A model generated the notes under the pieces. The model worked only from the letters and a program-made list of their open reading frames with translations, had not been told where the DNA came from and made no database searches. Shown here piece after piece: positions 1-64,000 of a stretch of 64,000 bases of DNA. A program made the position numbers and the translations under genes. Numbering within the stretch: position 1 is the stretch's first letter; each line of letters starts with the position of its first letter. This DNA is from Sulfurimonas sediminis (GTDB taxonomy: Bacteria > Campylobacterota > Campylobacteria > Campylobacterales > Sulfurimonadaceae). The DNA lies in assembly GCF_014905115.1 (NCBI RefSeq), contig NZ_CP041235.1:806001-870000 (forward strand), read 5' to 3'.

Positions 1-223
1 TAATGTCGGAGTAAATGTCGGAGTAAATGTCGGAGTAAATGTCGGAGTAAATGATATCTATGAATTCATAGCTAAAAATCAACCTATCAAAGCAAATGTA
101 ATATCTTCAAACTTTCCAAAAGTTACACAAAGAACTATAGAGAGATACATAAAACAACTCAAAGACGAGGATAAAATAGAGTTTATAGGTGCACCAAAAA
201 CCGGAGGGTATATAGTAAAATGA
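1..223 (+). CDS. C-terminal end of a winged-helix protein (Fic or AlbA_2/ATP-binding type), 5' truncated
   Basis: Frame 2 is open from the window edge to the TGA at 221-223 and gives 73 residues. It starts with NVGV repeats and then reads as a winged helix-turn-helix ([20 protein letters not shown], then [11 protein letters not shown]). Such tails close Fic-family proteins and AlbA_2/ATP-binding transcriptional regulators; the catalytic part lies outside the window, so I cannot choose between them. The stop overlaps the next start as ATGA, the same junction style as the other non-sugar genes in this locus. A DNA-binding role for the tail is inferred from the family. Confidence 0.6.
2..52 (+). 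repeat. 12-bp tandem repeat (AATGTCGGAGTA)x4 plus AAT
   Basis: Four perfect copies of AATGTCGGAGTA are followed by AAT and may continue left of the window. They encode NVGV in the truncated winged-helix protein. The unit is a multiple of three, so copy-number change alters linker length without shifting frame. Confidence 0.9.
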
Positions 224-510
224 TAGATAGTTCAACATTAGTAAAATCTAAAAAGATTTTGGTGACAGGAACAGCCGGCTTTACAGGCTTTCACTTAGCT
301 AAAAAACTACTCGAGCGTGGTGATGAAGTAGTGGGAATTGACAATATAAATGACTACTACGATGTAAATCTTAAACATGCAAGACTAAAAGAACTTGGCA
401 TGGAAGGAACCGATGCTCTGTCTTCGGCTGACAACGCAGAAGCAGGTAATGTAGAAGAAAAACTATGTATGATTGACATAGAAAATATAATGGAGCTACT
501 CAATGAATGA
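220..510 (+). pseudogene. N-terminal fragment of a UDP-glucuronate 4-epimerase-like SDR, copy 1
   Basis: The 96-residue product begins like a UDP-sugar epimerase: Rossmann motif [20 protein letters not shown] at about residues 17-36, then [17 protein letters not shown]. After about residue 80 the family match stops and the tail ([13 protein letters not shown]) is unrelated. Full-length enzymes have about 330-350 residues, so catalytic Ser/Tyr/Lys and the sugar-binding half are missing. The start overlaps the upstream stop (ATGA) and the end overlaps the start of the ORF6N gene at 503. It is a remnant, related but not identical to the copy at 1379. Confidence 0.7.
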
Positions 511-1340
511 ACTCATAATAGATAATCAAACCATACAAAATAAAATCTATACGATTAGAGATACTCAGGTGATGGTAGATAGTAATTTGGCAGAACTGTA
601 TGGGGTTCAAACAAAAAGAATTAATGAAGCTGTTAAAAATAATCTTGATAAATTTCAGGAGGATTTCTTTTTTCAACTAAATGATGAAGAGTTTAGTATT
701 TTGCGGTCGAAAGTTTCGACCACAAAATTTGCTAAAACAAGAATAAATCCTAAAGTTTTTACAGAGCAAGGTGTTTATATGCTAGCAACTATACTAAAAA
801 GTAAAACTGCTTCACAAACAACTGTCTTTATTATCAGAACATTTGCGAATATGCGAAAGTTTTTACTATCAAACGCCAGTATATTTCAAAGACTAGATAC
901 ACTAGAAACTAAGCAGATACAAACTAAGCTAGAATCAGATGAAAAGTTCAAAAAACTATTTGACGCCATAGAAGAAAAAGGAACACCTCAAAAACAGTAT
1001 ATCTTCTATGATGGTCAGATATTTGATGCCTATCTTTTCGTAAGCGATATTATAAAAAGTGCCAAAACTTCTATAAAACTGATAGATAACTTTATAGATG
1101 AGAGTACATTAGTATTGTTTACTAAAAGTGATGCAAATATAAAGACAACTATTTACACTAAAACCATCTCTAAACAGTTACAATTGGACTTAAAGAGGTA
1201 TAATTCTCAATACCAACCTATAGAGATAAAAAAATTTGACTTATCACTTTGGGGCTAGTTTAAAAGACTTAGGCAAAAAATGGTTTGCAGTTTCTAAGAT
1301 GGATATAAACTCATTTGAAATGATGGAGAGGTTAAAATAA
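503..1340 (+). pseudogene. ORF6N domain + PLD-like protein, C-terminus frameshifted (copy 1)
   Basis: The open part (503-1258, 251 aa) carries an N-terminal ORF6N/KilA-N-like DNA-binding domain (about residues 10-115: VMVDSNLAELYGVQTKRINE, FTEQGVYMLATIL). A linker follows and then the start of a phospholipase D-like domain (FYDGQIFDAYLFVSDIIKSA). Compared with the copy at 5595, about 40 nt coding for the HxRx4D catalytic motif are missing. The deletion ends share TATCAC, consistent with slippage between short repeats, and it creates the stop at 1256-1258. The former C-terminus (ASLKDLGKKW, then MERLK) is still readable in another frame to TAA 1338-1340. Any nuclease activity should be lost. 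Confidence 0.75.
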
Positions 1341-1378
1341 TATGATAAGATCTAAAGCTCAATGCAGGGAGGCACTAA

Positions 1379-1702
1379 ATGCCGAGTCGTAAAATACTAG
1401 TAACAGGAACAGCAGGATTTATAGGCTACCACTTAGCAAAAAAATTACTTGAGCGTGGTGATGAGGTAGTAGGACTTGATAATATCAATGACTACTATGA
1501 TGCAAATCTTAAACATGTACGATTAAGTGAATTAGGCATAAACGGAACCGATGCTTTAGCTTCGGCCAACAACGCAGAAGCAAATATAAAAGAGAAATCA
1601 ATATATTCAACAAAATACAAAAATCATAAATACGTAAAACTTTTTGAATTAGAAAAGTTTAATGTTGTGATGTATAAAAATTCGTATGGAGAGAATAAGT
1701 GA
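1379..1702 (+). pseudogene. N-terminal fragment of a UDP-glucuronate 4-epimerase-like SDR, copy 2
   Basis: A good ribosome site (GGGAGG, 1366-1371) precedes ATG 1379. The first 80 residues ([37 protein letters not shown]) match a UDP-sugar epimerase and closely resemble the fragment at 220. After KNHKYVKL the sequence jumps to EKFNVV, then a foreign tail, so an internal deletion and truncation removed most of the enzyme. Its stop overlaps the GTG start of legB (GTGA). It may persist only as a translated lead-in to legB. An intact homologue could lie elsewhere in the genome. Confidence 0.7.
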
Positions 1703-2886
1703 GTATATTAAATTTAATAGGTAGAAAAAAAGAACTCTTCAAAGATGATATAAAAAAATATAATCATGAATTGAAAAATATTATTTCTACATCAACTTTT
1801 CTAGTTATTGGCGGAGCTGGTTCTATCGGTCAAGCAGTTACCAAAGAGATATTTAAAAGAAATCCTAGAAAACTTCATGTGGTTGATATATCTGAAAACA
1901 ATATGGTGGAATTGGTGCGAGATATTCGTAGCTCTTTTGGATATATTGATGGAGAGTTTGCTACTTTTGCATTAGATATTGGCTCTTTGGAGTATGATGC
2001 TTTTATAAAAGCCGATGGAGAATATGATTATGTGCTTAATCTCTCAGCACTAAAACATGTTCGTAGCGAAAAAGATCCTTTTACACTTATGCGTATGATA
2101 GAGACCAATATTTTCAATACTGATAAAACCATTAAACAAGCTATTGAAAATGGGACTAAAAAATATTTTTGTGTCTCTACAGACAAGGCAGCAAATCCTG
2201 TGAATATGATGGGGGCAAGTAAGCGGATTATGGAGATGTTTGTGCATCGAAATTCGCTTGATATTAATGTCTCCATGGCTCGTTTTGCCAATGTTGCTTT
2301 TAGTGATGGCTCACTGCTTCATGGGTTTAATCAGCGTTTGGAAAAACAACAACCAATAGTAGCACCAAATGATATTAAACGCTATTTTGTAACGCCACAA
2401 GAGAGTGGTGAGCTGTGTCTTATGTCTTGTATATTTGGTGAAAATCGTGATATATTTTTTCCAAAGTTGAGTGAAGAGTTGCACCTTATCTCGTTTGCAG
2501 ATATTGCAGTGAAATACTTAAAAGAGAAAGGGTATGAACCTTACTTATGTAAAGATGAAGATGAAGCAAGAGAGTTGGCTAAAACATTGCCACAAGAGGG
2601 AAAATACCCATGCCTATTTACTGCTAGTGACACCACGGGAGAGAAAGATTTTGAAGAGTTTTTTACCGATAAAGAGCTTCTTGATATGGATCGTTTTCAA
2701 AGCCTTGGAGTCATTAAAAATGAAGTTAATTTTAATGAAGAACTTTTAAATGCTTTTGAAGATACAATAGACGCAATGAAAAAAAATCTCTCTTGGAATA
2801 AAGAGGAGATAGTCAAAGAGTTTTTCAAACTTATACCTGGCTTCGGTCACAAAGAGACAGGTAAATACTTAGATGGGAAGATGTAG
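1699..2886 (+). CDS. legB: UDP-GlcNAc 4,6-dehydratase family protein, first step of legionaminic-type sugar synthesis (LegB role)
   Basis: A 395-residue extended SDR. The NAD-binding motif GGAGSIG is at about residues 38-44, and [16 protein letters not shown] has the Met-x3-Lys active site typical of the sugar-nucleotide 4,6-dehydratase branch. The 110-residue tail after the SDR core is longer than in FlaA1-type enzymes. GTG 1699 is chosen because GGAGAG lies 6 nt upstream and it overlaps the previous stop. It heads the string legB-legC-legH-legI, so it probably makes the 4-keto-6-deoxy sugar used by the aminotransferase next door. Whether the substrate is UDP- or GDP-linked cannot be read from sequence. 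Confidence 0.8.
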
Positions 2887-2888
2887 AG

Positions 2889-4031
2889 ATGTATCAAAAT
2901 GTAGTTGATTTCATACAGGAACTCTACCAGACAAAAGAGTTCTTGCCACTCCATGAGCCACAATTTTTTGGAAATGAGAAAAAATATGTCAACGATACTA
3001 TCGATAGCACCTTTGTATCAAGTGTCGGTAAATATGTGGATCAGTTCGAGCAGATGTTGGCTGAGTTTGCTGGTACCAAATATGCAGTCGCAACATCAAA
3101 TGGAACATCTGCTTTACATGTGGGGTTAAGACTGGTAGGAGTGGATGAAAATAGTGAGGTGCTAACTCAGCCACTTACATTTATAGCAACTTGCAATGCT
3201 ATTAGTTACTGCAATGCAAAACCTATTTTTATAGATGTAGATAAAGATACATTGGGACTATCACCATCTAAATTGGAAGCTTTTTTGCAAGAAAATAGTT
3301 TCATAAATGATAATGGCGAGTGTGTCAATAAAATGACAAATAAAATCATAAAAGCCTGTGTTCCTATGCATACTTTTGGGCATCCTTGCAAGATAGACGA
3401 AATTGTGGATATATGTGATCGTCATAACATTTGTGTCGTTGAAGATGCAGCAGAGTCTTTAGGTAGTTATTATAAAGGTAAACATACAGGCTCGTTTGGC
3501 AAAGTGGGAGTGTTTAGTTTCAATGGTAACAAAATCATCACAACTGGTGGTGGTGGAATGATAGTGACTGATAATGAAGCATTGGCAAAAAGAGCGAAGC
3601 ACATCACAACTACCGCAAAAGTTCCTCACCCTTATGAATATATCCATGATGAGATAGGATACAATTATAGACTTACCAATTTAAATGCAGCACTTGGTGT
3701 TGCACAGATGGAAAATATAGATATATTCATACAAAAACAAAGAGAGTTGGCACAAAAATACAAAACTTTTTTTGAAAAAACAGATATACAGTTTATCACA
3801 GAACCAAAATATGCCAAATCAAATTATTGGCTCAATGCAGTTTTATTAAAAAACAGAAAAGAGAGAGATAGATTTTTAAAATATACAAATGATAGTGGTA
3901 TCATGACCAGAAGTATTTGGAGGCTTATGAATAAGCTTGAAATGTTTAAAGATGCACAAAGTGGAGACCTTTCAAATGCTGAGTGGTTGGAAGATAGAGT
4001 TGTGAATATCTCTAGTTCGGTGGTTTTATAA
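2889..4031 (+). CDS. legC: LegC-family PLP-dependent sugar aminotransferase
   Basis: A 380-residue DegT/DnrJ/EryC1-family aminotransferase. VVEDAAESLGSYYKGKHTGS followed by FSFNGNKIITTGGGG places the PLP Schiff-base lysine at about residue 215. The enzyme should transfer an amino group from glutamate to C4 of the 4-keto-6-deoxy-HexNAc made by LegB. It begins 2 nt after the legB stop and its last base is the first base of legH, which indicates a tightly coupled operon. The N-terminal extension (FIQELYQTKEFLPLHEPQF) is characteristic of LegC-type enzymes. Confidence 0.88.
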   Translation: MYQNVVDFIQELYQTKEFLPLHEPQFFGNEKKYVNDTIDSTFVSSVGKYVDQFEQMLAEFAGTKYAVATSNGTSALHVGLRLVGVDENSEVLTQPLTFIATCNAISYCNAKPIFIDVDKDTLGLSPSKLEAFLQENSFINDNGECVNKMTNKIIKACVPMHTFGHPCKIDEIVDICDRHNICVVEDAAESLGSYYKGKHTGSFGKVGVFSFNGNKIITTGGGGMIVTDNEALAKRAKHITTTAKVPHPYEYIHDEIGYNYRLTNLNAALGVAQMENIDIFIQKQRELAQKYKTFFEKTDIQFITEPKYAKSNYWLNAVLLKNRKERDRFLKYTNDSGIMTRSIWRLMNKLEMFKDAQSGDLSNAEWLEDRVVNISSSVVL

Positions 4032-4603
4032 TGAAAGAGATTCTTCTTATCGGTGGTGGTGGACACTGCAAATCGGTGATAGATGTGATTGAGCAGGAGA
4101 AAAAATATAAAATTGCAGGTATTATAGATAATGAGAAGCAGGTTGGAGATAAAATCCTTGGATACCCTGTCATAGGTTGCGATGATGATTTAGAAGAGTT
4201 ATATAAAGCCTATAAAATTGCTTTTATTACTGTAGGGCAAATCAAATCACCGAATATCAGAATAAGACTTTTCAAAATATTAAAAGAGATAGGCTATACA
4301 CTGCCTACTATTATTTCACCATTATCTTATGTTTCAAGATATGCATCAGTAGGCGAAGGAACAATCATAATGCACCATGCTCTGATAAATGCAAGTGTTA
4401 AAATAGGACAAAATTGTATTATAAACACCAAAGCCTTGGTCGAACACGATGCAGTGATAGAAAACAACTGTCATATAAGCACAGGTGCCGTCGTCAATGG
4501 TGGAACTATCGTAAAAGAAAATAGCTTCTATGGAAGCAATGCCACTTCTAAAGAGTATATCGAAGTTAGTGGCTTTATAAAAGCAGGGAGTATTGTAAAA
4601 TGA
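4031..4603 (+). CDS. legH: NeuD/LegH-type sugar O/N-acyltransferase
   Basis: The 190-residue protein has an N-terminal Rossmann-like PglD/NeuD domain (LLIGGGGHCKSVIDVI) and a C-terminal left-handed beta-helix of hexapeptide repeats (about residues 95-185: INASVKIGQNCIINTKALVE, HISTGAVVNGG). His137 in VEHDAVIE is in the place of the catalytic His of PglD-type enzymes. Position between legC and legI predicts acetylation of the C4 amine to give the 2,4-diacetamido-trideoxyhexose. The stop overlaps the legI start (ATGA). Confidence 0.8.
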   Translation: MKEILLIGGGGHCKSVIDVIEQEKKYKIAGIIDNEKQVGDKILGYPVIGCDDDLEELYKAYKIAFITVGQIKSPNIRIRLFKILKEIGYTLPTIISPLSYVSRYASVGEGTIIMHHALINASVKIGQNCIINTKALVEHDAVIENNCHISTGAVVNGGTIVKENSFYGSNATSKEYIEVSGFIKAGSIVK

Positions 4604-5598
4604 GTGTTTTTATTATCGCAGAAGCAGGAGTGAATCATAATGGCTCATTAGAACTTGCCAAAAAGTTAATAGATGTAGCTAGTGAAGCTGGAGCTGATGC
4701 TGTAAAGTTTCAGACATTTAAAGCAGAGACTTTAGTCTCTAAAAATGCACAAAAAGCCGACTATCAAAAAGAGAATCTAAATGATGGAAATGATAGCCAG
4801 TTTGATATGCTCAAAAAGCTTGAACTCGATGTTGAAACACATAATATTCTTATAGAGTATTGCAATAGTAAGAATATTATGTTTCTATCAACCCCTTTTG
4901 ATTTGGATAGTATTGACTTATTAGATGATTTAAAATTGCCTATTTTTAAGATACCTAGTGGTGAGATAACAAATTTACCATATTTGCGAAAAATAGGGGC
5001 TTTAAAAAAGAGAGTAATCCTATCAACAGGTATGGCAGACATAGGAGAGATAGAAGATGCTTTGGATGTTTTAACACAAGCAGGTACACCCAAAAAGAAC
5101 ATTACAGTATTACATGCAAATACAATGTACCCCACACCTATGGAAGATGTAAATTTAAGAGCTATGGTAACTATAGGTAAAGCTTTTGATGTGGCTTATG
5201 GATATAGTGACCACACTTTGGGGATAGAGGTGCCAATAGCAGCAGTAGCTATGGGAGCAACTGTCATAGAAAAGCATTTTACTTTAGACAAAACAATGGA
5301 AGGACCAGATCATAAAGCAAGTTTAGAACCACATGAGCTTAAAGCTATGGTTGAGGCTATAAGAAATATTGAGTTAGCATTAGGTAGTAGTATAAAAAAA
5401 CCAAGTAAGAGTGAAAAACCAAATATGGAAGTAGCTAGAAAGTCCATCGTGGCATCAGAACCGATTAAAAAAGGTGAGGTTTTGACTGAAGATAAATTAG
5501 CCATAAAAAGACCAGGCAATGGAATCAGTCCTATGCGATGGGATGAAATAGTTGGTTCTATTGCACAAAAAGATTATGAAGTTGATGAGTTGATATGA
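4600..5598 (+). CDS. legI: N,N'-diacetyllegionaminic acid synthase (NeuB family)
   Basis: A 332-residue NeuB-family synthase. An N-terminal TIM barrel (IAEAGVNHNGSLELAKKLID at the start, VKFQTFKAE, FKIPSGEITNLPYLRKIG) is followed by a C-terminal SAF/antifreeze-like domain (RKSIVASEPIKKGEVLTEDK, KRPGNGISPM). It should condense the 2,4-diacetamido-trideoxy sugar with phosphoenolpyruvate. Its natural partner legG is displaced 1.7 kb downstream by the inserted ORF6N and KilA-N genes. A degenerate second copy of its last codons lies at 6455-6492. Confidence 0.9.
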   Translation: MSVFIIAEAGVNHNGSLELAKKLIDVASEAGADAVKFQTFKAETLVSKNAQKADYQKENLNDGNDSQFDMLKKLELDVETHNILIEYCNSKNIMFLSTPFDLDSIDLLDDLKLPIFKIPSGEITNLPYLRKIGALKKRVILSTGMADIGEIEDALDVLTQAGTPKKNITVLHANTMYPTPMEDVNLRAMVTIGKAFDVAYGYSDHTLGIEVPIAAVAMGATVIEKHFTLDKTMEGPDHKASLEPHELKAMVEAIRNIELALGSSIKKPSKSEKPNMEVARKSIVASEPIKKGEVLTEDKLAIKRPGNGISPMRWDEIVGSIAQKDYEVDELI

Positions 5599-6383
5599 AT
5601 GAATTAACGATTGTAGATAATATAGATATTCAAGATAAAATATTTACTATTCGTGGTGTACAAGTTATACTTGATAGAGATTTAGCCGCTTTATATCAAG
5701 TAGAGACAAAAGTTTTTAATCAAGCCGTAAAAAGAAATATAGAAAGATTTCCTGAAAAATTTAGGTTTCAATTAACAAAAGAAGAATTACAAAACTTAAG
5801 GTCACAAAATGTGACCTTTAAAGAAAACTTAATTACTAAGTACCTACCTTATGCTTTTACTGAATTTGGTGTATCTATGCTGAGTGCTGTGCTAAAAAGT
5901 GATATTGCTATAGAGATAAGCATTAAAATAATTGAATCTTTTGTAAATATGAGAAAAGTTATGAGTTCAAATACTCTTATGTATCAAAGGCTTGAACGAA
6001 TAGAAAATAGACTATCTGTTCATGATGAAAAGTTTGAGAAAATTTTTAAAGCTATAGAGGATAAATCCATAAAGCCAAAACAGGGTATATTTTATGATGG
6101 ACAAATATTTGATGCATATTTGTTTGTGTCCGATTTGATTAAAAGTGCGAAGAAATCTATATTTTTAATTGATAATTACATAGATGCAACAATTTTAACA
6201 CTATTTAGCAAAAATCAAAAAATAGAAATAAAAAAATTTGATCAATCACATGATAGATTTTTAATAATTGATGAAAAAGAAGTTTATCATATAGGAGCTA
6301 GTTTAAAAGATTTGGGTAAAAAATGGTTTGCCTTTTCGAAGATGGATATAAATTCTTTTGAAATTATAGGAAAGTTAAAATGA
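5595..6383 (+). CDS. ORF6N domain + PLD-like (HKD) putative nuclease, inserted between legI and legG
   Basis: A 262-residue protein with an ORF6N DNA-binding domain (about residues 12-115: VQVILDRDLAALYQVETKVF, FTEFGVSMLSAVL) and a PLD-like domain (FYDGQIFDAYLFVSDLIKSA). The catalytic-type motif HDRFLIID is followed by GASLKD, i.e. HxRx4D-x6-GAS, a variant of the HKD signature. Relative to the copy at 503 it lacks about 30 residues just before the motif, but stays in frame. Start and stop both use ATGA overlaps, with legI before it and a legG fragment after it. I infer a DNA-binding nuclease; its real target is unknown. Confidence 0.75.
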   Translation: MNELTIVDNIDIQDKIFTIRGVQVILDRDLAALYQVETKVFNQAVKRNIERFPEKFRFQLTKEELQNLRSQNVTFKENLITKYLPYAFTEFGVSMLSAVLKSDIAIEISIKIIESFVNMRKVMSSNTLMYQRLERIENRLSVHDEKFEKIFKAIEDKSIKPKQGIFYDGQIFDAYLFVSDLIKSAKKSIFLIDNYIDATILTLFSKNQKIEIKKFDQSHDRFLIIDEKEVYHIGASLKDLGKKWFAFSKMDINSFEIIGKLK

Positions 6384-6492
6384 GCAAAAGAAAAATATGT
6401 GTAGCAACAGGAACTAAAGCTGAGTATTGTATTGGCTTAAATATATTTATTTTGTTGCACAAAAAGATTATGAAGCAGATGAGTTGATATGA
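6380..6492 (+). pseudogene. Junction scar: degenerate legG start fused to degenerate legI end
   Basis: From ATG 6380 the sequence copies the first codons of legG (MSKRKICVATGTKAEY against MSKRKICVVTGTRAEY at 7298) with several substitutions and a small deletion, and stops matching near 6438. From 6455 it copies the last 12 codons of legI (AQKDYEADELI), ending in the TGA that overlaps the KilA-N start. The order legG-start then legI-end is the reverse of an operon. It therefore marks the join between two separate legI-insert-legG arrangements. Confidence 0.8.
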
Positions 6493-7301
6493 AAAATAAA
6501 ATAATAGTTCAAGATCAAGAAGTTTCTATAGTGCGAGATAATTATATATCACTTACAGATATTGCTAAAAGTAAAAACAAAGATGAGCCAAAAGATGTAG
6601 TAAAAAATTGGTTGAGAAATAAAAATACTATAGAATTTTTGGGACTTTGGGAGAGAATAAATAATAAAAATTTTAAAGGGGTCGAATTCGACTCCTTTAA
6701 AAATGAAGCAGGACTAAATAGTTTTACTCTTTCTCCGACGAAATGGGTAGATAAAACTGGTGCTATTGGTATATTTACAAAAACAGGCAGATACGGTGGC
6801 ACTTATGCTCATAAAGATATTGCATTTGAATTTGCTAGTTGGATTAGTGCAGAGTTTAAACTATTTCTTATAAAGGAGTTTCAAAGACTTAAAGAAGAAG
6901 AGATAGAAAAACAAAAGTTAGGCTGGGATATCAAAAGAACTTTGGTAAAAATGAATTATCATATTCATACAGATGCTATAAAAAACAATCTCATCCCTCC
7001 AAATATTGCTAAAAATAAAATACCTTTTATCTATGCTACAGAAGCAGACCTTTTAAATGTGGCACTGTTTGGACTTACTGCAAAACAATGGAGTGAAGCA
7101 AATCCACGATTAGAAGGCAATATGAGAGATTATGCAACATCTGAACAGTTAGTAGTTTTGGCAAATCTTGAAAACTTAAATGCTCAGATGATAAAGCAAA
7201 ATATCTCTTCTGAAGAAAGGCTTATAAAATTAAACGAAATAGCCATTGAACAACTACAACTACTTTTGAAATATACTGCTAAAACAGGAAAGCTAAAATG
7301 A
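6489..7301 (+). CDS. KilA-N domain protein, inserted before legG
   Basis: A 270-residue protein with an N-terminal KilA-N DNA-binding domain (about residues 12-130: YISLTDIAKSKNKDEPKDVV, FTKTGRYGGTYAHKDIAFEF, ASWISAEFKLFLIKEFQRL). An alpha-helical C-terminal region of no known activity follows. The start overlaps a duplicated legI end and the stop overlaps the true legG start, both as ATGA. The last codons (GKLK) and their DNA match those of the ORF6N gene at 6370-6383. KilA-N proteins occur in phages, but no other phage gene is nearby. Function is unknown; translation is likely coupled to legG. Confidence 0.8.
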   Translation: MKNKIIVQDQEVSIVRDNYISLTDIAKSKNKDEPKDVVKNWLRNKNTIEFLGLWERINNKNFKGVEFDSFKNEAGLNSFTLSPTKWVDKTGAIGIFTKTGRYGGTYAHKDIAFEFASWISAEFKLFLIKEFQRLKEEEIEKQKLGWDIKRTLVKMNYHIHTDAIKNNLIPPNIAKNKIPFIYATEADLLNVALFGLTAKQWSEANPRLEGNMRDYATSEQLVVLANLENLNAQMIKQNISSEERLIKLNEIAIEQLQLLLKYTAKTGKLK

Positions 7302-8473
7302 GTAAAAGAAAAATTTGTGTAGTAACAGGAACCAGAGCAGAGTATGGGCTTTTGTATTGGCTTATGAAAGAGATAGAATCAGACAAAGATTTAGAACTGC
7401 AACTCATAGTGACAGGAATGCACTTAAGTCCAGAGTTTGGATTAACCTACAAGACAATAGAGAAAGAGTTTAAAATAGACAAAAAAATAGAGATGCTTTT
7501 ATCTTCCGATACTGCTATTGGTATCTCCAAGTCTATGGGATTGGCTCAAATCTCTTTTGCTGAAGCTTATGAGGATTTGAGACCTGACATTTTAGTAGTT
7601 TTGGGTGATAGGTATGAGATATTTTCTGCTGTTAGTGCTGCTATGATAGCTCGTGTGCCTATGGCACATCTTCATGGTGGAGAGACAACAGAGGGTGCAT
7701 TTGATGAATCGATACGACACAGTATAACAAAGATGAGCCATTTGCATTTTACAGCAACTGATAAATATCGAAACAGAGTCATTCAGCTTGGAGAACATCC
7801 TGATAGAGTCTTTAATGTTGGAGGATTAGGGATTGACAATATCAAAAGACTAAAGCTTTTAAGTAAAGAAGAGTTTGAAAAATCGATTGATTTTAAATTA
7901 AGTAAAAGAAATATTATTGTTACTTTTCATCCTGTTACACTTGAAAACTCTACTGCTAAAGAGCAGTTTCAAAATCTACTAGATGCGATTGATGAGCTAG
8001 AAGATACTCACATCATCTTTACAAAAGCAAATGCTGATACTGATGGTCGCATTATAAACAGTATGATAGATGAATATGTGGCTAAAAACACTCATAAAGC
8101 AGTGGGTTTTACTTCACTAGGGCAACTTCGATATTTAAGTGCTTTACAGTATGTAGATGCGATGGTTGGTAACAGTTCAAGTGGTTTGGCAGAAGCACCA
8201 AGTTTTAAAATAGGAACTATAAATATTGGAGATAGACAAAGAGGAAGAATAATGGCTGATAGTGTGATTAGTTGCAACTCTTCCAAAGAGTCTATTTTAG
8301 AAGCTTTTAACTCTCTTTACTCAAGTGAATTCCAAAAACTTTTAAAAGATAGTGTTAATCCTTATGGAGATGGTGGAGCGAGTCAAAAAATAAAAGAAGT
8401 CATAAAATCTATACCATTAGAAAATATGTTAAAAAAATCATTTTATGATTTAAAGGAAGAGTGTTTTGAATAA
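7298..8473 (+). CDS. legG: NDP-sugar hydrolysing 2-epimerase (NeuC/LegG family)
   Basis: A 391-residue member of the UDP-GlcNAc 2-epimerase superfamily, NeuC/LegG branch. TGTRAEYGLLYWLMKEI is at the N-terminus, and VLGDRYEIFSAVSAAMIARV, HLHGGETTEGAFDESIRHS and VGNSSSGLAEAPSF form the nucleotide and active-site elements. It hydrolyses the nucleotide and inverts C2 to give the 2,4-diacetamido-6-deoxymannose substrate of LegI. ATG 7298 overlaps the KilA-N stop; the stop overlaps ptmE by 8 nt. Homologue of Campylobacter NeuC2/LegG. Confidence 0.9.
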   Translation: MSKRKICVVTGTRAEYGLLYWLMKEIESDKDLELQLIVTGMHLSPEFGLTYKTIEKEFKIDKKIEMLLSSDTAIGISKSMGLAQISFAEAYEDLRPDILVVLGDRYEIFSAVSAAMIARVPMAHLHGGETTEGAFDESIRHSITKMSHLHFTATDKYRNRVIQLGEHPDRVFNVGGLGIDNIKRLKLLSKEEFEKSIDFKLSKRNIIVTFHPVTLENSTAKEQFQNLLDAIDELEDTHIIFTKANADTDGRIINSMIDEYVAKNTHKAVGFTSLGQLRYLSALQYVDAMVGNSSSGLAEAPSFKIGTINIGDRQRGRIMADSVISCNSSKESILEAFNSLYSSEFQKLLKDSVNPYGDGGASQKIKEVIKSIPLENMLKKSFYDLKEECFE

Positions 8474-9518
8474 ACTATCACATATAAAATTAACAACAAA
8501 CTCCACCATAAAAGAAGCTCTAAAAATCATAGACACTGGAGCCATAAAGTTTGCCATTGTGGTTGATGGTCAAGATGTTTTATTGGGGACACTAAGTGAT
8601 GGAGATATACGAAGAGCTATTTTGAATGGTAAAGGATTAGAAGATACTATAGAAGATGTGTATTTTAAAAATCCTACAGTGGTAAAAGTAGATAGCACAA
8701 AAGAGGAGATCATCAATCTATGCACTTCTAAAAAGATATACCAAATACCAGTGGTTGATGAAAGAGGTAGAGTGGTCTCTATTAAGATACTCGATGAATT
8801 ATTGAAGCCAAAGAGCCACCCTAATAAGGTAGTATTGATGGTTGGTGGATTAGGAACTAGGCTTCGCCCCCTTACTGAAACTACACCTAAACCGATGTTG
8901 CCAGTTGGTGGTAAGCCCATACTTCAAACTATAGTAGAGAGATTTGCTAGTTATGGATTTGTGAATATTGTGATGTGTGTAGGGTATAAGTCTAGCATTA
9001 TTCAAGACTATTTTGGTGATGGATCTAGGTTTGGTGTAAATATAGAGTATGTTTTAGAGAACAAAAGAATGGGAACAGCAGGAGCTTTAAGTCTGCTAAG
9101 TGATGCCCAAAAACCAAAAGAGCCGTTTTTTGTAATGAACGGAGATTTGCTGACAAATATGAACTTTGAGAATATGTTGGAGTTTCATATCTCGAACAAT
9201 TCAAAAGCAACGATGGCTGTAAGAGAGTATGATTTTCAAGTGCCTTATGGGGTAGTTAATGTTGATAATGGAAAGATAATTAATATTGAAGAAAAACCTG
9301 TACATAAGTTTTTTGTAAGTGCAGGAATTTACATGTTAAATCCTGATGCGATAGAGCTAATTCCTCAGGATGAATTTTATGATATGCCAACACTGTTTGA
9401 AAAATATATAGAGTCAGGAGAAAATACAATCTCCTTTCCTTTGAGAGAGTATTGGCTTGATATTGGTCGCATAGAAGAGTATGAGAAGGCAAATAGTGAG
9501 TATGGAGAGGTGTTTTAG
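8466..9518 (+). CDS. ptmE: Sugar-1-phosphate nucleotidyltransferase with CBS pair (PtmE-type GlcN-1-P guanylyltransferase)
   Basis: The 350-residue protein starts with a tandem CBS domain (about residues 1-115) and continues as a nucleotidyltransferase: VVLMVGGLGTRLRPLTETTP, then KPMLPVGGKPILQTIVERF, with FVMNGDLL as the metal-binding region. In Campylobacter jejuni the equivalent (PtmE) makes GDP-glucosamine for the GDP-linked legionaminic route. TTG 8466 is chosen from the overlap with legG and the conserved beginning NKLSHIKLT. The CBS pair may bind adenine nucleotides; this is family knowledge, not visible in the sequence. Confidence 0.85.
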   Translation: MNKLSHIKLTTNSTIKEALKIIDTGAIKFAIVVDGQDVLLGTLSDGDIRRAILNGKGLEDTIEDVYFKNPTVVKVDSTKEEIINLCTSKKIYQIPVVDERGRVVSIKILDELLKPKSHPNKVVLMVGGLGTRLRPLTETTPKPMLPVGGKPILQTIVERFASYGFVNIVMCVGYKSSIIQDYFGDGSRFGVNIEYVLENKRMGTAGALSLLSDAQKPKEPFFVMNGDLLTNMNFENMLEFHISNNSKATMAVREYDFQVPYGVVNVDNGKIINIEEKPVHKFFVSAGIYMLNPDAIELIPQDEFYDMPTLFEKYIESGENTISFPLREYWLDIGRIEEYEKANSEYGEVF

Positions 9519-10207
9519 TGTATAAAGATAAAACTTTTCTAGCAATTATTCCAGCAAGAGGTGGAAGCAAGAGATTACCTCGTAAAAACATTTTGGACTT
9601 AAATGGTAAACCTTTAATTGCTTATACAATAGAGAGTGCATTAAAGTCAAAATACATTGATGATGTTGTGGTTTCAAGTGATGATGATGAGATCTTGACT
9701 ATATCTAAAAAGTATGGAGCAGATACCATCAAAAGACCTGCTGAGCTTGCAACGGATACTGCTACAAGTTTTGATACTATAAAGCATACTATAGAACATG
9801 TAAAAAAATATGATTTTATTGTACTGCTGCAACCGACATCCCCACTTAGAAAGAGTCATCATGTTGATGAATCTATAGAATTACTCATGGATAAAAAAGC
9901 TGATGCAGTGGTAAGTGTATGCGAGATGGATCATAGTCCGCTTTGGAGTAACACTTTGCCAGAAGATGGAAGTATGAGTAGTTTTTTGAGAGATGAAGTA
10001 AAAAACAAAAGATCTCAAGATCTTGAAAAATATTATAGATTAAATGGAGCTGTTTATATATGTGATAGTGATAAACTTTTAGAAGAGGAGAGCTTTTTCT
10101 TAAAAGAAAACATATTTGCTTATGTGATGGATAGAGAGAGTTCTGTAGATATTGATGAAGAGATTGATTTTAAGATGGTAGAAATATTTGGTGTAAATAA
10201 ACTATGA
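9518..10207 (+). CDS. legF: CMP-legionaminate (CMP-nonulosonate) synthetase
   Basis: A 229-residue cytidylyltransferase of the NeuA/LegF type. IIPARGGSKRLPRKNI is the CTP-binding loop, LLQPTSPLR the conserved middle motif, and ESSVDIDEEIDF the metal-binding end motif. It activates the finished nonulosonic acid with CMP for transfer. GTG 9518 shares its first base with the ptmE stop, and its own stop overlaps the wzy start. PtmF and PtmA homologues, expected for a full GDP-linked pathway, are absent from the window. Confidence 0.88.
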   Translation: MYKDKTFLAIIPARGGSKRLPRKNILDLNGKPLIAYTIESALKSKYIDDVVVSSDDDEILTISKKYGADTIKRPAELATDTATSFDTIKHTIEHVKKYDFIVLLQPTSPLRKSHHVDESIELLMDKKADAVVSVCEMDHSPLWSNTLPEDGSMSSFLRDEVKNKRSQDLEKYYRLNGAVYICDSDKLLEEESFFLKENIFAYVMDRESSVDIDEEIDFKMVEIFGVNKL

Positions 10208-11400
10208 AAATAAAATTAAATGAATTATTTTCAAAAAGACTTATTGTATATTTGGCTTTTTCTCCGCCAGTGATATTTGTACTATATGATATAATTTTTT
10301 ATTATATTCCAATTCATATAAATAACTACATAAATATAACAAGTGAAATATACTTTTTCATGATATTCTGTGATATATTTGCTATCGCCTCTTTTTTGCT
10401 TTTATTTTCATTTATAAAAAGAAATAAAAAAAGAACTATTGAATACTATTATGGTGGTACAAAAAGAAGCCTCAGTATATTTTATTATTATATTTTTTTT
10501 ATAATTATTTTTTTTCTTATTCACTATCTTATTTTGCATGTATTTGAACGCATAGATTATGGTGAAATATTTATTAACTATGCTAAATTTTATGCTATGT
10601 CAAAAAGAGGAACAGCTTGGGTGTTTGGAATAATAAATATGCTTATATTTGTTATGATAATAGATATGTACTTTAGTGGATACAATAGACATAAGTTTTT
10701 CATGTTTATACTTTCATTAATTTTAGTAGCAATGACAGGGGGCAGAAGTCTACTTATTGTATTTTTGATGTTTTCAATGTTTATTTTTATTGTTATCCAC
10801 AGAAAAAGAATAAGCTTTAAAACGATAATACTACTTATTTTGCTATCATCTATAATCTTTGTTGGCAATGCCATATTGAGGGCTACTGATTATGAAACAT
10901 ATGTAAACTCTAAAAGCTCAAGTTTGGATTTTGACAATGCATTTGTGCTTAATGATGTTTTGGAGTTTCAGCAAAATAGACCACACGATGGATACCTGAT
11001 TTTTTTAGAAGATATATATTATATGTTTATTCCTAGGAAATTGATGCCTGATAAGCCAATGTCGACAGCAGAAACCAGATTAGTTTATCCTTCGATTGCA
11101 TCATATGGCACAAATTACACTTTTGGTATGTATGCAAATTCTTTTTTAAATATAGGATATCTCTCGATAATTATAATACCTTTATTTATTCTTATGATAA
11201 ATTTTATGTACATCAAGTATGTATATTTATCGAAAAATAAAAGTTTTAATCTTTTTGTTATAGCATTTTTTATTTTTTTCTATATACAGTTTGTTAGGGG
11301 AGGTATTTTTAACTATAGGCTTTTAATGATATATATTTCTCTCCTACTAGGATTCCTAGCATATAAGCTTCTGACATTAAAGTTAAGATTTAAACAATGA
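10204..11400 (+). CDS. wzy: Wzy-type O-antigen/oligosaccharide repeat-unit polymerase
   Basis: A 398-residue, very hydrophobic protein with about ten predicted membrane segments and a large extracytoplasmic loop (about residues 225-300). The segment AMTGGRSLLIVFL resembles the Gly-Arg-Ser motif seen in many Wzy and O-antigen ligase proteins. It shows no recognisable enzyme domain otherwise, as is usual for the family. Base composition is clearly more A+T-rich than the legG-legF stretch upstream, which is typical of variable serotype genes. Position next to a flippase supports polymerase rather than ligase; WaaL is the alternative. Confidence 0.7.
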   Translation: MKIKLNELFSKRLIVYLAFSPPVIFVLYDIIFYYIPIHINNYINITSEIYFFMIFCDIFAIASFLLLFSFIKRNKKRTIEYYYGGTKRSLSIFYYYIFFIIIFFLIHYLILHVFERIDYGEIFINYAKFYAMSKRGTAWVFGIINMLIFVMIIDMYFSGYNRHKFFMFILSLILVAMTGGRSLLIVFLMFSMFIFIVIHRKRISFKTIILLILLSSIIFVGNAILRATDYETYVNSKSSSLDFDNAFVLNDVLEFQQNRPHDGYLIFLEDIYYMFIPRKLMPDKPMSTAETRLVYPSIASYGTNYTFGMYANSFLNIGYLSIIIIPLFILMINFMYIKYVYLSKNKSFNLFVIAFFIFFYIQFVRGGIFNYRLLMIYISLLLGFLAYKLLTLKLRFKQ

Positions 11401-12659
11401 AAAAACAATTTCTATTATACTCAATCAGTACTGCAATCAACAAAGGGGCGGTTCTATTGTATTTTCCAATTCTAACCCAATTTTTAACCTTAGAAGAGTT
11501 TGGAAAGTGGAGTTTGGTTATAGTGGTTTCAAGTTTATTGATTCCAATACTATCACTTAATGGCTCAGCTGCTATCTTACGAGAGGGGAGTCAAGAAATT
11601 TCTTTAGGCTATAGTTTATTGAAAAAATATTTATTGATTTCTCTATTGGTAAGTGGCCTAATAATCTTGGCAGTATATTTTTATTTTAATACCAATTGGT
11701 TTTTTTACAGTTTAATCATAGCATTTTCTGAGGCATTGCTTTTGCTTGGGGTGACTATGTTGAGAGCTGAAGAGAAAGCATTTCCCTATTTTCTTATTTT
11801 CTTATTTAAAACTTTTTTCATTTTTCTGCTTATCATTTATGCAAAATTCCAAGGTATGCCACTCGAGCAGCTGCTTTTGTATCACTTTTTTATAGTAGGT
11901 TTTTTTGCATTTATGCTTACTATATATCTTTTGTCCAAAAAAGTATCCAAGCATCATTCTTATCTATTTGGGTCAATATTGCTGTTTGGAATTCTACTTA
12001 TCCCACATGGTATATCACAATGGATTATGAGTAGTTCAGATCGCATAATCATTGAGTATATATTGGGTTCAAAAGAAGTGGGCATATATAGTCTTGCTTA
12101 TAATCTTGGAATGGTGCTAATGTTAGTAAACAGTGGGATTGCATTGGCTATTCCACCGTACATGATAAAAAATATTCAAAATTGGAAAGAGAATCATTTT
12201 GATGTAAAAATATCTAATATTTATACATACTTTTCAATAGTTTTATTTGTAATAGTTCTTTTACTATATGTTCTGGATAAAAACTATACGCATATTTTAG
12301 GATACTATGGTCAAGAGATGATACCGTTAATTTTGATTATCTATTTATCTATCTATTTTTTGGGTATCTATTATCTTTTTGCAAATTATCTTTTTTATCA
12401 TAAAAAAGCATATATTATAAGTCAAGTAACTCTTTATGCATCTATATTGAATATTGTATTGACTATAGTATTGACATATTTTTTAGGAGTTTTGGGTGCA
12501 GCTATAGCTACATTATTTGCGTATATTTATTACTTATATGCTATTCGTAAACAAACCTTATCTATTGAGCCTTTACTTCAGATTCCACTAATAAAAAATA
12601 TAACACTAAATATTACTATATTGAGCATTATAGGATTAGGGTTTTACTATGTACAATAA
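11397..12659 (+). CDS. wzx: Wzx-type oligosaccharide flippase
   Basis: A 420-residue MATE/MOP-superfamily protein with 12 or so membrane helices. The opening (YSISTAINKGAVLLYFPILT, LEEFGKWSLVIVVSSLLIP) and SDRIIIEYILGSKEVGIYSL are typical of polysaccharide flippases. It should move the undecaprenyl-linked repeat unit across the inner membrane. Start overlaps wzy (ATGA) and end overlaps the next glycosyltransferase by 11 nt. The A+T-rich composition matches wzy. Confidence 0.85.
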   Translation: MKKQFLLYSISTAINKGAVLLYFPILTQFLTLEEFGKWSLVIVVSSLLIPILSLNGSAAILREGSQEISLGYSLLKKYLLISLLVSGLIILAVYFYFNTNWFFYSLIIAFSEALLLLGVTMLRAEEKAFPYFLIFLFKTFFIFLLIIYAKFQGMPLEQLLLYHFFIVGFFAFMLTIYLLSKKVSKHHSYLFGSILLFGILLIPHGISQWIMSSSDRIIIEYILGSKEVGIYSLAYNLGMVLMLVNSGIALAIPPYMIKNIQNWKENHFDVKISNIYTYFSIVLFVIVLLLYVLDKNYTHILGYYGQEMIPLILIIYLSIYFLGIYYLFANYLFYHKKAYIISQVTLYASILNIVLTIVLTYFLGVLGAAIATLFAYIYYLYAIRKQTLSIEPLLQIPLIKNITLNITILSIIGLGFYYVQ

Positions 12660-13806
12660 AAAAGTTTTAAATGATTTTTTCCAAGCAATAGGAAATGAAA
12701 TACAAATAGAAACAGATTTCTTAAAACGAACTAATGAAACAGATATAGATTTTATTCCTTTAAGGGCTATAAAAACTGTTAATTTAATAAAAAAATATCG
12801 TATCAATAAATATTTGTATGCTGTTATTTGTTTATTTTTCATCATTTTAAGTCCTCTTTATTTTATGTTAAAGTTGATTAAAAACTTACAATTAAAAAAT
12901 AAAAATCATTTTATCGTAGGAAAAAATATTATACTTGTTTCAAATGGAAGAGCAGAGTATCTTTATTCAAAGTTAGAAATCAACGAAACTATACAATGCA
13001 TAAATATAAATCAACCTATGAAAGAGGGCCATCTTTTTATTCACTCTTTAGGTACAATTTATGATTATATTAAAGCCTATTTTTATGCACTATGGTGTGT
13101 CCCTTTTGTTTTTTTCAAATTAGAGAAAAAAATGAATATACTTCAAGTATATGTGGCATATGAATGGTTTTTAGTATATTTCTTATTGAAAAAACATTGC
13201 GATAAAATAGAAAAAATCTATTTTGCAAATCACTATGATAGGTGGGCTAGTATGTTTGATATGTTGTTTGAAAAAAAGGAACTCATAATGATGCAGCATG
13301 GTATATTGCCAGAGGAACTAAGCCTCTCATATAAGTTAAAAAATATTAATATAATATATACTCTTAGTGAGAGAAGTATCATGATTTTTAAAAAAATATT
13401 TGATTGTAAAAGTACTATCTTCTATGTAATAAATCCATCCCTTCGCTTAACTGAAGTGGAAGACTCAAGCAATAGTATTCTTCTTATAGGGCAACCTCAA
13501 AGTATAGATCTTGAAATAAAACTTTTAAAATATCTTAAAAATAAGATAAAGTATAATATTTATATTAAGCCACACCCTTTATTTGATGATAGTAAATATC
13601 ATACAATTAAAGGTGTAGTAGTTATAAAAGATAGAGACTTTTTTCCGAATGTAGGGGTTGCATTGTCATATGAATCAACTCTGGGTTTGGAGTATGAGGC
13701 TAGTGGTATTTATACAATTTGGTGGAAGGATATGGAATTTGATTCCATATATAATAAAATATACAATAAGGAGAAAAATAAATGTTTAAAAACAAAACCC
13801 TACTAA
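12649..13806 (+). CDS. Putative nonulosonate (sialyl-/polysialyltransferase-like) glycosyltransferase
   Basis: A 385-residue protein with a membrane-spanning stretch at about residues 57-77 and then a likely GT-B domain. MMQHGILPEE, NIYIKPHPL and LSYESTLGLEYEASG resemble the His-Pro and Ser/Thr motifs of bacterial sialyltransferases and related polymer transferases. Its place beside wzx, downstream of a complete CMP-legionaminate pathway, makes it the best candidate for adding that sugar. No other gene in the locus looks like such a transferase. It overlaps wzx and capE at its ends. Assignment is inference from motifs and context. Confidence 0.55.
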   Translation: MYNKKVLNDFFQAIGNEIQIETDFLKRTNETDIDFIPLRAIKTVNLIKKYRINKYLYAVICLFFIILSPLYFMLKLIKNLQLKNKNHFIVGKNIILVSNGRAEYLYSKLEINETIQCININQPMKEGHLFIHSLGTIYDYIKAYFYALWCVPFVFFKLEKKMNILQVYVAYEWFLVYFLLKKHCDKIEKIYFANHYDRWASMFDMLFEKKELIMMQHGILPEELSLSYKLKNINIIYTLSERSIMIFKKIFDCKSTIFYVINPSLRLTEVEDSSNSILLIGQPQSIDLEIKLLKYLKNKIKYNIYIKPHPLFDDSKYHTIKGVVVIKDRDFFPNVGVALSYESTLGLEYEASGIYTIWWKDMEFDSIYNKIYNKEKNKCLKTKPY

Positions 13807-14807
13807 TAACAGGTGGAACAGGTTCATTTGGAAATGCTGTTCTAAGAAGGTTTTTGCAGACTGATGTAAAAGAGATAAGAATCTTCTCTCGTGATGAAAA
13901 GAAACAAGATGATATGAGAAAAAAGTATAACAATGATAAACTTAAATTTTATCTAGGTGATGTTCGTGATGTGAACTCTGTAAATGATGCTGTTCGTGGG
14001 GTTGATTTTATATTTCACGCGGCAGCTTTAAAACAAGTGCCATCTTGTGAGTTTTACCCAATGCAAGCGGTGCAGACAAATGTTATAGGGACTGAAAATG
14101 TGCTAAATGCTGCCATAGATGCAAAAGTAAAAAAGGTAATAGTGCTAAGTACAGACAAAGCAGTTTACCCCATAAATGCTATGGGTGTAAGTAAAGCGAT
14201 GATGGAGAGAGTAGCAGTAGCCAAGAGTCGCAACTTAGATGATAACGATACCATGATAGCTGTTACAAGATACGGCAATGTTATGGCAAGTCGTGGCTCG
14301 GTTATACCACTTTTTATAGACCAAATCCGTAACAATAAAATCATTACTATTACAGACCCTGCTATGACACGCTTTATGATGAGTTTGGATCAGGCTGTAG
14401 AGTTGGTACTGTTTGCATTTAGAAATGGAAAAAATGGCGATGTCTTTGTGCAAAAAGCCCCTGCTTCTACTGTGGAACTTTTGGCAAATACTTTGAAAAA
14501 TATGTTAGGCAAACCAGAGCATAAAATAAAAATCATAGGAACACGACACGGTGAAAAGCTCTATGAAACACTTTTAACTAAAGAAGAGATGGTAAAAGCC
14601 ATAGATATGGGAGAGTATTACCGTATACCAGCGGACAACAGAGATCTAAACTATACAAAGTTTTTTGAAGATGGAGAGGAAGTTGTAACACAAGCAGGAG
14701 AGTATCACTCGCATAATACACATAGACTGAGTGAAGAAGAGTTACGAGAGATGCTTTTAGGACTTCATGAGATTCAAGATGATTTAAAAGAGTTTGGTGT
14801 TATTTAG
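13782..14807 (+). CDS. capE: UDP-GlcNAc 4,6-dehydratase/5-epimerase (CapE/FnlA)
   Basis: A 341-residue SDR. TGGTGSFGNAVLRRFL carries the cofactor loop, AALKQVPSCEFYPMQAVQTN and STDKAVYPINAMGVSK (Met-x3-Lys) form the active site, and RFMMSLDQAVELVLFA is typical of CapE/FnlA. It makes the 4-keto-6-deoxy-L-talo intermediate from UDP-GlcNAc for UDP-L-FucNAc. AAGGAG about 9 nt before ATG 13782 supports this start inside the end of the previous gene. CapF and CapG follow at once, so the pathway assignment is strong. Confidence 0.9.
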   Translation: MFKNKTLLITGGTGSFGNAVLRRFLQTDVKEIRIFSRDEKKQDDMRKKYNNDKLKFYLGDVRDVNSVNDAVRGVDFIFHAAALKQVPSCEFYPMQAVQTNVIGTENVLNAAIDAKVKKVIVLSTDKAVYPINAMGVSKAMMERVAVAKSRNLDDNDTMIAVTRYGNVMASRGSVIPLFIDQIRNNKIITITDPAMTRFMMSLDQAVELVLFAFRNGKNGDVFVQKAPASTVELLANTLKNMLGKPEHKIKIIGTRHGEKLYETLLTKEEMVKAIDMGEYYRIPADNRDLNYTKFFEDGEEVVTQAGEYHSHNTHRLSEEELREMLLGLHEIQDDLKEFGVI

Positions 14808-15911
14808 ATGAAAGTTTTAGTAACTGGAAGCAATGGTTTTATAGCAAAAAACTTGATAGAGCATCTTAAAAGAGATGACAACATCATGCTTTATTGTTAT
14901 AGCAAAAAAGATTCTATGGATATTTTAGAGGCTTATGCAAAAGAGGCTGATTTTATCTTTCATCTAGCGGGAGTAAATAGACCAGAGAATATAAGTGAAT
15001 TTTATGAAGGCAATAGCAACTTAACAAAAAAAATAGTTGATGTTTTACTAAAGAGTGGGAAGAGTACACCTATTTTGTTTTCATCATCTACACAAGCTAC
15101 TTTAGATAATGACTATGGAAAGAGTAAGTTAGAAGCCGAAGAATTGCTTTTGGATTATAGTAAAAAGAGTGGTGCGAATGTTTACATCTATAGGCTTCCA
15201 AATATTTTTGGAAAATGGGCAAGACCAAATTACAACTCTGTTGTTGCTACTTGGTGTTACAATATCACACATGATTTACCATTACATGTAAACAACCCGA
15301 GTACTCAATTAAGCTTGGTGTATGTAGATGATGTTGTGCAATCTTTTTTAAATACTCTTCATAATGGCAATAAAAAACAATATATCGAGATAGATACTCT
15401 TTATGTGAAATCATTAGGTGAGATAGAAGAGTTATTGTGCCAATTTAAAAAGAGTAGAGAAGATTTGACTATTCCTCATGTTGGAGTTGGGTTTGAAAGG
15501 GCTTTGTATGCTACATATCTTAGCTATTTACCACTTGAGAAGTTTTCTTATACATTAAAAGGTCATCAAGATAAGAGGGGTGCTTTTTATGAGATACTCA
15601 AAACACTCGACAGTGGGCAGTTCTCACTCTCTACCACAGCCCCAGGAGTTACAAGAGGTAATCACTATCATCACACAAAAAATGAAAAATTTTTAGTAGT
15701 TCGTGGTGAAGCACTCATAGAGTTTAGGCACATTGTGACAAATGAGATTGTGAGCTATCAGGTGAGTGATAAAAAAATGGAAATAGTAGAGATGATACCA
15801 GGATATACACACAACATAACAAATACTGGTGATGAGGAGATGGTGCTTTTACTATGGGCAAATGAAGCATTTGACCAAGATAATCCAGATACATATTTTT
15901 TAGAGGTATAA
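14808..15911 (+). CDS. capF: Bifunctional reductase/cupin of UDP-L-FucNAc synthesis (CapF/FnlB)
   Basis: A 367-residue protein with two parts. An N-terminal SDR domain (VTGSNGFIAKNLIEHLK, YGKSKLEAEELLLDYSK, YRLPNIFGKW) is followed by a C-terminal cupin (about residues 260-365: GVTRGNHYHHTKNEKFLVV, GYTHNITNTG) with the metal-binding His residues HYHH. In Staphylococcus aureus CapF the cupin epimerises C3 and the SDR reduces C4. It starts directly after the capE stop and ends 1 nt before capG. An exact TTACATGTAA decamer lies at 15282-15291. Confidence 0.9.
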   Translation: MKVLVTGSNGFIAKNLIEHLKRDDNIMLYCYSKKDSMDILEAYAKEADFIFHLAGVNRPENISEFYEGNSNLTKKIVDVLLKSGKSTPILFSSSTQATLDNDYGKSKLEAEELLLDYSKKSGANVYIYRLPNIFGKWARPNYNSVVATWCYNITHDLPLHVNNPSTQLSLVYVDDVVQSFLNTLHNGNKKQYIEIDTLYVKSLGEIEELLCQFKKSREDLTIPHVGVGFERALYATYLSYLPLEKFSYTLKGHQDKRGAFYEILKTLDSGQFSLSTTAPGVTRGNHYHHTKNEKFLVVRGEALIEFRHIVTNEIVSYQVSDKKMEIVEMIPGYTHNITNTGDEEMVLLLWANEAFDQDNPDTYFLEV

Positions 15912-15912
15912 A

Positions 15913-17040
15913 ATGCAAAAACTAAAAGTAATGACAGTAGTAGGAACAAGACCAGAGATAATACGGCTTGCGTGTGTCTTGCAAAAACTTGAGAGTTCGG
16001 AAGCCATTGAGCATATCATAGTACACACTGGGCAAAATTATGACTATGAGCTTAATGAAGTCTTTTTTAAAGATTTTGGTTTGCGAAAGCCAGATTATTT
16101 TTTAAATGCGGCTTTAGGAAGTGCTGCTGAGACCATAGGCAATATTCTCATAAAAATAGACCCTATTTTGGAAGAAGTGAAGCCTGATGCCTTTTTGGTG
16201 CTTGGTGATACTAACTCTTGTTTGTGTGCTATTCCAGCTAAGAAGCGACAGATTCCTATTTTTCACATGGAAGCAGGGAACCGCTGCTTTGATCAAAGAG
16301 TGCCTGAAGAGACAAATAGAAAGATAGTCGATCATATAGCAGATATAAATATGACATACAGTGATATAGCAAGAGAATATCTTTTGCGTGAAGGCTTGCC
16401 AGCAGATAGGATAATAAAGACCGGAAGCCCTATCTATGAAGTTGTGCATTCAAAACTTAATGATATAAAAAAGTCCAATATTTTAAATACACTCAATCTT
16501 GAAAAAGAGCGCTACTTTGTAGTATCAGCGCATAGAGAAGAAAATATAGGAAGTGATAAAAACTTTTTTGATTTGGTTGATACTTTAAATGAGATAGCAT
16601 CCGTTTATAATATGCCGGTAATTGTCTCAACCCATCCTCGCACAAGAAAAAAAATAGAAGCCAATGAGGTAGAATTTCATCCTTTAGTGCAACTTATGAA
16701 GCCAATGGGGTACAATGATTACAATAAATTGCAACTTGATGCTTTTGTAGTTCTTAGTGACAGTGGGACTATAAGTGAGGAGTCATCTATCATGAAATTT
16801 CGTGCTTTAAACATTCGTCAAGCCCACGAGAGACCAGAAGCTATGGAAGAGGCAAGTGTTATGATGGTCGGACTTGACAAAACAAGAGTAATGCAAGGGC
16901 TCAAAATACTTGAGTCGCAAAAAAAAGAGACTCTTAGAGAAGTAGCTGATTATAGTATGCCAAATGTTTCTGAAAAAGTATTGCGGATAATTTTAAGCTA
17001 TACTGATTATATTAATAGAGTTGTGTGGAAAAAGTATTGA
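15913..17040 (+). CDS. capG: UDP-sugar 2-epimerase of the L-FucNAc pathway (CapG/FnlC)
   Basis: A 375-residue WecB/CapG-type non-hydrolysing 2-epimerase. VVGTRPEIIRLACVLQKL is at the N-terminus; HTGQNYDYELNEVFF, LGDTNSCLCAIPAKKRQIP, HMEAGNRCFDQRVPEETNRK and SDSGTISEESSIM are the signature stretches. It converts the CapF product to UDP-L-FucNAc. AGAGG (15902-15906) serves as ribosome site. The order capE-capF-capG is the same as in Staphylococcus capsule and Escherichia O26-type fnl clusters. Confidence 0.92.
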   Translation: MQKLKVMTVVGTRPEIIRLACVLQKLESSEAIEHIIVHTGQNYDYELNEVFFKDFGLRKPDYFLNAALGSAAETIGNILIKIDPILEEVKPDAFLVLGDTNSCLCAIPAKKRQIPIFHMEAGNRCFDQRVPEETNRKIVDHIADINMTYSDIAREYLLREGLPADRIIKTGSPIYEVVHSKLNDIKKSNILNTLNLEKERYFVVSAHREENIGSDKNFFDLVDTLNEIASVYNMPVIVSTHPRTRKKIEANEVEFHPLVQLMKPMGYNDYNKLQLDAFVVLSDSGTISEESSIMKFRALNIRQAHERPEAMEEASVMMVGLDKTRVMQGLKILESQKKETLREVADYSMPNVSEKVLRIILSYTDYINRVVWKKY

Positions 17041-18245
17041 AAAAAATACTCATAGTGACAGAGTGTTTTTACCCTGAAGAGTTCAAAATAAACGAAGTGG
17101 CTCTTGCTTGGAAAGAGAAGGGGTATGAAGTTGACATCCTCACGCAAAACCCTACTTATCCTGTAGGAAAAGTTTTTGATGGGTATCAAAACAGATGGTT
17201 TTACAAAGATGAGTATGAGGGAATGACTGTTTATAGGGTGAAGGCAGTAACTGGTTACAAAGAGAGCCTTTTTAAAAAACTGTTAAAATATTTTACTTTT
17301 ATGATTCTTGGCAGTTGCGTGAGTTTGAAGATTGGGAAGAGATATGATTATGTTTTTGGGTTTGACATTGGTCCACTTACAGGTATGGTTCCGGCCATTT
17401 TACTTCAAAAATTTTATAAAAAACCTGTAACTTTATGGATTCAAGATGTATGGCCAGATACTGTTTATGCGTATGGATTTAAAAAGTCAAAAGTTTTGGA
17501 ATTTTTGCTTGATGGCTTTGTGAAATTTGTTTATAAAAATAGTTCTAACTTTGCAGTCTCTGGAGAGGGTTTTGTAAAAAGAGTGAAGCCATATGTGAAA
17601 GATGAGAAACAAATAGTTTATTTACCAAACTGGGCAGATGAATTAGACACAGATTTAGAGGCTTTTACATTTAGTGATGATGAAAAAGTTCATTTTACTT
17701 TTGCAGGCAACATCGGAAAAGTACAAAATCTTGATAATGTCATCAAAGCATTTGGAAGTTTAGAAGAGACCTTTTTGCAAAGAGCGCAGTTAAATATCAT
17801 TGGCGATGGTTCGCATCTGGAAAATTTAAAAGAGTTAGTAAAAGAAAACGATTTTCAAAATATTGTCTTTTGGGGGAGAAAGCCTAGAGGTGAGATGTAT
17901 AAATATTTCAAAGCAAGTGATTTTTTGATAGTCTCTTTGATAGACAAGCCTATATTTTCTCTAACTGTTCCTGCAAAAGTACAGACATACATTGCAGCAA
18001 ATAAGCCAGTACTTGGAATTATTAATGGTGATGCCGCAGATATCATAGACAAGAATAAACTAGGATACTGCGCACACCCAAATAACATTACAGAGATAGC
18101 AGAAATCTTTAAAACAGCTATACAAACAGATAAAGAACAAATAGAAGAATTTACAAAAAATTGTCAGGTTTTAACAGATACAGTTTTTAATAAAAATAAA
18201 ATTATTGATTCTTTGTTGAAATTGTTAACCGGAGAAAAGAAATGA
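17037..18245 (+). CDS. wbuB: WbuB-like GT4 glycosyltransferase, probable L-FucNAc transferase
   Basis: A 402-residue GT-B protein. The N-terminal half has VTECFYPEEFKINEVALAW and IQDVWPDTVYAYG; the C-terminal half has FTFAGNIGKVQNLDNVIKAF and the donor-site region (FWGRKPRGEMYKYFKASDF). WbuB enzymes add L-FucNAc and usually sit beside fnlABC, as here. I prefer TTG 17037, which overlaps the capG stop as TTGA and gives the start KKILIVTECF; GTG 17025 in the same frame is an alternative. The stop overlaps the next gene (ATGA). Confidence 0.82.
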   Translation: MKKILIVTECFYPEEFKINEVALAWKEKGYEVDILTQNPTYPVGKVFDGYQNRWFYKDEYEGMTVYRVKAVTGYKESLFKKLLKYFTFMILGSCVSLKIGKRYDYVFGFDIGPLTGMVPAILLQKFYKKPVTLWIQDVWPDTVYAYGFKKSKVLEFLLDGFVKFVYKNSSNFAVSGEGFVKRVKPYVKDEKQIVYLPNWADELDTDLEAFTFSDDEKVHFTFAGNIGKVQNLDNVIKAFGSLEETFLQRAQLNIIGDGSHLENLKELVKENDFQNIVFWGRKPRGEMYKYFKASDFLIVSLIDKPIFSLTVPAKVQTYIAANKPVLGIINGDAADIIDKNKLGYCAHPNNITEIAEIFKTAIQTDKEQIEEFTKNCQVLTDTVFNKNKIIDSLLKLLTGEKK

Positions 18246-19099
18246 AACTTTTACTAACAGGGTCAAGTGGATTTGTAGGTAGTTATTTTATAGATAATTA
18301 TGCAAAAAAATATGATATTCAGACATTTTCCTTTTTAAATGATGACTTTGACTCTCTGCATGTAGAGGACATTGATGTCGTGGTGTATCTCTCAGCTCTT
18401 GTGCATCAGATGGACGGTGCTGCTAAAGAAGAGTACGAAAGAGTAAATGTCACGCAAACTTTAGAACTGGCAAAAAAAGTAAAAGCATCTTGTGTGAAGC
18501 AGTTTGTCTTTATGAGTAGTGTGAAAGTGTATGGAGAAGAGAGTGAACTCTGCTATACAGAACACACTACATGTAAGCCTCAAGATGAATACGGTAAGAG
18601 TAAATTAAAAGCAGAACAAGAACTTCAAAAACTCGAAGATGATGATTTTGTAGTAAGTATCATAAGAACTCCTATAGTTTATGGGTATGGCGTAAAAGCA
18701 AATATAAGAAATCTTATAAATTTAGTAAATAAAATATCTGTATTACCTTTTGGCGGGATTAATAATAGACGAAGTATGATTTATGTTGGTAATTTATGCT
18801 TTTTTTTAGATGCCATCATAGAGCGACAAAAAGGCGGTATATTTTTAGTAAGTGATGATGAATCGCTTAGTACTACTAGACTTATAGAGCTTATCGCTGA
18901 TAATTTAGGAAAAAAAGTTTATCTTGTGCGAGTACCGTTTTTTGAGAGTTTGTTGAGGGTGGTTAAGCCATCTTTTCATAAGCGGCTTTATGGGAGTTTA
19001 GAGGTTGATAATAAAGATACCATGAGAAGAGTTTTTGGCGAAGGCAAACCATCGCTTCCGTATTCTGTAGAAGAGGGAATTGGACTCATGGTAAAATAG
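18242..19099 (+). CDS. SDR sugar-nucleotide 4-reductase/epimerase (WbpV-like)
   Basis: A 285-residue extended SDR. TGSSGFVGSYF is the NAD(P) motif, MSSVKVYGEE supplies the catalytic Ser, and DEYGKSKLKAEQEL gives Tyr-x3-Lys. Genes of this type paired with WbpL- and WbpM-like enzymes reduce the 4-keto-6-deoxy-GlcNAc made by WbpM to UDP-QuiNAc or UDP-FucNAc; that role fits the genes at 20158 and 21180. GGAGAA before ATG 18242 is a good ribosome site. A plain UDP-hexose 4-epimerase remains possible. Confidence 0.72.
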   Translation: MKLLLTGSSGFVGSYFIDNYAKKYDIQTFSFLNDDFDSLHVEDIDVVVYLSALVHQMDGAAKEEYERVNVTQTLELAKKVKASCVKQFVFMSSVKVYGEESELCYTEHTTCKPQDEYGKSKLKAEQELQKLEDDDFVVSIIRTPIVYGYGVKANIRNLINLVNKISVLPFGGINNRRSMIYVGNLCFFLDAIIERQKGGIFLVSDDESLSTTRLIELIADNLGKKVYLVRVPFFESLLRVVKPSFHKRLYGSLEVDNKDTMRRVFGEGKPSLPYSVEEGIGLMVK

Positions 19100-19203
19100 A
19101 AAAACAGGGTAATAATTTTACTTTTTAAGAAATGTTGAAAAGCTAAACCAAAATTGTGTAGCAAAAATAGCTCGAGAGAGTTTATGAAAGATTCAAAAAA
19201 TGA

Positions 19204-19209
19204 TATAAT
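19204..19209 (+). promoter_or_regulatory. Candidate -10 box upstream of the Uma2-family gene
   Basis: TATAAT at 19204-19209 lies 28 nt before ATG 19232 and 12 nt before the AAGGAG ribosome site, in a 130-nt A+T-rich gap after the glycan SDR gene. No clear -35 box is visible, which is common in Campylobacterota. It suggests the Uma2 gene has its own transcript. Confidence 0.4.
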
Positions 19210-19231
19210 CATTTATAAGCAAGGAGTTATT

Positions 19232-19780
19232 ATGGGAGCATTAAAACTAGAAGATATAAACTATACATATGATGATTATAAGATTTGGAAGGGTGATTGG
19301 GAACTCATAGGTGGTGTGCCATTTGCAATGAGTCCTGCACCTACAAAAACTCATCAGGCTATTGCTAGTGAAATCATCTATCATATACGAAATCAATTGG
19401 AAGATTGCAAGATGTGTGAAGTACTTGGTGAAGTTGATTATAAAGTGAGTGAAGATACAGTGCTTAGACCAGATGTGGTGCTTACATGTAATGAACCAAA
19501 TGAAGCATACCTAACCAAAGCTCCTGAGATTATAGTAGAAATCATCAGTAAATCTAGTGCAAAAAGAGATGAAGTTTATAAGTTTGATATATATGAAGCT
19601 GAAAAAGTCAAATACTATGTCATCATCTACCCAGATGATTTAAGAGCCAAAGTTTATAAACTTGATAGTAAAAAGTACGATAAGCAGGGTGATTTCTCTT
19701 TTGAGACTTATGACTTTAAAGATACTACATGTAACATCAAAATAGATTTTGCACAGGTATTTAAGAGATTTCGAAGATAA
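19232..19780 (+). CDS. Uma2-family (DUF820, PD-(D/E)XK-like) protein
   Basis: A 182-residue Uma2/DUF820 protein. The family core is visible as WELIGGVPFAMSPAPTKTHQ, DTVLRPDVVLTC, PEIIVEIISKSSAKRDE and KVKYYVIIYPD, with the Asp and Glu-x-Ile positions of a restriction-endonuclease-like fold. Start 19232 is chosen because AAGGAG (19221-19226) precedes it and the fold begins there; an in-frame upstream start exists at 19154. Nuclease activity has rarely been shown for this family. It is one of several DNA-related genes interspersed in the glycan locus. TTACATGTAA occurs at 19482-19491. Confidence 0.8.
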   Translation: MGALKLEDINYTYDDYKIWKGDWELIGGVPFAMSPAPTKTHQAIASEIIYHIRNQLEDCKMCEVLGEVDYKVSEDTVLRPDVVLTCNEPNEAYLTKAPEIIVEIISKSSAKRDEVYKFDIYEAEKVKYYVIIYPDDLRAKVYKLDSKKYDKQGDFSFETYDFKDTTCNIKIDFAQVFKRFRR

Positions 19781-19866
19781 GGTGTTATGCAAGATAGTAA
19801 CAAATTTTAGTAGAGTTTTATAAAAAAACATGTACAATCATAACAATAAACATAAAAGGATGAAAA

Positions 19867-20115
19867 ATGAAAATTTTAGCACTATTGGCGCTTAGCGTTG
19901 CTTTGCTCTTTGGGGCAGTGGATATTAACCATGCAAGCAAGAGTGAGTTGATGAGCCTTAAGGGTATTGGGGCAAAAAAGGCAGAAGCTATTATGAAGTA
20001 TAGAAAAACGCACTGCTTTAAAAAGATAGAAGATATTACTATGGTAAAAGGGATTGGTAGTAAGTTTATAGAGAATAATAAAGCAAATCTTACAGTTACG
20101 AAGTGCAAAAAGTAA
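19867..20115 (+). CDS. comEA: ComEA-like helix-hairpin-helix DNA-binding protein
   Basis: An 82-residue protein with a cleavable signal peptide (about residues 1-17) and a single helix-hairpin-helix pair (VDINHASKSELMSLKGIGAK, then ITMVKGIGSKFIENNKANLT). Small secreted HhH proteins of this kind bind double-stranded DNA in the periplasm during natural transformation. AAAGGATG before ATG 19867 gives the ribosome site. It has no competence neighbours here and sits between glycan genes. Its end closely precedes the WbpL-like gene. Confidence 0.82.
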   Translation: MKILALLALSVALLFGAVDINHASKSELMSLKGIGAKKAEAIMKYRKTHCFKKIEDITMVKGIGSKFIENNKANLTVTKCKK

Positions 20116-20157
20116 AGTGAGGTTTTTTATAATGTTTTTTAAAAGAGTTGAGGTGCT

Positions 20158-21045
20158 ATGTTTTATGTAGTTTTATTTTTTCTTTCATTTGCACTTACCT
20201 ATTTCATAAAAAATTATGCGACTAAAAAATCATTGGTTGCTGAGGTAAACGAACGGAGTTCTCACAGCACGCCTATACCTCATGGTGGGGGAATTGCTAT
20301 AGCTGTTACTTGGTTTGTTGGGTTGAGCTATCTTTTTTTGAGAGGGGAGATTGTTTCCTCTTTGTATTATGCTTTGATGGTGGGGGTTATACTTGCTGTT
20401 GTGAGTTATTTGGATGATTTGTATGAACTCTCTCCAAAAGTAAGACTTGTCACACAAAGTGGTGTTGCTATTGGTGGGTTAGTGGCTCTTGGTGGGCTGA
20501 ACAGTTTAGACTTTGGACTCTTTAGCATTGAAAATCAGCTCATAGCAAACATAATTGCCTTTGTGGCTGTACTCTGGTTTATAAATCTTTATAATTTTTT
20601 AGACGGAATTGACGGCTATGCAGGCAGTGAAGCCATTTTTCTCGGAGTTGCCGGTTTTTTACTTTTTGGTGGTGAGCATTTTTTAGTTTTAATTGTTTCG
20701 GTTTTGGGTTTTTTGATATGGAACTGGCATAAAGCAAAGATATTTATGGGGGATGTCGGGAGTACTTTGCTTGGGTATACGGTGGCAATTTTTACCATAT
20801 ATTATGCAAATGAAGATCCTGTAAATCTATGGATTTGGATTATTCTTTTTGGAGTTTTTTGGTTTGATGCGACCTATACTTTAGCCAAACGCTACTTCAA
20901 TGGGGAAAAGCTCTCTGTAGCACATAAAAAGCATATATATCAAAGGCTGACGCAGGCTGGATTTTCCCATGACAGAGTTGTATCTATGGCTATGGGCATG
21001 AATGTGATTTTATTTGTCTTAGTGTATGCTGTCAGTCGGTATTGA
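20158..21045 (+). CDS. wbpL: WbpL/WecA-like polyprenyl-phosphate HexNAc-1-phosphate transferase
   Basis: A 295-residue MraY/WecA-superfamily membrane protein with about ten helices. HSTPIPHGGGIA, VSYLDDLYELSP (Asp-Asp Mg site), NLYNFLDGIDGYAG (catalytic Asp region), FMGDVGSTLLGY and AHKKHIYQRL (cytoplasmic loop 5) are all present. It should start lipid-linked glycan synthesis by moving a HexNAc-1-P, probably QuiNAc/FucNAc or GlcNAc, to undecaprenyl phosphate. Its place before the WbpM-like gene copies the wbpL-wbpM order of Pseudomonas O-antigen loci. Confidence 0.88.
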   Translation: MFYVVLFFLSFALTYFIKNYATKKSLVAEVNERSSHSTPIPHGGGIAIAVTWFVGLSYLFLRGEIVSSLYYALMVGVILAVVSYLDDLYELSPKVRLVTQSGVAIGGLVALGGLNSLDFGLFSIENQLIANIIAFVAVLWFINLYNFLDGIDGYAGSEAIFLGVAGFLLFGGEHFLVLIVSVLGFLIWNWHKAKIFMGDVGSTLLGYTVAIFTIYYANEDPVNLWIWIILFGVFWFDATYTLAKRYFNGEKLSVAHKKHIYQRLTQAGFSHDRVVSMAMGMNVILFVLVYAVSRY

Positions 21046-21095
21046 AATACAGATTTTTTATTGCACATATTGTGAAAAATTATAAGTTTAAAATA

Positions 21096-21104
21096 TGTTA
21101 TAAT
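21096..21104 (+). promoter_or_regulatory. Extended -10 promoter (TGTTATAAT) before the leader ORF and wbpM
   Basis: TGTTATAAT at 21096-21104 matches an extended -10 element. It lies in the 134-nt gap between the WbpL-like and WbpM-like genes, about 12 nt before AGGAGAGG (21117-21124), so the transcript would have a very short 5' end. Confidence 0.45.
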
Positions 21105-21129
21105 TATGTGTACAATAGGAGAGGGAAGT

Positions 21130-21189
21130 ATGTATAGTATGAGTGTGTTAAAACTTAAAGAACTAAAGAACAATAAACAGTGCAAATAG
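21130..21189 (+). CDS. Possible 19-residue leader peptide upstream of wbpM
   Basis: ATG 21130 follows AGGAGAGG (21117-21124), a far better ribosome site than anything before the GTG start of wbpM at 21180. The frame encodes MYSMSVLKLKELKNNKQCK and stops at TAG 21187-21189, overlapping the wbpM start by 10 nt. This geometry suggests translational coupling of wbpM to the short frame. I do not recognise the peptide. It could also be chance plus a misplaced ribosome site. Confidence 0.4.
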   Translation: MYSMSVLKLKELKNNKQCK

Positions 21190-22910
21190 ACAAAAAGATC
21201 CTCAATTTTTTAGTAATTATATTACTCTCTTTCATTACATTTTGGTGGACATTTTTTATCTATCATATGCCGTTTGAAATTGAGATTGTGGCAAGTGTTA
21301 TCGTTATTCGTATGCTTGCATCCCGCTTTATACTGCGAGATTACTCGCTTTCGTGGTCAAAAGCTTCGCAAAAAACCTTCCTTATAAAAAGTGTTGTCTA
21401 TATTACTGCTTTTTTTGTCTATTTGCCTGTATTTTATGGAAAAGTACGTTTTTCTTTTTTGGTATCAGAACTTTTTTTATATCTTTTTAGCATTAACTTC
21501 TTAATGTATGCGTATTATTATTTTACCAACAAATCAAAAATAAAGAAGACAAAATCAGTGGTAATTTATGGTGCTGGGAAGGCTGGAATAAAACTGGCAT
21601 CCGAGCTTCATGATTCTAAGTACAAAATTGAATATTTTGTAGATGATGACAAGACTTTACACAACCGTTCTGTAGACTCTGTTAATATACTTTCTGAACA
21701 ACAGTTGAAGAGAGTGATGAAAGATAAAAAGTATGATCTGCTTGTTATTGCCATGCCATCTGTCCCAAAAGAGCGTATTAAAACGATATATGATAGTCTT
21801 TCAAACTATTTTGAGATTATTCAGGTTTTACCTTCTCTTGATGAAATTTTAACAGGAAAAAATCTTGCAATACAGCTAAGAGATCTCTCTGTAGAAGATT
21901 TACTTGCACGCCATCCAAAAGATTTGGATAAAGAAAAGATAAAAGTATTTATAAAAGACAAAACTGTTTTGGTCACAGGTGCCGGTGGGAGCATCGGCAG
22001 TGAAATATGTCGTCAGTGTGAAAAATACGGAGCAAAAAAACTGATACTTTTAGACCACAGCGAATACAATTTGTATGCTATTTTGGAAGAGATACAGAAT
22101 GTGGATGCTGTAGCAGTGATGCAAAGTGTTGTAAACAGAGATCTTTTGGAAGAGATATTTCAAAAGCATAAACCTCAAGTAGTTATTCACGCTGCGGCTT
22201 ATAAACATGTACCGCTTGTAGAATCAAATATTTATGAAGGCATTGTTAATAATGTTATGGGCACTAAAAATGTCATAGATACATCCATAAAGTACGGTGT
22301 AGAAAAATTTGTAATGATATCTACAGACAAGGCAGTACGTCCTACAAATGTTATGGGAACAACCAAGCGTATTTGTGAACTGTATGCACAAAATTCTAAT
22401 GGACAGGGAACAGACATTGTAGCTGTACGATTTGGAAATGTGCTGGGCTCAAGTGGAAGTGTGATACCGAAGTTTAAAAAGCAGATAGAAAACGGCGGAC
22501 CTGTAACGGTGACACATCCTGATATTACACGCTATTTTATGCTAATACCAGAAGCATGTGAATTGGTTTTACAAGCAGGTGCTATAGGAAGTGGAGGAGA
22601 AATTTTCATACTTGATATGGGTGAACCGATTAAAATAGTTGATTTGGCAAAAAAAATGATTGATCTGAGCGGAAGAGAAAATATTGACATTGTTTATACA
22701 GGTTTACGACCGGGTGAAAAACTTTATGAAGAACTTTTAATAGATGAGAGTGATACAAAAACAGAATACGAGTCTATAACCGTGGCAAAGCCAACACCAT
22801 ATAATTTGAAAAAATTAAATGAAGACATAGAAGTATTGCTTACATGTAATGACAGGCTAGGAAAACTCAAAGAGATAGTACCGGAGTTTAATCATCAAAA
22901 AAACAATTAA
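21180..22910 (+). CDS. wbpM: WbpM/PglF-like membrane UDP-GlcNAc 4,6-dehydratase
   Basis: A 576-residue protein. Four or so N-terminal membrane helices (about residues 5-115) lead to a first Rossmann domain (VVIYGAGKAGIKLASEL, about 128-144), then the dehydratase domain (VTGAGGSIGSEICRQ at about 265, AAYKHVPLVESN, STDKAVRPTNVMGTTK with Met-x3-Lys, RYFMLIPEACELVLQAG). It makes UDP-4-keto-6-deoxy-GlcNAc. GTG 21180 has little ribosome site of its own and overlaps a short leader frame. The IS1-like target repeat begins 2 nt after the stop. Confidence 0.88.
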   Translation: MQIDKKILNFLVIILLSFITFWWTFFIYHMPFEIEIVASVIVIRMLASRFILRDYSLSWSKASQKTFLIKSVVYITAFFVYLPVFYGKVRFSFLVSELFLYLFSINFLMYAYYYFTNKSKIKKTKSVVIYGAGKAGIKLASELHDSKYKIEYFVDDDKTLHNRSVDSVNILSEQQLKRVMKDKKYDLLVIAMPSVPKERIKTIYDSLSNYFEIIQVLPSLDEILTGKNLAIQLRDLSVEDLLARHPKDLDKEKIKVFIKDKTVLVTGAGGSIGSEICRQCEKYGAKKLILLDHSEYNLYAILEEIQNVDAVAVMQSVVNRDLLEEIFQKHKPQVVIHAAAYKHVPLVESNIYEGIVNNVMGTKNVIDTSIKYGVEKFVMISTDKAVRPTNVMGTTKRICELYAQNSNGQGTDIVAVRFGNVLGSSGSVIPKFKKQIENGGPVTVTHPDITRYFMLIPEACELVLQAGAIGSGGEIFILDMGEPIKIVDLAKKMIDLSGRENIDIVYTGLRPGEKLYEELLIDESDTKTEYESITVAKPTPYNLKKLNEDIEVLLTCNDRLGKLKEIVPEFNHQKNN

Positions 22911-22982
22911 ATATTTTTAGGCACTGACTAATTAGAACAGAAATTGCTTAAAAAGATAAAATTCATAAAGAAGGATTTTATC

Positions 22983-23607
22983 ATGGCAGTAAAAGAGAGT
23001 GAAAGAAAATACAGACCATATAAACGATTAACACAAGAGCAGATAGAACTTATATATAAACTCTTTGAAGAGAAGATGGAACAAAGGAAGATAGCAAGAG
23101 CACTAGGAGTGCACTTACGTACAGTACAATACCATTTAAAAAAAACTCAACGAATATAAAGATCTTTATATCGACTTTGCGAACAGAATCAAATCGGCAC
23201 CTGTAGTCTTTACATACATGATAATGGATGAACTGTATACATTCATAGGTAAAAAGGCAAAAAGATACTATTTATGGGCATCTATAGCTGTTACACAACA
23301 TGGAAAATATTTCTATTTTTATCATCTCTCAAGATATAAAAATGCAGGAGCACTTTTTGAGTTTAATCAACAACTCCCGTCTACAGATAAAATATACTGT
23401 GACGGTTGTTTCTCCTATGATAAGATTTATGGATCTAAAGCAAGTATGGAGAAATCCAAAATAACCAATGTGATTGAAAACCTTAATTCTCAGATAAGAG
23501 ATAAAATCTCTTATCTTGTTAGAAGAACAAAAGCCCATGCCAGAAGTTATGAGTGGCTTGATAATAGACTTGCCTGGTTCTTTGTTAATAAAAATATTGG
23601 TAAATAA
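22983..23607 (+). pseudogene. IS1-family transposase, two frames joined at an A8 run
   Basis: Frame one (22983-23159) has a helix-turn-helix (LTQEQIELIYKLFEEKMEQR, KIARALGVHLRTVQYHL). Frame two begins in sequence right after the run of eight A (LNEYKDLYIDFANRIKSAPV) and covers the DDE part: MDELYTFIGKKAKRYYLWAS, YCDGCFSYDKI and VIENLNSQIRDK. Ignoring one A joins them into about 208 residues. Either the A run gained a base, or +1 frameshifting or transcript slippage makes the full protein. AAGAAGGA before ATG 22983 is the ribosome site. Confidence 0.8.
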
Positions 23608-23694
23608 GGTTATTTAGTCAGTAGGTAAATCCCACGAAAAATAAAATAAATCTTAATCAATAGATTCAAAAGAACTGGAAGAAATATTGCTTAG

Positions 23695-23712
23695 ACTCCT
23701 AAAACAAGGAGT
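23695..23712 (+). promoter_or_regulatory. Hairpin hiding the transposase ribosome site
   Basis: ACTCCT (23695-23700) and AGGAGT (23707-23712) form a perfect 6-bp stem around AAAACA and bury the AAGGAG ribosome site. Insertion sequences commonly use such hairpins to limit translation from read-through transcripts. The same hairpin is present in copy 2. Confidence 0.5.
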
Positions 23713-23717
23713 TTACC

Positions 23718-24899
23718 ATCAAATTAACACGCACAAAAGCCTTACTTGAATCGCTAAAAAGTATCCCAGACTATAGAGTAGATACAGGGAAGATAGAATA
23801 TCCATTGCACGAAGTTCTTTTCATGACACTTTTTGCACTTATCAAAGGAAATACAACTTTTAAGGATATATTTTCATGGATGATATATAACAAAGACAAT
23901 GCAATACTCAAAGAGATTTTTGATAAAGAAGAGATAACGATTCCTTCCAAATCAACATATCATCGTTTATTGATAAACACAGATAATAATGCTTTGGAAA
24001 AAGTATTTAGAGAGTTCTTTTTTCCATTCATTGCACAAGAAAATATTGCTATTGACGGGAAGTGGCTGAGAGGTAGCGACGTGAATGGTCAATACACACA
24101 GGAAAGACATAAAGCAATACTAAATATCTTGGATAAAGATATAAAAATAGTGTTTGCTCACAAGTTTTTAGATAAAAATAAGAGTAGCGAAATTACTGCA
24201 CTCAAAGAGGTTTTAAACGATAATATTTTTAGCAATGAAGGACAGATATTTTCCTTTGATGCACTGCTTACTCAATCAGAGATTCTCAACACTATTGATG
24301 AGCAAGGTAACAGATATATAGCAAAACTCAAAGATAACCAGAAACACCTCAAAGAGAAAGCTATAAAGACCATAGAAGAGTTTAATCAGCCTACAGATAG
24401 AGTTGATGATGAAGATAGCTATTTAACTGAAAACAACAAAAGAGTCTCTCGAAAAGTAGAAGTTTTTCAAAATAAAAGTGCTGATTTAGTTATGTATCAT
24501 GAGAACTTTCAAAATATTCAATCACTCATTAAAGTGACGAAAACATTAACAAATGCACAGACTGGTGAAGTTACAATTTCAACTCAATATTTAATGGCTA
24601 ACTTTAAAACAACTGCAAAAGAGTTTCTTCAAAAGATACTGCAACATTGGAGAGTGGAAACATATCACTATCACTTAGATATGCTTACTGAAGAAGATGA
24701 CCATATAGCATATAAAGAGCCTTTCTCTATAGCTATTCTTAGAAGTTTTACTGTTAATCTTTATCAGTTGTTTTTAAATGAGAACAAAGATAAAAAGGTA
24801 CTCCTAACCGGTAAAACTACAATGGCAGATATTAAAAGAAATGCTCTTTATCGTGATGATTTTAGTGTTCAATTGATTGAATCAAACTATATTGATTAA
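23718..24899 (+). CDS. ISAs1-family transposase, probable AUC start
   Basis: The frame is open from 23703 to TAA 24899. The N-terminal ISAs1-associated domain begins at SLKSIPDYRVDTGKIEYPLH, upstream of the first usual start (TTG 23805), so translation must begin earlier. AAGGAG (23706-23711) sits 6 nt before ATC 23718, giving IKLTRTKALLESL and 393 residues. The DDE core is visible as IAIDGKWLRGS, KSSEITALKEVL, IFSFDALLTQ, YIAKLKDNQ and HWRVETYHYHLDMLTEEDDH. The choice of ATC rests on the ribosome site and domain border. Confidence 0.8.
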   Translation: MKLTRTKALLESLKSIPDYRVDTGKIEYPLHEVLFMTLFALIKGNTTFKDIFSWMIYNKDNAILKEIFDKEEITIPSKSTYHRLLINTDNNALEKVFREFFFPFIAQENIAIDGKWLRGSDVNGQYTQERHKAILNILDKDIKIVFAHKFLDKNKSSEITALKEVLNDNIFSNEGQIFSFDALLTQSEILNTIDEQGNRYIAKLKDNQKHLKEKAIKTIEEFNQPTDRVDDEDSYLTENNKRVSRKVEVFQNKSADLVMYHENFQNIQSLIKVTKTLTNAQTGEVTISTQYLMANFKTTAKEFLQKILQHWRVETYHYHLDMLTEEDDHIAYKEPFSIAILRSFTVNLYQLFLNENKDKKVLLTGKTTMADIKRNALYRDDFSVQLIESNYID

Positions 24900-24940
24900 G
24901 ATTTGTTTTATTTTTCGTGGGATTTACCTAATTTAGTCAG

Positions 24941-26248
24941 TAGGTAAATCCCACGAAAAATAAAATAAATCTTAATCAATAGATTCAAAAGAACTGGAAG
25001 AAATATTGCTTAGACTCCTAAAACAAGGAGTTTACCATCAAATTAACACGCACAAAAGCCTTACTTGAATCGCTAAAAAGTATCCCAGACTATAGAGTAG
25101 ATACAGGGAAGATAGAATATCCATTGCACGAAGTTCTTTTCATGACACTTTTTGCACTTATCAAAGGAAATACAACTTTTAAGGATATATTTTCATGGAT
25201 GATATATAACAAAGACAATGCAATACTCAAAGAGATTTTTGATAAAGAAGAGATAACGATTCCTTCCAAATCAACATATCATCGTTTATTGATAAACACA
25301 GATAATAATGCTTTGGAAAAAGTATTTAGAGAGTTCTTTTTTCCATTCATTGCACAAGAAAATATTGCTATTGACGGGAAGTGGCTGAGAGGTAGCGACG
25401 TGAATGGTCAATACACACAGGAAAGACATAAAGCAATACTAAATATCTTGGATAAAGATATAAAAATAGTGTTTGCTCACAAGTTTTTAGATAAAAATAA
25501 GAGTAGCGAAATTACTGCACTCAAAGAGGTTTTAAACGATAATTTTTTAGCAATGAAGGACAGATATTTTCCTTTGATGCACTGCTTACTCAATCAGAGA
25601 TTCTCAACACTATTGATGAGCAAGGTAACAGATATATAGCAAAACTCAAAGATAACCAGAAACACCTCAAAGAGAAAGCTATAAAGACCATAGAAGAGTT
25701 TAATCAGCCTACAGATAGAGTTGATGATGAAGATAGCTATTTAACTGAAAACAACAAAAGAGTCTCTCGAAAAGTAGAAGTTTTTCAAAATAAAAGTGCT
25801 GATTTAGTTATGTATCATGAGAACTTTCAAAATATTCAATCACTCATTAAAGTGACGAAAACATTAACAAATGCACAGACTGGTGAAGTTACAATTTCAA
25901 CTCAATATTTAATGGCTAACTTTAAAACAACTGCAAAAGAGTTTCTTCAAAAGATACTGCAACATTGGAGAGTGGAAACATATCACTATCACTTAGATAT
26001 GCTTACTGAAGAAGATGACCATATAGCATATAAAGAGCCTTTCTCTATAGCTATTCTTAGAAGTTTTACTGTTAATCTTTATCAGTTGTTTTTAAATGAG
26101 AACAAAGATAAAAAGGTACTCCTAACCGGTAAAACTACAATGGCAGATATTAAAAGAAATGCTCTTTATCGTGATGATTTTAGTGTTCAATTGATTGAAT
26201 CAAACTATATTGATTAAGATTTGTTTTATTTTTCGTGGGATTTACCTA
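24941..26248 (+). mobile_element. ISAs1-family element, copy 2 (tandem, degenerate)
   Basis: Nearly identical to copy 1, in the same orientation and separated only by one ATTTAGTCAG. It is 1 bp shorter: one A is lost near 25543 (AATATTTTT in copy 1, AATTTTTT here). Its right flank reads TTTAGTCAG, with the first A shared or lost. The layout repeat-IS-repeat-IS-repeat suggests tandem duplication through the target repeat rather than two independent insertions. Confidence 0.85.
25037..26217 (+). pseudogene. ISAs1-family transposase copy 2, frameshifted
   Basis: Same ATC start region and sequence as copy 1 through VLNDN (about residue 170). Then the missing A shifts the frame and a stop follows at 25637-25639. 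The C-terminal part resumes in another frame and ends at TAA 26217. The catalytic Asp pair and the final Glu are no longer in one protein. Copy 1 could still supply transposase in trans. Confidence 0.88.
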
Positions 26249-26316
26249 TTTAGTCAGTACCTATTTTTAGATTTTAGGTTACTTTAAAATTATTTAGATA
26301 GAATTCTGCCATACAT

Positions 26317-26391
26317 TCCGGATTAGCTCAGCGGTAGAGTAGGTGACTGTTAATCACTTGGTCACTGGTTCGAATCCAGTATCCGGAGCCA
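26317..26391 (+). tRNA. tRNA-Asn (anticodon GTT)
   Basis: The acceptor stem TCCGGAT / ATCCGGA is perfect. The D arm is TAGCTCAGCGGTAGAGTA, the anticodon loop is CTGTTAA with GTT at 26349-26351, and the T loop is GGTTCGAATCC. The CCA end is encoded (26389-26391). A candidate -10 box TAGAAT lies at 26299-26304. It sits between the IS cluster and pglB. I saw no duplicated 3' end that would mark an integrated element. Confidence 0.97.
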
Positions 26392-26433
26392 CTTTTTATG
26401 CTAGAATACCTCAAAAATTTTAGAGGAATAAAC

Positions 26434-28602
26434 TTGACTAACACTTCACACGAAACAAAACGAACACTTCTTTATATTTTCATAGCTTTTGCTTTTTCTA
26501 TTTTTATGCGTCTTATTTGGGTATATAATTTTAACGGCTATGCACCGTTTTATTTTAACGGTCAATTTATGATAAATACCAATGATGGCTATTTTTGGGC
26601 GGAAGGTGCGAGGGATCTGCTCTCGGGAACTCTGACGAATCCTGATGCAAAAGAGTACCTCGATAAATTTCATCAGTTACATGACTTGTCTCCTGTTTCT
26701 TCTGCTGCCTCGCAACTTACAGCATTTTTTGCAAAGATTCTGCCTTTTTCTTTTGAGAGTGTTATCTTTTATTTGCCGGTGTTTTTGAGTTCACTTGTTG
26801 TCGTTCCAATTATCTTGATAGCCAAAGCACTCAAAAATTTAGAAATGGGATTAATTGCCGCACTTTTGGCATCAATTGCATGGAGTTACTATAACCGCAC
26901 CATGGCAGGGTATTATGATACTGATATGCTCAATATTGTACTGCCAATGTTTTTGCTTTGGTCTATTATTTGGGCGATTAAGACAAATAAAGATATATAT
27001 TTACTTTTTACTGCTTTGGATATTTTAGTTTATAGATGGTGGTACCCACAATCTTACTCTTTAGAATTTGCATTTTTTGGATTAATCCTTTTTTATACGC
27101 TAGTGTTTGATCGAAAAAATGTATTTAATTACAAACTACTGGCGATGATGATGTTTGCCATGATGAACACAGATGGACTTACTCGTCTTGGTGCTATTTT
27201 TACTCTATTCTACATTTTTAAACAAGAAAAATTTGATAAGTATATTTATTATATTTTAGGTCTATCAATCTTTGCTTTTTTTGTAACAGGTGGATTTTCT
27301 CCAATTTGGTCTCAGTTAAAAGGTTATGTTTTTAGAGAGAGTGTTAGTACGGGGGCTAAAGGACTGGGGCTTCACTTTTTCACGGTAATGCAAACGGTGC
27401 GAGAAGCAGGGCATATTCCATTTGAAACCTTTGCCAATCGAATCAGCGGAAATACTGTTACCTTTGTGATTGCCTTGTTTGGTTACATGTATCTGCTCTA
27501 TAAACACCGAATTATGCTCTTTTCGCTGCCTCTTGTCGGGCTTGGATTTTTAGCCTATGTCGGCGGACTTCGTTTTACTATTTATGCCGTACCGATTTTG
27601 GCTTTTGGCATTGCCTTTTTAATTACGCAAATTGCTTTAAAAATGCCTACGCAGAAGTTGAAAGTTTTAAGTATGATTGCTTTGACTTTACTGATACTCT
27701 ATCCAAATTATAAACATATAGAAGCGTATAAAGTACCTACTGTTTTTAATGCGGATGAAGTGAAAGTTTTAACTGCTTTGGGAAAAAAAGCTAATCGTGA
27801 AGATTATGTTGTCTCATGGTGGGATTATGGGTATCCGATTCGTTATTATGCTGATGTTAAAACATTGGCTGATGGCGGAAAACATAGTGGAAGTGTAAAT
27901 TTTCCTATAAGTTTTATGTTAACTCATACACAAGAAGAGGCTGCACAGATGGCGCGTCTTGATGTGGAGTATACTGAAAAAACATACGACTATATAGCAA
28001 AAAACAAAAAACAGATAGAAGATAAAAATCTCACAGTTTTTTCAAATATTGAACAGATGACAAAAGATTACGGGTACAAAGATACAAACAAATTTTTAAA
28101 GAGCTTGCAGTCTGATATTAAACTGCCGCAAAAAACGAGAGACATCTATTTTTATCTTCCTTTTAGAATGATAAACATTTATCCGACTGTCACACTTTTC
28201 TCAAATTTGAATTTAATGAACGGAGCCAAAAGAAAACAGCCGTTCTTTTTCATATCCCGAAACTTTAAAGATACCGGAGCAAAAATCCAGTTGGCTCAAA
28301 ATATTTTTTTAGACAAAAGAACTTCGATGCTTACCATAGGAAAGCAGACATTGCCTATCAGAAGATTTGTAGTGACAAAATATGATAAAAACATGCACCT
28401 GCATAAAGATGTGAAATTAATTAACCTTTCATCAAATATCAGTGTTATATATATGGCGGACTACAGAACCTTTTTAATTGTTGATGAAAAAACGTATAAT
28501 TCACTTTATATACAACTGATGGTACTGGAGAATTACAATAAAAAACTCTTTGAACCTGTGATACTAACACCACAGGCTAAAGTGTATAAGTTGAAAATAT
28601 AA
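26434..28602 (+). CDS. pglB: PglB-type oligosaccharyltransferase (STT3 family)
   Basis: A 722-residue membrane enzyme with an N-terminal region of about 13 helices and a C-terminal periplasmic domain that holds the catalytic signature WWDYGYPIRYYADVKTLADG. NTNDGYFWAEGARDLLSG and YYDTDMLNIVLP are the acidic motifs of external loops 1 and 2. It transfers a lipid-linked glycan to Asn of exported proteins. I choose TTG 26434 because AGAGGA lies 6 nt upstream; ATG 26398 in frame lies only 7 nt after the tRNA. No pgl transferases sit beside it, so its donor is made elsewhere or comes from the upstream locus. Confidence 0.88.
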   Translation: MTNTSHETKRTLLYIFIAFAFSIFMRLIWVYNFNGYAPFYFNGQFMINTNDGYFWAEGARDLLSGTLTNPDAKEYLDKFHQLHDLSPVSSAASQLTAFFAKILPFSFESVIFYLPVFLSSLVVVPIILIAKALKNLEMGLIAALLASIAWSYYNRTMAGYYDTDMLNIVLPMFLLWSIIWAIKTNKDIYLLFTALDILVYRWWYPQSYSLEFAFFGLILFYTLVFDRKNVFNYKLLAMMMFAMMNTDGLTRLGAIFTLFYIFKQEKFDKYIYYILGLSIFAFFVTGGFSPIWSQLKGYVFRESVSTGAKGLGLHFFTVMQTVREAGHIPFETFANRISGNTVTFVIALFGYMYLLYKHRIMLFSLPLVGLGFLAYVGGLRFTIYAVPILAFGIAFLITQIALKMPTQKLKVLSMIALTLLILYPNYKHIEAYKVPTVFNADEVKVLTALGKKANREDYVVSWWDYGYPIRYYADVKTLADGGKHSGSVNFPISFMLTHTQEEAAQMARLDVEYTEKTYDYIAKNKKQIEDKNLTVFSNIEQMTKDYGYKDTNKFLKSLQSDIKLPQKTRDIYFYLPFRMINIYPTVTLFSNLNLMNGAKRKQPFFFISRNFKDTGAKIQLAQNIFLDKRTSMLTIGKQTLPIRRFVVTKYDKNMHLHKDVKLINLSSNISVIYMADYRTFLIVDEKTYNSLYIQLMVLENYNKKLFEPVILTPQAKVYKLKI

Positions 28603-28635
28603 GAATGAAAGAACAGGCGGCACTGTGCAGTTTTT

Positions 28636-28807
28636 CGGAACCTATCCTTTAGGGTGGGCTGTATTTAAGTAAACATAATTAATGCTTTTTCGGAACCCGT
28701 ACTTCAGTGCGGGCTGAGAGTGGCAGTAAAATAACAACAGTCGGCACTAAAGTACCGATTCCGAGGAATGTGTAGTTTTTTCGGAACTCATCCTTCAGAG
28801 TGGGCTG
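28636..28807 (+). repeat. Palindromic repeat cluster (BIME-like) between pglB and galU
   Basis: The 266-nt gap holds four copies of one palindromic unit: forward copies at 28636-28661, 28691-28716 and 28782-28807, and a reverse copy at 28738-28763. The core of the second is CCCGTACTTCAGTGCGGG, flanked by CGGAA and CTG. Forward-reverse pairing around a short spacer is the layout of REP/BIME elements. The gap also holds the candidate galU -10 box TATAAT (28837-28842). Confidence 0.85.
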
Positions 28808-28868
28808 TATTTAAGTAAATATAACCAAATTTTCACTATAATAATCTTACTAAAAACAAAGGATTTTC

Positions 28869-29795
28869 TTGCAAACAACAATCAGAAAATGTCTTTTTCC
28901 GGCAGCAGGCTACGGAACAAGATTTTTACCGGCTACAAAAGCGATACCAAAGGAGATGCTCCCTGTTCTTACAAAACCACTACTCCAGTATGGGGTAGAA
29001 GAGGCTATAGAAGCAGGGCTGACTACTATGGCAATAGTTACTGGGCGTGGGAAGCGTGCAATTGAAGATCATTTTGATGTTTCTTATGAACTTGAGCATC
29101 AAATTAAAGGGACCGCAAAAGAGAGTTATTTACAAGAGATAAGAAATGTAATAACGACTTGCACTTTTTCCTATACACGACAAGTTGAGATGAAAGGGCT
29201 TGGGCATGCTATTTTGACCGGTGAGACACTTATAGGAAAAGAGCCTTTTGCTGTTATACTTGCAGATGATTTGTGTGACAATGAGGGTGCGGGTGTTTTA
29301 GCACAGATGGTAAAACTTTATGAAAAATATAAGTGTTCTATCGTTGCTGTTGAAGAAGTGCCTTATGAAGATACCAATAAATATGGTGTTGTGGCTATAG
29401 AAGAGCAGCCCGCACTAAAGTACGGGTTCCAAGAAAACGAATTGAGTGAAGATGAGTCGGGTGAAAAGGAGTTAAATGAGAGACGGAGCCCAGACTTTAG
29501 TCTGGGCGATAACGCTTTTAAAATTATAGATATGGTAGAAAAACCAGAACCAAAAGATGCCCCTTCAAACTTAGCCATCATAGGTAGATACATTCTGACT
29601 CCGGACATATTTAATATTTTACGTACAACAAAACCGGGCAAAGGCGGAGAGATCCAAATCACAGATGCTTTGCTGCAACAGGCAAAACAGGGCAGAGTGA
29701 TTGCTTATAAATTTCAGGGAAAACGCTTTGACTGTGGAAGTGTTGATGGTTTTGTTGCAGCTACAAATTATTTTTACAATAAGAGCCGTTCATGA
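28869..29795 (+). CDS. galU: UTP-glucose-1-phosphate uridylyltransferase with repeat-derived insertion
   Basis: GalU is recognised from FPAAGYGTRFLPATKAIPKE, MLPVLTKPLLQYGVEEAIEA, VILADDLCD, IIDMVEKPEP and GKRFDCGSVDGFVAATNYF. It makes UDP-glucose for surface glycans. The 308-residue length exceeds the usual 275-290, because about 35 residues (about 178-214) come from two palindromic repeats inserted in frame between VVAIEE and AFKIIDMVEKPEP. TTG 28869 is chosen because the protein begins there like GalU and AAAGGA precedes it. The insertion falls between conserved blocks, so activity may survive. Confidence 0.9.
   Translation: MQTTIRKCLFPAAGYGTRFLPATKAIPKEMLPVLTKPLLQYGVEEAIEAGLTTMAIVTGRGKRAIEDHFDVSYELEHQIKGTAKESYLQEIRNVITTCTFSYTRQVEMKGLGHAILTGETLIGKEPFAVILADDLCDNEGAGVLAQMVKLYEKYKCSIVAVEEVPYEDTNKYGVVAIEEQPALKYGFQENELSEDESGEKELNERRSPDFSLGDNAFKIIDMVEKPEPKDAPSNLAIIGRYILTPDIFNILRTTKPGKGGEIQITDALLQQAKQGRVIAYKFQGKRFDCGSVDGFVAATNYFYNKSRS
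29406..29508 (+). repeat. Two palindromic repeats inside galU coding sequence
   Basis: 29406-29430 carries the reverse unit with core CCCGCACTAAAGTACGGG and is translated QPALKYGFQ. 29484-29508 carries CCCAGACTTTAGTCTGGG and is translated RSPDFSLGD. Both are the family seen in the intergenic clusters; together with the spacer they account for the extra residues of GalU. Confidence 0.85.
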
Positions 29796-31222
29796 ACTAT
29801 AGTCATAATTTTAATCCGACTATCTCAGATGAAGATATTTTTGATGAAATTGTAAAAGAGAAGAGTTCTATTGGCTATTATACACTGCCACTTCAAGATG
29901 CATCTGCTTATAAAGAGTATGCCAAAACAGTGAGACAAACCAACATAGTCGTTATCGGTATCGGCGGCAGTACCCTTGGCACCTACGCTATTTATAAATT
30001 TTTAAAACATTCAAAAGATCTGAGAAAAAAACTTTTTTTTCTTGAAACTACAGACCCTATTGATATAAAGTCTAAGATTGAAAATATTGATTTGGAAGAT
30101 ACACTTTTTATAGTGATTTCAAAATCCGGGACAACTTTGGAAACAATAGCCTTGTTTAAGTATATAAACTCTTTGGTTACATGTAATAAAGAAAATACCG
30201 TGATTGTCAGTGAGAACGATTCCAAATTGAGTGATTATGCCCGTATGCACAGTATGAAAATTTTTGAGATTCCGAAAAATGTCGGAGGACGCTTTTCTGT
30301 GTTTTGTGCAGTGGGTTTGCTTCCTTTGGCAATAGTGGGGATAGATATAGATGCACTGTTAGGCGGTGCAAAAAAAGTACATGACGAGTTTTTTTATGTA
30401 GATGCCCAACAGCCCGCACTAAAGTACGGGTTCCAGAGTATTTCTGAAACCGCTACTTCAGTTCCTCTGTACAATGATGAAATTGACAATATTTCTGAAA
30501 CTGCTACTTCAGTTCCTCTGCACAATAATGACAAAGCTAATATCTCCGGAACCGGTACTTCAGTGCCGGCTGACAATGGCATAAATACTAAACAACGCCT
30601 CTTAAAAAAAGCCCGGTTTTTAGTCGAATACAAATACAACTTTAACATAAATGTAGTCTTTTCCTACTCCTCACGCCTTGAGGGTTTCAACAAGTGGTAT
30701 ATTCAGCTTTGGGGAGAAAGTCTTGGGAAAATTGATATAAACAATACACGTCAGGGATTGACACCTATCGGTATTATCGGTCCGATTGATCAGCACTCGT
30801 TTTTACAGCTTATCATCGAAGGCAGGCGAGATAAAACGGTCACTGTCATCAAGGTGGAAAATTTTGACAATGATCTGAAAATTCCGGATGTAAAACTAGA
30901 AGGGCTTGAAGAGTTACAATACCTCAATAATATACCTTTTTCCGCATTGATAAACAAACAGGCGGATGCAACGATAGAATCAATAAACAACCAAAAAGAC
31001 ATCCCGTGTGATGTGATAACAATAGACGGTGTTTGTGAAAGTGCCATTGCCGCTTTAATGTATGAATATGAACTGTTGACTTCCCTGTGTGCAAAATTGA
31101 TGTATATTGATGCCTACAATCAACCCGGTGTTGAAAACGGCAAAATTATTTTGAAAAAGAAATTGAAACAAGACAGAAATGATGACAGCTTTTATATGCT
31201 ACAATCAGGAAAAAATATTTGA
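29792..31222 (+). CDS. pgi: Glucose-6-phosphate isomerase with repeat-derived insertion
   Basis: PGI is recognised from VVIGIGGSTLGTYAIYKFL, FVISKSGTTLETIALF, PKNVGGRFSVFCAVGLLPLA, and the end segment QLWGESLGKID with GPIDQHSFLQLIIEGRRDK. It interconverts glucose-6-P and fructose-6-P. At 476 residues it is clearly longer than the compact PGIs of about 400 that I expect in this group. Residues about 205-265 are made from four palindromic repeat copies. The start overlaps the galU stop (ATGA). TTACATGTAA occurs at 30177-30186. Confidence 0.9.
   Translation: MNYSHNFNPTISDEDIFDEIVKEKSSIGYYTLPLQDASAYKEYAKTVRQTNIVVIGIGGSTLGTYAIYKFLKHSKDLRKKLFFLETTDPIDIKSKIENIDLEDTLFIVISKSGTTLETIALFKYINSLVTCNKENTVIVSENDSKLSDYARMHSMKIFEIPKNVGGRFSVFCAVGLLPLAIVGIDIDALLGGAKKVHDEFFYVDAQQPALKYGFQSISETATSVPLYNDEIDNISETATSVPLHNNDKANISGTGTSVPADNGINTKQRLLKKARFLVEYKYNFNINVVFSYSSRLEGFNKWYIQLWGESLGKIDINNTRQGLTPIGIIGPIDQHSFLQLIIEGRRDKTVTVIKVENFDNDLKIPDVKLEGLEELQYLNNIPFSALINKQADATIESINNQKDIPCDVITIDGVCESAIAALMYEYELLTSLCAKLMYIDAYNQPGVENGKIILKKKLKQDRNDDSFYMLQSGKNI
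30410..30572 (+). repeat. Four palindromic repeats inside pgi coding sequence
   Basis: One reverse copy (30410-30434, translated QPALKYGFQ, the same peptide as in GalU) is followed by three forward copies at 30444-30469, 30495-30520 and 30546-30572, translated ETATSVPL, ETATSVPL and GTGTSVPA. The first two forward copies are decayed at the palindrome arms; the last keeps CCGGTACTTCAGTGCCGG. Confidence 0.85.
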
Positions 31223-31231
31223 GTAGGATAT

Positions 31232-33046
31232 ATGCAAAAAACGATAAAACTTTTACAAAAAAATGATGAACTCACAATAATAGATACTGAACTCGATATA
31301 TATCTTGAAATTCCGCATCTGGCATATGCCGAAGTAAAAAAAGAAGAGGGTGGCAAAGCACTGCTTTTTACCAAGGTTGTTGATAAAAAAAACGGTAAAA
31401 AATTTGAAGAACCGGTCATGATGAATCTTTTTGGATCTTATAGGCGTTGTGAACTGCTCTTTGGACGAACAATTGAGTCTGTGGCAGATGAAATTACAAA
31501 ACTGCTGCATATGAAACCGCCCGTAGGCTTCAAAGAGAAAATTTCTATGGCAAGTGAACTTTTTTCACTCAAAAATATTTTTCCAAAACGTCTCAAAGGC
31601 GAGGGAGAATGCCAGCAGATAAAATATTTAAAAGATGAAATAGATTTATATAAATTACCGGTCCTGACAACCTGGGAACAAGACGGCGGACCTTTTATTA
31701 CAATGGGGCAGGTCTATACACAAAGTCTTGACGGCGAAATGGTAAACCTTGGGATGTACAGGTTACAGGTATATGATAAAAATCATTTGGGCATGCACTG
31801 GCAGATACATAAGGATTCTTCACACTTTTTTGATCAGTATCAAAAAGCCGGAAAAAAAATGCCTGTAAGTATAGCTGTTGGAGGGGATCCTCTGTATACC
31901 TGGTGCGCAACGGCACCGCTTCCTTATGGCGTGAATGAGCTTTTGATGTATGGACTGATTACTAAAAAGCCTGCACAGCTTGTAAAATCTTTGACAACAC
32001 CTTTGTATATTCCAAAAGATGTGGATTATGTAATAGAGGGCTGGGTTGATCCTGATAATTTGAAAATTGAAGGTCCGTTTGGTGACCATACGGGATACTA
32101 CACTTTGGAAGAGCCCTATCCTGTGATGGAAGTTTCAGCGATAACGATGAAGCAAAAAAGAACTTTTCTAGCTACCGTTGTCGGAAAACCACCGCTTGAA
32201 GACAAATATATGGGCTGGGTAACAGGAAAAATTTTCTTTCCTTTGCTCAAAACAACTGCTCCTGATTTGCTGGATTATCATATGCCTGAAAATGCAGGTT
32301 TTCACAACCTGATACTTGCAAAAATGCAGCCACTTTACAAAGGACATGCAAAACAGTTTATGCACGCTTTTTGGGGTGCCGGACAGATGAGCTTTGTAAA
32401 ACATGCCATTTTTGTTGATGAAAAAGCACCAAAACTGGAGAATTATGAAGCTTTTGCCACATATGTTCTGAATCGTTTTACTCCTAAATCTATGTTTATT
32501 ACAGAAGGTATCCTGGATGCGCTTGATCACTCATCTCCCGAGACTCTGGTGGGCGGAAAGCTTGGCATAGATGCTACAGGCGCAAACAGTGTTGAAGCTC
32601 CTCAGCTTTTGGGAGATGCAGAACTTCTCAGCAGAGTAAAAGAGCTCATTCCCGATGTTGTAGATTTGCATCAGTTTATGCAACGCACAAACAATCCTGT
32701 TACGGTCATCAGTGTGGAGAAAAAAAGAAATGTCAAAGAGTATTTCGATGATTTGCTGGTACTGAGTACACATGTAAGAGTGGTTGTATTCGTTGATGCT
32801 GAAAAAAATGACATACGGAACTCTTATATGCTGATTTGGCGTGTCACGAACAATATGGATGCACTGCGTGATGTATATACATCAGGACTCATGGTAGGTA
32901 TTGACGGTACAAATAAAAATTCGTTGGATAATTTTACAAGAGAATGGCCTGATGATGTCGAGTGTACACAGAGTGTTGTTGCAAAGTTAAAAGAAAAAGG
33001 AGTCTGGAGTCTGGACGAAAAACTCTCCGGTAAGTTTCAATTATAG
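31232..33046 (+). CDS. ubiD: UbiD-family prenylated-FMN decarboxylase
   Basis: A 604-residue UbiD protein. GGPFITMGQVYTQSLDGEMV, MHWQIHKDSSHFF, PVSIAVGGDPLYTW, EGPFGDHTGYYTLEEPYPV (with the catalytic Glu region) and KLGIDATGANSVEA are family blocks. It removes a carboxyl group from an aromatic ring in quinone synthesis; in Campylobacterota a UbiD homologue is thought to act late in the futalosine route to menaquinone. AGGAT before ATG 31232 is the ribosome site. It lies 9 nt after pgi, probably co-transcribed. Confidence 0.88.
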   Translation: MQKTIKLLQKNDELTIIDTELDIYLEIPHLAYAEVKKEEGGKALLFTKVVDKKNGKKFEEPVMMNLFGSYRRCELLFGRTIESVADEITKLLHMKPPVGFKEKISMASELFSLKNIFPKRLKGEGECQQIKYLKDEIDLYKLPVLTTWEQDGGPFITMGQVYTQSLDGEMVNLGMYRLQVYDKNHLGMHWQIHKDSSHFFDQYQKAGKKMPVSIAVGGDPLYTWCATAPLPYGVNELLMYGLITKKPAQLVKSLTTPLYIPKDVDYVIEGWVDPDNLKIEGPFGDHTGYYTLEEPYPVMEVSAITMKQKRTFLATVVGKPPLEDKYMGWVTGKIFFPLLKTTAPDLLDYHMPENAGFHNLILAKMQPLYKGHAKQFMHAFWGAGQMSFVKHAIFVDEKAPKLENYEAFATYVLNRFTPKSMFITEGILDALDHSSPETLVGGKLGIDATGANSVEAPQLLGDAELLSRVKELIPDVVDLHQFMQRTNNPVTVISVEKKRNVKEYFDDLLVLSTHVRVVVFVDAEKNDIRNSYMLIWRVTNNMDALRDVYTSGLMVGIDGTNKNSLDNFTREWPDDVECTQSVVAKLKEKGVWSLDEKLSGKFQL

Positions 33047-33063
33047 AATTTTTTGTGCTTTTT

Positions 33064-33097
33064 GTGATAAATTTTATCACTGTAAGGAATATATAAT
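33064..33097 (+). promoter_or_regulatory. Operator-like palindrome plus -10 box before a cytochrome c-like gene
   Basis: GTGATAAATTTTATCAC (33064-33080) is a perfect 8+1+8 inverted repeat. TATAAT lies at 33092-33097, so the palindrome centre is about 20 nt before the -10 box, in the -35 region. CRP/FNR-family sites have this general look (TGTGA/TTGAT half-sites), but the spacing is not canonical. The controlled gene would be the small protein at 33147. Confidence 0.45.
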
Positions 33098-33146
33098 AAT
33101 TTCTAATGTAATATCAATGAAAGATATTTCACTTCAGGAAAAATAT

Positions 33147-33482
33147 ATGAAAAAAATTTTATTAATTGCACTTTCTTTGGCTTTTTTTACGCTTTCTTCG
33201 TCAAATGCTGCTATTTATAAAGGGCAACGTATTTTTATAAAAAAATGTTTAAAATGTCATGACTCCGGACAGAATTTTATTGCAAAATATAAAATGAAAA
33301 AATGGAAGAAGCTTATGCGAAAGAAAGGCAAAGCTTTGGCAGAAATCCACCTGAAAAGTGAAAAAGCCAAAAAATCATGGAAATATTTTAAGAGTAAAAA
33401 ATATGCCAGAAAATCAAAACATCTCAAACAGTTTTTAGTGGAATATGCCAAAGACAGCGGGAATGTCCCTGCCTGTAACTAG
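33147..33482 (+). CDS. Small secreted cytochrome c-like protein (CxxCH)
   Basis: A 111-residue protein with a Sec signal peptide (KKILLIALSLAFFTLSSSNA, about residues 2-21) and one haem c motif CLKCH near the mature N-terminus (IFIKKCLKCHDSG). A very Lys-rich helical region follows. No clear distal Met is placed as in classical class I cytochromes, so the second ligand is uncertain. Start 33147 is chosen because the signal peptide and AGGAAA lie there; the frame extends up to 33117. It probably works as a periplasmic electron carrier. A perfect palindrome upstream suggests regulation. Confidence 0.65.
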   Translation: MKKILLIALSLAFFTLSSSNAAIYKGQRIFIKKCLKCHDSGQNFIAKYKMKKWKKLMRKKGKALAEIHLKSEKAKKSWKYFKSKKYARKSKHLKQFLVEYAKDSGNVPACN

Positions 33483-33495
33483 AGGTGCCCTAAAT

Positions 33496-33527
33496 AAAAT
33501 GAAGCAGAATCGCTTCATTTTGTTTTT
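33496..33527 (+). terminator. Rho-independent terminator
   Basis: A perfect 10-bp stem AAAATGAAGC / GCTTCATTTT with a 6-nt loop is followed by GTTTTT. It ends the ubiD/cytochrome region before argH. Confidence 0.8.
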
Positions 33528-33604
33528 CTCTTTGTAAAACTCTTCTTTTTAGATAAAATAGCAAACTTTTTAATATCATTTATGAAACAAACGAAGGAAA
33601 AACT

Positions 33605-34987
33605 ATGGAAAAAATGTGGTCAGGCCGTTTTTCGGCATCTGCTTCAAATCTTTTAGATCAATTTAATGCATCAATTATGTATGACAGAAAGTTATACCGT
33701 GAAGATATAGAGGGCTCACTGGCACATGCCCGGATGCTTGAAAAACAGGGTATATTAACGCAAGATGAGCTGAAACAGATTCAAGACGGTTTGGCTCAGG
33801 TGAAAAAAGAGATTGAGTCAGGTGAATTTGAATGGAACATTTCTGATGAAGATTTGCATATGGGCATAGAAAAACGCCTGACGCAAATTATAGGAGATAC
33901 GGGGAAGAAACTGCATACGGCAAGAAGCAGGAATGATCAGGTTGCAGTTGACTTTCGTCGCTATGTTCTGCGAAAAAATTTGGAAATTGCAAAACTTGTG
34001 AAACTTTTAATGAAAGAGATTATTGGTGTTGCGCAAAAACATACAGAGACACTTTTACCCGGTATGACACATTTACAACATGCGCAGCCTATTAATTTTG
34101 CTTTTCATCTAGGCGCATACCTTGCCATGTTTCAACGCGATATTGAGCGGTTTGAAAGTTCGTATGAGCGAAACAATGTGTCACCGCTTGGATGTGCCGC
34201 TCTTGCAGGGACACCGCATAATATTGACAGACAATACAGCGCAGAGCTTTTGGGTTTTGAACGTGTAAGTGTCAACTGTCTCGATACCGTGAGTGACAGA
34301 GATTTTGCTCTTGAAATTCTTTTTAATATATCGACGATGATGATGCATATTTCCCGCTTGAGCGAAGAGTTGGTGCTTTGGTCTTCTTATGAGTTCGGGT
34401 TTATAGAACTGAGTGATGAGTATTCCACAGGAAGCTCAATAATGCCGCAAAAGAAAAACCCGGATGTTCCAGAACTGCTCCGTGGAAAAACAGGGCGTGT
34501 TTACGGTGCGCTGGTCGGACTTCTGACTGTTATGAAAGGTCTGCCACTTGCCTATAACAAAGACACACAAGAAGACAAAGAGGGTGTTTTTGATGCAGTC
34601 GAGACAGCAGAAATCTCCTTGGAAATTTTAAAAGAGGCGATAAAAACTATGCAGGTGAAACCGCAAAACATGCATTCTGCCTGTAAGGTCGGGCATCTTT
34701 CGGCAACGGATTTAGCTGACTATTTGGTTGAAAAGTGTAATATTCCGTTTCGTGAAGCCCACTTTATTACAGGAAAAGCAGTGGCAAAAAGTGAAGAACT
34801 TGGTATTGATTTGAGTGAAATTGAATTAAAATATTTGCAGGAAATTGATGAAAGAATTTCTGAAGATGTTCTTGATTTCCTTGTACTGGAAAATTCTATG
34901 AATGCCAGAAAATCCCAAGGCGGTACGGCAACGCAAAGAACACAGGAACAACTGGACTATTTTAAAAAATATTTAGAGGAGCAATAA
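33605..34987 (+). CDS. argH: Argininosuccinate lyase
   Basis: A 460-residue fumarase/aspartase-superfamily enzyme. [20 protein letters not shown] at the N-terminus, [30 protein letters not shown] and the signature [20 protein letters not shown] are present. It splits argininosuccinate into arginine and fumarate. AAGGAA before ATG 33605 gives the start, and length fits the family. A terminator closes the previous unit, so argH likely has its own promoter. Confidence 0.96.
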
Positions 34988-34990
34988 AAA

Positions 34991-35455
34991 ATGAAAGTAA
35001 GCGTATCACACAAAGAAGGAATGAAATTTGAGGCAAAAACCGAGAAAAGCAGTTTTATTATAGACTGTCCGGTAATTTCACCTGTTGAGTATTTTTTAGC
35101 AGGTATCATTACATGTAGTGCAACTGACTTGATATTGATTCCGAAAAATCAGGGAAAAACAGTGACTGACTTGATAGTAGACGGTGATGTTGTTCGTGCG
35201 GAGGATCATCCTCGTAAATTTGTAAAATTGCATTTGACCTACAGTTTTAACTCAGACGCAGATGACGTAACAGCTGCAAGATGGGTAATGGCTTCGGTTG
35301 AGACATACTGTTCTACGATTAATACCATTAGAGATACTACAGAAATTTCTTATTCTATAACGCATAACGGGAAACTTATTCGTGAAAATGAAAAAATGAT
35401 TAGTGGTGGCGGAGCGAAAATAGATATGGGCGAAATCGAGTCTTGCCCAAGCTAG
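34991..35455 (+). CDS. OsmC-family protein
   Basis: A 154-residue OsmC/OhrA-superfamily protein. PVEYFLAGIITCSATDLIL carries the first conserved Cys and ASVETYCSTINTIRDTTEI the second, the pair used in thiol peroxidase activity. It may detoxify organic hydroperoxides, although some family members lack that role. It begins 3 nt after argH and so is probably co-transcribed. Its stop lies inside an inverted repeat shared with the convergent HIT gene. Confidence 0.78.
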   Translation: MKVSVSHKEGMKFEAKTEKSSFIIDCPVISPVEYFLAGIITCSATDLILIPKNQGKTVTDLIVDGDVVRAEDHPRKFVKLHLTYSFNSDADDVTAARWVMASVETYCSTINTIRDTTEISYSITHNGKLIRENEKMISGGGAKIDMGEIESCPS

Positions 35456-35470
35456 AGAGACTCTCTAGCT
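35450..35470. terminator. Inverted repeat between convergent genes
   Basis: AGCTAGAGAG-A-CTCTCTAGCT is a perfect palindrome that contains the OsmC stop and abuts the HIT stop. It can fold on either strand, but neither side has a convincing T run, so it may act as a bidirectional transcript-end hairpin rather than a classic terminator. Confidence 0.45.
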
Positions 35471-35825
35471 ATAAAAAATCTTTTGGATCTGCATCACTGA
35501 AATGGCCCCATTTGAGTTTTGCCCCACCTAGAATATGAAAATGCAAATGTTTGACTTCCTGTCCGCCGTTATCGCCTACATTTGTAATGACTCTGTATCC
35601 TGAGGTCTCAATTTTAACCTCTTTGACAATTTCCTGAATAAACTCTGTCATCTTTGCCATAGTCTCACCTGTTACTTCGTTAAAGCTGTCTACATGTAAC
35701 TTTGGTATTGCTAAAATATGCACAGGCGCTTTAGGATTGATGTCATGAAAAGCTAAAAAATTTTCATTCTCCAAAACAATATTTGCGGGTATTTCTTTAT
35801 TGACGATTTTACAAAACAGACACAT
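35469..35825 (-). CDS. HIT-family nucleotide-binding protein
   Basis: A 118-residue HIT protein. CLFCKIVNKEIPANIVLENE at the N-terminus and the histidine triad HLHFHIL near the end are intact. Members hydrolyse adenosine 5'-phosphoramidate-type nucleotides. Start 35825 is chosen since AAGGAAAG precedes it and the family begins MCLFCK; an upstream in-frame ATG at 35870 is less likely. It is transcribed away from pheS and towards OsmC. Confidence 0.9.
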   Translation of the reverse strand: MCLFCKIVNKEIPANIVLENENFLAFHDINPKAPVHILAIPKLHVDSFNEVTGETMAKMTEFIQEIVKEVKIETSGYRVITNVGDNGGQEVKHLHFHILGGAKLKWGHFSDADPKDFL

Positions 35826-35898
35826 AATTCTTTCCTTAATTTTTGAATATTGTAGCATATAAAGATTCAAATGAAGCTATTTATAACAAATTTTTCAG

Positions 35899-35904
35899 TA
35901 TAAT
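35899..35904 (+). promoter_or_regulatory. Candidate -10 box for pheST
   Basis: TATAAT at 35899-35904 is preceded by a T-rich stretch and lies 33 nt before the TTG start of pheS and 21 nt before its ACGGAG ribosome site. No leader peptide rich in Phe codons is present, so I see no attenuator. Confidence 0.55.
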
Positions 35905-35936
35905 CACTACAAAATTAAATAACTACGGAGACTCTA

Positions 35937-36929
35937 TTGAAAGAGTGGTATGATAAAATAAAAGAAGCACCAAGTGTAGAAGCTTTAGAAGAGATTCGCA
36001 TTGCTGTCTTTGGAAAAAAAGGCATTTTAGCTGCTGAATTTGCTAAAATGAAAGATGCTCCCAATGAGCAAAAGTCTCAAATCGCAAAAGATTTAAATAA
36101 GCACAAAAGTGCATTGATGAACGAATTTACTGCAAAAAAAATTGCCTTGCAGACGCAAGAGTTGCAACGTGCTATGAAAGAAGAGGCCATAGATGTGTCA
36201 ATGTTTAGTGCAAAATCTTCTGCCGGTGCACTTCATCCTGTGATGGAAACAATGGACAGAATTGTAGAATATTTTTCATGTATGAATTTTGCCGTAAAAA
36301 CAGGACAGATTGTTGAAGATGATTTTCACAACTTTGAAGCACTCAACCTTCCAAAATACCATCCGGCACGAGATATGCAGGACACATTTTATTTTAAAGA
36401 CGAAATGCTTTTACGCACGCATACTTCGCCTGTACAAATCAGAACAATGCTGGAGTCAAAACCGCCTATTCGTATGATAGCACCGGGTGCGGTTTTTCGC
36501 CGTGATTATGACTTGACGCATACACCGATGTTCCATCAGGTTGAGGGATTGCTTGTTGATGAAGAGGGAAAAGTCTCTTTTGCCAATTTAAAGTTCATTT
36601 TGGAAGATTTTTTAAAGTATATGTTTGGTGATGTGAAGGTTCGTTTCCGTCCTTCGTTTTTTCCTTTTACGGAACCTTCTGCGGAAGTAGATATCTCCTG
36701 TGTATTTTGTCAGGGTGAAGGCTGCCGTGTCTGCTCTCATACGGGATGGCTTGAAGTGCTCGGCTGCGGTATTGTGGATGAAAATGTATTTGAAGCGGTC
36801 AATTACAAAAATGTCAGCGGATATGCTTTTGGTTTGGGAGTAGAGCGTTTTGCAATGCTGATTCATCACATAGGTGACCTTCGCTCACTTTTTGAGGGAG
36901 ATATTAAGTTACTGGAGCAGTTTCAATGA
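35937..36929 (+). CDS. pheS: Phenylalanyl-tRNA synthetase alpha subunit
   Basis: A 330-residue class II synthetase subunit. [34 protein letters not shown] (motif 2 area), [24 protein letters not shown] and the end block [20 protein letters not shown] (motif 3) are all present. It charges tRNA-Phe with the beta subunit. TTG 35937 is chosen because ACGGAG is 6 nt upstream and the coiled N-terminus begins there. The stop overlaps pheT (ATGA). Confidence 0.95.
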
Positions 36930-39262
36930 TAGTTACGAAGAGTTGGTTAAACGAATGGATTGATCTGGAAGGAATTTCGACAAAGGAACTCGCCGATACT
37001 TTTAACGCTATCGGTCTCGAGGTTGACAGAATTCACGAATATCGTGTGCCTGCAAAAATAGTTTTTGGAAAAGTTTTAGAGTGTGAAAAACATCCCGACG
37101 CAGACAAACTCAATATTTGCCAGGTAGATATTGGTTCATGTGTACGTCAAATTGTATGCGGTGCTTCAAATGTAAGAGCAGGGTTACATGTAGTCGTAGC
37201 AACGATCGGGGCGGTAATGCCCTCTGGACTTGCAATAAAACCTGTCAAACTGCGAGGAGTAGATTCCGAGGGAATGATATGTTCGGCATCAGAAATCGGT
37301 TTGCCTGATTTGGGCAAAGGCATTATGGAATTAGATGAAAGTATAGGAAGCTTTTTGCTTGGACAGGAAGTCAACGAAAACCCTCTTTTCAATGATGATT
37401 TGATTGAAATAGAATTGACGGCAAACCGTGGAGACTGTTTAAGTATTCGTGGCGTTGCGAGAGACTTGAGCGCTGCCTTTGACAGACCCGTGAAAGAGTA
37501 CGAACAAACTGACAATGATGAAAAAAGAGGAATAGGACGTATTCTCTCTTTGACACATGAAAAAGATTTGGATGTAAATTTACGCTACAAAGCCATAGAT
37601 TTAAAAGCATTGGTTCTGCCTTTTGTTGTCAAACTCCGTCTTGGACAGATAGAAGAGTCCCGAAAGTCTGATATTGAAGCAATGACACTTTACGTGACGC
37701 ATGCTACAGGTGTGATTTTGAGAGCCTACAGACATGACTTTTTTACAAAAGATGATGAACCGATGGCAAAGATTGTTCTTGGCGAAGATGAAAACGGATA
37801 TGCCTGTATCAAAACACAGGAGGGGCAAATTGCCTCCATAGTCGGTATTATTCAAAAAGATGAATCCAAAGTGACAAAAAACGAGGGAATTGTTCTTTTG
37901 GAAGCCAGTTATATCCCGCCGGATATTATTTCTAAAAAAATGGCCGAGAAAAAAATCGAATCAGGTCCAATGTTTTACAAAACATCACGGGGCAGTGAGC
38001 CAGAGTTGAATGGCGGACTTTCATACTGTATTGACCTGATAGAATCAAACTCTGTTTCATCAACATTCAGCGGCAGTATAGAGTTGTCTACGTCGTTCAG
38101 AGAAAAGAATGTGATTGTCACAAAGCAGGAAATTGATGAAATAATTGGCGCAAATATTGACAAAATCGTTATTACAAAGATTTTGAAAAATTTAGGTTTT
38201 GATGTTTCCAAGTCATCAGTTGACAAGTTTGTGATCTCCATACCGCAGTTTCGTCACGATATTACAAACAAGCAGGATATTGTAGAAGAAATTGTACGGA
38301 TGGTCGGGATTGACAACATTCCTTCCAAGCCCTTTCTTCTAAAAGAAGAAAACAGACTTGAAGACAACTATTTTGAATACAAAAAGCGTTCTGTTTTCAG
38401 ACACAGATGTGCCCAGAGCGGATTTTTTGAATCTGTTCATTTTGTTTTTGATGAGAAAAAGATTTTAGAGTCCTATGGATTTGAAACAACAAAAAAAGAG
38501 CTCGAACTTTTAAACCCGATTGTGCAGACTTTAGACACGCTGCGTCCGACACTTTTAACAGGTCTGCTCAAAGCAGCATCCTCAAATATCAAAAACGGTT
38601 ATGCTTCTGTCAGGCTCTTTGAAATAGGTTCTGTTTTTACACCGACAAGGGAAGAGTCCTACAAAATGTCATTTGTTTTCAGTGGGGATAAAGAGAATGA
38701 AAATCTTGCCAACAGCGGTAAGCCTGAAAAAGTCGATTTTGCCTTTTTTGTACAGAAAATAGCGGATGTAGTTGGCGATATAGAGTTGCGTGAGTACAGG
38801 ACAAAACATACTCTCTCACATACCTATCAGTCAGCAGAGGTTTTGTTGAACAATACAGTGATCGGAGAACTTTTCAGAGTGCATCCGGAAGTTGAAAATG
38901 CCTATGACCTGTATAGAACCTATATGTGTGAACTTGATTTGCATAAAATTCCTTACGCACTTAAAACCGCACAGCAGAGATCAAAATATCAGGCCTCTTT
39001 TAGAGATTTGAGCATCATCATGCCAAAAGATATGAGTTATGAGAGAGTCAAAGATGTTATTCATACACATGCACGCAAAGAAGTTGTGCGCTTTTATCCT
39101 GTGGACAAATACAGTGATGAATCATTGGGTGACAATATCAGCCTTTCGCTGCGCTTTGTACTGCAGTCTGATGAAAAGACTTTGGAAGAAGAAGATATCA
39201 CAGCGGCAATGGACTCTATCCTTGATGCATTAAACAAGAAACTTGGAATCGGTCTGCGATGA
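36926..39262 (+). CDS. pheT: Phenylalanyl-tRNA synthetase beta subunit
   Basis: A 778-residue beta subunit. An N-terminal tRNA-binding EMAP domain ([40 protein letters not shown]) is followed by the B3/B4 editing region, the B5 domain (about residues 400-470), the catalytic-like core ([11 protein letters not shown]) and the anticodon-binding ferredoxin-fold end ([19 protein letters not shown]). Length is normal. Translation is coupled to pheS and, through ATGA, to aroA. Confidence 0.95.
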
Positions 39263-40542
39263 GTAGGGTAGTTGTTTCTCCTGCTGAGTCTTTTTCTCTG
39301 AATATTTCAGAAATTGCTCCGGACAAGTCCATTTCACACCGAAGTGTTATGTTTGCAATGCTAAGCAAAGGTGTCAGTGAGATAGAAAATTTTTTACGGG
39401 CCGAAGATACGATGAACTCTTTGAAAATTGTAAAAAATCTTGGTGCAAATGTCGAAGATGACGGAAAAATCATTAAAATATCCTCAAACGGCATACAGGA
39501 GCCGTTTGAAATACTTGACTGCGGTAATTCCGGAACAGGTATGCGCCTTTTTTGCGGACTGTTGAGTTCTGCAAACGGGCATTTTGTTCTCACGGGAGAC
39601 AAATATCTTCGCCGCCGCCCTATGAAACGTGTTACGGAGCCGTTGATGAGCATCGGTGCAAAACTTGACGGCAGAAGAAACGGGGATTTGGCACCGCTCT
39701 CAATTCGCGGTGCTTCTTTGAAAGCTTTTGAATATGAGAGTAAAATTGCCTCAGCGCAGGTAAAAAGTGCAATGATTCTGGCAGCACTGCGTGCAGACGG
39801 TGTGTGCACCTATACAGAACCTGAACTTTCACGCGATCATACAGAACGAATGCTCAAAGGTATGGGTGCAGATATCAAAGTAGATGGCTTGACAACGACT
39901 GTTACGCCGTTAAAAGAACTGCTTGAACCTTTAAAAATCCGAGTTCCTGCTGATCCTTCTTCTGCTTTTTTCTTTGCCGTTGCAGCTGCGATTGTTCCCG
40001 GTTCTGAGGTAACTCTTGAATGTGTTACACTAAATCCTACAAGAATAGAGGCTTTTAAGGCATTAGAACGTATGGGAGCGGATATCTCTTACGAATTAAC
40101 TGATGACAGGTATGAACCTGTTGGAAATATACATGTAAAGTATGCGCCTTTGCAAGGAATCGTCATTGAGGAGAATATCTCATGGTTGATTGATGAACTG
40201 CCGGCACTCTCCATAGCTATGGCAACTGCCGAGGGTGAGAGTATAGTCAAAAATGCCAAAGAGTTGCGGGTAAAAGAGTCTGACAGAATTTCTACGGTTG
40301 TTGAAGGTCTGAGAGCCTGCGGTATCGAAGTAGATGAGTATGAAGACGGGTACAGAATCACTGGCGGAGCGTTGAAAAAAGCCGAGGTTGAGAGTGACGG
40401 AGACCACAGGATTGCTATGAGTTTTATTATTGCAGGATTGAAATGCGGGATGAAAGTGAGTGATTTGGAGTGTATAAACACCTCTTTTCCTAACTTTTTT
40501 GAACTTTTAAGCAAAATAAGTAAAGCGGAGTTTACAGAATGA
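39259..40542 (+). CDS. aroA: 3-phosphoshikimate 1-carboxyvinyltransferase (EPSP synthase)
   Basis: A 427-residue EPSP synthase. APDKSISHRSVMFAMLS (substrate loop), DCGNSGTGMRLFCGLLS, DKYLRRRPMKRVTEPLMSIG, RDHTERMLKGMGAD and LRVKESDRISTVVEGLRACG are the family signatures. It joins shikimate-3-phosphate and PEP in aromatic amino-acid synthesis. It starts inside the pheT stop and ends inside the ispH start, so pheS-pheT-aroA-ispH form one coupled string, as in Campylobacter. Confidence 0.95.
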   Translation: MSRVVVSPAESFSLNISEIAPDKSISHRSVMFAMLSKGVSEIENFLRAEDTMNSLKIVKNLGANVEDDGKIIKISSNGIQEPFEILDCGNSGTGMRLFCGLLSSANGHFVLTGDKYLRRRPMKRVTEPLMSIGAKLDGRRNGDLAPLSIRGASLKAFEYESKIASAQVKSAMILAALRADGVCTYTEPELSRDHTERMLKGMGADIKVDGLTTTVTPLKELLEPLKIRVPADPSSAFFFAVAAAIVPGSEVTLECVTLNPTRIEAFKALERMGADISYELTDDRYEPVGNIHVKYAPLQGIVIEENISWLIDELPALSIAMATAEGESIVKNAKELRVKESDRISTVVEGLRACGIEVDEYEDGYRITGGALKKAEVESDGDHRIAMSFIIAGLKCGMKVSDLECINTSFPNFFELLSKISKAEFTE

Positions 40543-41369
40543 AGATAGAGCTTGCAGAAAACTACGGTTTTTGTTTCGGTGTGAAGCGGGCGATTAAAAT
40601 TGCAGAAGAAAATACAAATGCAGCAACCTATGGGCCGTTGATTCACAACTCTAAAGAGATAGCAAGACTGGACAAAGATTTTAAAGTAGGTCTTGTTGAA
40701 GATTTTCAAACATTCAAGCCGGGAGATAAAGCAATCGTTCGGACACACGGTATAGTCAAAGATGAACTTGCACAGCTCAAAGAAAATGGTATTGAAGTGG
40801 TGGATGCTACCTGTCCGTTTGTGACAAAGCCCCAGGAGATAGCACAGGAGATGAGTGAAAAAGGGTATGATGTTGTCATTTTCGGAGACGAATCACATCC
40901 TGAAATAAAAGGGGTAAAGTCATACGCAACACACGGTGCAACGGTTGTTACAAGCGTAGAAGAGTTGCATGATCTGAAGTTTCATGAACGCATAGCACTG
41001 ATTGCCCAGACAACAAGAAAAGTCGAAGACTATATGGAGATTGCGAATTATCTGATTCCCCGCCACAAAGAGGTACGTATTTTTAACACGATATGCAATG
41101 CAACATTTGAAAATCAGGAAGCTGTGAGAAAACTCTCCAAAAAAGCAGATGTCATGATAATCATCGGCGGAAAAAACTCATCAAACACCAAACAGCTTTT
41201 CAATATATCTTATGAAAACTGTCCAAACAGTTATCATATTGAAGATGAAAACGAACTAGAGAGCGAATGGTTTCTAAATAAAAAACATTGTGGTGTTACT
41301 GCAGGTGCCTCCACTCCGGACTGGATTATACAAAATGTTATCAATTCGATTGAAAAAAGTATAAATTAA
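40539..41369 (+). CDS. ispH: 4-hydroxy-3-methylbut-2-enyl diphosphate reductase
   Basis: A 276-residue IspH. The three iron-sulfur cysteines are seen in NYGFCFGVKRAIKIAEEN, VVDATCPFVTKPQEIA and FNTICNATFENQEAV; SSNTKQLF and TAGASTPDWIIQNVI complete the active site. It catalyses the last step of the methylerythritol phosphate pathway. The start overlaps the aroA stop. Confidence 0.95.
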   Translation: MKIELAENYGFCFGVKRAIKIAEENTNAATYGPLIHNSKEIARLDKDFKVGLVEDFQTFKPGDKAIVRTHGIVKDELAQLKENGIEVVDATCPFVTKPQEIAQEMSEKGYDVVIFGDESHPEIKGVKSYATHGATVVTSVEELHDLKFHERIALIAQTTRKVEDYMEIANYLIPRHKEVRIFNTICNATFENQEAVRKLSKKADVMIIIGGKNSSNTKQLFNISYENCPNSYHIEDENELESEWFLNKKHCGVTAGASTPDWIIQNVINSIEKSIN

Positions 41370-41381
41370 TCATAACTTTGT

Positions 41382-41387
41382 TATAAT
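41382..41387 (+). promoter_or_regulatory. Candidate -10 box for rpsA
   Basis: TATAAT at 41382-41387 lies in the 50-nt gap after ispH and 33 nt before the rpsA start, with GAGGAT as ribosome site. It would give rpsA its own promoter in addition to read-through. Confidence 0.5.
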
Positions 41388-41419
41388 CACGACAATTTTT
41401 ATGTAACAGAGGATAGGCA

Positions 41420-43078
41420 ATGGCGTTCGATAACGAATCATTTGAAGAAGAAGAAAATTTTGCAGAGATGTTCGCAGAAAGCGAAAAAAAGCAAGAAACA
41501 AGTCGCATCGTAGAAGGTGAAGTAGTAGAGATACAGGCTGATGAGAACAGAGCATTAGTAAGTGTAGGTGATAAACTTGAGGGTATATTAAGCCTTGATG
41601 AAATCCGTGATGAAAACGGTGAGTTGAAGTTTAATACCGGTGATAAAATTAAAGTTATGCAAATGGGATACTACAATGAGCGTCCCAAAATATCATACAA
41701 AAAAGTTTTAGAGCAGGAAAAAACTATAGAGTTTATTGATGCACACAAAGAGGATTTTGAAGACCTGGTTGTTGAAGGTATCATTACAAAGAAAAATCGT
41801 GGCGGATATGTTGTTGAAGCTGATGCAGTTTCATTTTTTATGCCGCGTTCTTTGGCAGCATTCAAAGAGACCGACGATGTTGTAGGGCGTAAAATCAAAG
41901 CACAGGTTGTGAAAATTGATCCGGCTGAAAATTCGATTATTCTTTCACGTCGTAAACTTTTCAATGAAGAGCGTAAAAAGAAAAAAGAAATCATTGATCA
42001 GCTTATGGCTGAAGATGTCATTGTTGAAGGGACTATCAAAAAAATTACCAGTTACGGTATGTTTGTAGATGTCGGCGGTGTTGACGGTTTGGTACACTAC
42101 AATGAAATCTCTTATAAAGGTCCGGTAAATCCGTCAAAACTTTATAAAGAGGGTGATGTTGTAACTGTTAAGGCAATCTCTTATGACAAAGACAAGCGTC
42201 ATCTTTCTTTATCTATCAAAGCTGTTCAGCCTGACCCTTGGGCAGAAGTTGAAAGTGAACTGGATGAGGGTGATACAATTACAGTTACCGTTTCAAATAT
42301 TGAAGCATACGGTGTTTTTGTTGACCTTGGAAATGACATAGAAGGTTTCTTGCATATTTCAGAAATCACATGGAATAAAAATGTAAAAAATCCAAATGAT
42401 TACCTGGAAGTTGGACAGGAAATCGATGTTGAAGTAATAGAAATCAATTCTAAAACACACAAACTTCGTGTTTCATTAAAAAGATTGTTACCAAAACCAT
42501 TTGATGAATTTGTTAAAAAATACCATGAAGGAGATGTCGTTACAGGTACGGTTACATCTTTGACTGATTTTGGTGCATTTGTCCGTATAGACGGTGTTGA
42601 AGGTCTTTTACATAATCAGGATATTTCATGGGACAAAAATACAAAAGCAAAAGATGTTTTGAAATCCGGTGAAGAAGTAGAAGTGAAAATTGCCAAAATC
42701 AACAAAGAAGATCAGAAAATATCTTTAAACCGTAAAACACTTTTAGAATCGCCTATAGATAAATTTGCAACAACACACAAAGTGAATTCTGTAGTCAAAG
42801 GGACTATCCGTGACATTAAAGATTTCGGTGTATTCGTTTCTCTTGAAGACGGAGTTGATGCACTGATTCGTGATGAAGATTTAGCTCCACTGGTAAAAGA
42901 AGAGTTGGAACCGGGTCAGGAGATAGAAGCTGCAATTGCAAACATTGATACCCGTCGTGACCGTATCCGTTTATCTGTTAAAAAATTGGATTATATCAAA
43001 AATCAGGCAATGCTTGAAGAGATTAATGATACAGAATCACACTCTCTCGGTGACTTGATAAAAGATAAATTTAAATAA
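41420..43078 (+). CDS. rpsA: 30S ribosomal protein S1
   Basis: A 552-residue S1 with six S1 RNA-binding repeats. The middle and later ones are clear: VEGTIKKITSYGMFVDVGGV, VTVSNIEAYGVFVDLGNDIE, GTVTSLTDFGAFVRIDGVEG and GTIRDIKDFGVFVSLEDGVD. It binds mRNA and the 30S subunit in translation initiation. The acidic N-terminus (FEEEENFAEMF) is usual. It has a separate ribosome site and probable promoter. Confidence 0.95.
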   Translation: MAFDNESFEEEENFAEMFAESEKKQETSRIVEGEVVEIQADENRALVSVGDKLEGILSLDEIRDENGELKFNTGDKIKVMQMGYYNERPKISYKKVLEQEKTIEFIDAHKEDFEDLVVEGIITKKNRGGYVVEADAVSFFMPRSLAAFKETDDVVGRKIKAQVVKIDPAENSIILSRRKLFNEERKKKKEIIDQLMAEDVIVEGTIKKITSYGMFVDVGGVDGLVHYNEISYKGPVNPSKLYKEGDVVTVKAISYDKDKRHLSLSIKAVQPDPWAEVESELDEGDTITVTVSNIEAYGVFVDLGNDIEGFLHISEITWNKNVKNPNDYLEVGQEIDVEVIEINSKTHKLRVSLKRLLPKPFDEFVKKYHEGDVVTGTVTSLTDFGAFVRIDGVEGLLHNQDISWDKNTKAKDVLKSGEEVEVKIAKINKEDQKISLNRKTLLESPIDKFATTHKVNSVVKGTIRDIKDFGVFVSLEDGVDALIRDEDLAPLVKEELEPGQEIEAAIANIDTRRDRIRLSVKKLDYIKNQAMLEEINDTESHSLGDLIKDKFK

Positions 43079-43092
43079 GCTCAAGCTTTTTA

Positions 43093-43572
43093 ATGCAAAA
43101 GATAATTAAATGGTTTGCCCCGCTTTTAGCATTGGGGGTAGCCGTGTTTATTGTCTTTTTTTTAGTATCTATAAACTCACAGGATGAAGTTATAGATACG
43201 CAGCCTCTGGTTTTAAAAAATGAAACTGTTTTTAAAAAACCGGAAAAACTATGGCTGAATCATTTTTCAAAATCTGAGAGGCTTGGTTATTTTTATCCTG
43301 TGAATGAAGTGTACATTACACTTGATCTGAATGAAAAAATAACTAAAACTATTACCTATAAATTGTCAGCAAAACTTTTAGATCCCTATCAGCTTTTTTG
43401 TCTCAAAGAAGAGTTGAAAAGACATAAATTAAAGTATTTTTTAAAAAAAGATGCTAAAGGTATAGATTTACTTATTTATTCACAAAATGTAGATAAATTA
43501 AACAAATTGGTGAAAGTGCTAAAAAATTATAAAATCAAGGCCAGGATTGAGCCTTACAAAAAGGATTATTAA
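43093..43572 (+). CDS. One-TM hypothetical protein between rpsA and serA
   Basis: A 159-residue protein with one N-terminal membrane helix (about residues 8-27, WFAPLLALGVAVFIVFFLVS) and a Lys-rich soluble part that most likely faces the periplasm. The last 60 residues (YQLFCLKEELKRHKLKYFLK, then DLLIYSQNVDKLNKLVKVLK) look like a small alpha/beta domain. I do not recognise a family. Its stop directly precedes the serA ATG, so the two are probably co-transcribed. Confidence 0.7.
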   Translation: MQKIIKWFAPLLALGVAVFIVFFLVSINSQDEVIDTQPLVLKNETVFKKPEKLWLNHFSKSERLGYFYPVNEVYITLDLNEKITKTITYKLSAKLLDPYQLFCLKEELKRHKLKYFLKKDAKGIDLLIYSQNVDKLNKLVKVLKNYKIKARIEPYKKDY

Positions 43573-45159
43573 ATGCAGAAATATACAGTAGTTGTGTGTG
43601 ACCATATCCATGAAGCCGGCTTGAAAATGCTTCAAGAAGATGAAAATATCAACTTCATCATGGCAGCTGATGTGGATAAAAAAGAGCTTGTTGAAACAAT
43701 TATTCCAAAAGCAGATGTGGCAATTACGAGAAGTTCAACAGATGTGGACGAATTTTTTATAGAGCATGCTGTCAATATGAAAGCCATTGTGCGTGCCGGT
43801 GTCGGTGTTGACAATGTTAACATTCCTGAGTGTTCAAAAAAAGGAATCATTGTAATGAATGTGCCTACTGCCAATACAATTGCCGCAGTAGAACTTACTA
43901 TGACACACATGCTTTCATGTATGAGAATGTTTCCATATTCTCATGATCACTTGAAAAATCAAAGAGTCTGGAAACGTGAAAAGTGGTACGGATATGAACT
44001 TAAAGGCAAAAAACTCGGTATTATCGGTTTTGGAAATATAGGTTCCCGTGTTGCAAAACGCGCAAAGGCATTTGAGATGGATATCGTTGCCTATGATCCG
44101 TATATCGAGCCTTCTAAGGTAACTGATCTTGATATGACCTATACGAAAAATTTTGATGATATTTTGGCATGTGATGTTATCACGATACATACACCGAAAA
44201 ACCAAGAGACGATTAATATTATCGACAAAGAAGAAATTGCAAAAATGAAAGACGGCGTTGTGCTTGTCAACTGTGCACGCGGCGGACTCTATAACGAAGA
44301 TGCTTTGTATGATGGTTTGAAATCAGGGAAAATCCGTTTTGCCGGTATCGATGTGTTTGTAAAAGAGCCTGCAATTAACAATAAACTGCTTGATTTGGAC
44401 AATATCGTCGTTTCTCCTCACTTGGGGGCAAACACGTATGAGTCTCAGTACAACATCGGAACGCAGGCGGCACAAAATGCAATCGCTGCGGCAAAAGGCA
44501 TAGCCTATCCGAATGCGATGAATCTGCCGATAGATGAGAGCAAGATTCCTCCTTTTGTAAAGCCATTCTTGGAAATGGGACAAAAAATCGGTTTCCTGGA
44601 ATCGCAGATCAATAAGTCTAAAATAATCTCTATAAAAGTAAAAGGGCAGGGAGAAATAGCAGACTATGTTGATTCTCTGGCGACTTTTGTGACGGTTGGG
44701 GCATTAAGCCACAGTTCTGAGACTATCAATTACGTGAATGCAGATTTTGTTGCCAAAGAAAAAGCCATTGAGGTTGAAGCTGTCAATTTGGGAGATTCAA
44801 AAGTTTATAAAAATCTGATTACAGTCAAGATAACAACAAATGAAGGAACAACATCAATTTCGGCTACAATTTTTGAAGACGGATTACAGCGTATTGTCGC
44901 AATAGACGGTTTTGACATTGAATTCCCGCTCAAAGGAGACATGGTTCTATTTAAAAACTCTGATGTTCCGGGTGTCATAGGCAGTGTAGGAACTATACTT
45001 GCAGACAACAATGTCAATATTTCAGATTTTTCATTGGCAAGAAACGAACAGTCAGAAGCGCTTGCTGTGATTTTGGTAGACAATGTGGTAAATGATACTA
45101 CCTTGAGTCAATTAGCATCTCTTGATGCCTGCATAAGCGTAAACTACGCCCGTTTATAA
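43573..45159 (+). CDS. serA: D-3-phosphoglycerate dehydrogenase, long form with ACT domain
   Basis: A 528-residue SerA. Substrate domain (VAITRSSTDVDEFF, VRAGVGVDNVNIPE), NAD domain (KLGIIGFGNIGSRVAKRAKA), catalytic region (LVNCARGGLYNEDAL, VSPHLGANTYESQ), then the intervening domain and a C-terminal ACT domain (GVIGSVGTILADNNVNISDF). It starts serine synthesis and is probably feedback-controlled through ACT, as in the family. It begins right after the one-TM gene. Confidence 0.94.
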   Translation: MQKYTVVVCDHIHEAGLKMLQEDENINFIMAADVDKKELVETIIPKADVAITRSSTDVDEFFIEHAVNMKAIVRAGVGVDNVNIPECSKKGIIVMNVPTANTIAAVELTMTHMLSCMRMFPYSHDHLKNQRVWKREKWYGYELKGKKLGIIGFGNIGSRVAKRAKAFEMDIVAYDPYIEPSKVTDLDMTYTKNFDDILACDVITIHTPKNQETINIIDKEEIAKMKDGVVLVNCARGGLYNEDALYDGLKSGKIRFAGIDVFVKEPAINNKLLDLDNIVVSPHLGANTYESQYNIGTQAAQNAIAAAKGIAYPNAMNLPIDESKIPPFVKPFLEMGQKIGFLESQINKSKIISIKVKGQGEIADYVDSLATFVTVGALSHSSETINYVNADFVAKEKAIEVEAVNLGDSKVYKNLITVKITTNEGTTSISATIFEDGLQRIVAIDGFDIEFPLKGDMVLFKNSDVPGVIGSVGTILADNNVNISDFSLARNEQSEALAVILVDNVVNDTTLSQLASLDACISVNYARL

Positions 45160-45185
45160 AAAAACTCCTTCTCTTTTTACAAACC

Positions 45186-45435
45186 CTGGAACCCGTACTT
45201 CAGTGCGGGCGAGAGTGACAGGAACGTTTTAACAGTCGGCACTGAAGTACCGATTCCGAAGAATGTATGACTTTTTTGGAACCCATCCTTTAGTGCGGGC
45301 GAGAGTGGCCGGAACGTTTTAACAGTCGGCACTGCAGAAAAAAATTTAGTTTTTTTCTAAGTTATGCTTTAGTATAGAAAGTACCGATTCCGAGGAATGT
45401 GTGACTTTTTGGAACCCATCCTTTAGGGTGGGCTG
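45186..45435. repeat. Tandem BIME-like repeat array between serA and the SDR gene
   Basis: This 319-nt gap between convergent genes holds no gene, but two and a half units of the palindromic family. Forward copies are at 45186-45210, 45276-45300 and 45411-45435; reverse copies at 45233-45258 and, split, at 45323-45334 plus 45381-45392. Spacers (GAGAGTGGC, GGAACGTTTTAA) repeat too, giving a unit of roughly 90-105 bp. The split copy contains about 46 extra nt with its own hairpin (AGAAAAAAA / TTTTTTTCT). Confidence 0.85.
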
Positions 45436-45478
45436 AGATTGGCAGGAATGTCTTTACAGTTTCATAGTCTGTAAGTAT

Positions 45479-46246
45479 TTACTGAAAGGTAGTTCCTCCG
45501 TCGATTACTATCGTCTGTCCCGTAAGCCAAGATGCTTCATCTGAACATAAAAATTTACATGCTCCTGTTAAATCTTCAGGCACACCCATGCGAGAAAGCG
45601 GTGAACGTCTGACAACTTCGGCTTTAACTTCTTCATAATTTGGAAATGCTTTCAGGGCATCAGTGTCAATCGGTCCGCCGCTTACTGCATTGACACGAAT
45701 ATTTTTCTCACCAAGTTCAGCAGCAGCATAGCGTACCATCGCTTCTACGGCGGCTTTGTTTGTGCCGTGTCCTGCATAGTTTGGTGTGTAGACAAGATTA
45801 CCGGTAGAACTCATTGAAATGATACTGCCTCCGCCTGTTTTTTCCATTCTTTTGGCAGCTTCCTGGGCACCTACGACAAAGGCATCAACTGTTGCCGTAT
45901 AGATATTGTTTAAACCTTTTGGTTTCAAGCGCATAAACGGTCCAAATCCACCCACAACGGCACGTCCAGAGATGATTGCATTGGATATGAAATAGTCAAG
46001 TCTGTCAAAATCTTCGTCAAACTCCTTGTAAACATCTTTGTAGGTATTTGGCTCCAAGATGTCAAGTTTGTAAGCACGGCATTTTACTCCGTGAGTTGCT
46101 TCAATATCGGCAATGATTTCATTTGCCGTATCGGCACTTGAAGCATAGGTAAAGGCAACATTACAGCCTTCTTTTGCAAAAGCATAGACGATTGCCTTGC
46201 CGATTCCGCGAGTTCCACCGCTTATAAAAAGAGTTTTATCTTTCAT
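45479..46246 (-). CDS. FabL-like enoyl-ACP reductase / SDR
   Basis: A 255-residue classical SDR. FISGGTRGIGKAIVYAFAKE is the cofactor loop, SMSSTGNLVY the Ser region, and YAGHGTNK gives Tyr-x6-Lys, the spacing of enoyl-ACP reductases (FabI/FabL) rather than Tyr-x3-Lys of ordinary SDRs. RVNAVSGGPIDTDAL and FLCSDEASWLTGQTIVIDGG close the fold. It probably reduces enoyl-ACP in fatty-acid elongation. Homologues lie next to dapA in Campylobacter and Helicobacter, as here. It is the last gene of the minus-strand operon. Confidence 0.75.
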   Translation of the reverse strand: MKDKTLFISGGTRGIGKAIVYAFAKEGCNVAFTYASSADTANEIIADIEATHGVKCRAYKLDILEPNTYKDVYKEFDEDFDRLDYFISNAIISGRAVVGGFGPFMRLKPKGLNNIYTATVDAFVVGAQEAAKRMEKTGGGSIISMSSTGNLVYTPNYAGHGTNKAAVEAMVRYAAAELGEKNIRVNAVSGGPIDTDALKAFPNYEEVKAEVVRRSPLSRMGVPEDLTGACKFLCSDEASWLTGQTIVIDGGTTFQ

Positions 46247-46249
46247 ATT

Positions 46250-47143
46250 TTAGAGTCCTTTTATGTCGTAATTTTTCATTACTTCTTCTATTTTTTTCAT
46301 ATTTTCTTTACTTGGCGCCACAAGAGGCAGTCTGTATTCCAGTGTTTGAGTAAGTCCTGCGATATACATTGCGGCTTTGACGGGAATAGGGTTTGATTCA
46401 CAAAACATTACCTTGTTCAAAGGGTAGAGTTTGTCATTGATTGCTTTTGCCCCCATAAAATCACCGCTGAGTGCTTTGTTGACAAGTTCTGATTTTAAAT
46501 CAGGCATAAGGTTTGAGGTGACAGAAGTAATGCCTGCTCCGCCGTTTGCCAAAATAGGATAGTCAATGGCATCATCCCCTGAAAATACCTTCAGCTCCGG
46601 TCTGCGTGAAAGCAGTTCTACAGTACGCTCCAGGCTGCCTGTTGCTTCTTTGACTCCGTAAATATTTTTGACGTCATCAAAAAGTCTGATTGTTGTATCT
46701 GCAGAAATGTCCACACCTGTACGTCCGGGAACATTATAAAGCATAAACGGCAGTTCACTCACAGCCTCAGCTATGGCTTTGTAGTGCTGGTACAGACCTT
46801 CTTGCGAAGGCTTGTTGTAGTAAGGCGAAACAGAAAAGATGGCATCGACGCCACAGCTTTGCGCATGTTTTGCAATTTCTATCGCTTCATGTGTTGCATT
46901 GCTGCCTGCTCCTGCCAAAACTTTTGTCTGTGTGCCTTTACAGACTTCTACGGCAATTTCTATACAGCGTTTGTGTTCATCATGTGTCAGTGTGGCACTT
47001 TCGCCTGTTGTTCCGACAGGACATACTGCATTCATACCGTTGTTTATTTGGCGTTGTATTAACGCAGCATAGGTCTGTTCATCAAGTTTTCCGTTTTTAA
47101 ACGGAGTTATCAGTGCGGTTGAAGAACCTGTTACTAAATTCAT
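46250..47143 (-). CDS. dapA: 4-hydroxy-tetrahydrodipicolinate synthase
   Basis: A 297-residue DapA. TALITPFKNGKLDEQTYAAL, PVGTTGESATLTHDEHKRC (Thr-Thr active site), FMLYNVPGRTGVDIS (Tyr) and IYGVKEATGS (Schiff-base Lys) are present, with GDDAIDYPILANGGAGITSV near the end. It condenses pyruvate with aspartate semialdehyde for lysine and diaminopimelate. It lies 3 nt before the SDR and 45 nt after the acyltransferase on the minus strand. Confidence 0.95.
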   Translation of the reverse strand: MNLVTGSSTALITPFKNGKLDEQTYAALIQRQINNGMNAVCPVGTTGESATLTHDEHKRCIEIAVEVCKGTQTKVLAGAGSNATHEAIEIAKHAQSCGVDAIFSVSPYYNKPSQEGLYQHYKAIAEAVSELPFMLYNVPGRTGVDISADTTIRLFDDVKNIYGVKEATGSLERTVELLSRRPELKVFSGDDAIDYPILANGGAGITSVTSNLMPDLKSELVNKALSGDFMGAKAINDKLYPLNKVMFCESNPIPVKAAMYIAGLTQTLEYRLPLVAPSKENMKKIEEVMKNYDIKGL

Positions 47144-47188
47144 TCTAAATAGCCTTTAAAAATAATGGCTAATTATAGCTAAAAAGTA

Positions 47189-48937
47189 TTAAATTTTTTC
47201 AGATTCGAAGTTTTTAATGTAGCGTTTTCTTTTGGCCTCTTTCATTTTTGAGTTGTCTGCGATGATAAACCCTTCGACCACACCATGCAGTCCTTCATTG
47301 ACACTGAAATCGAAAAAACGGACGGCCCCCTCATCATACAGTTCTGCATACTGTTTAAACAGAGTCGGCACAGTCGTTCCCAGCTCTTTGAGATATTTTT
47401 TTAAAACGACAAATCCCTCTTTGTATGATCTGTATTTAAAGAGCATGTCAAACTCCTGTTTTTGCTCATAAGACATAAAGTAGGGTGTTTTTGCACTCAT
47501 CATATCGGTATTGCAGGCAAAATGCAGAGAGTAAAAGTAGACAAGTGCCGCAACAGCCTGTTTGGGTGTGTCTGCATTAATAGTTACCGTTCCGTAGGTA
47601 TAGATAATATGCGGATTTTTTGCCAGATAGGCACCGACACCCTGCCAAAGATTGTCAAGAGCCCGTGATCCCCAGTATTTGGGCTGAACAAAACTGCGGC
47701 CTAGTTCTACGGAGTTGTGACAGTAGTCTTGAAAATGTTCACTGAAATTACACAGATTATAGGTATACAGACCCTCCATACCACGGTTTTTGATGATTTG
47801 CGCGACTTCTCCTATGCGGTATGCGCCGACAATTTCGAGATCTTCTTCATCCCAGAGTATGAGATGTTTGTAGTAGTTGTCATACAAATCATTGTCTTTT
47901 GCACTGCCTGTGCCTCCGCCGATTGCACGAAAAGATATTTCTCGTACACGCCCGAGTTCCTGCATAAGAAAAGGGGCTTCGTCTGCCTGTGCCAGGATGA
48001 TTTTTTTGCCATCAAGCGTATGTCCCAAAACTTCTGCTTTGTTGACTTCGGCACGCAGAAGCATCTTATTGTGTGCCGCTGTAATGGTAGTCTCTGTTTG
48101 CAATACACACTCTTTTTTTGTTCCCAGGGTATAAAGATGCCGGTAAAAAAGTTTGAGATATTCATCAATACTAATCTTTTCATCAGAAAAAGAACTCAAA
48201 GGAATGACTCTGCCTATGTTGAAGGCGAGCGGTTTTTTTTCTCCTGCTGTGACAAACTCATGCGGGAGCATTAAAAGACCGCTGAGCTTTTTAGGCAGCA
48301 GGAAAGATACAAAATAAAACAAAAGACTGTTGCGCCCTTCAATCCTGACAGGCAAAATCGGTGTTTTGTTCCTTTTTGCAATTTTTAAAAAGCTTGCTTT
48401 CCACGGGGTGTCTTTAATCCCTTTGAGCGAAAATCTGTTGACAATACCTGCCGGAAAGATAATGACGGCCTCTTCGTTGGACAAAGCTTCATTGATGGCT
48501 TTGATGCTTGTTTTTGTAATAGCTCCCGTGATGTTGTCTACGGGAATGATAATGTCACTTGCCTGTGTTACCCCCATAAGCATACCGTTTACCATCAGTC
48601 TTACTTTTTTGTTTTCTCGTACACTCGCGATGAGTTGCACCAGGGCAAAGGCATCGGAGGCACCGGTTATATGATTTGCGACAACCAGTACTCTGCCCGT
48701 TGAGGGAATATTTTTAAGTTCCTTTGGTTTGATGGTGTAGTCTATGTCCAACAGTTCAAGCATACTGTCGACGAACTCCAGTCCATGCAGATAATGGTTT
48801 TTTTCGTAAATTTCATTGTATTTTTCTTCATGGAATATTTTTTTGAGTCTTTTTATAAAAAAATTGTTGACAGGTGCGGGAAGGTATTTGAGTGCTTTTT
48901 TAAAATTTGTTTTGTAGGCTTTTTCTATATCCAACAT
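47189..48937 (-). CDS. OlsF-like bifunctional acyltransferase (PlsC/OlsA-like + OlsB-like GNAT)
   Basis: A 582-residue two-domain protein. Residues about 75-270 form a lysophospholipid acyltransferase (VVANHITGASDAF with the His-x5-Asp form, IIFPAGIVNRFS). Residues about 295-500 match the ornithine N-acyltransferase type GNAT (REISFRAIGGGTGSAKDNDL, YDNYYKHLILWDEEDLEIVG, AYRIGEVAQI, ELGRSFVQPKYWGSRALDNL). One-protein ornithine-lipid synthases (OlsF) have both parts, so an aminolipid product is my inference; domain order should be compared. It is the last gene of a module with an RND exporter, a barrel and a LolA-like carrier. Confidence 0.65.
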   Translation of the reverse strand: MLDIEKAYKTNFKKALKYLPAPVNNFFIKRLKKIFHEEKYNEIYEKNHYLHGLEFVDSMLELLDIDYTIKPKELKNIPSTGRVLVVANHITGASDAFALVQLIASVRENKKVRLMVNGMLMGVTQASDIIIPVDNITGAITKTSIKAINEALSNEEAVIIFPAGIVNRFSLKGIKDTPWKASFLKIAKRNKTPILPVRIEGRNSLLFYFVSFLLPKKLSGLLMLPHEFVTAGEKKPLAFNIGRVIPLSSFSDEKISIDEYLKLFYRHLYTLGTKKECVLQTETTITAAHNKMLLRAEVNKAEVLGHTLDGKKIILAQADEAPFLMQELGRVREISFRAIGGGTGSAKDNDLYDNYYKHLILWDEEDLEIVGAYRIGEVAQIIKNRGMEGLYTYNLCNFSEHFQDYCHNSVELGRSFVQPKYWGSRALDNLWQGVGAYLAKNPHIIYTYGTVTINADTPKQAVAALVYFYSLHFACNTDMMSAKTPYFMSYEQKQEFDMLFKYRSYKEGFVVLKKYLKELGTTVPTLFKQYAELYDEGAVRFFDFSVNEGLHGVVEGFIIADNSKMKEAKRKRYIKNFESEKI

Positions 48938-48938
48938 A

Positions 48939-51245
48939 TTATATTTTCTCCTTTTTTATGAGTATACTTTTTGTTTTACCGTCAATTTTTTTCAAAAGTG
49001 CCGGCAACAAGAGTAGATCTACCAGCAGGGCGATGAGCAAAGCAATGGCCGTAATGAGTCCGAAATTTGCATTGAGCATAAACTGAGAAAGACGGAAGAC
49101 TATGAATGCACTGCTTAAAACGACAGTGGTCAGAACCATTGCCAGGCCTGCATACTGCATGACATAGGCAAGGGCATTTTCAAAATCAAAGCTTTTTTTT
49201 CTTGCTTCTTTGTATTTGACTAAAAAGTGAATGGTATCATCTATGGCAATGCCCAAAATGATGGCACCGGAGATGGCAACACCCAGGTCTATGTTAATAC
49301 CCAGCCAGCCCATCACCCCTATAACCAAGACGATAGGCAGGATATTTGGAATCAAAAAAAGCGGAATCATTTTTATATTTTTAAAAATAAAAAACATAAG
49401 CAAAGAGGTGACGGCAATGGCAAGCAGTATGGATTGGATGAGCGTATCGGTAACATCTGCCTGCATATGTGCAAACATCTGGGTCTGTCCGTTGACCTGT
49501 GCCGAGTAGGGTGTTTTTTTCCACCACTGCTCAATCCATTCTATCATTTGCAAATCTTTTGAGGTGTCAACGACATTCATGGCAACAGTGAGTCTCAGCA
49601 GCCGTTCATTGACATCCATTTTGTCATTTATTTCCATACCCTGCGGCAGTGAAAGCGAATAGAGAAGAAGATACTGGGCGATAAGATTGCTGTTATCCGG
49701 TATGCTTTTGTCGGCATCCATCACTTCATTGAACTTTTTGACAACGTCGACAAGGGAGGAGGTATGTCTGGCATCTGGAAATTTTTCTTTGAGTGCCTGT
49801 GAGAATCTGTCAACTGTTTGCATAAATTTTGCATTTTTAATCCCGTCTGTGATTTTTGAATCTATGACAACTTCATAACTCATCGGACCGGTAAGATTTT
49901 TTTGGATCATGTTGACAGTTTGGCGAAAGGGAACATCTTCTCTGAAGTAGTGGACGGCATTTGAATCGACTTTAAGATTTGTCAGTCCCAAGGCGATGAA
50001 AAGAAAAAGCAGCAAGGTGCCTGTGATGATTTGATTGTCATATTTGATGATGAATTTTGCATACTTTTTGGCAAAACTGCCAAGGGTGTTTTGTGTCGTC
50101 GTCTTAGGTGTAACTCTGACTTTCATATTGATAATTGCCAGGGCTGCAGGCACAAAAAGTACAGTGATGACAAATGCCAGAACAGCAGCATTTGCCGTTG
50201 CGAGTCCTAAGGTTTTGATGGGAACAATGTCTGAAATACCCAAAGAGGCAAAACCCACAGCGGTTGTTATGGAGGTTAAAAAGGTAGGCAGAAGGTTTTT
50301 TTCCAAAGTATCGTGGATTGCCGCATAGTTGTCGAGTCCGGCTTTTCTTCCAAGCAGATAGATCCAAAAAAGATGCATCGCATCGGCAATACCGATGGCA
50401 ATGATAAAAACGGGCATATTTGCCGTAAAGTTGTTGAGTTTGTAACCAAGGAGTGTTTGCAGTGAGAGAACAATTGTAAAAGTAAAAACAACAACGCCAA
50501 CAGTCAACAGGACACCGGAAATTTTGCGAAATATAACCCATAAAAGCAGCATTGCTATAAGCAGTACAAGCGGTGTAAAGGTTTTGACATCATACTGACC
50601 GAGTGAGCTGAAAGTGGTGTTGACAACCGGCCCGCCTGCGAGATAAAATTTGTAACCGCTCTTTTTTTCCTCCTGAATATATCTGTTTATATCCTGCATA
50701 ATATGTTTGGAAGCCCCAATGGTATTGCCGGCTTTTGGTGTCAGACGCCCGACTATCATAGTAGTTTTGGCATCTTTTGAAATAATGCGGTTGACTATCA
50801 AATCCTCGCCCGAAGCAATCTCTCTTTTCTTCTGCAAATCCTTTACATGTAAAGCGTCTATATCTTCTATGAAATCATCTATGAGAATGTCATCCTCATC
50901 CTGGGGATTCTTATGTATATATTGGTAATTTGTCAGAGAATCGACTCTGGCTATATATTTTGTCTGCCAGAGTTTTTGCGTCAGCCGTTCTATTACATGT
51001 AAGGCTTTCTTGTTAAAAATACCGTTTTCATCGCGAAAAACTATGATGATGGAATCATCATTGCCAAAAGTGTTTTTAAAAGCATCATACTGTTTGAGTG
51101 TCTGTGACTCTTTGCCAAACCAGATTCTGTAAGAGCCGTCAAACTGTGCATATTTAAGCTGATAGGCAAGTACAAGTGTCAAAAGGGGAATCAGTGTGAC
51201 AATAAACCAGCGAAATTTGAGTATTAAATCGACAAATTTTTTCAT
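48939..51245 (-). CDS. RND/MMPL-family lipid-type exporter
   Basis: A 768-residue protein with two halves of six membrane helices each and two large periplasmic loops (about residues 35-215 and 425-600). Paired sterol-sensing-like motifs (FIIAIGIADAMHLFWIYLLG and IILGIAIDDTIHFLVKYKEA) contain the membrane Asp residues that carry protons. MMPL/HpnN-type members move lipids and other hydrophobic compounds out of the inner membrane. The gene lies 1 nt before the acyltransferase. TTACATGTAA occurs twice (50843-50852, 50993-51002). Confidence 0.82.
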   Translation of the reverse strand: MKKFVDLILKFRWFIVTLIPLLTLVLAYQLKYAQFDGSYRIWFGKESQTLKQYDAFKNTFGNDDSIIIVFRDENGIFNKKALHVIERLTQKLWQTKYIARVDSLTNYQYIHKNPQDEDDILIDDFIEDIDALHVKDLQKKREIASGEDLIVNRIISKDAKTTMIVGRLTPKAGNTIGASKHIMQDINRYIQEEKKSGYKFYLAGGPVVNTTFSSLGQYDVKTFTPLVLLIAMLLLWVIFRKISGVLLTVGVVVFTFTIVLSLQTLLGYKLNNFTANMPVFIIAIGIADAMHLFWIYLLGRKAGLDNYAAIHDTLEKNLLPTFLTSITTAVGFASLGISDIVPIKTLGLATANAAVLAFVITVLFVPAALAIINMKVRVTPKTTTQNTLGSFAKKYAKFIIKYDNQIITGTLLLFLFIALGLTNLKVDSNAVHYFREDVPFRQTVNMIQKNLTGPMSYEVVIDSKITDGIKNAKFMQTVDRFSQALKEKFPDARHTSSLVDVVKKFNEVMDADKSIPDNSNLIAQYLLLYSLSLPQGMEINDKMDVNERLLRLTVAMNVVDTSKDLQMIEWIEQWWKKTPYSAQVNGQTQMFAHMQADVTDTLIQSILLAIAVTSLLMFFIFKNIKMIPLFLIPNILPIVLVIGVMGWLGINIDLGVAISGAIILGIAIDDTIHFLVKYKEARKKSFDFENALAYVMQYAGLAMVLTTVVLSSAFIVFRLSQFMLNANFGLITAIALLIALLVDLLLLPALLKKIDGKTKSILIKKEKI

Positions 51246-51255
51246 TTTTTCTCTT

Positions 51256-52926
51256 TTAAAAGTAATAACCGAGTTTTAGACTGATGCGTTCATGGGCACC
51301 CATCAGTTTAAAAGCGGTGTTGTAGTTTTTTGACGGTGAAATATATCTATAGTCAAAATTCAGCTTGAAAGTATCCATAACACGGGTCTGATACTCCATA
51401 TAGTAAACCTGTTCATTATAATCAAGGTCAAATATGCCACCACCGACGATACTTGCATCATTGCCTTGGTTGAGGCTGTAACGAAGGCCTAAAAAAAGGT
51501 CGTTTTGAAAGAGTTCAAACAGTGCAAGATCATCTTTTTTTCCGCTTTGCAGTGTAATATAACGGTAGTATTCCACAAGTAATCCCAGATCAGCCTCTTT
51601 GTAAACCTGTGAGATTGTATGTTCCGCACCAATCCCTAGATGTATATAATCAGAAACAAGTGTATCATCAAGAATGTCGGCAAAGGTGGCTTCGAGTTTG
51701 TAGAGGGTTGCCCCTATTACAAGGGTATCATAGGTCATAAATTTGTTGACCAAATAGGCATTTTCTTCTGTTGTAACAGTATTGTCAGGCTGGAGTGTTT
51801 GTATATAGTAGCGTTGGGAGTCATACCCGTTTTCAAAGATAAAAGCATAATCAAGTGCATATTCTGTGTCTGTGGTATCTGAATATTTCAGGTAAATACT
51901 CGGTCTGTATCTGCTTGCTTTTGTTTTGAGTTCTTCTTTATATACCAAAGGCAGTGTAACATTTGGCGCTACCTTGAGTGTAGCGGGAAAATAGTAATAG
52001 ACATAAGGGTAGGCAGGCATTTTCCTGTTTTGCTCATACAGTTTTATAATGGCAGCAAACTCTCCACTCTCTGTATAATGCGTGTACGCGGCATTGATGA
52101 CACCGAGTTTGTCTGTGTAAAAAGGGTCAGACCGCAGTTCGTCAGGGTTAAAAACATTGACAAGGTTGCGTACTTCAAGTGCACCCCAGAACAAAATGTT
52201 TTTTCCAATAAGTACAGAATCATTTTCAAAATCATAACTGCCGTAAAGCTCATCCAGGCGGATAAAACTTCTGTTGGTATGTTTTTCTGTGTTTAGCAAA
52301 TCATAATAATCCTGTTGTACTCTGGCTTTTGCAAACCCTGTAAAGTTTTCTTTGATGTATTTTGCTTCAAAATTGGCTGATATCAGTGCATTTTGTTTCT
52401 CTTTGCCTGCAGGGGCTTTCATATAGGACTGCAGTGTCAGGTTGATATTGCCCTGATAGCTGATGTCATCGAAGAAACTTGCTGTTTCTTTTTGTGTTAC
52501 TTCTTTGCTTACATGTAAAGGCTCGTGCAGCACTGGAATAACTTTGGGAATATTTTTCTTTTGCGGTTTTTTTGAAACTTTTTTAACTTTTTTAACTTTT
52601 TTAACTTTTTTAACTTTTTTAACTTTTTTAACTTTTTTTTGAAATCTGTATTTATATGTATTTACAATAATAGGCTTTGGATATTTTTTCGCTAATTTTT
52701 TGAGCGCTTTTCTTGCCTTATTGTACTTTTCATAGCAGCCGCAACGGATACTGTTTATGTTGCTGAAAGAGATAAGTCTGCATGATTTTGGGTAATTGTG
52801 TGCTGCAAAATCATAGGTCGAATTTTTTTTGAATTTAAAACTTGTCAGCTGTACGGAGTAACAGGTGTCATTTGATTTGGCACAGGAAATACTGATGCTT
52901 AAAAGCAGTATAAACAAAAACTTCAT
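51256..52926 (-). CDS. Outer-membrane beta-barrel protein with N-terminal SPOR-like and KKV-repeat segments
   Basis: A 556-residue exported protein with a signal peptide at residues 1-16 (FLFILLLSISISCA). A Cys-containing SPOR-like domain spans about 20-95 (CYSVQLTSFKFKKN, CGCYEKYNKARKALKKLAKK), and seven KKV repeats (about residues 97-117) are followed by a Lys/Pro linker. From about 150 on, alternating aromatic beta strands end in LKLGYYF, a terminal Phe typical of barrels. It may pass or anchor material delivered by the RND and LolA-like partners. I do not recognise a precise family; DUF1302/porin-like is closest. Confidence 0.65.
   Translation of the reverse strand: MKFLFILLLSISISCAKSNDTCYSVQLTSFKFKKNSTYDFAAHNYPKSCRLISFSNINSIRCGCYEKYNKARKALKKLAKKYPKPIIVNTYKYRFQKKVKKVKKVKKVKKVKKVKKVSKKPQKKNIPKVIPVLHEPLHVSKEVTQKETASFFDDISYQGNINLTLQSYMKAPAGKEKQNALISANFEAKYIKENFTGFAKARVQQDYYDLLNTEKHTNRSFIRLDELYGSYDFENDSVLIGKNILFWGALEVRNLVNVFNPDELRSDPFYTDKLGVINAAYTHYTESGEFAAIIKLYEQNRKMPAYPYVYYYFPATLKVAPNVTLPLVYKEELKTKASRYRPSIYLKYSDTTDTEYALDYAFIFENGYDSQRYYIQTLQPDNTVTTEENAYLVNKFMTYDTLVIGATLYKLEATFADILDDTLVSDYIHLGIGAEHTISQVYKEADLGLLVEYYRYITLQSGKKDDLALFELFQNDLFLGLRYSLNQGNDASIVGGGIFDLDYNEQVYYMEYQTRVMDTFKLNFDYRYISPSKNYNTAFKLMGAHERISLKLGYYF
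52576..52638 (-). repeat. 9-bp tandem repeat x7 encoding (KKV)7
   Basis: Seven perfect AACTTTTTT units (plus-strand reading) encode Lys-Lys-Val repeats in the linker between the SPOR-like and barrel parts. Length can vary by slippage without changing the frame. Confidence 0.92.
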
Positions 52927-52928
52927 AA

Positions 52929-53678
52929 TTACTTTTTGAGAACGCGTTTATGGAAGTTTCTCTCTTTGAGTCCGATTTTTATCTTTTCGTCTTCCCAGAC
53001 TAAAATGGTCTTTTTGCCGTTTTGATGGTTTTTTACTCTCATCATTCCTACACGCCAGACACCTTTGATTTTTTTGTAGTCATCAAAATAGGCTGTTTTA
53101 AGCAGTTCATGCTTTCTGTCATAATAGTCCACTTTTTTTATCAAAAATGTCTTTGCATTCACCCAGGAGATCTGCTTTGTGTAGCCGGAGTTTTTACTCA
53201 CAGGCACTCTTTTTCCGACATAATATTTTTTGCCGTTGAGTATTTCTTCTTTGGCTTGGCCTGTAAAAGTGTATTTTTTCGCACTGAAAGAGCTGAGATC
53301 CTCATAAGAGAATTCTGATCCCATAAAAGAGCCTGATTTGTTTTTTGAAGCGATTCTCTTCACACGTTTTAATGCCGGTAGATAGAGCCACTGGTCGTCA
53401 TCTTTGTTGATATGCTCATAATTAAGAAACTTCGTTCCTTTGACATCGGCAGGGGAAAGAAAAGTCATCAGTGACTTGTTCCCGGATGCCTTTTCAAGAA
53501 TGATCATTTTCATGTGCCGTTCACGTTTTTGATTGTTGGCATTGATAAGCGTCATTTTCATAGTAGAAGAAGAATCCTCAAAGCCGTTCATAACAGCTTC
53601 ACATCTGTTGGCAACCTCTTGGTTGGAAATGGCAAAAAGGGCGGATGAAATAAGGAGAAAGAAGAGCATTTTTAACAC
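52929..53678 (-). CDS. LolA-like periplasmic carrier (outer-membrane lipoprotein-sorting family)
   Basis: A 249-residue exported protein with signal peptide LKMLFFLLISSALFA. It has the LolA/LolB-like half-barrel pattern of the lipoprotein-sorting family commonly paired with MMPL exporters: MKMTLINANNQKRERHMKMI, GTKFLNYEHINKDDDQWLYL, PALKRVKRIASKNKSGSFMG, SEFSYEDLSSF. It should shuttle a hydrophobic substrate from the RND pump to the outer membrane. ATG 53669, three codons on, is a possible alternative start. It leads the four-gene module after a 123-nt gap behind the M16 gene. Confidence 0.75.
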   Translation of the reverse strand: MLKMLFFLLISSALFAISNQEVANRCEAVMNGFEDSSSTMKMTLINANNQKRERHMKMIILEKASGNKSLMTFLSPADVKGTKFLNYEHINKDDDQWLYLPALKRVKRIASKNKSGSFMGSEFSYEDLSSFSAKKYTFTGQAKEEILNGKKYYVGKRVPVSKNSGYTKQISWVNAKTFLIKKVDYYDRKHELLKTAYFDDYKKIKGVWRVGMMRVKNHQNGKKTILVWEDEKIKIGLKERNFHKRVLKK

Positions 53679-53801
53679 GAATAAGAACCTTGCATAATAT
53701 TATTTTTACTAATAGTAGCATAGAAACTTATTTTTTGTGATATTTTTTTGATAAAGTTACAAAAGAATTACTTTTATGTAACTTTATGTTATAAGTATTT
53801 G

Positions 53802-55094
53802 TTATTTCTTTAAAATAAGGGTGGTCGATTTGTCAAAATTAAAATACTTTTGGGCAACTTTTTGTACTTTCTTTGCTGTGACTTTATTGACCTCTTCTTC
53901 ATAATGTAAAAGCGGTTCAATGTCTCCCCGTACAAGGTAGCTGCCAAAAAGATTGGCCACAGAGGTTGAACTCTCAAGTGAATAGATAAAATCTGATTTT
54001 GTGTTGATTTTGACTTTTTCAAGCTCCGCTTTGGTTACTTTTGTCTCTTTCATCAGATTTATCTGTTTGATAAGTTCTTCTTCTACCGTTTCGGCTTTGA
54101 CACCCGGGTTACATGTAGCCATAAATATGAAAAGTCCCGGATCGGTGTTTTCCATGTTGTAGGCATACACAGAGTTGACAAGACGTTTTTTGTCTACCAA
54201 CTCTTTGTAAAGCCGTGAGCTTTTTCCGGAGTAAAGAATCTCAGAAATTACGCTGAGTGTGACCTGGTCAGGATCTTTAAAATCAGGAATATGAAAGGTG
54301 ATGGCCAGCATTTCAACTTCACTCTCTTTATGCACAATCACTCTTTTAGCCCCATCCTGTTCCGGTTCTACAAATTTTACTTTTGGAATTTTCCCGTGAT
54401 TTTTTATCTTGCCAAAAGCAGCTTTTGCACTTTTAAAGACCTCTTTTGGCTCAACATCGCCTGTTACCATTAAAATGGCATTTTGCGGTTGGTAGTAGGT
54501 TTTGTGAAAATCCCGTATATCTTTAATCGTCCATGTTCTGATGTCATTCATAAACCCGATAGGTGTCCAGTGGTACGGGTGGTAGATGTAGGCATTGTTA
54601 AAGAGTCTGAAATAGAGATACCCCAAAGGATTGTTGTCTGTTCTCCAGCGGCGCTCTTCTGTAACAACATCACGCTCAGGCTGAAACTCATCATCTTTGA
54701 GGTTGAGATTTTGCATCAGTTCGGCATATAACTCTATAGATTTGTTTAAATTGTCTGTGCTTGATTTGATATAGTAGTGTGTATAGTCAAAGCTTGTAGA
54801 AGCATTATTCACCCCGCCGATACTTTTGACCTCTTTGTCAAACTCGCCGGCTTTGAGATTTTTGCTTGATTTGAAATTCATATGTTCGAGCATATGGGCT
54901 ATGCCTGTTTTTCCCATGACTTCATTACGGCTGCCGACTTTGTAAAAAATATCTGTGCTGATGACATTTGAGTGGTTTTTTAAAGGGATGACCACAATCT
55001 GCAGTCCATTTTTAAGTGTTTTTGTTTCGTATTTTGGGAGTGATGTTGCCATAAGTGTTCCTAAGATTAGTATTATTGTTACAAATATTTTCAT
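53802..55094 (-). CDS. M16-family zinc peptidase
   Basis: A 430-residue exported M16 peptidase with signal peptide (residues 1-17). The inverted zinc motif HMLEH lies at residues 67-71 in KTGIAHMLEHMNFKSS, and the downstream Glu in PERDVVTEERRWR. The C-terminal half is the non-catalytic paired domain. Its start overlaps the pyrD stop by 1 nt (TAATG). The pyrD-M16-dapA-SDR order is found in Campylobacter and Helicobacter; here other genes separate M16 and dapA. Confidence 0.9.
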   Translation of the reverse strand: MKIFVTIILILGTLMATSLPKYETKTLKNGLQIVVIPLKNHSNVISTDIFYKVGSRNEVMGKTGIAHMLEHMNFKSSKNLKAGEFDKEVKSIGGVNNASTSFDYTHYYIKSSTDNLNKSIELYAELMQNLNLKDDEFQPERDVVTEERRWRTDNNPLGYLYFRLFNNAYIYHPYHWTPIGFMNDIRTWTIKDIRDFHKTYYQPQNAILMVTGDVEPKEVFKSAKAAFGKIKNHGKIPKVKFVEPEQDGAKRVIVHKESEVEMLAITFHIPDFKDPDQVTLSVISEILYSGKSSRLYKELVDKKRLVNSVYAYNMENTDPGLFIFMATCNPGVKAETVEEELIKQINLMKETKVTKAELEKVKINTKSDFIYSLESSTSVANLFGSYLVRGDIEPLLHYEEEVNKVTAKKVQKVAQKYFNFDKSTTLILKK

Positions 55095-56152
55095 TATTTT
55101 CTGTCAGCTCCGACGGCTTGTGTGATGTTTTCATAGCCGTCTGCTTTGAGCAGTTGTATCAGTTCTTTGTTGATGTTCATGATCATATCGGGACCGTGAA
55201 AAATCAAGCCGCTTAAAATCTGCACCAAAGAGGCGCCTGCACGTATGCGTTTGTATGCTTCTTCTGCCGAGTCAATACCGCCGACGGAGATGAGCACTGT
55301 TTTGCCATACAACTCTTTTGCGATGGCGTCAAAGATTTTAAAACTTTTCTCTTTGAGTACGGCACCGCTGAGTCCGCCTATATTTTTTGGATGTTTTACT
55401 AGTGAGTAGTCTATCGTTGTATTGGTGGCTATGATACCGTCAGCTCCGGACTCTACTGCCATTTTTGTCAAACTGACCGCATCTTCTGTTTCCATATCCG
55501 GTGCGATTTTGAGCAGTATCGGCATCTTGGTCAGTTTTTTTGCCTGGGCAAAAAGGTTTGTAATGAAAGCTTCATTTTGCAAATCTCTCAGCCCGGGTGT
55601 ATTTGGAGAAGAGATGTTTATGACAAAGTAATCACCCATTCCGTCAAAAGCCTTGATGAGATGGGTATAGTCATTTATCGCCTCTTTTTCAGGCGTCACT
55701 TTGTTTTTTCCTATGTTGATGCCTATAGGTGTCGTAAACGGAGTACGCTGTTTGAGCCGTTTGACAACTTTGTAAGCACCGTCATTGTTAAAGCCCATAG
55801 CATTTTGAATGCTTTGCTCCTGTATATGACGAAACATTCTTGGTTTCGGGTTGCCTGCCTGCGGCTTTGGCGTCACTGTACCGATTTCGGTAAAACCGAA
55901 TCCCAAAATCTGCATACCGCGTATCATTGTTGCATTTTTGTCAAATCCTGCACCGAGACCTACAGGGTTGTAAAAAGTACGCCCGAAGATTTCCTGTCTG
56001 AGACTGGTGTCATTGACAAAGTGTGATTCCAAAAAAGGGTTAAAAGGAATTTGGCAGAGATTCGGCAGACGCAAAACACACTCTGCTATATGATGGGCGG
56101 TTTCGGGTTCAAATTTAAAAAGATAGGGTTTGAGAGATTCATAACTTAACAT
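55094..56152 (-). CDS. pyrD: Dihydroorotate dehydrogenase (quinone), class 2
   Basis: A 352-residue class 2 enzyme. An N-terminal membrane-associated extension (SLKPYLFKFEPETAHHIAEC) is followed by NPVGLGAGFDKNATMIRGMQ, FTEIGTVTPKPQAGNPKPRM, NISSPNTPGLRDLQ (catalytic Ser region), IIATNTTIDYS and LISVGGIDSAEEAYKRIRAG. It oxidises dihydroorotate with quinone in pyrimidine synthesis. Start 56152 is chosen because the family begins MLSYESLKPYLF; an in-frame ATG at 56212 would add 20 odd residues. Confidence 0.93.
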   Translation of the reverse strand: MLSYESLKPYLFKFEPETAHHIAECVLRLPNLCQIPFNPFLESHFVNDTSLRQEIFGRTFYNPVGLGAGFDKNATMIRGMQILGFGFTEIGTVTPKPQAGNPKPRMFRHIQEQSIQNAMGFNNDGAYKVVKRLKQRTPFTTPIGINIGKNKVTPEKEAINDYTHLIKAFDGMGDYFVINISSPNTPGLRDLQNEAFITNLFAQAKKLTKMPILLKIAPDMETEDAVSLTKMAVESGADGIIATNTTIDYSLVKHPKNIGGLSGAVLKEKSFKIFDAIAKELYGKTVLISVGGIDSAEEAYKRIRAGASLVQILSGLIFHGPDMIMNINKELIQLLKADGYENITQAVGADRK

Positions 56153-56180
56153 AACTGTCCACTTGTTTAAAATTGGATTA

Positions 56181-57014
56181 TTATACACAATGTAAGCTAA
56201 ATAACTCCTCAAACTCTTTTGGCGGTACCGGTTTGGAACACAAATACCCCTGATACTCTTTACAGTGAATCTCTTCTAAAAGTTTAAGCTGCTCTTTTGT
56301 CTCAACACCCTCTGCAACGACATTGAGATGCAGGTCATCGGCAATACCCACTATCATATTGATAAAAGTCAAATCATCTTTAGTATAAATATTGTCTATA
56401 AATGATTTGTCTATTTTGAGTGTGTCAAAAGGGATCTCTTTGAGATAGGACAAAGAGGAGTATCCTGTTCCAAAATCATCCAAAGAGAGAGAAATCCCCA
56501 GTTCTTTAATGCCTTTAATGACTTTTAAGCGTTCTTTGAAGTGTTTGATGAGGACAGATTCTGTCAGCTCAATGTCGAGTTTGTTTCTCTCTATGCTGTG
56601 TGTATAGTTTTTGATTTTTTGCAGAAGTTCGGGGTCCTGAAACTGTATCGCTGAGAGATTGATAGAGACTTTTATATCTTTCAGGGGAGTCTGTTCCCAT
56701 TTTTTTATCTGTGAAACGGCTTCTTGCATAATCCATTCACCAAGAGGAATAATCATTTTGTTCTCTTCAGCAATACCGATGAACCTGTAAGGAGGAATAA
56801 TTCCCTCAATCGGGTCTGTCAGCCTAATAAGCGCTTCGCATCCGACTATTTTTTTTGTTTTTATATCTACTTTTGGTTGGTAATAGAGTTTGAAACGGTT
56901 TTGCTTCAAAGCATCTTTTATCAGCTGCTGCATTGCAATTTTTTCCTGAACCGCCTTGTTGATGGCATTTGTAAAAAATTGGAAATTGTTTTTTCCGAGC
57001 TCTTTTGATTTGTA
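56181..57014 (-). pseudogene. EAL half of a GGDEF-EAL protein cut by IS630
   Basis: From the IS border (57014) to 56181 the minus strand reads as the continuation of the GGDEF protein: YKSKELGKNNFQFF, then the EAL domain. The EAL signature in VGCEALIRL, DDFGTGYSSLSYL, LKIDKSFIDN and VVAEGVETKEQ are intact, so the domain once was a likely c-di-GMP phosphodiesterase. An in-frame ATG at 56933 could still give a 250-residue free EAL domain if transcribed. The gene ends 28 nt before the pyrD start. Confidence 0.88.
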
Positions 57015-58136
57015 AGTACCTAATCAAAAATAAAACCAAAAAAAGAACAGAAATTGCTTATGCCTAAATATGAGACATAGTAGCTATATAAAATTAGACG
57101 AAAAAGAAGAGTTAGAGCTTTATAAATTCATAGAGGAATCCAATAAAGCCAGAGAGAAGAAAAGAGCGATGGGAGTACTTCTAAATTCACAAAAGATAAG
57201 TGTTTTAGAAATATCAAAAAAGTTGAGTTCATGTACGGATGCAGTTTATAATTGGTTAATTCGGTATAAGAGAGGAGGAGTAGCCAGCCTTAAGGATATA
57301 CCACAACAAGGGCGACCGAAAATACTAAAAGTTGAAGATGAAGATAAGATAAAAGAAGTTTTTAAAAAATAAACTCAGTATAAGTGCTGCAATCACAAAA
57401 TTGGGAAAAAAGATTACTAAGGTTTTTTCTAAATCAACGCTCAGAAGATACCTTAAAGAGATGGGGTTCAGCTATAAGCGATTACGATTTGTTCCTGCAA
57501 AGAAACCAGATAATACGCTTTATGAAGAGAAAAAGAGGCACTTGCAAAAGTATGATTTACTCGCACAACAAGGCAAAATCAATCATTATTACTTTGATGA
57601 AAGTGGTTTTTCTGTTAACTCAAATATCCCTTATTCCTGGTCACCTGTAAATGCAACAATGGTGATTAAATCTTTCCACGCAAAAAGGTTTAATGTTCTT
57701 GGTTTTATCTCCAAACAAGAAGATCTAAAAGCATACATCAAGGAGTCCTCTGTAACAAGTGATACTGTTATTGAAGTCTTTGATGACTTCTCTCTTCAAC
57801 TTACGAAGCCTACTGTGGTAACATTGGATAATGCATCCTTTCACAAAAGTAAAAAATTCAGAGAGAATATCCCAAAATGGGCAAATAGAGGTCTTACTTT
57901 AATCTATCTACCTCCTTACTCTCCAGAACTCAATATTATTGAAATTCTTTGGAAATTTATCAAATATCACTGGATGGAAATGTCTGCTTATCAAAGCTAT
58001 ACTGCAATGAAAGAATATGTTGAGCGAATGCTTAATGAATATGGAGATAAGAGAGTCATAGATTTTACACTGTATGAGAAGAAATTTTACCCTTTGGTTA
58101 TGGTTGATTAATTGGTTTTATTTTTGGATAGGTACT
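57015..58136 (+). mobile_element. IS630-family element inside the GGDEF-EAL gene
   Basis: The 1122-bp element has ends AGTACCTAATCAAAAATAAA and, reversed, AGTACCTATCCAAAAATAAA. It is flanked by the dinucleotide TA on both sides (57013-57014, 58137-58138), the usual IS630 target duplication. Removing it and one TA restores the GGDEF-EAL frame (DIAM joined to YKSKELG). Its leader shares 17 nt with the IS1-like element. Confidence 0.9.
57070..58111 (+). pseudogene. IS630-family transposase, two frames joined at an A6 run
   Basis: The first frame (57070-57372) is the helix-turn-helix part (SVLEISKKLSSCTDAVYNWL, GGVASLKDIPQQGRPKIL). After AAAAAATAA the protein continues one frame over (KLSISAAITKLGKKITKVFS). 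It holds the DDE core: YYFDESGFSVNSNIPYSWSP, VVTLDNASFHKSKKFRENIP, LIYLPPYSPELNIIEILWKF. Skipping one A gives about 346 residues. Either the run gained one A or programmed slippage is used; the DDE residues are intact. Confidence 0.8.
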
Positions 58137-59296
58137 TACATTGCAATGTCTGCATTTTTTAGCAGTGTCTGGACGTCCCTGCCGTCTTTGGGATAGATGG
58201 CAATTCCCATACTGGCAGTAATCTGATACTCTTCATGCTCAATCTGAAAAGGTGTTGCAAGTGTTTCTTTGAGTCTTTGGGCAATTTCTATAATTGTATT
58301 TTCATTTGTAAAATCAGGCAGAATTACTACAAACTCATCGCCTCCCAGACGTGCGACAATATCATTTTCTCGGGTTGTTTTTAAAAGAACCTGTGCAATG
58401 TGCAAAAGAATTTTATCGCCAAAGGCATGCCCTTTTGAATCATTTATATTTTTAAAATTATCCAGGTCCAAAAATATAATGGCAAATTCACTTTTGTCTC
58501 TTTTGCTTTTTGCAATCAGCCAGTTGATTTTTTCTATAAGACTCAGCCTGTTATACAGACCGCTTAAAGGGTCTTTTGTCGACAAATTATAGAGTTCTTC
58601 CTGCTCCTGCTGCAGCCTTTTAAATGTCATATTGAGTGAGTAGCGGATACTCTCAATCTCTTTGACAAAAAAGTTTTTTGGAGGATTTCGACTGTAGTAG
58701 GCATACTGGCGCAGTTTCTCAAGAGGTGTGATGATGTAGATTTTTGACAATATCCATAAAAACAGTATAAAGACAAAAGTGCTGACAAGAAAGGCAACAA
58801 GGATTTTTCTTATCTGTTGTGCAATGAGTCCGTGCGTATAGGCTTCATCAATATATACATTTGCATAATAATATTTTGGCTGGAGTCCATGAAAAGTTTT
58901 AATGGAAAAAGAGTAGCACTCCTGTGTAAAAATATTTGTATTTATAATTTTGGAAATCGGGAGACACTTTTGTGCTGAGTGATTGTGATCTTCATATCTG
59001 ATATTTGCATGGTAAATAATATTTTGGCTGTTATCAAGAATATGTATATCTTTGACAGTGGGATTAATGATAATAATATTGTCAATATGTGAGGCAATAA
59101 AGTTGATGTCTTTTTGTTTTAAATTTTTTTCCATAAAGTGCTTGAGATTTAACACATCGGTCTGTATGCTTGTCTGAAGCAGTTTGCTTATCGTCTCTTT
59201 GGAATTTTCAAAAAAACTGTAAAAAATATACCCTTCGAGTGCAAATGCAACAAATATAATCAAAAGGATAAAACTCTTTATGGAAATGGAGTTCAT
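58136..59296 (-). pseudogene. Sensor + GGDEF half of a GGDEF-EAL protein cut by IS630
   Basis: A 386-residue remainder. One membrane helix (about residues 8-28), a periplasmic sensory region (about 30-165), a second helix (about 168-190), then GGDEF (318-322 in VARLGGDEFVVIL). An inhibitory-site motif RxxD (REND) lies five residues before GGDEF, so the cyclase looks active and feedback-controlled. The frame ends at the IS border (ADIAM then a stop made by the IS). The start overlaps the upstream binding-protein gene by 4 nt. Confidence 0.88.
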
Positions 59297-60162
59297 AAAA
59301 TAATATCATCCTTTTTGTATCCATACTGTTGTATGTATTCCAAAAGCTCCTGTGAGGGCTTGTTTATCCATTTGATAAGACTCAGGGAGTGACGATACTC
59401 TTTATAGCTTACATGTGAAAAGTATTTGGAGATAATTTTATAGGATGCTTTTGGATTTGCTTCTATGGTTGTTATAGCTTTGTCTATCACTTTTTTAAGC
59501 TGTATAAGCCGCTGCTTTTCATTTTTGACAAGAGTATCTCTTGCACACAGTGCATCTATGACAATAATACTGTTAATATCTTTTGTGGAGGCAACCTCTC
59601 TGAAATTTTTGTTTTTCAAAGCAATCTCATAAGGGGTGTAGGTGGCAATGAGTATGGCTTTTTCAGGGTCATTTTTGACATCCTGGATTTGCCGCTGATC
59701 TTTGTTTATAAAGTTTATCTTCTCTTTACTGATGGCATTTTTTTTGAGAAAATCAAGTAAAATTTCCTGATTGATGGAATCAACTTCAAGATAGGCATCT
59801 ATTCTTGTACTTTTTTTGAGTGCCTCAAGTGTTCTGTTTGACAAAATCATATCGCCGCCGTTTGAACGGTCTATCAAAATAACTGCTTTGATATCATGGG
59901 TGGTTTGTTTTAAAACATTAAATTCATGTTGTGTAGTCGTGACCATATCCGCCTTGCCGATGCTGTACAGATCAGCTGCTTCTGCAAGAGAGACACTGGT
60001 AACTATTTTTATGTTCAAGGGATCCAGTTTGCCTGTTTCATAGGCATAAAACAAAGGGGCATAGCCTATCCACTGATTTGTAGAGATGACAATCTGCTTT
60101 TGTGGTTTTGAAGAGCAGGCACTCAAAAGAAGCAGTAGTAGTATAAGCAGCGCTTTTGTCAA
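59293..60162 (-). CDS. NMT1/SsuA-type periplasmic-binding lipoprotein
   Basis: A 289-residue lipoprotein with a lipobox (LLLSACSSKP) and a type II periplasmic-binding fold: STNQWIGYAPLFYAYETGKL, VTSVSLAEAADLYSIGKADM, VILIDRSNGGDMILS. No ABC permease or ATPase is nearby; the stop overlaps the membrane GGDEF-EAL gene, so it may sense a ligand and signal to that protein. TTG 60162 is chosen because GGAGA is just upstream and it yields an ideal lipoprotein signal; ATG 60213 is the in-frame alternative. Confidence 0.78.
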   Translation of the reverse strand: MTKALLILLLLLLSACSSKPQKQIVISTNQWIGYAPLFYAYETGKLDPLNIKIVTSVSLAEAADLYSIGKADMVTTTQHEFNVLKQTTHDIKAVILIDRSNGGDMILSNRTLEALKKSTRIDAYLEVDSINQEILLDFLKKNAISKEKINFINKDQRQIQDVKNDPEKAILIATYTPYEIALKNKNFREVASTKDINSIIVIDALCARDTLVKNEKQRLIQLKKVIDKAITTIEANPKASYKIISKYFSHVSYKEYRHSLSLIKWINKPSQELLEYIQQYGYKKDDIIL

Positions 60163-60189
60163 AATATCTCCAATATTTAATATTAACAC

Positions 60190-60195
60190 ATTATA
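60190..60195 (-). promoter_or_regulatory. Candidate -10 box for the binding-protein/GGDEF-EAL operon
   Basis: TATAAT on the minus strand lies 28 nt before the TTG start at 60162, in the 139-nt gap between divergent genes. Confidence 0.4.
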
Positions 60196-60301
60196 ACTTT
60201 TATTATTGAACATTTTAATCTCTTTGACCTTTGATTGTACTTAATTTTTTTGTTACTGAAGTCGTGTTAGAATAATAAAAAGTTCTTACGAGGAGTAGTT
60301 T

Positions 60302-60862
60302 ATGAGTAAAGTTTTAGTCCCGTTGGCAAGCGGATTTGAAGAGATAGAAGCGGTGAGCATCATAGATGTTTTAAGACGTGCAGAGGTGGAAGTTCTGGTT
60401 GCATCTTTAAGTGATGAGATGCTTGTAAAAGGAGCGAACAATATCGTCATTCAAGCAGACTTACATGTAAAGGAGGTCAATGCCGATATGATTGATATGA
60501 TTGTTCTGCCAGGTGGCTGGGACGGTACCTATGCTCTGGCTGATGATGAAAATGTACAGAGAATCCTGCGTGAAATGGATGCCAAAGGAAAAAATATCGG
60601 AGCTATCTGTGCAGCACCGTTTGCCCTGAACAAAGCGGGTGTGCTAAAAGAAAAATATACCTGTTACCCGTCTGTAGAAGAACAGATAAAAAAAGAGGGA
60701 TATATGGGAGACAAAGCAATGGTCGTTGAAGATCAAAATGTAATGACCTCACGCGGACCGGGTACGGCGTTGTGCTTTGGTCTGAAAATCGTGAAAAAAC
60801 TCAAAGGAGAAGAGTCTTACAACGCACTCAAAGCAGGGCTTTTGGCAACCTACTGCGAGTAG
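60302..60862 (+). CDS. DJ-1/PfpI family protein (YajL-like)
   Basis: A 186-residue DJ-1 superfamily protein. VPLASGFEEIEAVSIIDVLR (conserved Glu), VLPGGWDGTYAL, GAICAAPFALNKAGVL with the reactive Cys at the nucleophile elbow, and SRGPGTALCFGLKIVKKL are all present. Members act in oxidative or glyoxal stress. ACGAGGAG precedes ATG 60302. It converges on the cytochrome bd operon. TTACATGTAA occurs at 60461-60470. Confidence 0.88.
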   Translation: MSKVLVPLASGFEEIEAVSIIDVLRRAEVEVLVASLSDEMLVKGANNIVIQADLHVKEVNADMIDMIVLPGGWDGTYALADDENVQRILREMDAKGKNIGAICAAPFALNKAGVLKEKYTCYPSVEEQIKKEGYMGDKAMVVEDQNVMTSRGPGTALCFGLKIVKKLKGEESYNALKAGLLATYCE

Positions 60863-60866
60863 CCTC

Positions 60867-61034
60867 TCAAGCTGCCTGGTTTTTGGCAGCCTGAGTTTTT
60901 GCATGAATTTCTTCAAGTTCTTCGAGTCTTTCCATCTTTTTGTAGTGATGCAGGTTGAGGCTGACAAATTTATATGAGAGATAAATAATAACCGGCCAGC
61001 TGAGATACCAAATTGATTCTGCTAAATATTCCAT
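60867..61034 (-). CDS. CydX-like small membrane protein at the end of the cytochrome bd operon
   Basis: A 55-residue frame follows cydB by 8 nt with an excellent ribosome site (AGGAGGAATT before ATG 61034). It encodes an N-terminal membrane helix (SIWYLSWPVIIYLSYKFVSL) and a charged, probably cytoplasmic tail (YKKMERLEELEEIHAKTQ). Small one-helix subunits (CydX, CydS, YnhF) accompany CydAB in other bacteria, often with Trp-rich starts. This is longer than CydX (about 37 residues), so homology is uncertain and the assignment rests on position, size and topology. Confidence 0.65.
   Translation of the reverse strand: MEYLAESIWYLSWPVIIYLSYKFVSLNLHHYKKMERLEELEEIHAKTQAAKNQAA
60871..60890. terminator. 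Hairpin at the convergent end of the DJ-1 and cyd units
   Basis: GCTGCC / GGCAGC pairs around TGGTTTTT and on the + strand is followed by CTGAGTTTTT, so it could end the DJ-1 transcript. It lies within the last codons of the small cyd gene. Confidence 0.4.
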
Positions 61035-61042
61035 AATTCCTC

Positions 61043-62164
61043 CTAGTAGTGATGCGGGTCAGATTTGACTTCATCTATTGTGATTTGTGATTTGTCCATT
61101 GAACGCCATACAAATATGATGTAAAGCAGGACAATAGGAACAAGGACAGAGACAATGCTCATCACTTCAAGTGTGTAGTGACTTCCCGAACTGTTTTGTA
61201 TGGTGAGTGAGCTTTGTATATCTGCAAGTGACGGGTAAAAAACCGAATAATCCAGTCCCAAAATCAAAAACAATACAAGCACGGTAAGTATAACGCCCAA
61301 TCCGCTGAACCAGATGGCTTTTTGTGCATTTTTTGTGACAGCTATAAATACTCCATAGAGCAAAGATAATACACCTGTGAGTAATAATCCGATTAAAAGC
61401 GGCATATCTATAAAACTGTGTAAAAACTTCATACTCTCAACACTGACAACAAAAGTGTTGGCATCATATCGTAAACCGTCCATAAACAAAATTGTAGCCA
61501 AAACATACAGAAAAAGAATCAAAAACATTCCAAAGTTTACAATGACAACTTTTTTTACTCTTGCTGTAACAGTTGGGACATCGACATTGTTTAAAAAATA
61601 CAGTGCACCCTGAAATCGTGCAAGAAAAACAAGCATAAGTCCAAAGGCAATGTTAAAAGGGTTTAAAAGTGCTTCAAGCCCATAGCTTTGCATTGTCCAG
61701 TGTGAGAGGTTGTTTTCATTGACAATGAAATTACCGCCGCTAAAGAGTGTCGCCACTGCGACACCGATTAAAAATATTCCGAGAGAGCCATTAATATAAA
61801 GGAGTGTTTCATAAAAGCGTTCCCCGTAAAAATTATCTGGCTTTTTTCTGTATTCATACGCGACAGCCTGGATAATAAAACAAAAAAGTATACCCATCCA
61901 GACATAATAGGCTCCGCCGAAACTTACCGCGTAAAAAAGCGGCATTGCAGCAAAAAGGGCACCGCCGAACATGACAAGCATTGTAAAGGTAAGCTCCCAT
62001 TTTCGACCGAGTGAGTTGACTAAAACATCTCTTTCATCTTCTGTTCTTGCCAGAGTATACAGCAGCGTCTGCCCGCCTTGCACAAAGGTCATAAAGACGA
62101 AAAGTGCTCCTAATAGACTGATTAAAAACCACCAGTATTGTTGTAAAGTGAATAAATCAAACAT
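61043..62164 (-). CDS. cydB: Cytochrome bd oxidase subunit II
   Basis: A 373-residue membrane protein with about nine helices, starting right after the cydA stop. YWWFLISLLGALFVFMTFVQ, GGQTLLYTLA and GRKWELTFTMLVMFGGALFA are CydB-type beginnings with the conserved Trp-Glu-Leu region near haem contacts. It pairs with CydA in the quinol oxidase that reduces O2 at high affinity. Length and topology are normal for the family. Confidence 0.93.
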   Translation of the reverse strand: MFDLFTLQQYWWFLISLLGALFVFMTFVQGGQTLLYTLARTEDERDVLVNSLGRKWELTFTMLVMFGGALFAAMPLFYAVSFGGAYYVWMGILFCFIIQAVAYEYRKKPDNFYGERFYETLLYINGSLGIFLIGVAVATLFSGGNFIVNENNLSHWTMQSYGLEALLNPFNIAFGLMLVFLARFQGALYFLNNVDVPTVTARVKKVVIVNFGMFLILFLYVLATILFMDGLRYDANTFVVSVESMKFLHSFIDMPLLIGLLLTGVLSLLYGVFIAVTKNAQKAIWFSGLGVILTVLVLFLILGLDYSVFYPSLADIQSSLTIQNSSGSHYTLEVMSIVSVLVPIVLLYIIFVWRSMDKSQITIDEVKSDPHHY

Positions 62165-63694
62165 TTAATGTCCCTCCGGCCCGATTTTTATCTGTTTTAA
62201 CATGATTTTTACTTCGGCTATTAAGAGCGCTGTAAAAAGCACCGCAAAGAGCCAAAAAGTAATCATAACGCTTGTTGAAGCAATATTGGAAGCTGCCATG
62301 CCTACAGGAAGCAAATCCTGAATAGCCCAGGGCTGACGACCCGCTTCGGCAACTATCCATCCGGCTTCCTGTGCGACATACCCCATCGGAATGGTTGCTA
62401 CTGCAAGGTAGAGCAGCCATTTTTTGTTGTGCATTTCGTTGGTCATGGAATAATAAAGCGTCACCATAAAAAGAAGCAAAAACCATGTGCCAAGTCCTAC
62501 CATTGTATGAAAACTGTAAAAGCTGAGTGCTACATCAGGCACGGCATCTTCAGGTTTGTTCAGGTAACCGTAGCCCATATAGGCCTGATTTGCTTCAAAA
62601 GTCTTGAGTGCTTTTTCAGCCTCAGCCTGATTGCCTTCTTTTTTGAACTTTTTATAGGCACCTAAAGCGGCTACGGCAATTTTTCCTTTTTGCATTTTTT
62701 CAGGGACGGACATAATGCCGTATTTTTCGCTTCCCTGCATCAGATTGTCTATACCCGGTACAAAAGCATTCAGGTCATGGTATCCCAGAAAAGAGAGCGC
62801 ACCGGGAATTTCAAAACTGAAAAGAAAAGGGTTTAGATCATCACCTATCTCTTTTGCGGTATCAAGTACGCCAAAGGCGACAATTCCTGCACGTTTTTCA
62901 CCGTCATACAAACCTTCCATAGCGGCAAGTTTCATAGGCTGATTCAGTGCTACCTGATGCGCTGATTCATCTCCTGTTGTTAAGAGAAACAAAGAAGTTA
63001 TGAGCCCAAAACTTGAAGCCACGATAATACTGCGTCGTGCAAACTGTGTATCTCTTTTTTTAAGCAGATACCAGGCGCTGATTCCTATAACAAAGAGTGA
63101 GGCAAGGACATAACCGCTGCTTATGGTATGTAGAAACTTGCTGACCGCATTCGGGTTGAAAAAGACTTCCCAAAAGTTCAGCATTTCATTTCTTGCTGTA
63201 TCGGGATTGAATTTCATGCCCACAGGATGCTGCATCCAGCCGTTTGCAACTAAAATCCAAAGAGCCGAGAGGTTTGAACCGATGGCAACAAGCCATGTTG
63301 AGAGTAGGTGCATTCTTTTGCTGACCTTGTCCCAGCCAAAAAACATAACGGCAAAAAAGGTGGATTCCATAAAAAACGCCATCAGCCCTTCAATAGCAAG
63401 CGGTGCTCCAAAAATATCGCCGACAATCCAGGAGTAGTTTGACCAGTTGGTTCCAAACTCAAACTCCATAATGATTCCTGTTGCCAGTCCTATGGCAAAG
63501 TTAATGGCCAAGAGTCCCATCCAGTATTTTGTAGTTTGTTTCCATTTCTTATCACCGGTTTTGACATAGATTGTCTCCATAATGGCGATAATAAATGTCA
63601 AGCCCAGGGTAAGCGGTACAAAAAGCCAGTGATAGAGTGCAGTAAGAGCAAATTGCGCCCGTGACCAGTCAACAAGCACGTCAGTGTGTTCCAT
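62165..63694 (-). CDS. cydA: Cytochrome bd oxidase subunit I
   Basis: A 509-residue CydA. SRAQFALTALYHWLFVPLTLG places the haem ligand His at residue 22. EFEFGTNWSNYSWIVGDIFG, GAPLAIEGLMAFFMESTFF, NGWMQHPVGM and the quinol-loop end GRQPWAIQDLLPV are clear. ATG 63694 is chosen because AAAGGAAA precedes it and the family begins just before this His; the frame runs on upstream. The Q loop is of the short type, which is an estimate from length. Confidence 0.95.
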   Translation of the reverse strand: MEHTDVLVDWSRAQFALTALYHWLFVPLTLGLTFIIAIMETIYVKTGDKKWKQTTKYWMGLLAINFAIGLATGIIMEFEFGTNWSNYSWIVGDIFGAPLAIEGLMAFFMESTFFAVMFFGWDKVSKRMHLLSTWLVAIGSNLSALWILVANGWMQHPVGMKFNPDTARNEMLNFWEVFFNPNAVSKFLHTISSGYVLASLFVIGISAWYLLKKRDTQFARRSIIVASSFGLITSLFLLTTGDESAHQVALNQPMKLAAMEGLYDGEKRAGIVAFGVLDTAKEIGDDLNPFLFSFEIPGALSFLGYHDLNAFVPGIDNLMQGSEKYGIMSVPEKMQKGKIAVAALGAYKKFKKEGNQAEAEKALKTFEANQAYMGYGYLNKPEDAVPDVALSFYSFHTMVGLGTWFLLLFMVTLYYSMTNEMHNKKWLLYLAVATIPMGYVAQEAGWIVAEAGRQPWAIQDLLPVGMAASNIASTSVMITFWLFAVLFTALLIAEVKIMLKQIKIGPEGH

Positions 63695-63695
63695 A

Positions 63696-63923
63696 TTATT
63701 TTTCCTTTGTGAGTTGTTGTAAAATATATTGACTTCTTTGTGCATCAGTTTCGAAGTTTTCTTGCAATATATTTGGGAAGAACAGCCATTTGACAATGGC
63801 AAACATAACAAATAGTTTTACAGCTATGAGAATCCAAAGTGTTTTACCCACTCTCATATTTACAAAACCATCATAGTACAGGTAGAAAACGGATCGAAAA
63901 AAGTTTGTGATATGTGTTTTCAT
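63696..63923 (-). CDS. DUF4492 protein, first gene of the cytochrome bd operon
   Basis: A 75-residue one-helix protein. FYLYYDGFVNMRVGKTLWIL leads into a membrane helix (about residues 28-47) and a soluble tail. It matches DUF4492, which is found before cydA in Campylobacterota and Bacteroidetes. Its stop is 1 nt from the cydA start (TAATATG). Function is unknown; an assembly role for the oxidase is plausible from linkage only. The A+T-rich 77 nt upstream must carry the operon promoter, but I cannot fix its boxes. Confidence 0.82.
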   Translation of the reverse strand: MKTHITNFFRSVFYLYYDGFVNMRVGKTLWILIAVKLFVMFAIVKWLFFPNILQENFETDAQRSQYILQQLTKEK

Positions 63924-64000
63924 GGAAGAATATTATTCCAATCACTATTAACAATTAATAAATATATATTATTAATTTTATCAGCTTACATAATAATAAG

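Follow-up and report, generated by a model that had tools for sequence, protein, structure and literature searches.

Repeat copies inside two adjacent genes

The window, the whole 64,000-nucleotide stretch analysed here (G000:C1:806001-870000), belongs to a Sulfurimonas sediminis genome (G000) consisting of a single 2.32-Mb contig. It contains the adjacent plus-strand genes galU (28869..29795), encoding UTP-glucose-1-phosphate uridylyltransferase (308 aa, TTG start), and pgi (29792..31222), encoding glucose-6-phosphate isomerase (476 aa), and the two ORFs overlap by four bases. Each carries an in-frame insert derived from a short palindromic (REP) repeat, about 30 residues in GalU (approximately residues 180-212) and about 60 residues in PGI (approximately residues 205-263).

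Two REPs were detected in galU. The first (29406..29430) is reverse to the gene and is read as QPALKYGF; it is the sole REP in galU of a Sulfurimonas MAG (locus L168, genome handle G065). The second (29485..29506, plus strand) has the stem CCCAGAC/GTCTGGG and is read as SPDFSLG; it is absent from L168 and is found in genome G011 with a further decayed copy. The pgi insert begins with a reverse REP (30410..30434), again read as QPALKYGF, followed by three 51-bp tandem units on the plus strand (30439..30591). In units 1 and 2 the palindrome of the REP copy is broken (TATSVPL), and unit 3 contains the intact second REP of pgi (30548..30569, plus strand), which is read as GTGTSVPA and is identical in three genomes.

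The core CCCGTACTTCAGTGCGGG matched the window six times at up to 3 mismatches, versus 0.00 matches expected from 100 shuffles, confirming that palindromic repeat copies inside the galU and pgi reading frames are real. The first-pass annotation had described six such copies between conserved blocks of the two proteins, with the peptide QPALKYGFQ common to both. The in-frame copies, the shared peptide and the position between conserved blocks were all borne out, and the number six is reached if the two decayed, non-palindromic PGI copies are counted with the four intact ones. The copies lie within the annotated span of 29406-30572, the PGI repeat units extending slightly past it to 30591.

Four intergenic REPs precede galU (28637..28804; 28637+, 28692+, 28741- and 28783+), where the REP content varies in G011 and L168, and a second cluster is located at 45188..45432 (45188+, 45236-, 45278+ and 45411+). 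The Rfam search of 28500-31300 gave merely two chance matches, far under the gathering scores. In the plasmid search with the galU-pgi region, the best 8 of 10 records matched the galU part only, and the repeat was unmatched among the matches listed.

The repeat family and the associated RAYT gene

The repeat is about 25 bp long and is built of a GGAA tag, a 7-bp stem and a TTYA loop. The genome search proposed in the first-pass annotation detected 142 copies in G000 at up to 2 mismatches; at the same threshold there are 122 copies in G011 and 22 in the MAG G034, the remaining 57 of the 60 genomes having none, and a reversed-pattern control gave no match in all 60. A wider set of 154 copies at up to 5 mismatches was collected from 368,513 bases around the listed sites, i.e., from stretches chosen around REPs. 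The loop is TTCA or TTTA in 152/154 copies, and each of the seven stem pairs is kept in 146-154 of the 154, with compensatory pair types CG/TA, CG/GC, GC/AT, TG/GC and AT/CG, as is characteristic of a short, high-copy palindrome with a maintained hairpin. Neighbours within 60 bp have opposite orientation in 53 of 54 cases and a spacing of exactly 49 bp in 29, forming inverted pairs at regular spacing; 40 of the 154 copies are isolated. The copies are mostly extragenic: ORFs of at least 130 aa hold only 10 of them (7 credible, or 8 with the galU copy 29485-29506), versus 1227 of 1500 random 22-mers from the same stretches. The tag at the hairpin foot is GGAA in 150/154 copies (the search pattern was seeded with GGAA, which favours this count), and not the GTAG of the GTAG superfamily.

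We detected a RAYT gene (Y1_Tnp, 169 aa) at G000:C1:791253-791759, 14 kb before the window, lying between two REPs (150 bp before the gene and 10 bp after). The best NCBIfam model for its product is NF047646, REP-associated tyrosine transposase (E 1.3e-19), at 70.6 bits and thus under the cut-off of 80. An HxH motif and a downstream tyrosine are visible in the sequence. The RAYT of G011 is 88% identical to the G000 copy and also lies between REPs. G034, a 73%-complete MAG, has an N-terminal RAYT remnant (61% identical) beside REPs; truncation by the contig end was ruled out, the frame closing with a stop after 81 residues. A linked RAYT, full in G000 and G011 and remnant in G034, was thus found in the three REP-bearing genomes among the 60 of the copy count. 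The RAYT of G009 is more distant (58% identical). Three REPs lie within 110 bp of it and a fourth at 1.9 kb, all with the GGAA tag on another stem; no further REPs of this stem type were found in G009 at up to 2 mismatches. Judged by its hairpin, pairing, distribution and linked transposase gene, the repeat is a REP/REPIN-type family.

In-frame copies were detected in other genes as well. The ugd gene of G000, just before the window, has eight extra residues (RTGTSVPA) relative to PDB 3pid; the length of this loop also varies in relatives without the GGAA REP. Ugd of G000 is a weaker example, since about 13 conserved residues are missing from it and the gene may be decaying. The REP at 803657 joins an upstream nucleotidyltransferase-like ORF (weak matches) in frame to ugd; translation of ugd might instead begin at its own ATG, and this REP was counted as in-gene but is ambiguous. 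The priA gene of G000 carries an in-frame REP in the linker between the DNA-binding and helicase domains, where G011 has two, and rfbD (REP 217450) probably carries an in-frame copy with 5 mismatches, giving an insert of about 10 residues relative to the PDB homologue. In the fetched stretches of the other genomes, internal copies were located in galU, pgi and priA of G011 (124 copies) and in galU and pgi of G065 (43 copies, plus 3 in L168, which is the same DNA), and none was found among the 22 copies of G034. REPs 172712 and 172761 were dropped as in-gene copies because their single 140-aa ORF is without support, and REP 408705 because the peroxiredoxin-like gene concerned (a by-eye name) probably starts downstream of it. 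The N-terminal read-in cases in G011 and G065 (L307, L316, L325, L332, L252 and L341) were excluded from the in-gene counts.

Relatives without the inserts and the state of the enzymes

Alignment of GalU and PGI with relatives, set beforehand as a check, confirmed that the segments are additions. The distance between conserved anchors in GalU is 64 residues in the window and 30-38 residues in 78 of 80 named loci; the exceptions, L168 with 41 residues (same REP) and L170 with 79 (another repeat), fall among the relatives L168-L174, which are Sulfurimonas. The PGI segment is absent in 19 of 20 named loci (one of the 19 being partial) and present in L168. In the homologue alignment rows, genomes other than G000 and G011 carry neither REP-derived segment and differ only by small unrelated length differences, and the match to the closest solved homologues of both proteins splits into two stretches at the insert positions.

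The three insert-bearing genomes represent different stages. In L168, GalU has a single REP and PGI one decayed unit; in the window, GalU has two REPs and PGI two decayed units; in G011, GalU has two REPs with the further decayed copy and PGI four decayed units. The intergenic REPs 5' of galU differ between the window and G011, and none was recognised there in L168. From this distribution the insertions are inherited, common to the three genomes and not fresh: the events date back far enough to be common to them, yet the inserts are still changing. As read from the units themselves, the length of the PGI insert is owed largely to tandem expansion of a decayed REP, not to separate insertions. 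A 155-bp element centred on a REP pair occurs in G000 and is missing at the matching place in G011, so such elements do come and go; this is the one clean empty site, for a longer composite element, and none was found at base resolution for a lone REP within the same gene.

Both enzymes look intact despite the inserts, according to profile, alignment and structure-prediction data. GalU scores 382.8 bits against TIGR01099 (cut-off 326.8) and PGI 548.9 bits against NF003016 (cut-off 487) in NCBIfam, the whole GalU matches solved UDP-glucose pyrophosphorylases, and the window proteins retain the residues that never vary among the 39 GalU and 19 PGI sequences aligned. The cores are under purifying selection, with dN/dS values of 0.024 (window-G011), 0.096 (window-L168) and 0.059 (G011-L168) for GalU and 0.130, 0.059 and 0.078 for PGI in the same pairs. 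For the inserts, whose alignments are short and partly ambiguous, the values are 0.55, undefined (zero synonymous change) and 0.06 in GalU and 0.30, 0.31 and 0.11 in PGI. AlphaFold2 models have a mean pLDDT of 84.5 (GalU) and 79.3 (PGI) and are mostly confident outside GalU residues 185-212 and PGI residues 205-263, which fall below 50, as do the first 4 and last 11 residues of PGI. Mapping on the predicted structures, another check suggested with the first-pass annotation, thus places both segments in predicted disordered loops, between a pair of strands in GalU and between a pair of helices in PGI.

The loss of both enzymes with intact paralogues elsewhere had been named in advance as a refuting observation, and half of it was found for PGI. 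G000 has two insert-free, REP-free PGI paralogues (G000:C1:213029-214264 and 219541-220737), so the window pgi could be dispensable there. The insert-bearing copy is the only PGI match in G011, and no second strong GalU was found among the matches listed for G000 or G011.

Synonymous changes were compared in the outer REPs (galU 1, pgi 1 and pgi 2), using degenerate codons for the same residue, in a test devised after the sequences had been seen, with 26 codons and non-independent genome pairs. Between the window and L168, 1 of 26 outer-REP codons changed versus a core figure of 177/608, a level as low as this being reached in 0.3% of random core blocks; the corresponding values are 1/26 versus 191/604 (0.03%) for G011-L168 and 2/26 versus 135/638 (6.5%, not significant) for window-G011. 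Such low change is not expected of a merely tolerated peptide. The changed codons represent the CTA/CTG loop variant, which is variable among copies genome-wide too, so that homogenisation among copies explains the low change equally. The comparison is hinting that the hairpin DNA of the outer REPs is maintained or homogenised.

Other, unrelated REPs occupy the same loops in other genomes. In NORP87 (L170, G064), the same GalU loop contains CGTC-type REPs in both orientations, a degenerate reverse one and a forward one interrupted by 24 bases, together with a 24-bp tandem array. The reverse copy has 5/26 mismatches, and 0 of 500 shuffles was as good; two better matches elsewhere in the locus (3 and 4 mismatches) are apparently ordinary copies. 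The PriA linker of G016 contains CGTC REPs in reverse and forward orientation, both exact, and a 21-bp tandem array, and that of G004 contains another repeat, present twice. The 24-bp and 21-bp arrays were read by eye. The inserts of NORP87 galU and G016 priA belong to the CGTC superfamily, for which high copy number is given by the 56 copies of the NORP87 genome alone (at up to 3 mismatches). The GGAA and CGTC inserts have a common layout of inverted copy, tandem repeats and forward copy, and inward-pointing tags are seen in the REP pairs of the window (PGI and GalU), of PriA in G011 and G016, and of the NORP87 GalU.

Origin of the inserts and comparison with known repeat systems

We consider it very probable that REP/REPIN hairpins landed in frame in the GalU and PGI loops of a common ancestor, later grew, and are read as tolerated loops. 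The RAYT before the window would mobilise the REPs, and in the common ancestor of the three Sulfurimonas genomes a REP or an inverted REP pair would have entered the exposed loop of each enzyme. Five of the six frames of a REP are free of stops with the loop TTCA and four with TTTA, so translation of the copies can yield additional flexible loops, presumably without harm to the enzyme. A single fixed reading frame was ruled out, since the GTGTSVPA, SPDFSLG, QPALKYGF and AGTEVAVP (G011 priA) frames are all used. Later growth would have added the second REP in GalU and the array in PGI, the latter as a unit of REP and spacer was duplicated in tandem between the outer inverted copies; the decayed internal units would evolve like ordinary coding sequence, the outer REPs retaining the hairpin sequence. 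The great majority of the examined copies are outside genes, suggesting that the translated ones are survivors in tolerant loops, and the REP-derived peptides are most likely without a dedicated function.

A selected function is an unlikely alternative, in which the translated REPs serve either as a DNA or RNA hairpin that affects supercoiling, mRNA stability or translation pausing in the operon, or as a peptide that forms a regulatory loop or a protein contact. In its favour are the few synonymous changes in the outer REPs (1/26 in both comparisons with L168) and the occupation of the same loops by unrelated REPs in other genomes; the synonymous change was measured on 26 codons in dependent pairs by a post hoc test, is not significant for window-G011 and fits homogenisation among copies as well, and the inserts vary in length among genomes and are predicted to be disordered. 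That the genes are heading to pseudogenes, with the enzymes supplied elsewhere, is suggested by the PGI paralogues of G000 and the residues missing from its ugd, and it is made highly improbable by the core dN/dS of 0.02-0.13, the retained invariant residues, the passed NCBIfam cut-offs, and the lack of another matched PGI in G011 and of a second strong GalU among the matches listed (G000, G011).

Two further explanations concern the nature of the repeat. The inserts could be in-frame tandem repeats produced by slippage, resembling the intergenic repeats by chance or through gene-to-intergene copying, as the 51-bp array in PGI, the 24-bp array in NORP87 GalU and the 21-bp array in G016 PriA might suggest. 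However, the outer copies equal the genome-wide REP exactly or at one mismatch, including tag, loop and stem, the core matches expected by chance are 0.00, and GalU of L168 has one REP without a tandem array, leaving slippage with very little credibility. Least credible of all is that the repeats are Rickettsia palindromic elements (RPEs), or another element targeted to coding sequence, and not REPs: the outcome is the same, palindromes translated within metabolic genes according to PMC10969869, but 147 of 154 counted copies are not within a credible gene, and the hairpin, the pairing and the RAYT linkage suit REPs.

Beyond the landing in GalU and PGI, we tentatively suggest, as a possibility that we would not yet call probable, that some Sulfurimonas loops (the GalU hairpin tip and the PriA linker) are recurrent landing places for unrelated REP superfamilies, which would grow by an outer, inward-tag inverted pair and then by tandem expansion. 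The outer copies may stay conserved as DNA while translated, acting at once as protein and as a hairpin that is still mobile or regulatory. With the independent CGTC inserts in the same GalU loop and in the PriA linker, what was an oddity becomes a rule, open to testing, on which loops accept mobile hairpins, and the conserved synonymous sites allow one to ask if a translated REP remains active as DNA.

In-frame REPs have been known from the literature since Di Nocera et al. 2013 (PMC3733652), who described GTAG and CGTC REPs, singly and as dimers, within ORFs of several species. A literature search on REPs in Sulfurimonas or Epsilonproteobacteria and on in-frame REPINs, which mostly excluded subscription papers, found these inserts unreported among the matches listed; in PMC12306157, S. 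gotlandica is named once, in a table. The stage series, the landing loops shared by unrelated REPs and the synonymous constraint are apparently new, being unreported among the literature matches listed. The three related genomes provide a stepwise series from repeat DNA to protein (one REP, two, a tandem array) in enzymes under strong selection, and intragenic REPs are extended to Sulfurimonas with a GGAA-tagged family.

REPINs and TnpA-REP are the subject of PMC3116915, PMC8266576 and PMC2817692. The repeat resembles the REP/REPIN systems with RAYT (TnpA-REP) in its short hairpin with an unpaired 5' tag, more than 100 copies, mostly extragenic location, inverted pairs and a RAYT between REPs. 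It differs by the tag GGAA(C) instead of GTAG (in a GGAA-seeded pattern) and by a RAYT under the NCBIfam cut-off. In PMC3733652, over half of the intragenic REPs are dimers or groups encoding 20-30 aa, with clusters of 43-82 aa, DNA replication and repair genes are among the targets, as is priA here, and Sulfurovum sp. NBC37-1 carries both GTAG and CGTC REPs. Different here are the genus Sulfurimonas, the GGAA tag, the targets galU, pgi and ugd, and the three-genome stage series. For different superfamilies in one enzyme loop, that paper offers one like case, the different REPs at about one recB site in X. campestris and X. oryzae.

The RPEs (Ogata 2000, 2002, via PMC10969869) are about 150 bp long, form ten families and have nearly half of their copies in ORFs. 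The first-pass annotation had likened the inserts to these elements in a different phylum; the likeness stands for palindromes translated in frame inside unrelated metabolic genes, in a lineage far from Rickettsia, but the repeat behaves as a RAYT-linked REP/REPIN family, with a length of about 25 bp and 7-8 of about 155 copies in genes, the two being compared by description only. RPE-4 and RPE-6 of R. conorii are grouped with CGTC repeats in PMC3733652, so that the CGTC inserts of NORP87 and G016 are nearer to them by tag than the window repeat is.

Divergence and neighbourhood of the galU-pgi pair

Between the window and G011, a related genome with the same REP family and REP-derived inserts in both genes, the core dS (enzyme sequence outside the inserts) was 0.78 for galU and 0.25 for the adjacent pgi (window 28869-31222), and this difference in sequence divergence suggests recombination within the gene pair. 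The REP cluster and galU are immediately preceded by the gene of a large membrane protein (window 26398-28602), a putative oligosaccharyltransferase resembling the STT3/PglB type.

We detected two insert-free PGI genes in the same S. sediminis genome (G000:C1:213029-214264 and G000:C1:219541-220737; stretch L102), both with sugar-nucleotide genes nearby. REPs at G000:C1:221545/221580 are located ~0.8 kb from the second of them.

REP junctions, composite element and Y1_Tnp genes

A nucleotidyltransferase-like ORF and ugd are linked in frame through a single REP (G000:C1:802916-804862, L143); ~13 residues conserved in relatives are missing from this ugd, and a search of G011 found no ugd match. 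The 155-bp element at G000:C1:786667-786821 (L104), in which terminal inverted repeats enclose a REP pair, is cleanly absent from G011 at G011:C1:1550121-1550122, and its flanks are common to many 49-bp REP pairs. Two longer Y1_Tnp genes (frames of 350 and 355 aa, ~1.2 kb apart) were detected at G000:C1:233282-235880 (L103), a stretch in which no copy of the window's REP family was found.

Repeats predicted to be translated in other Sulfurimonas

Other Sulfurimonas genomes (loci G016:C34, L298; G004:C29, L297; G064, L170) have CGTC-type and other repeats that are predicted from sequence to be read as protein within the linker of PriA and the loop of GalU, with inverted copies enclosing short tandem arrays in two of these three loci.
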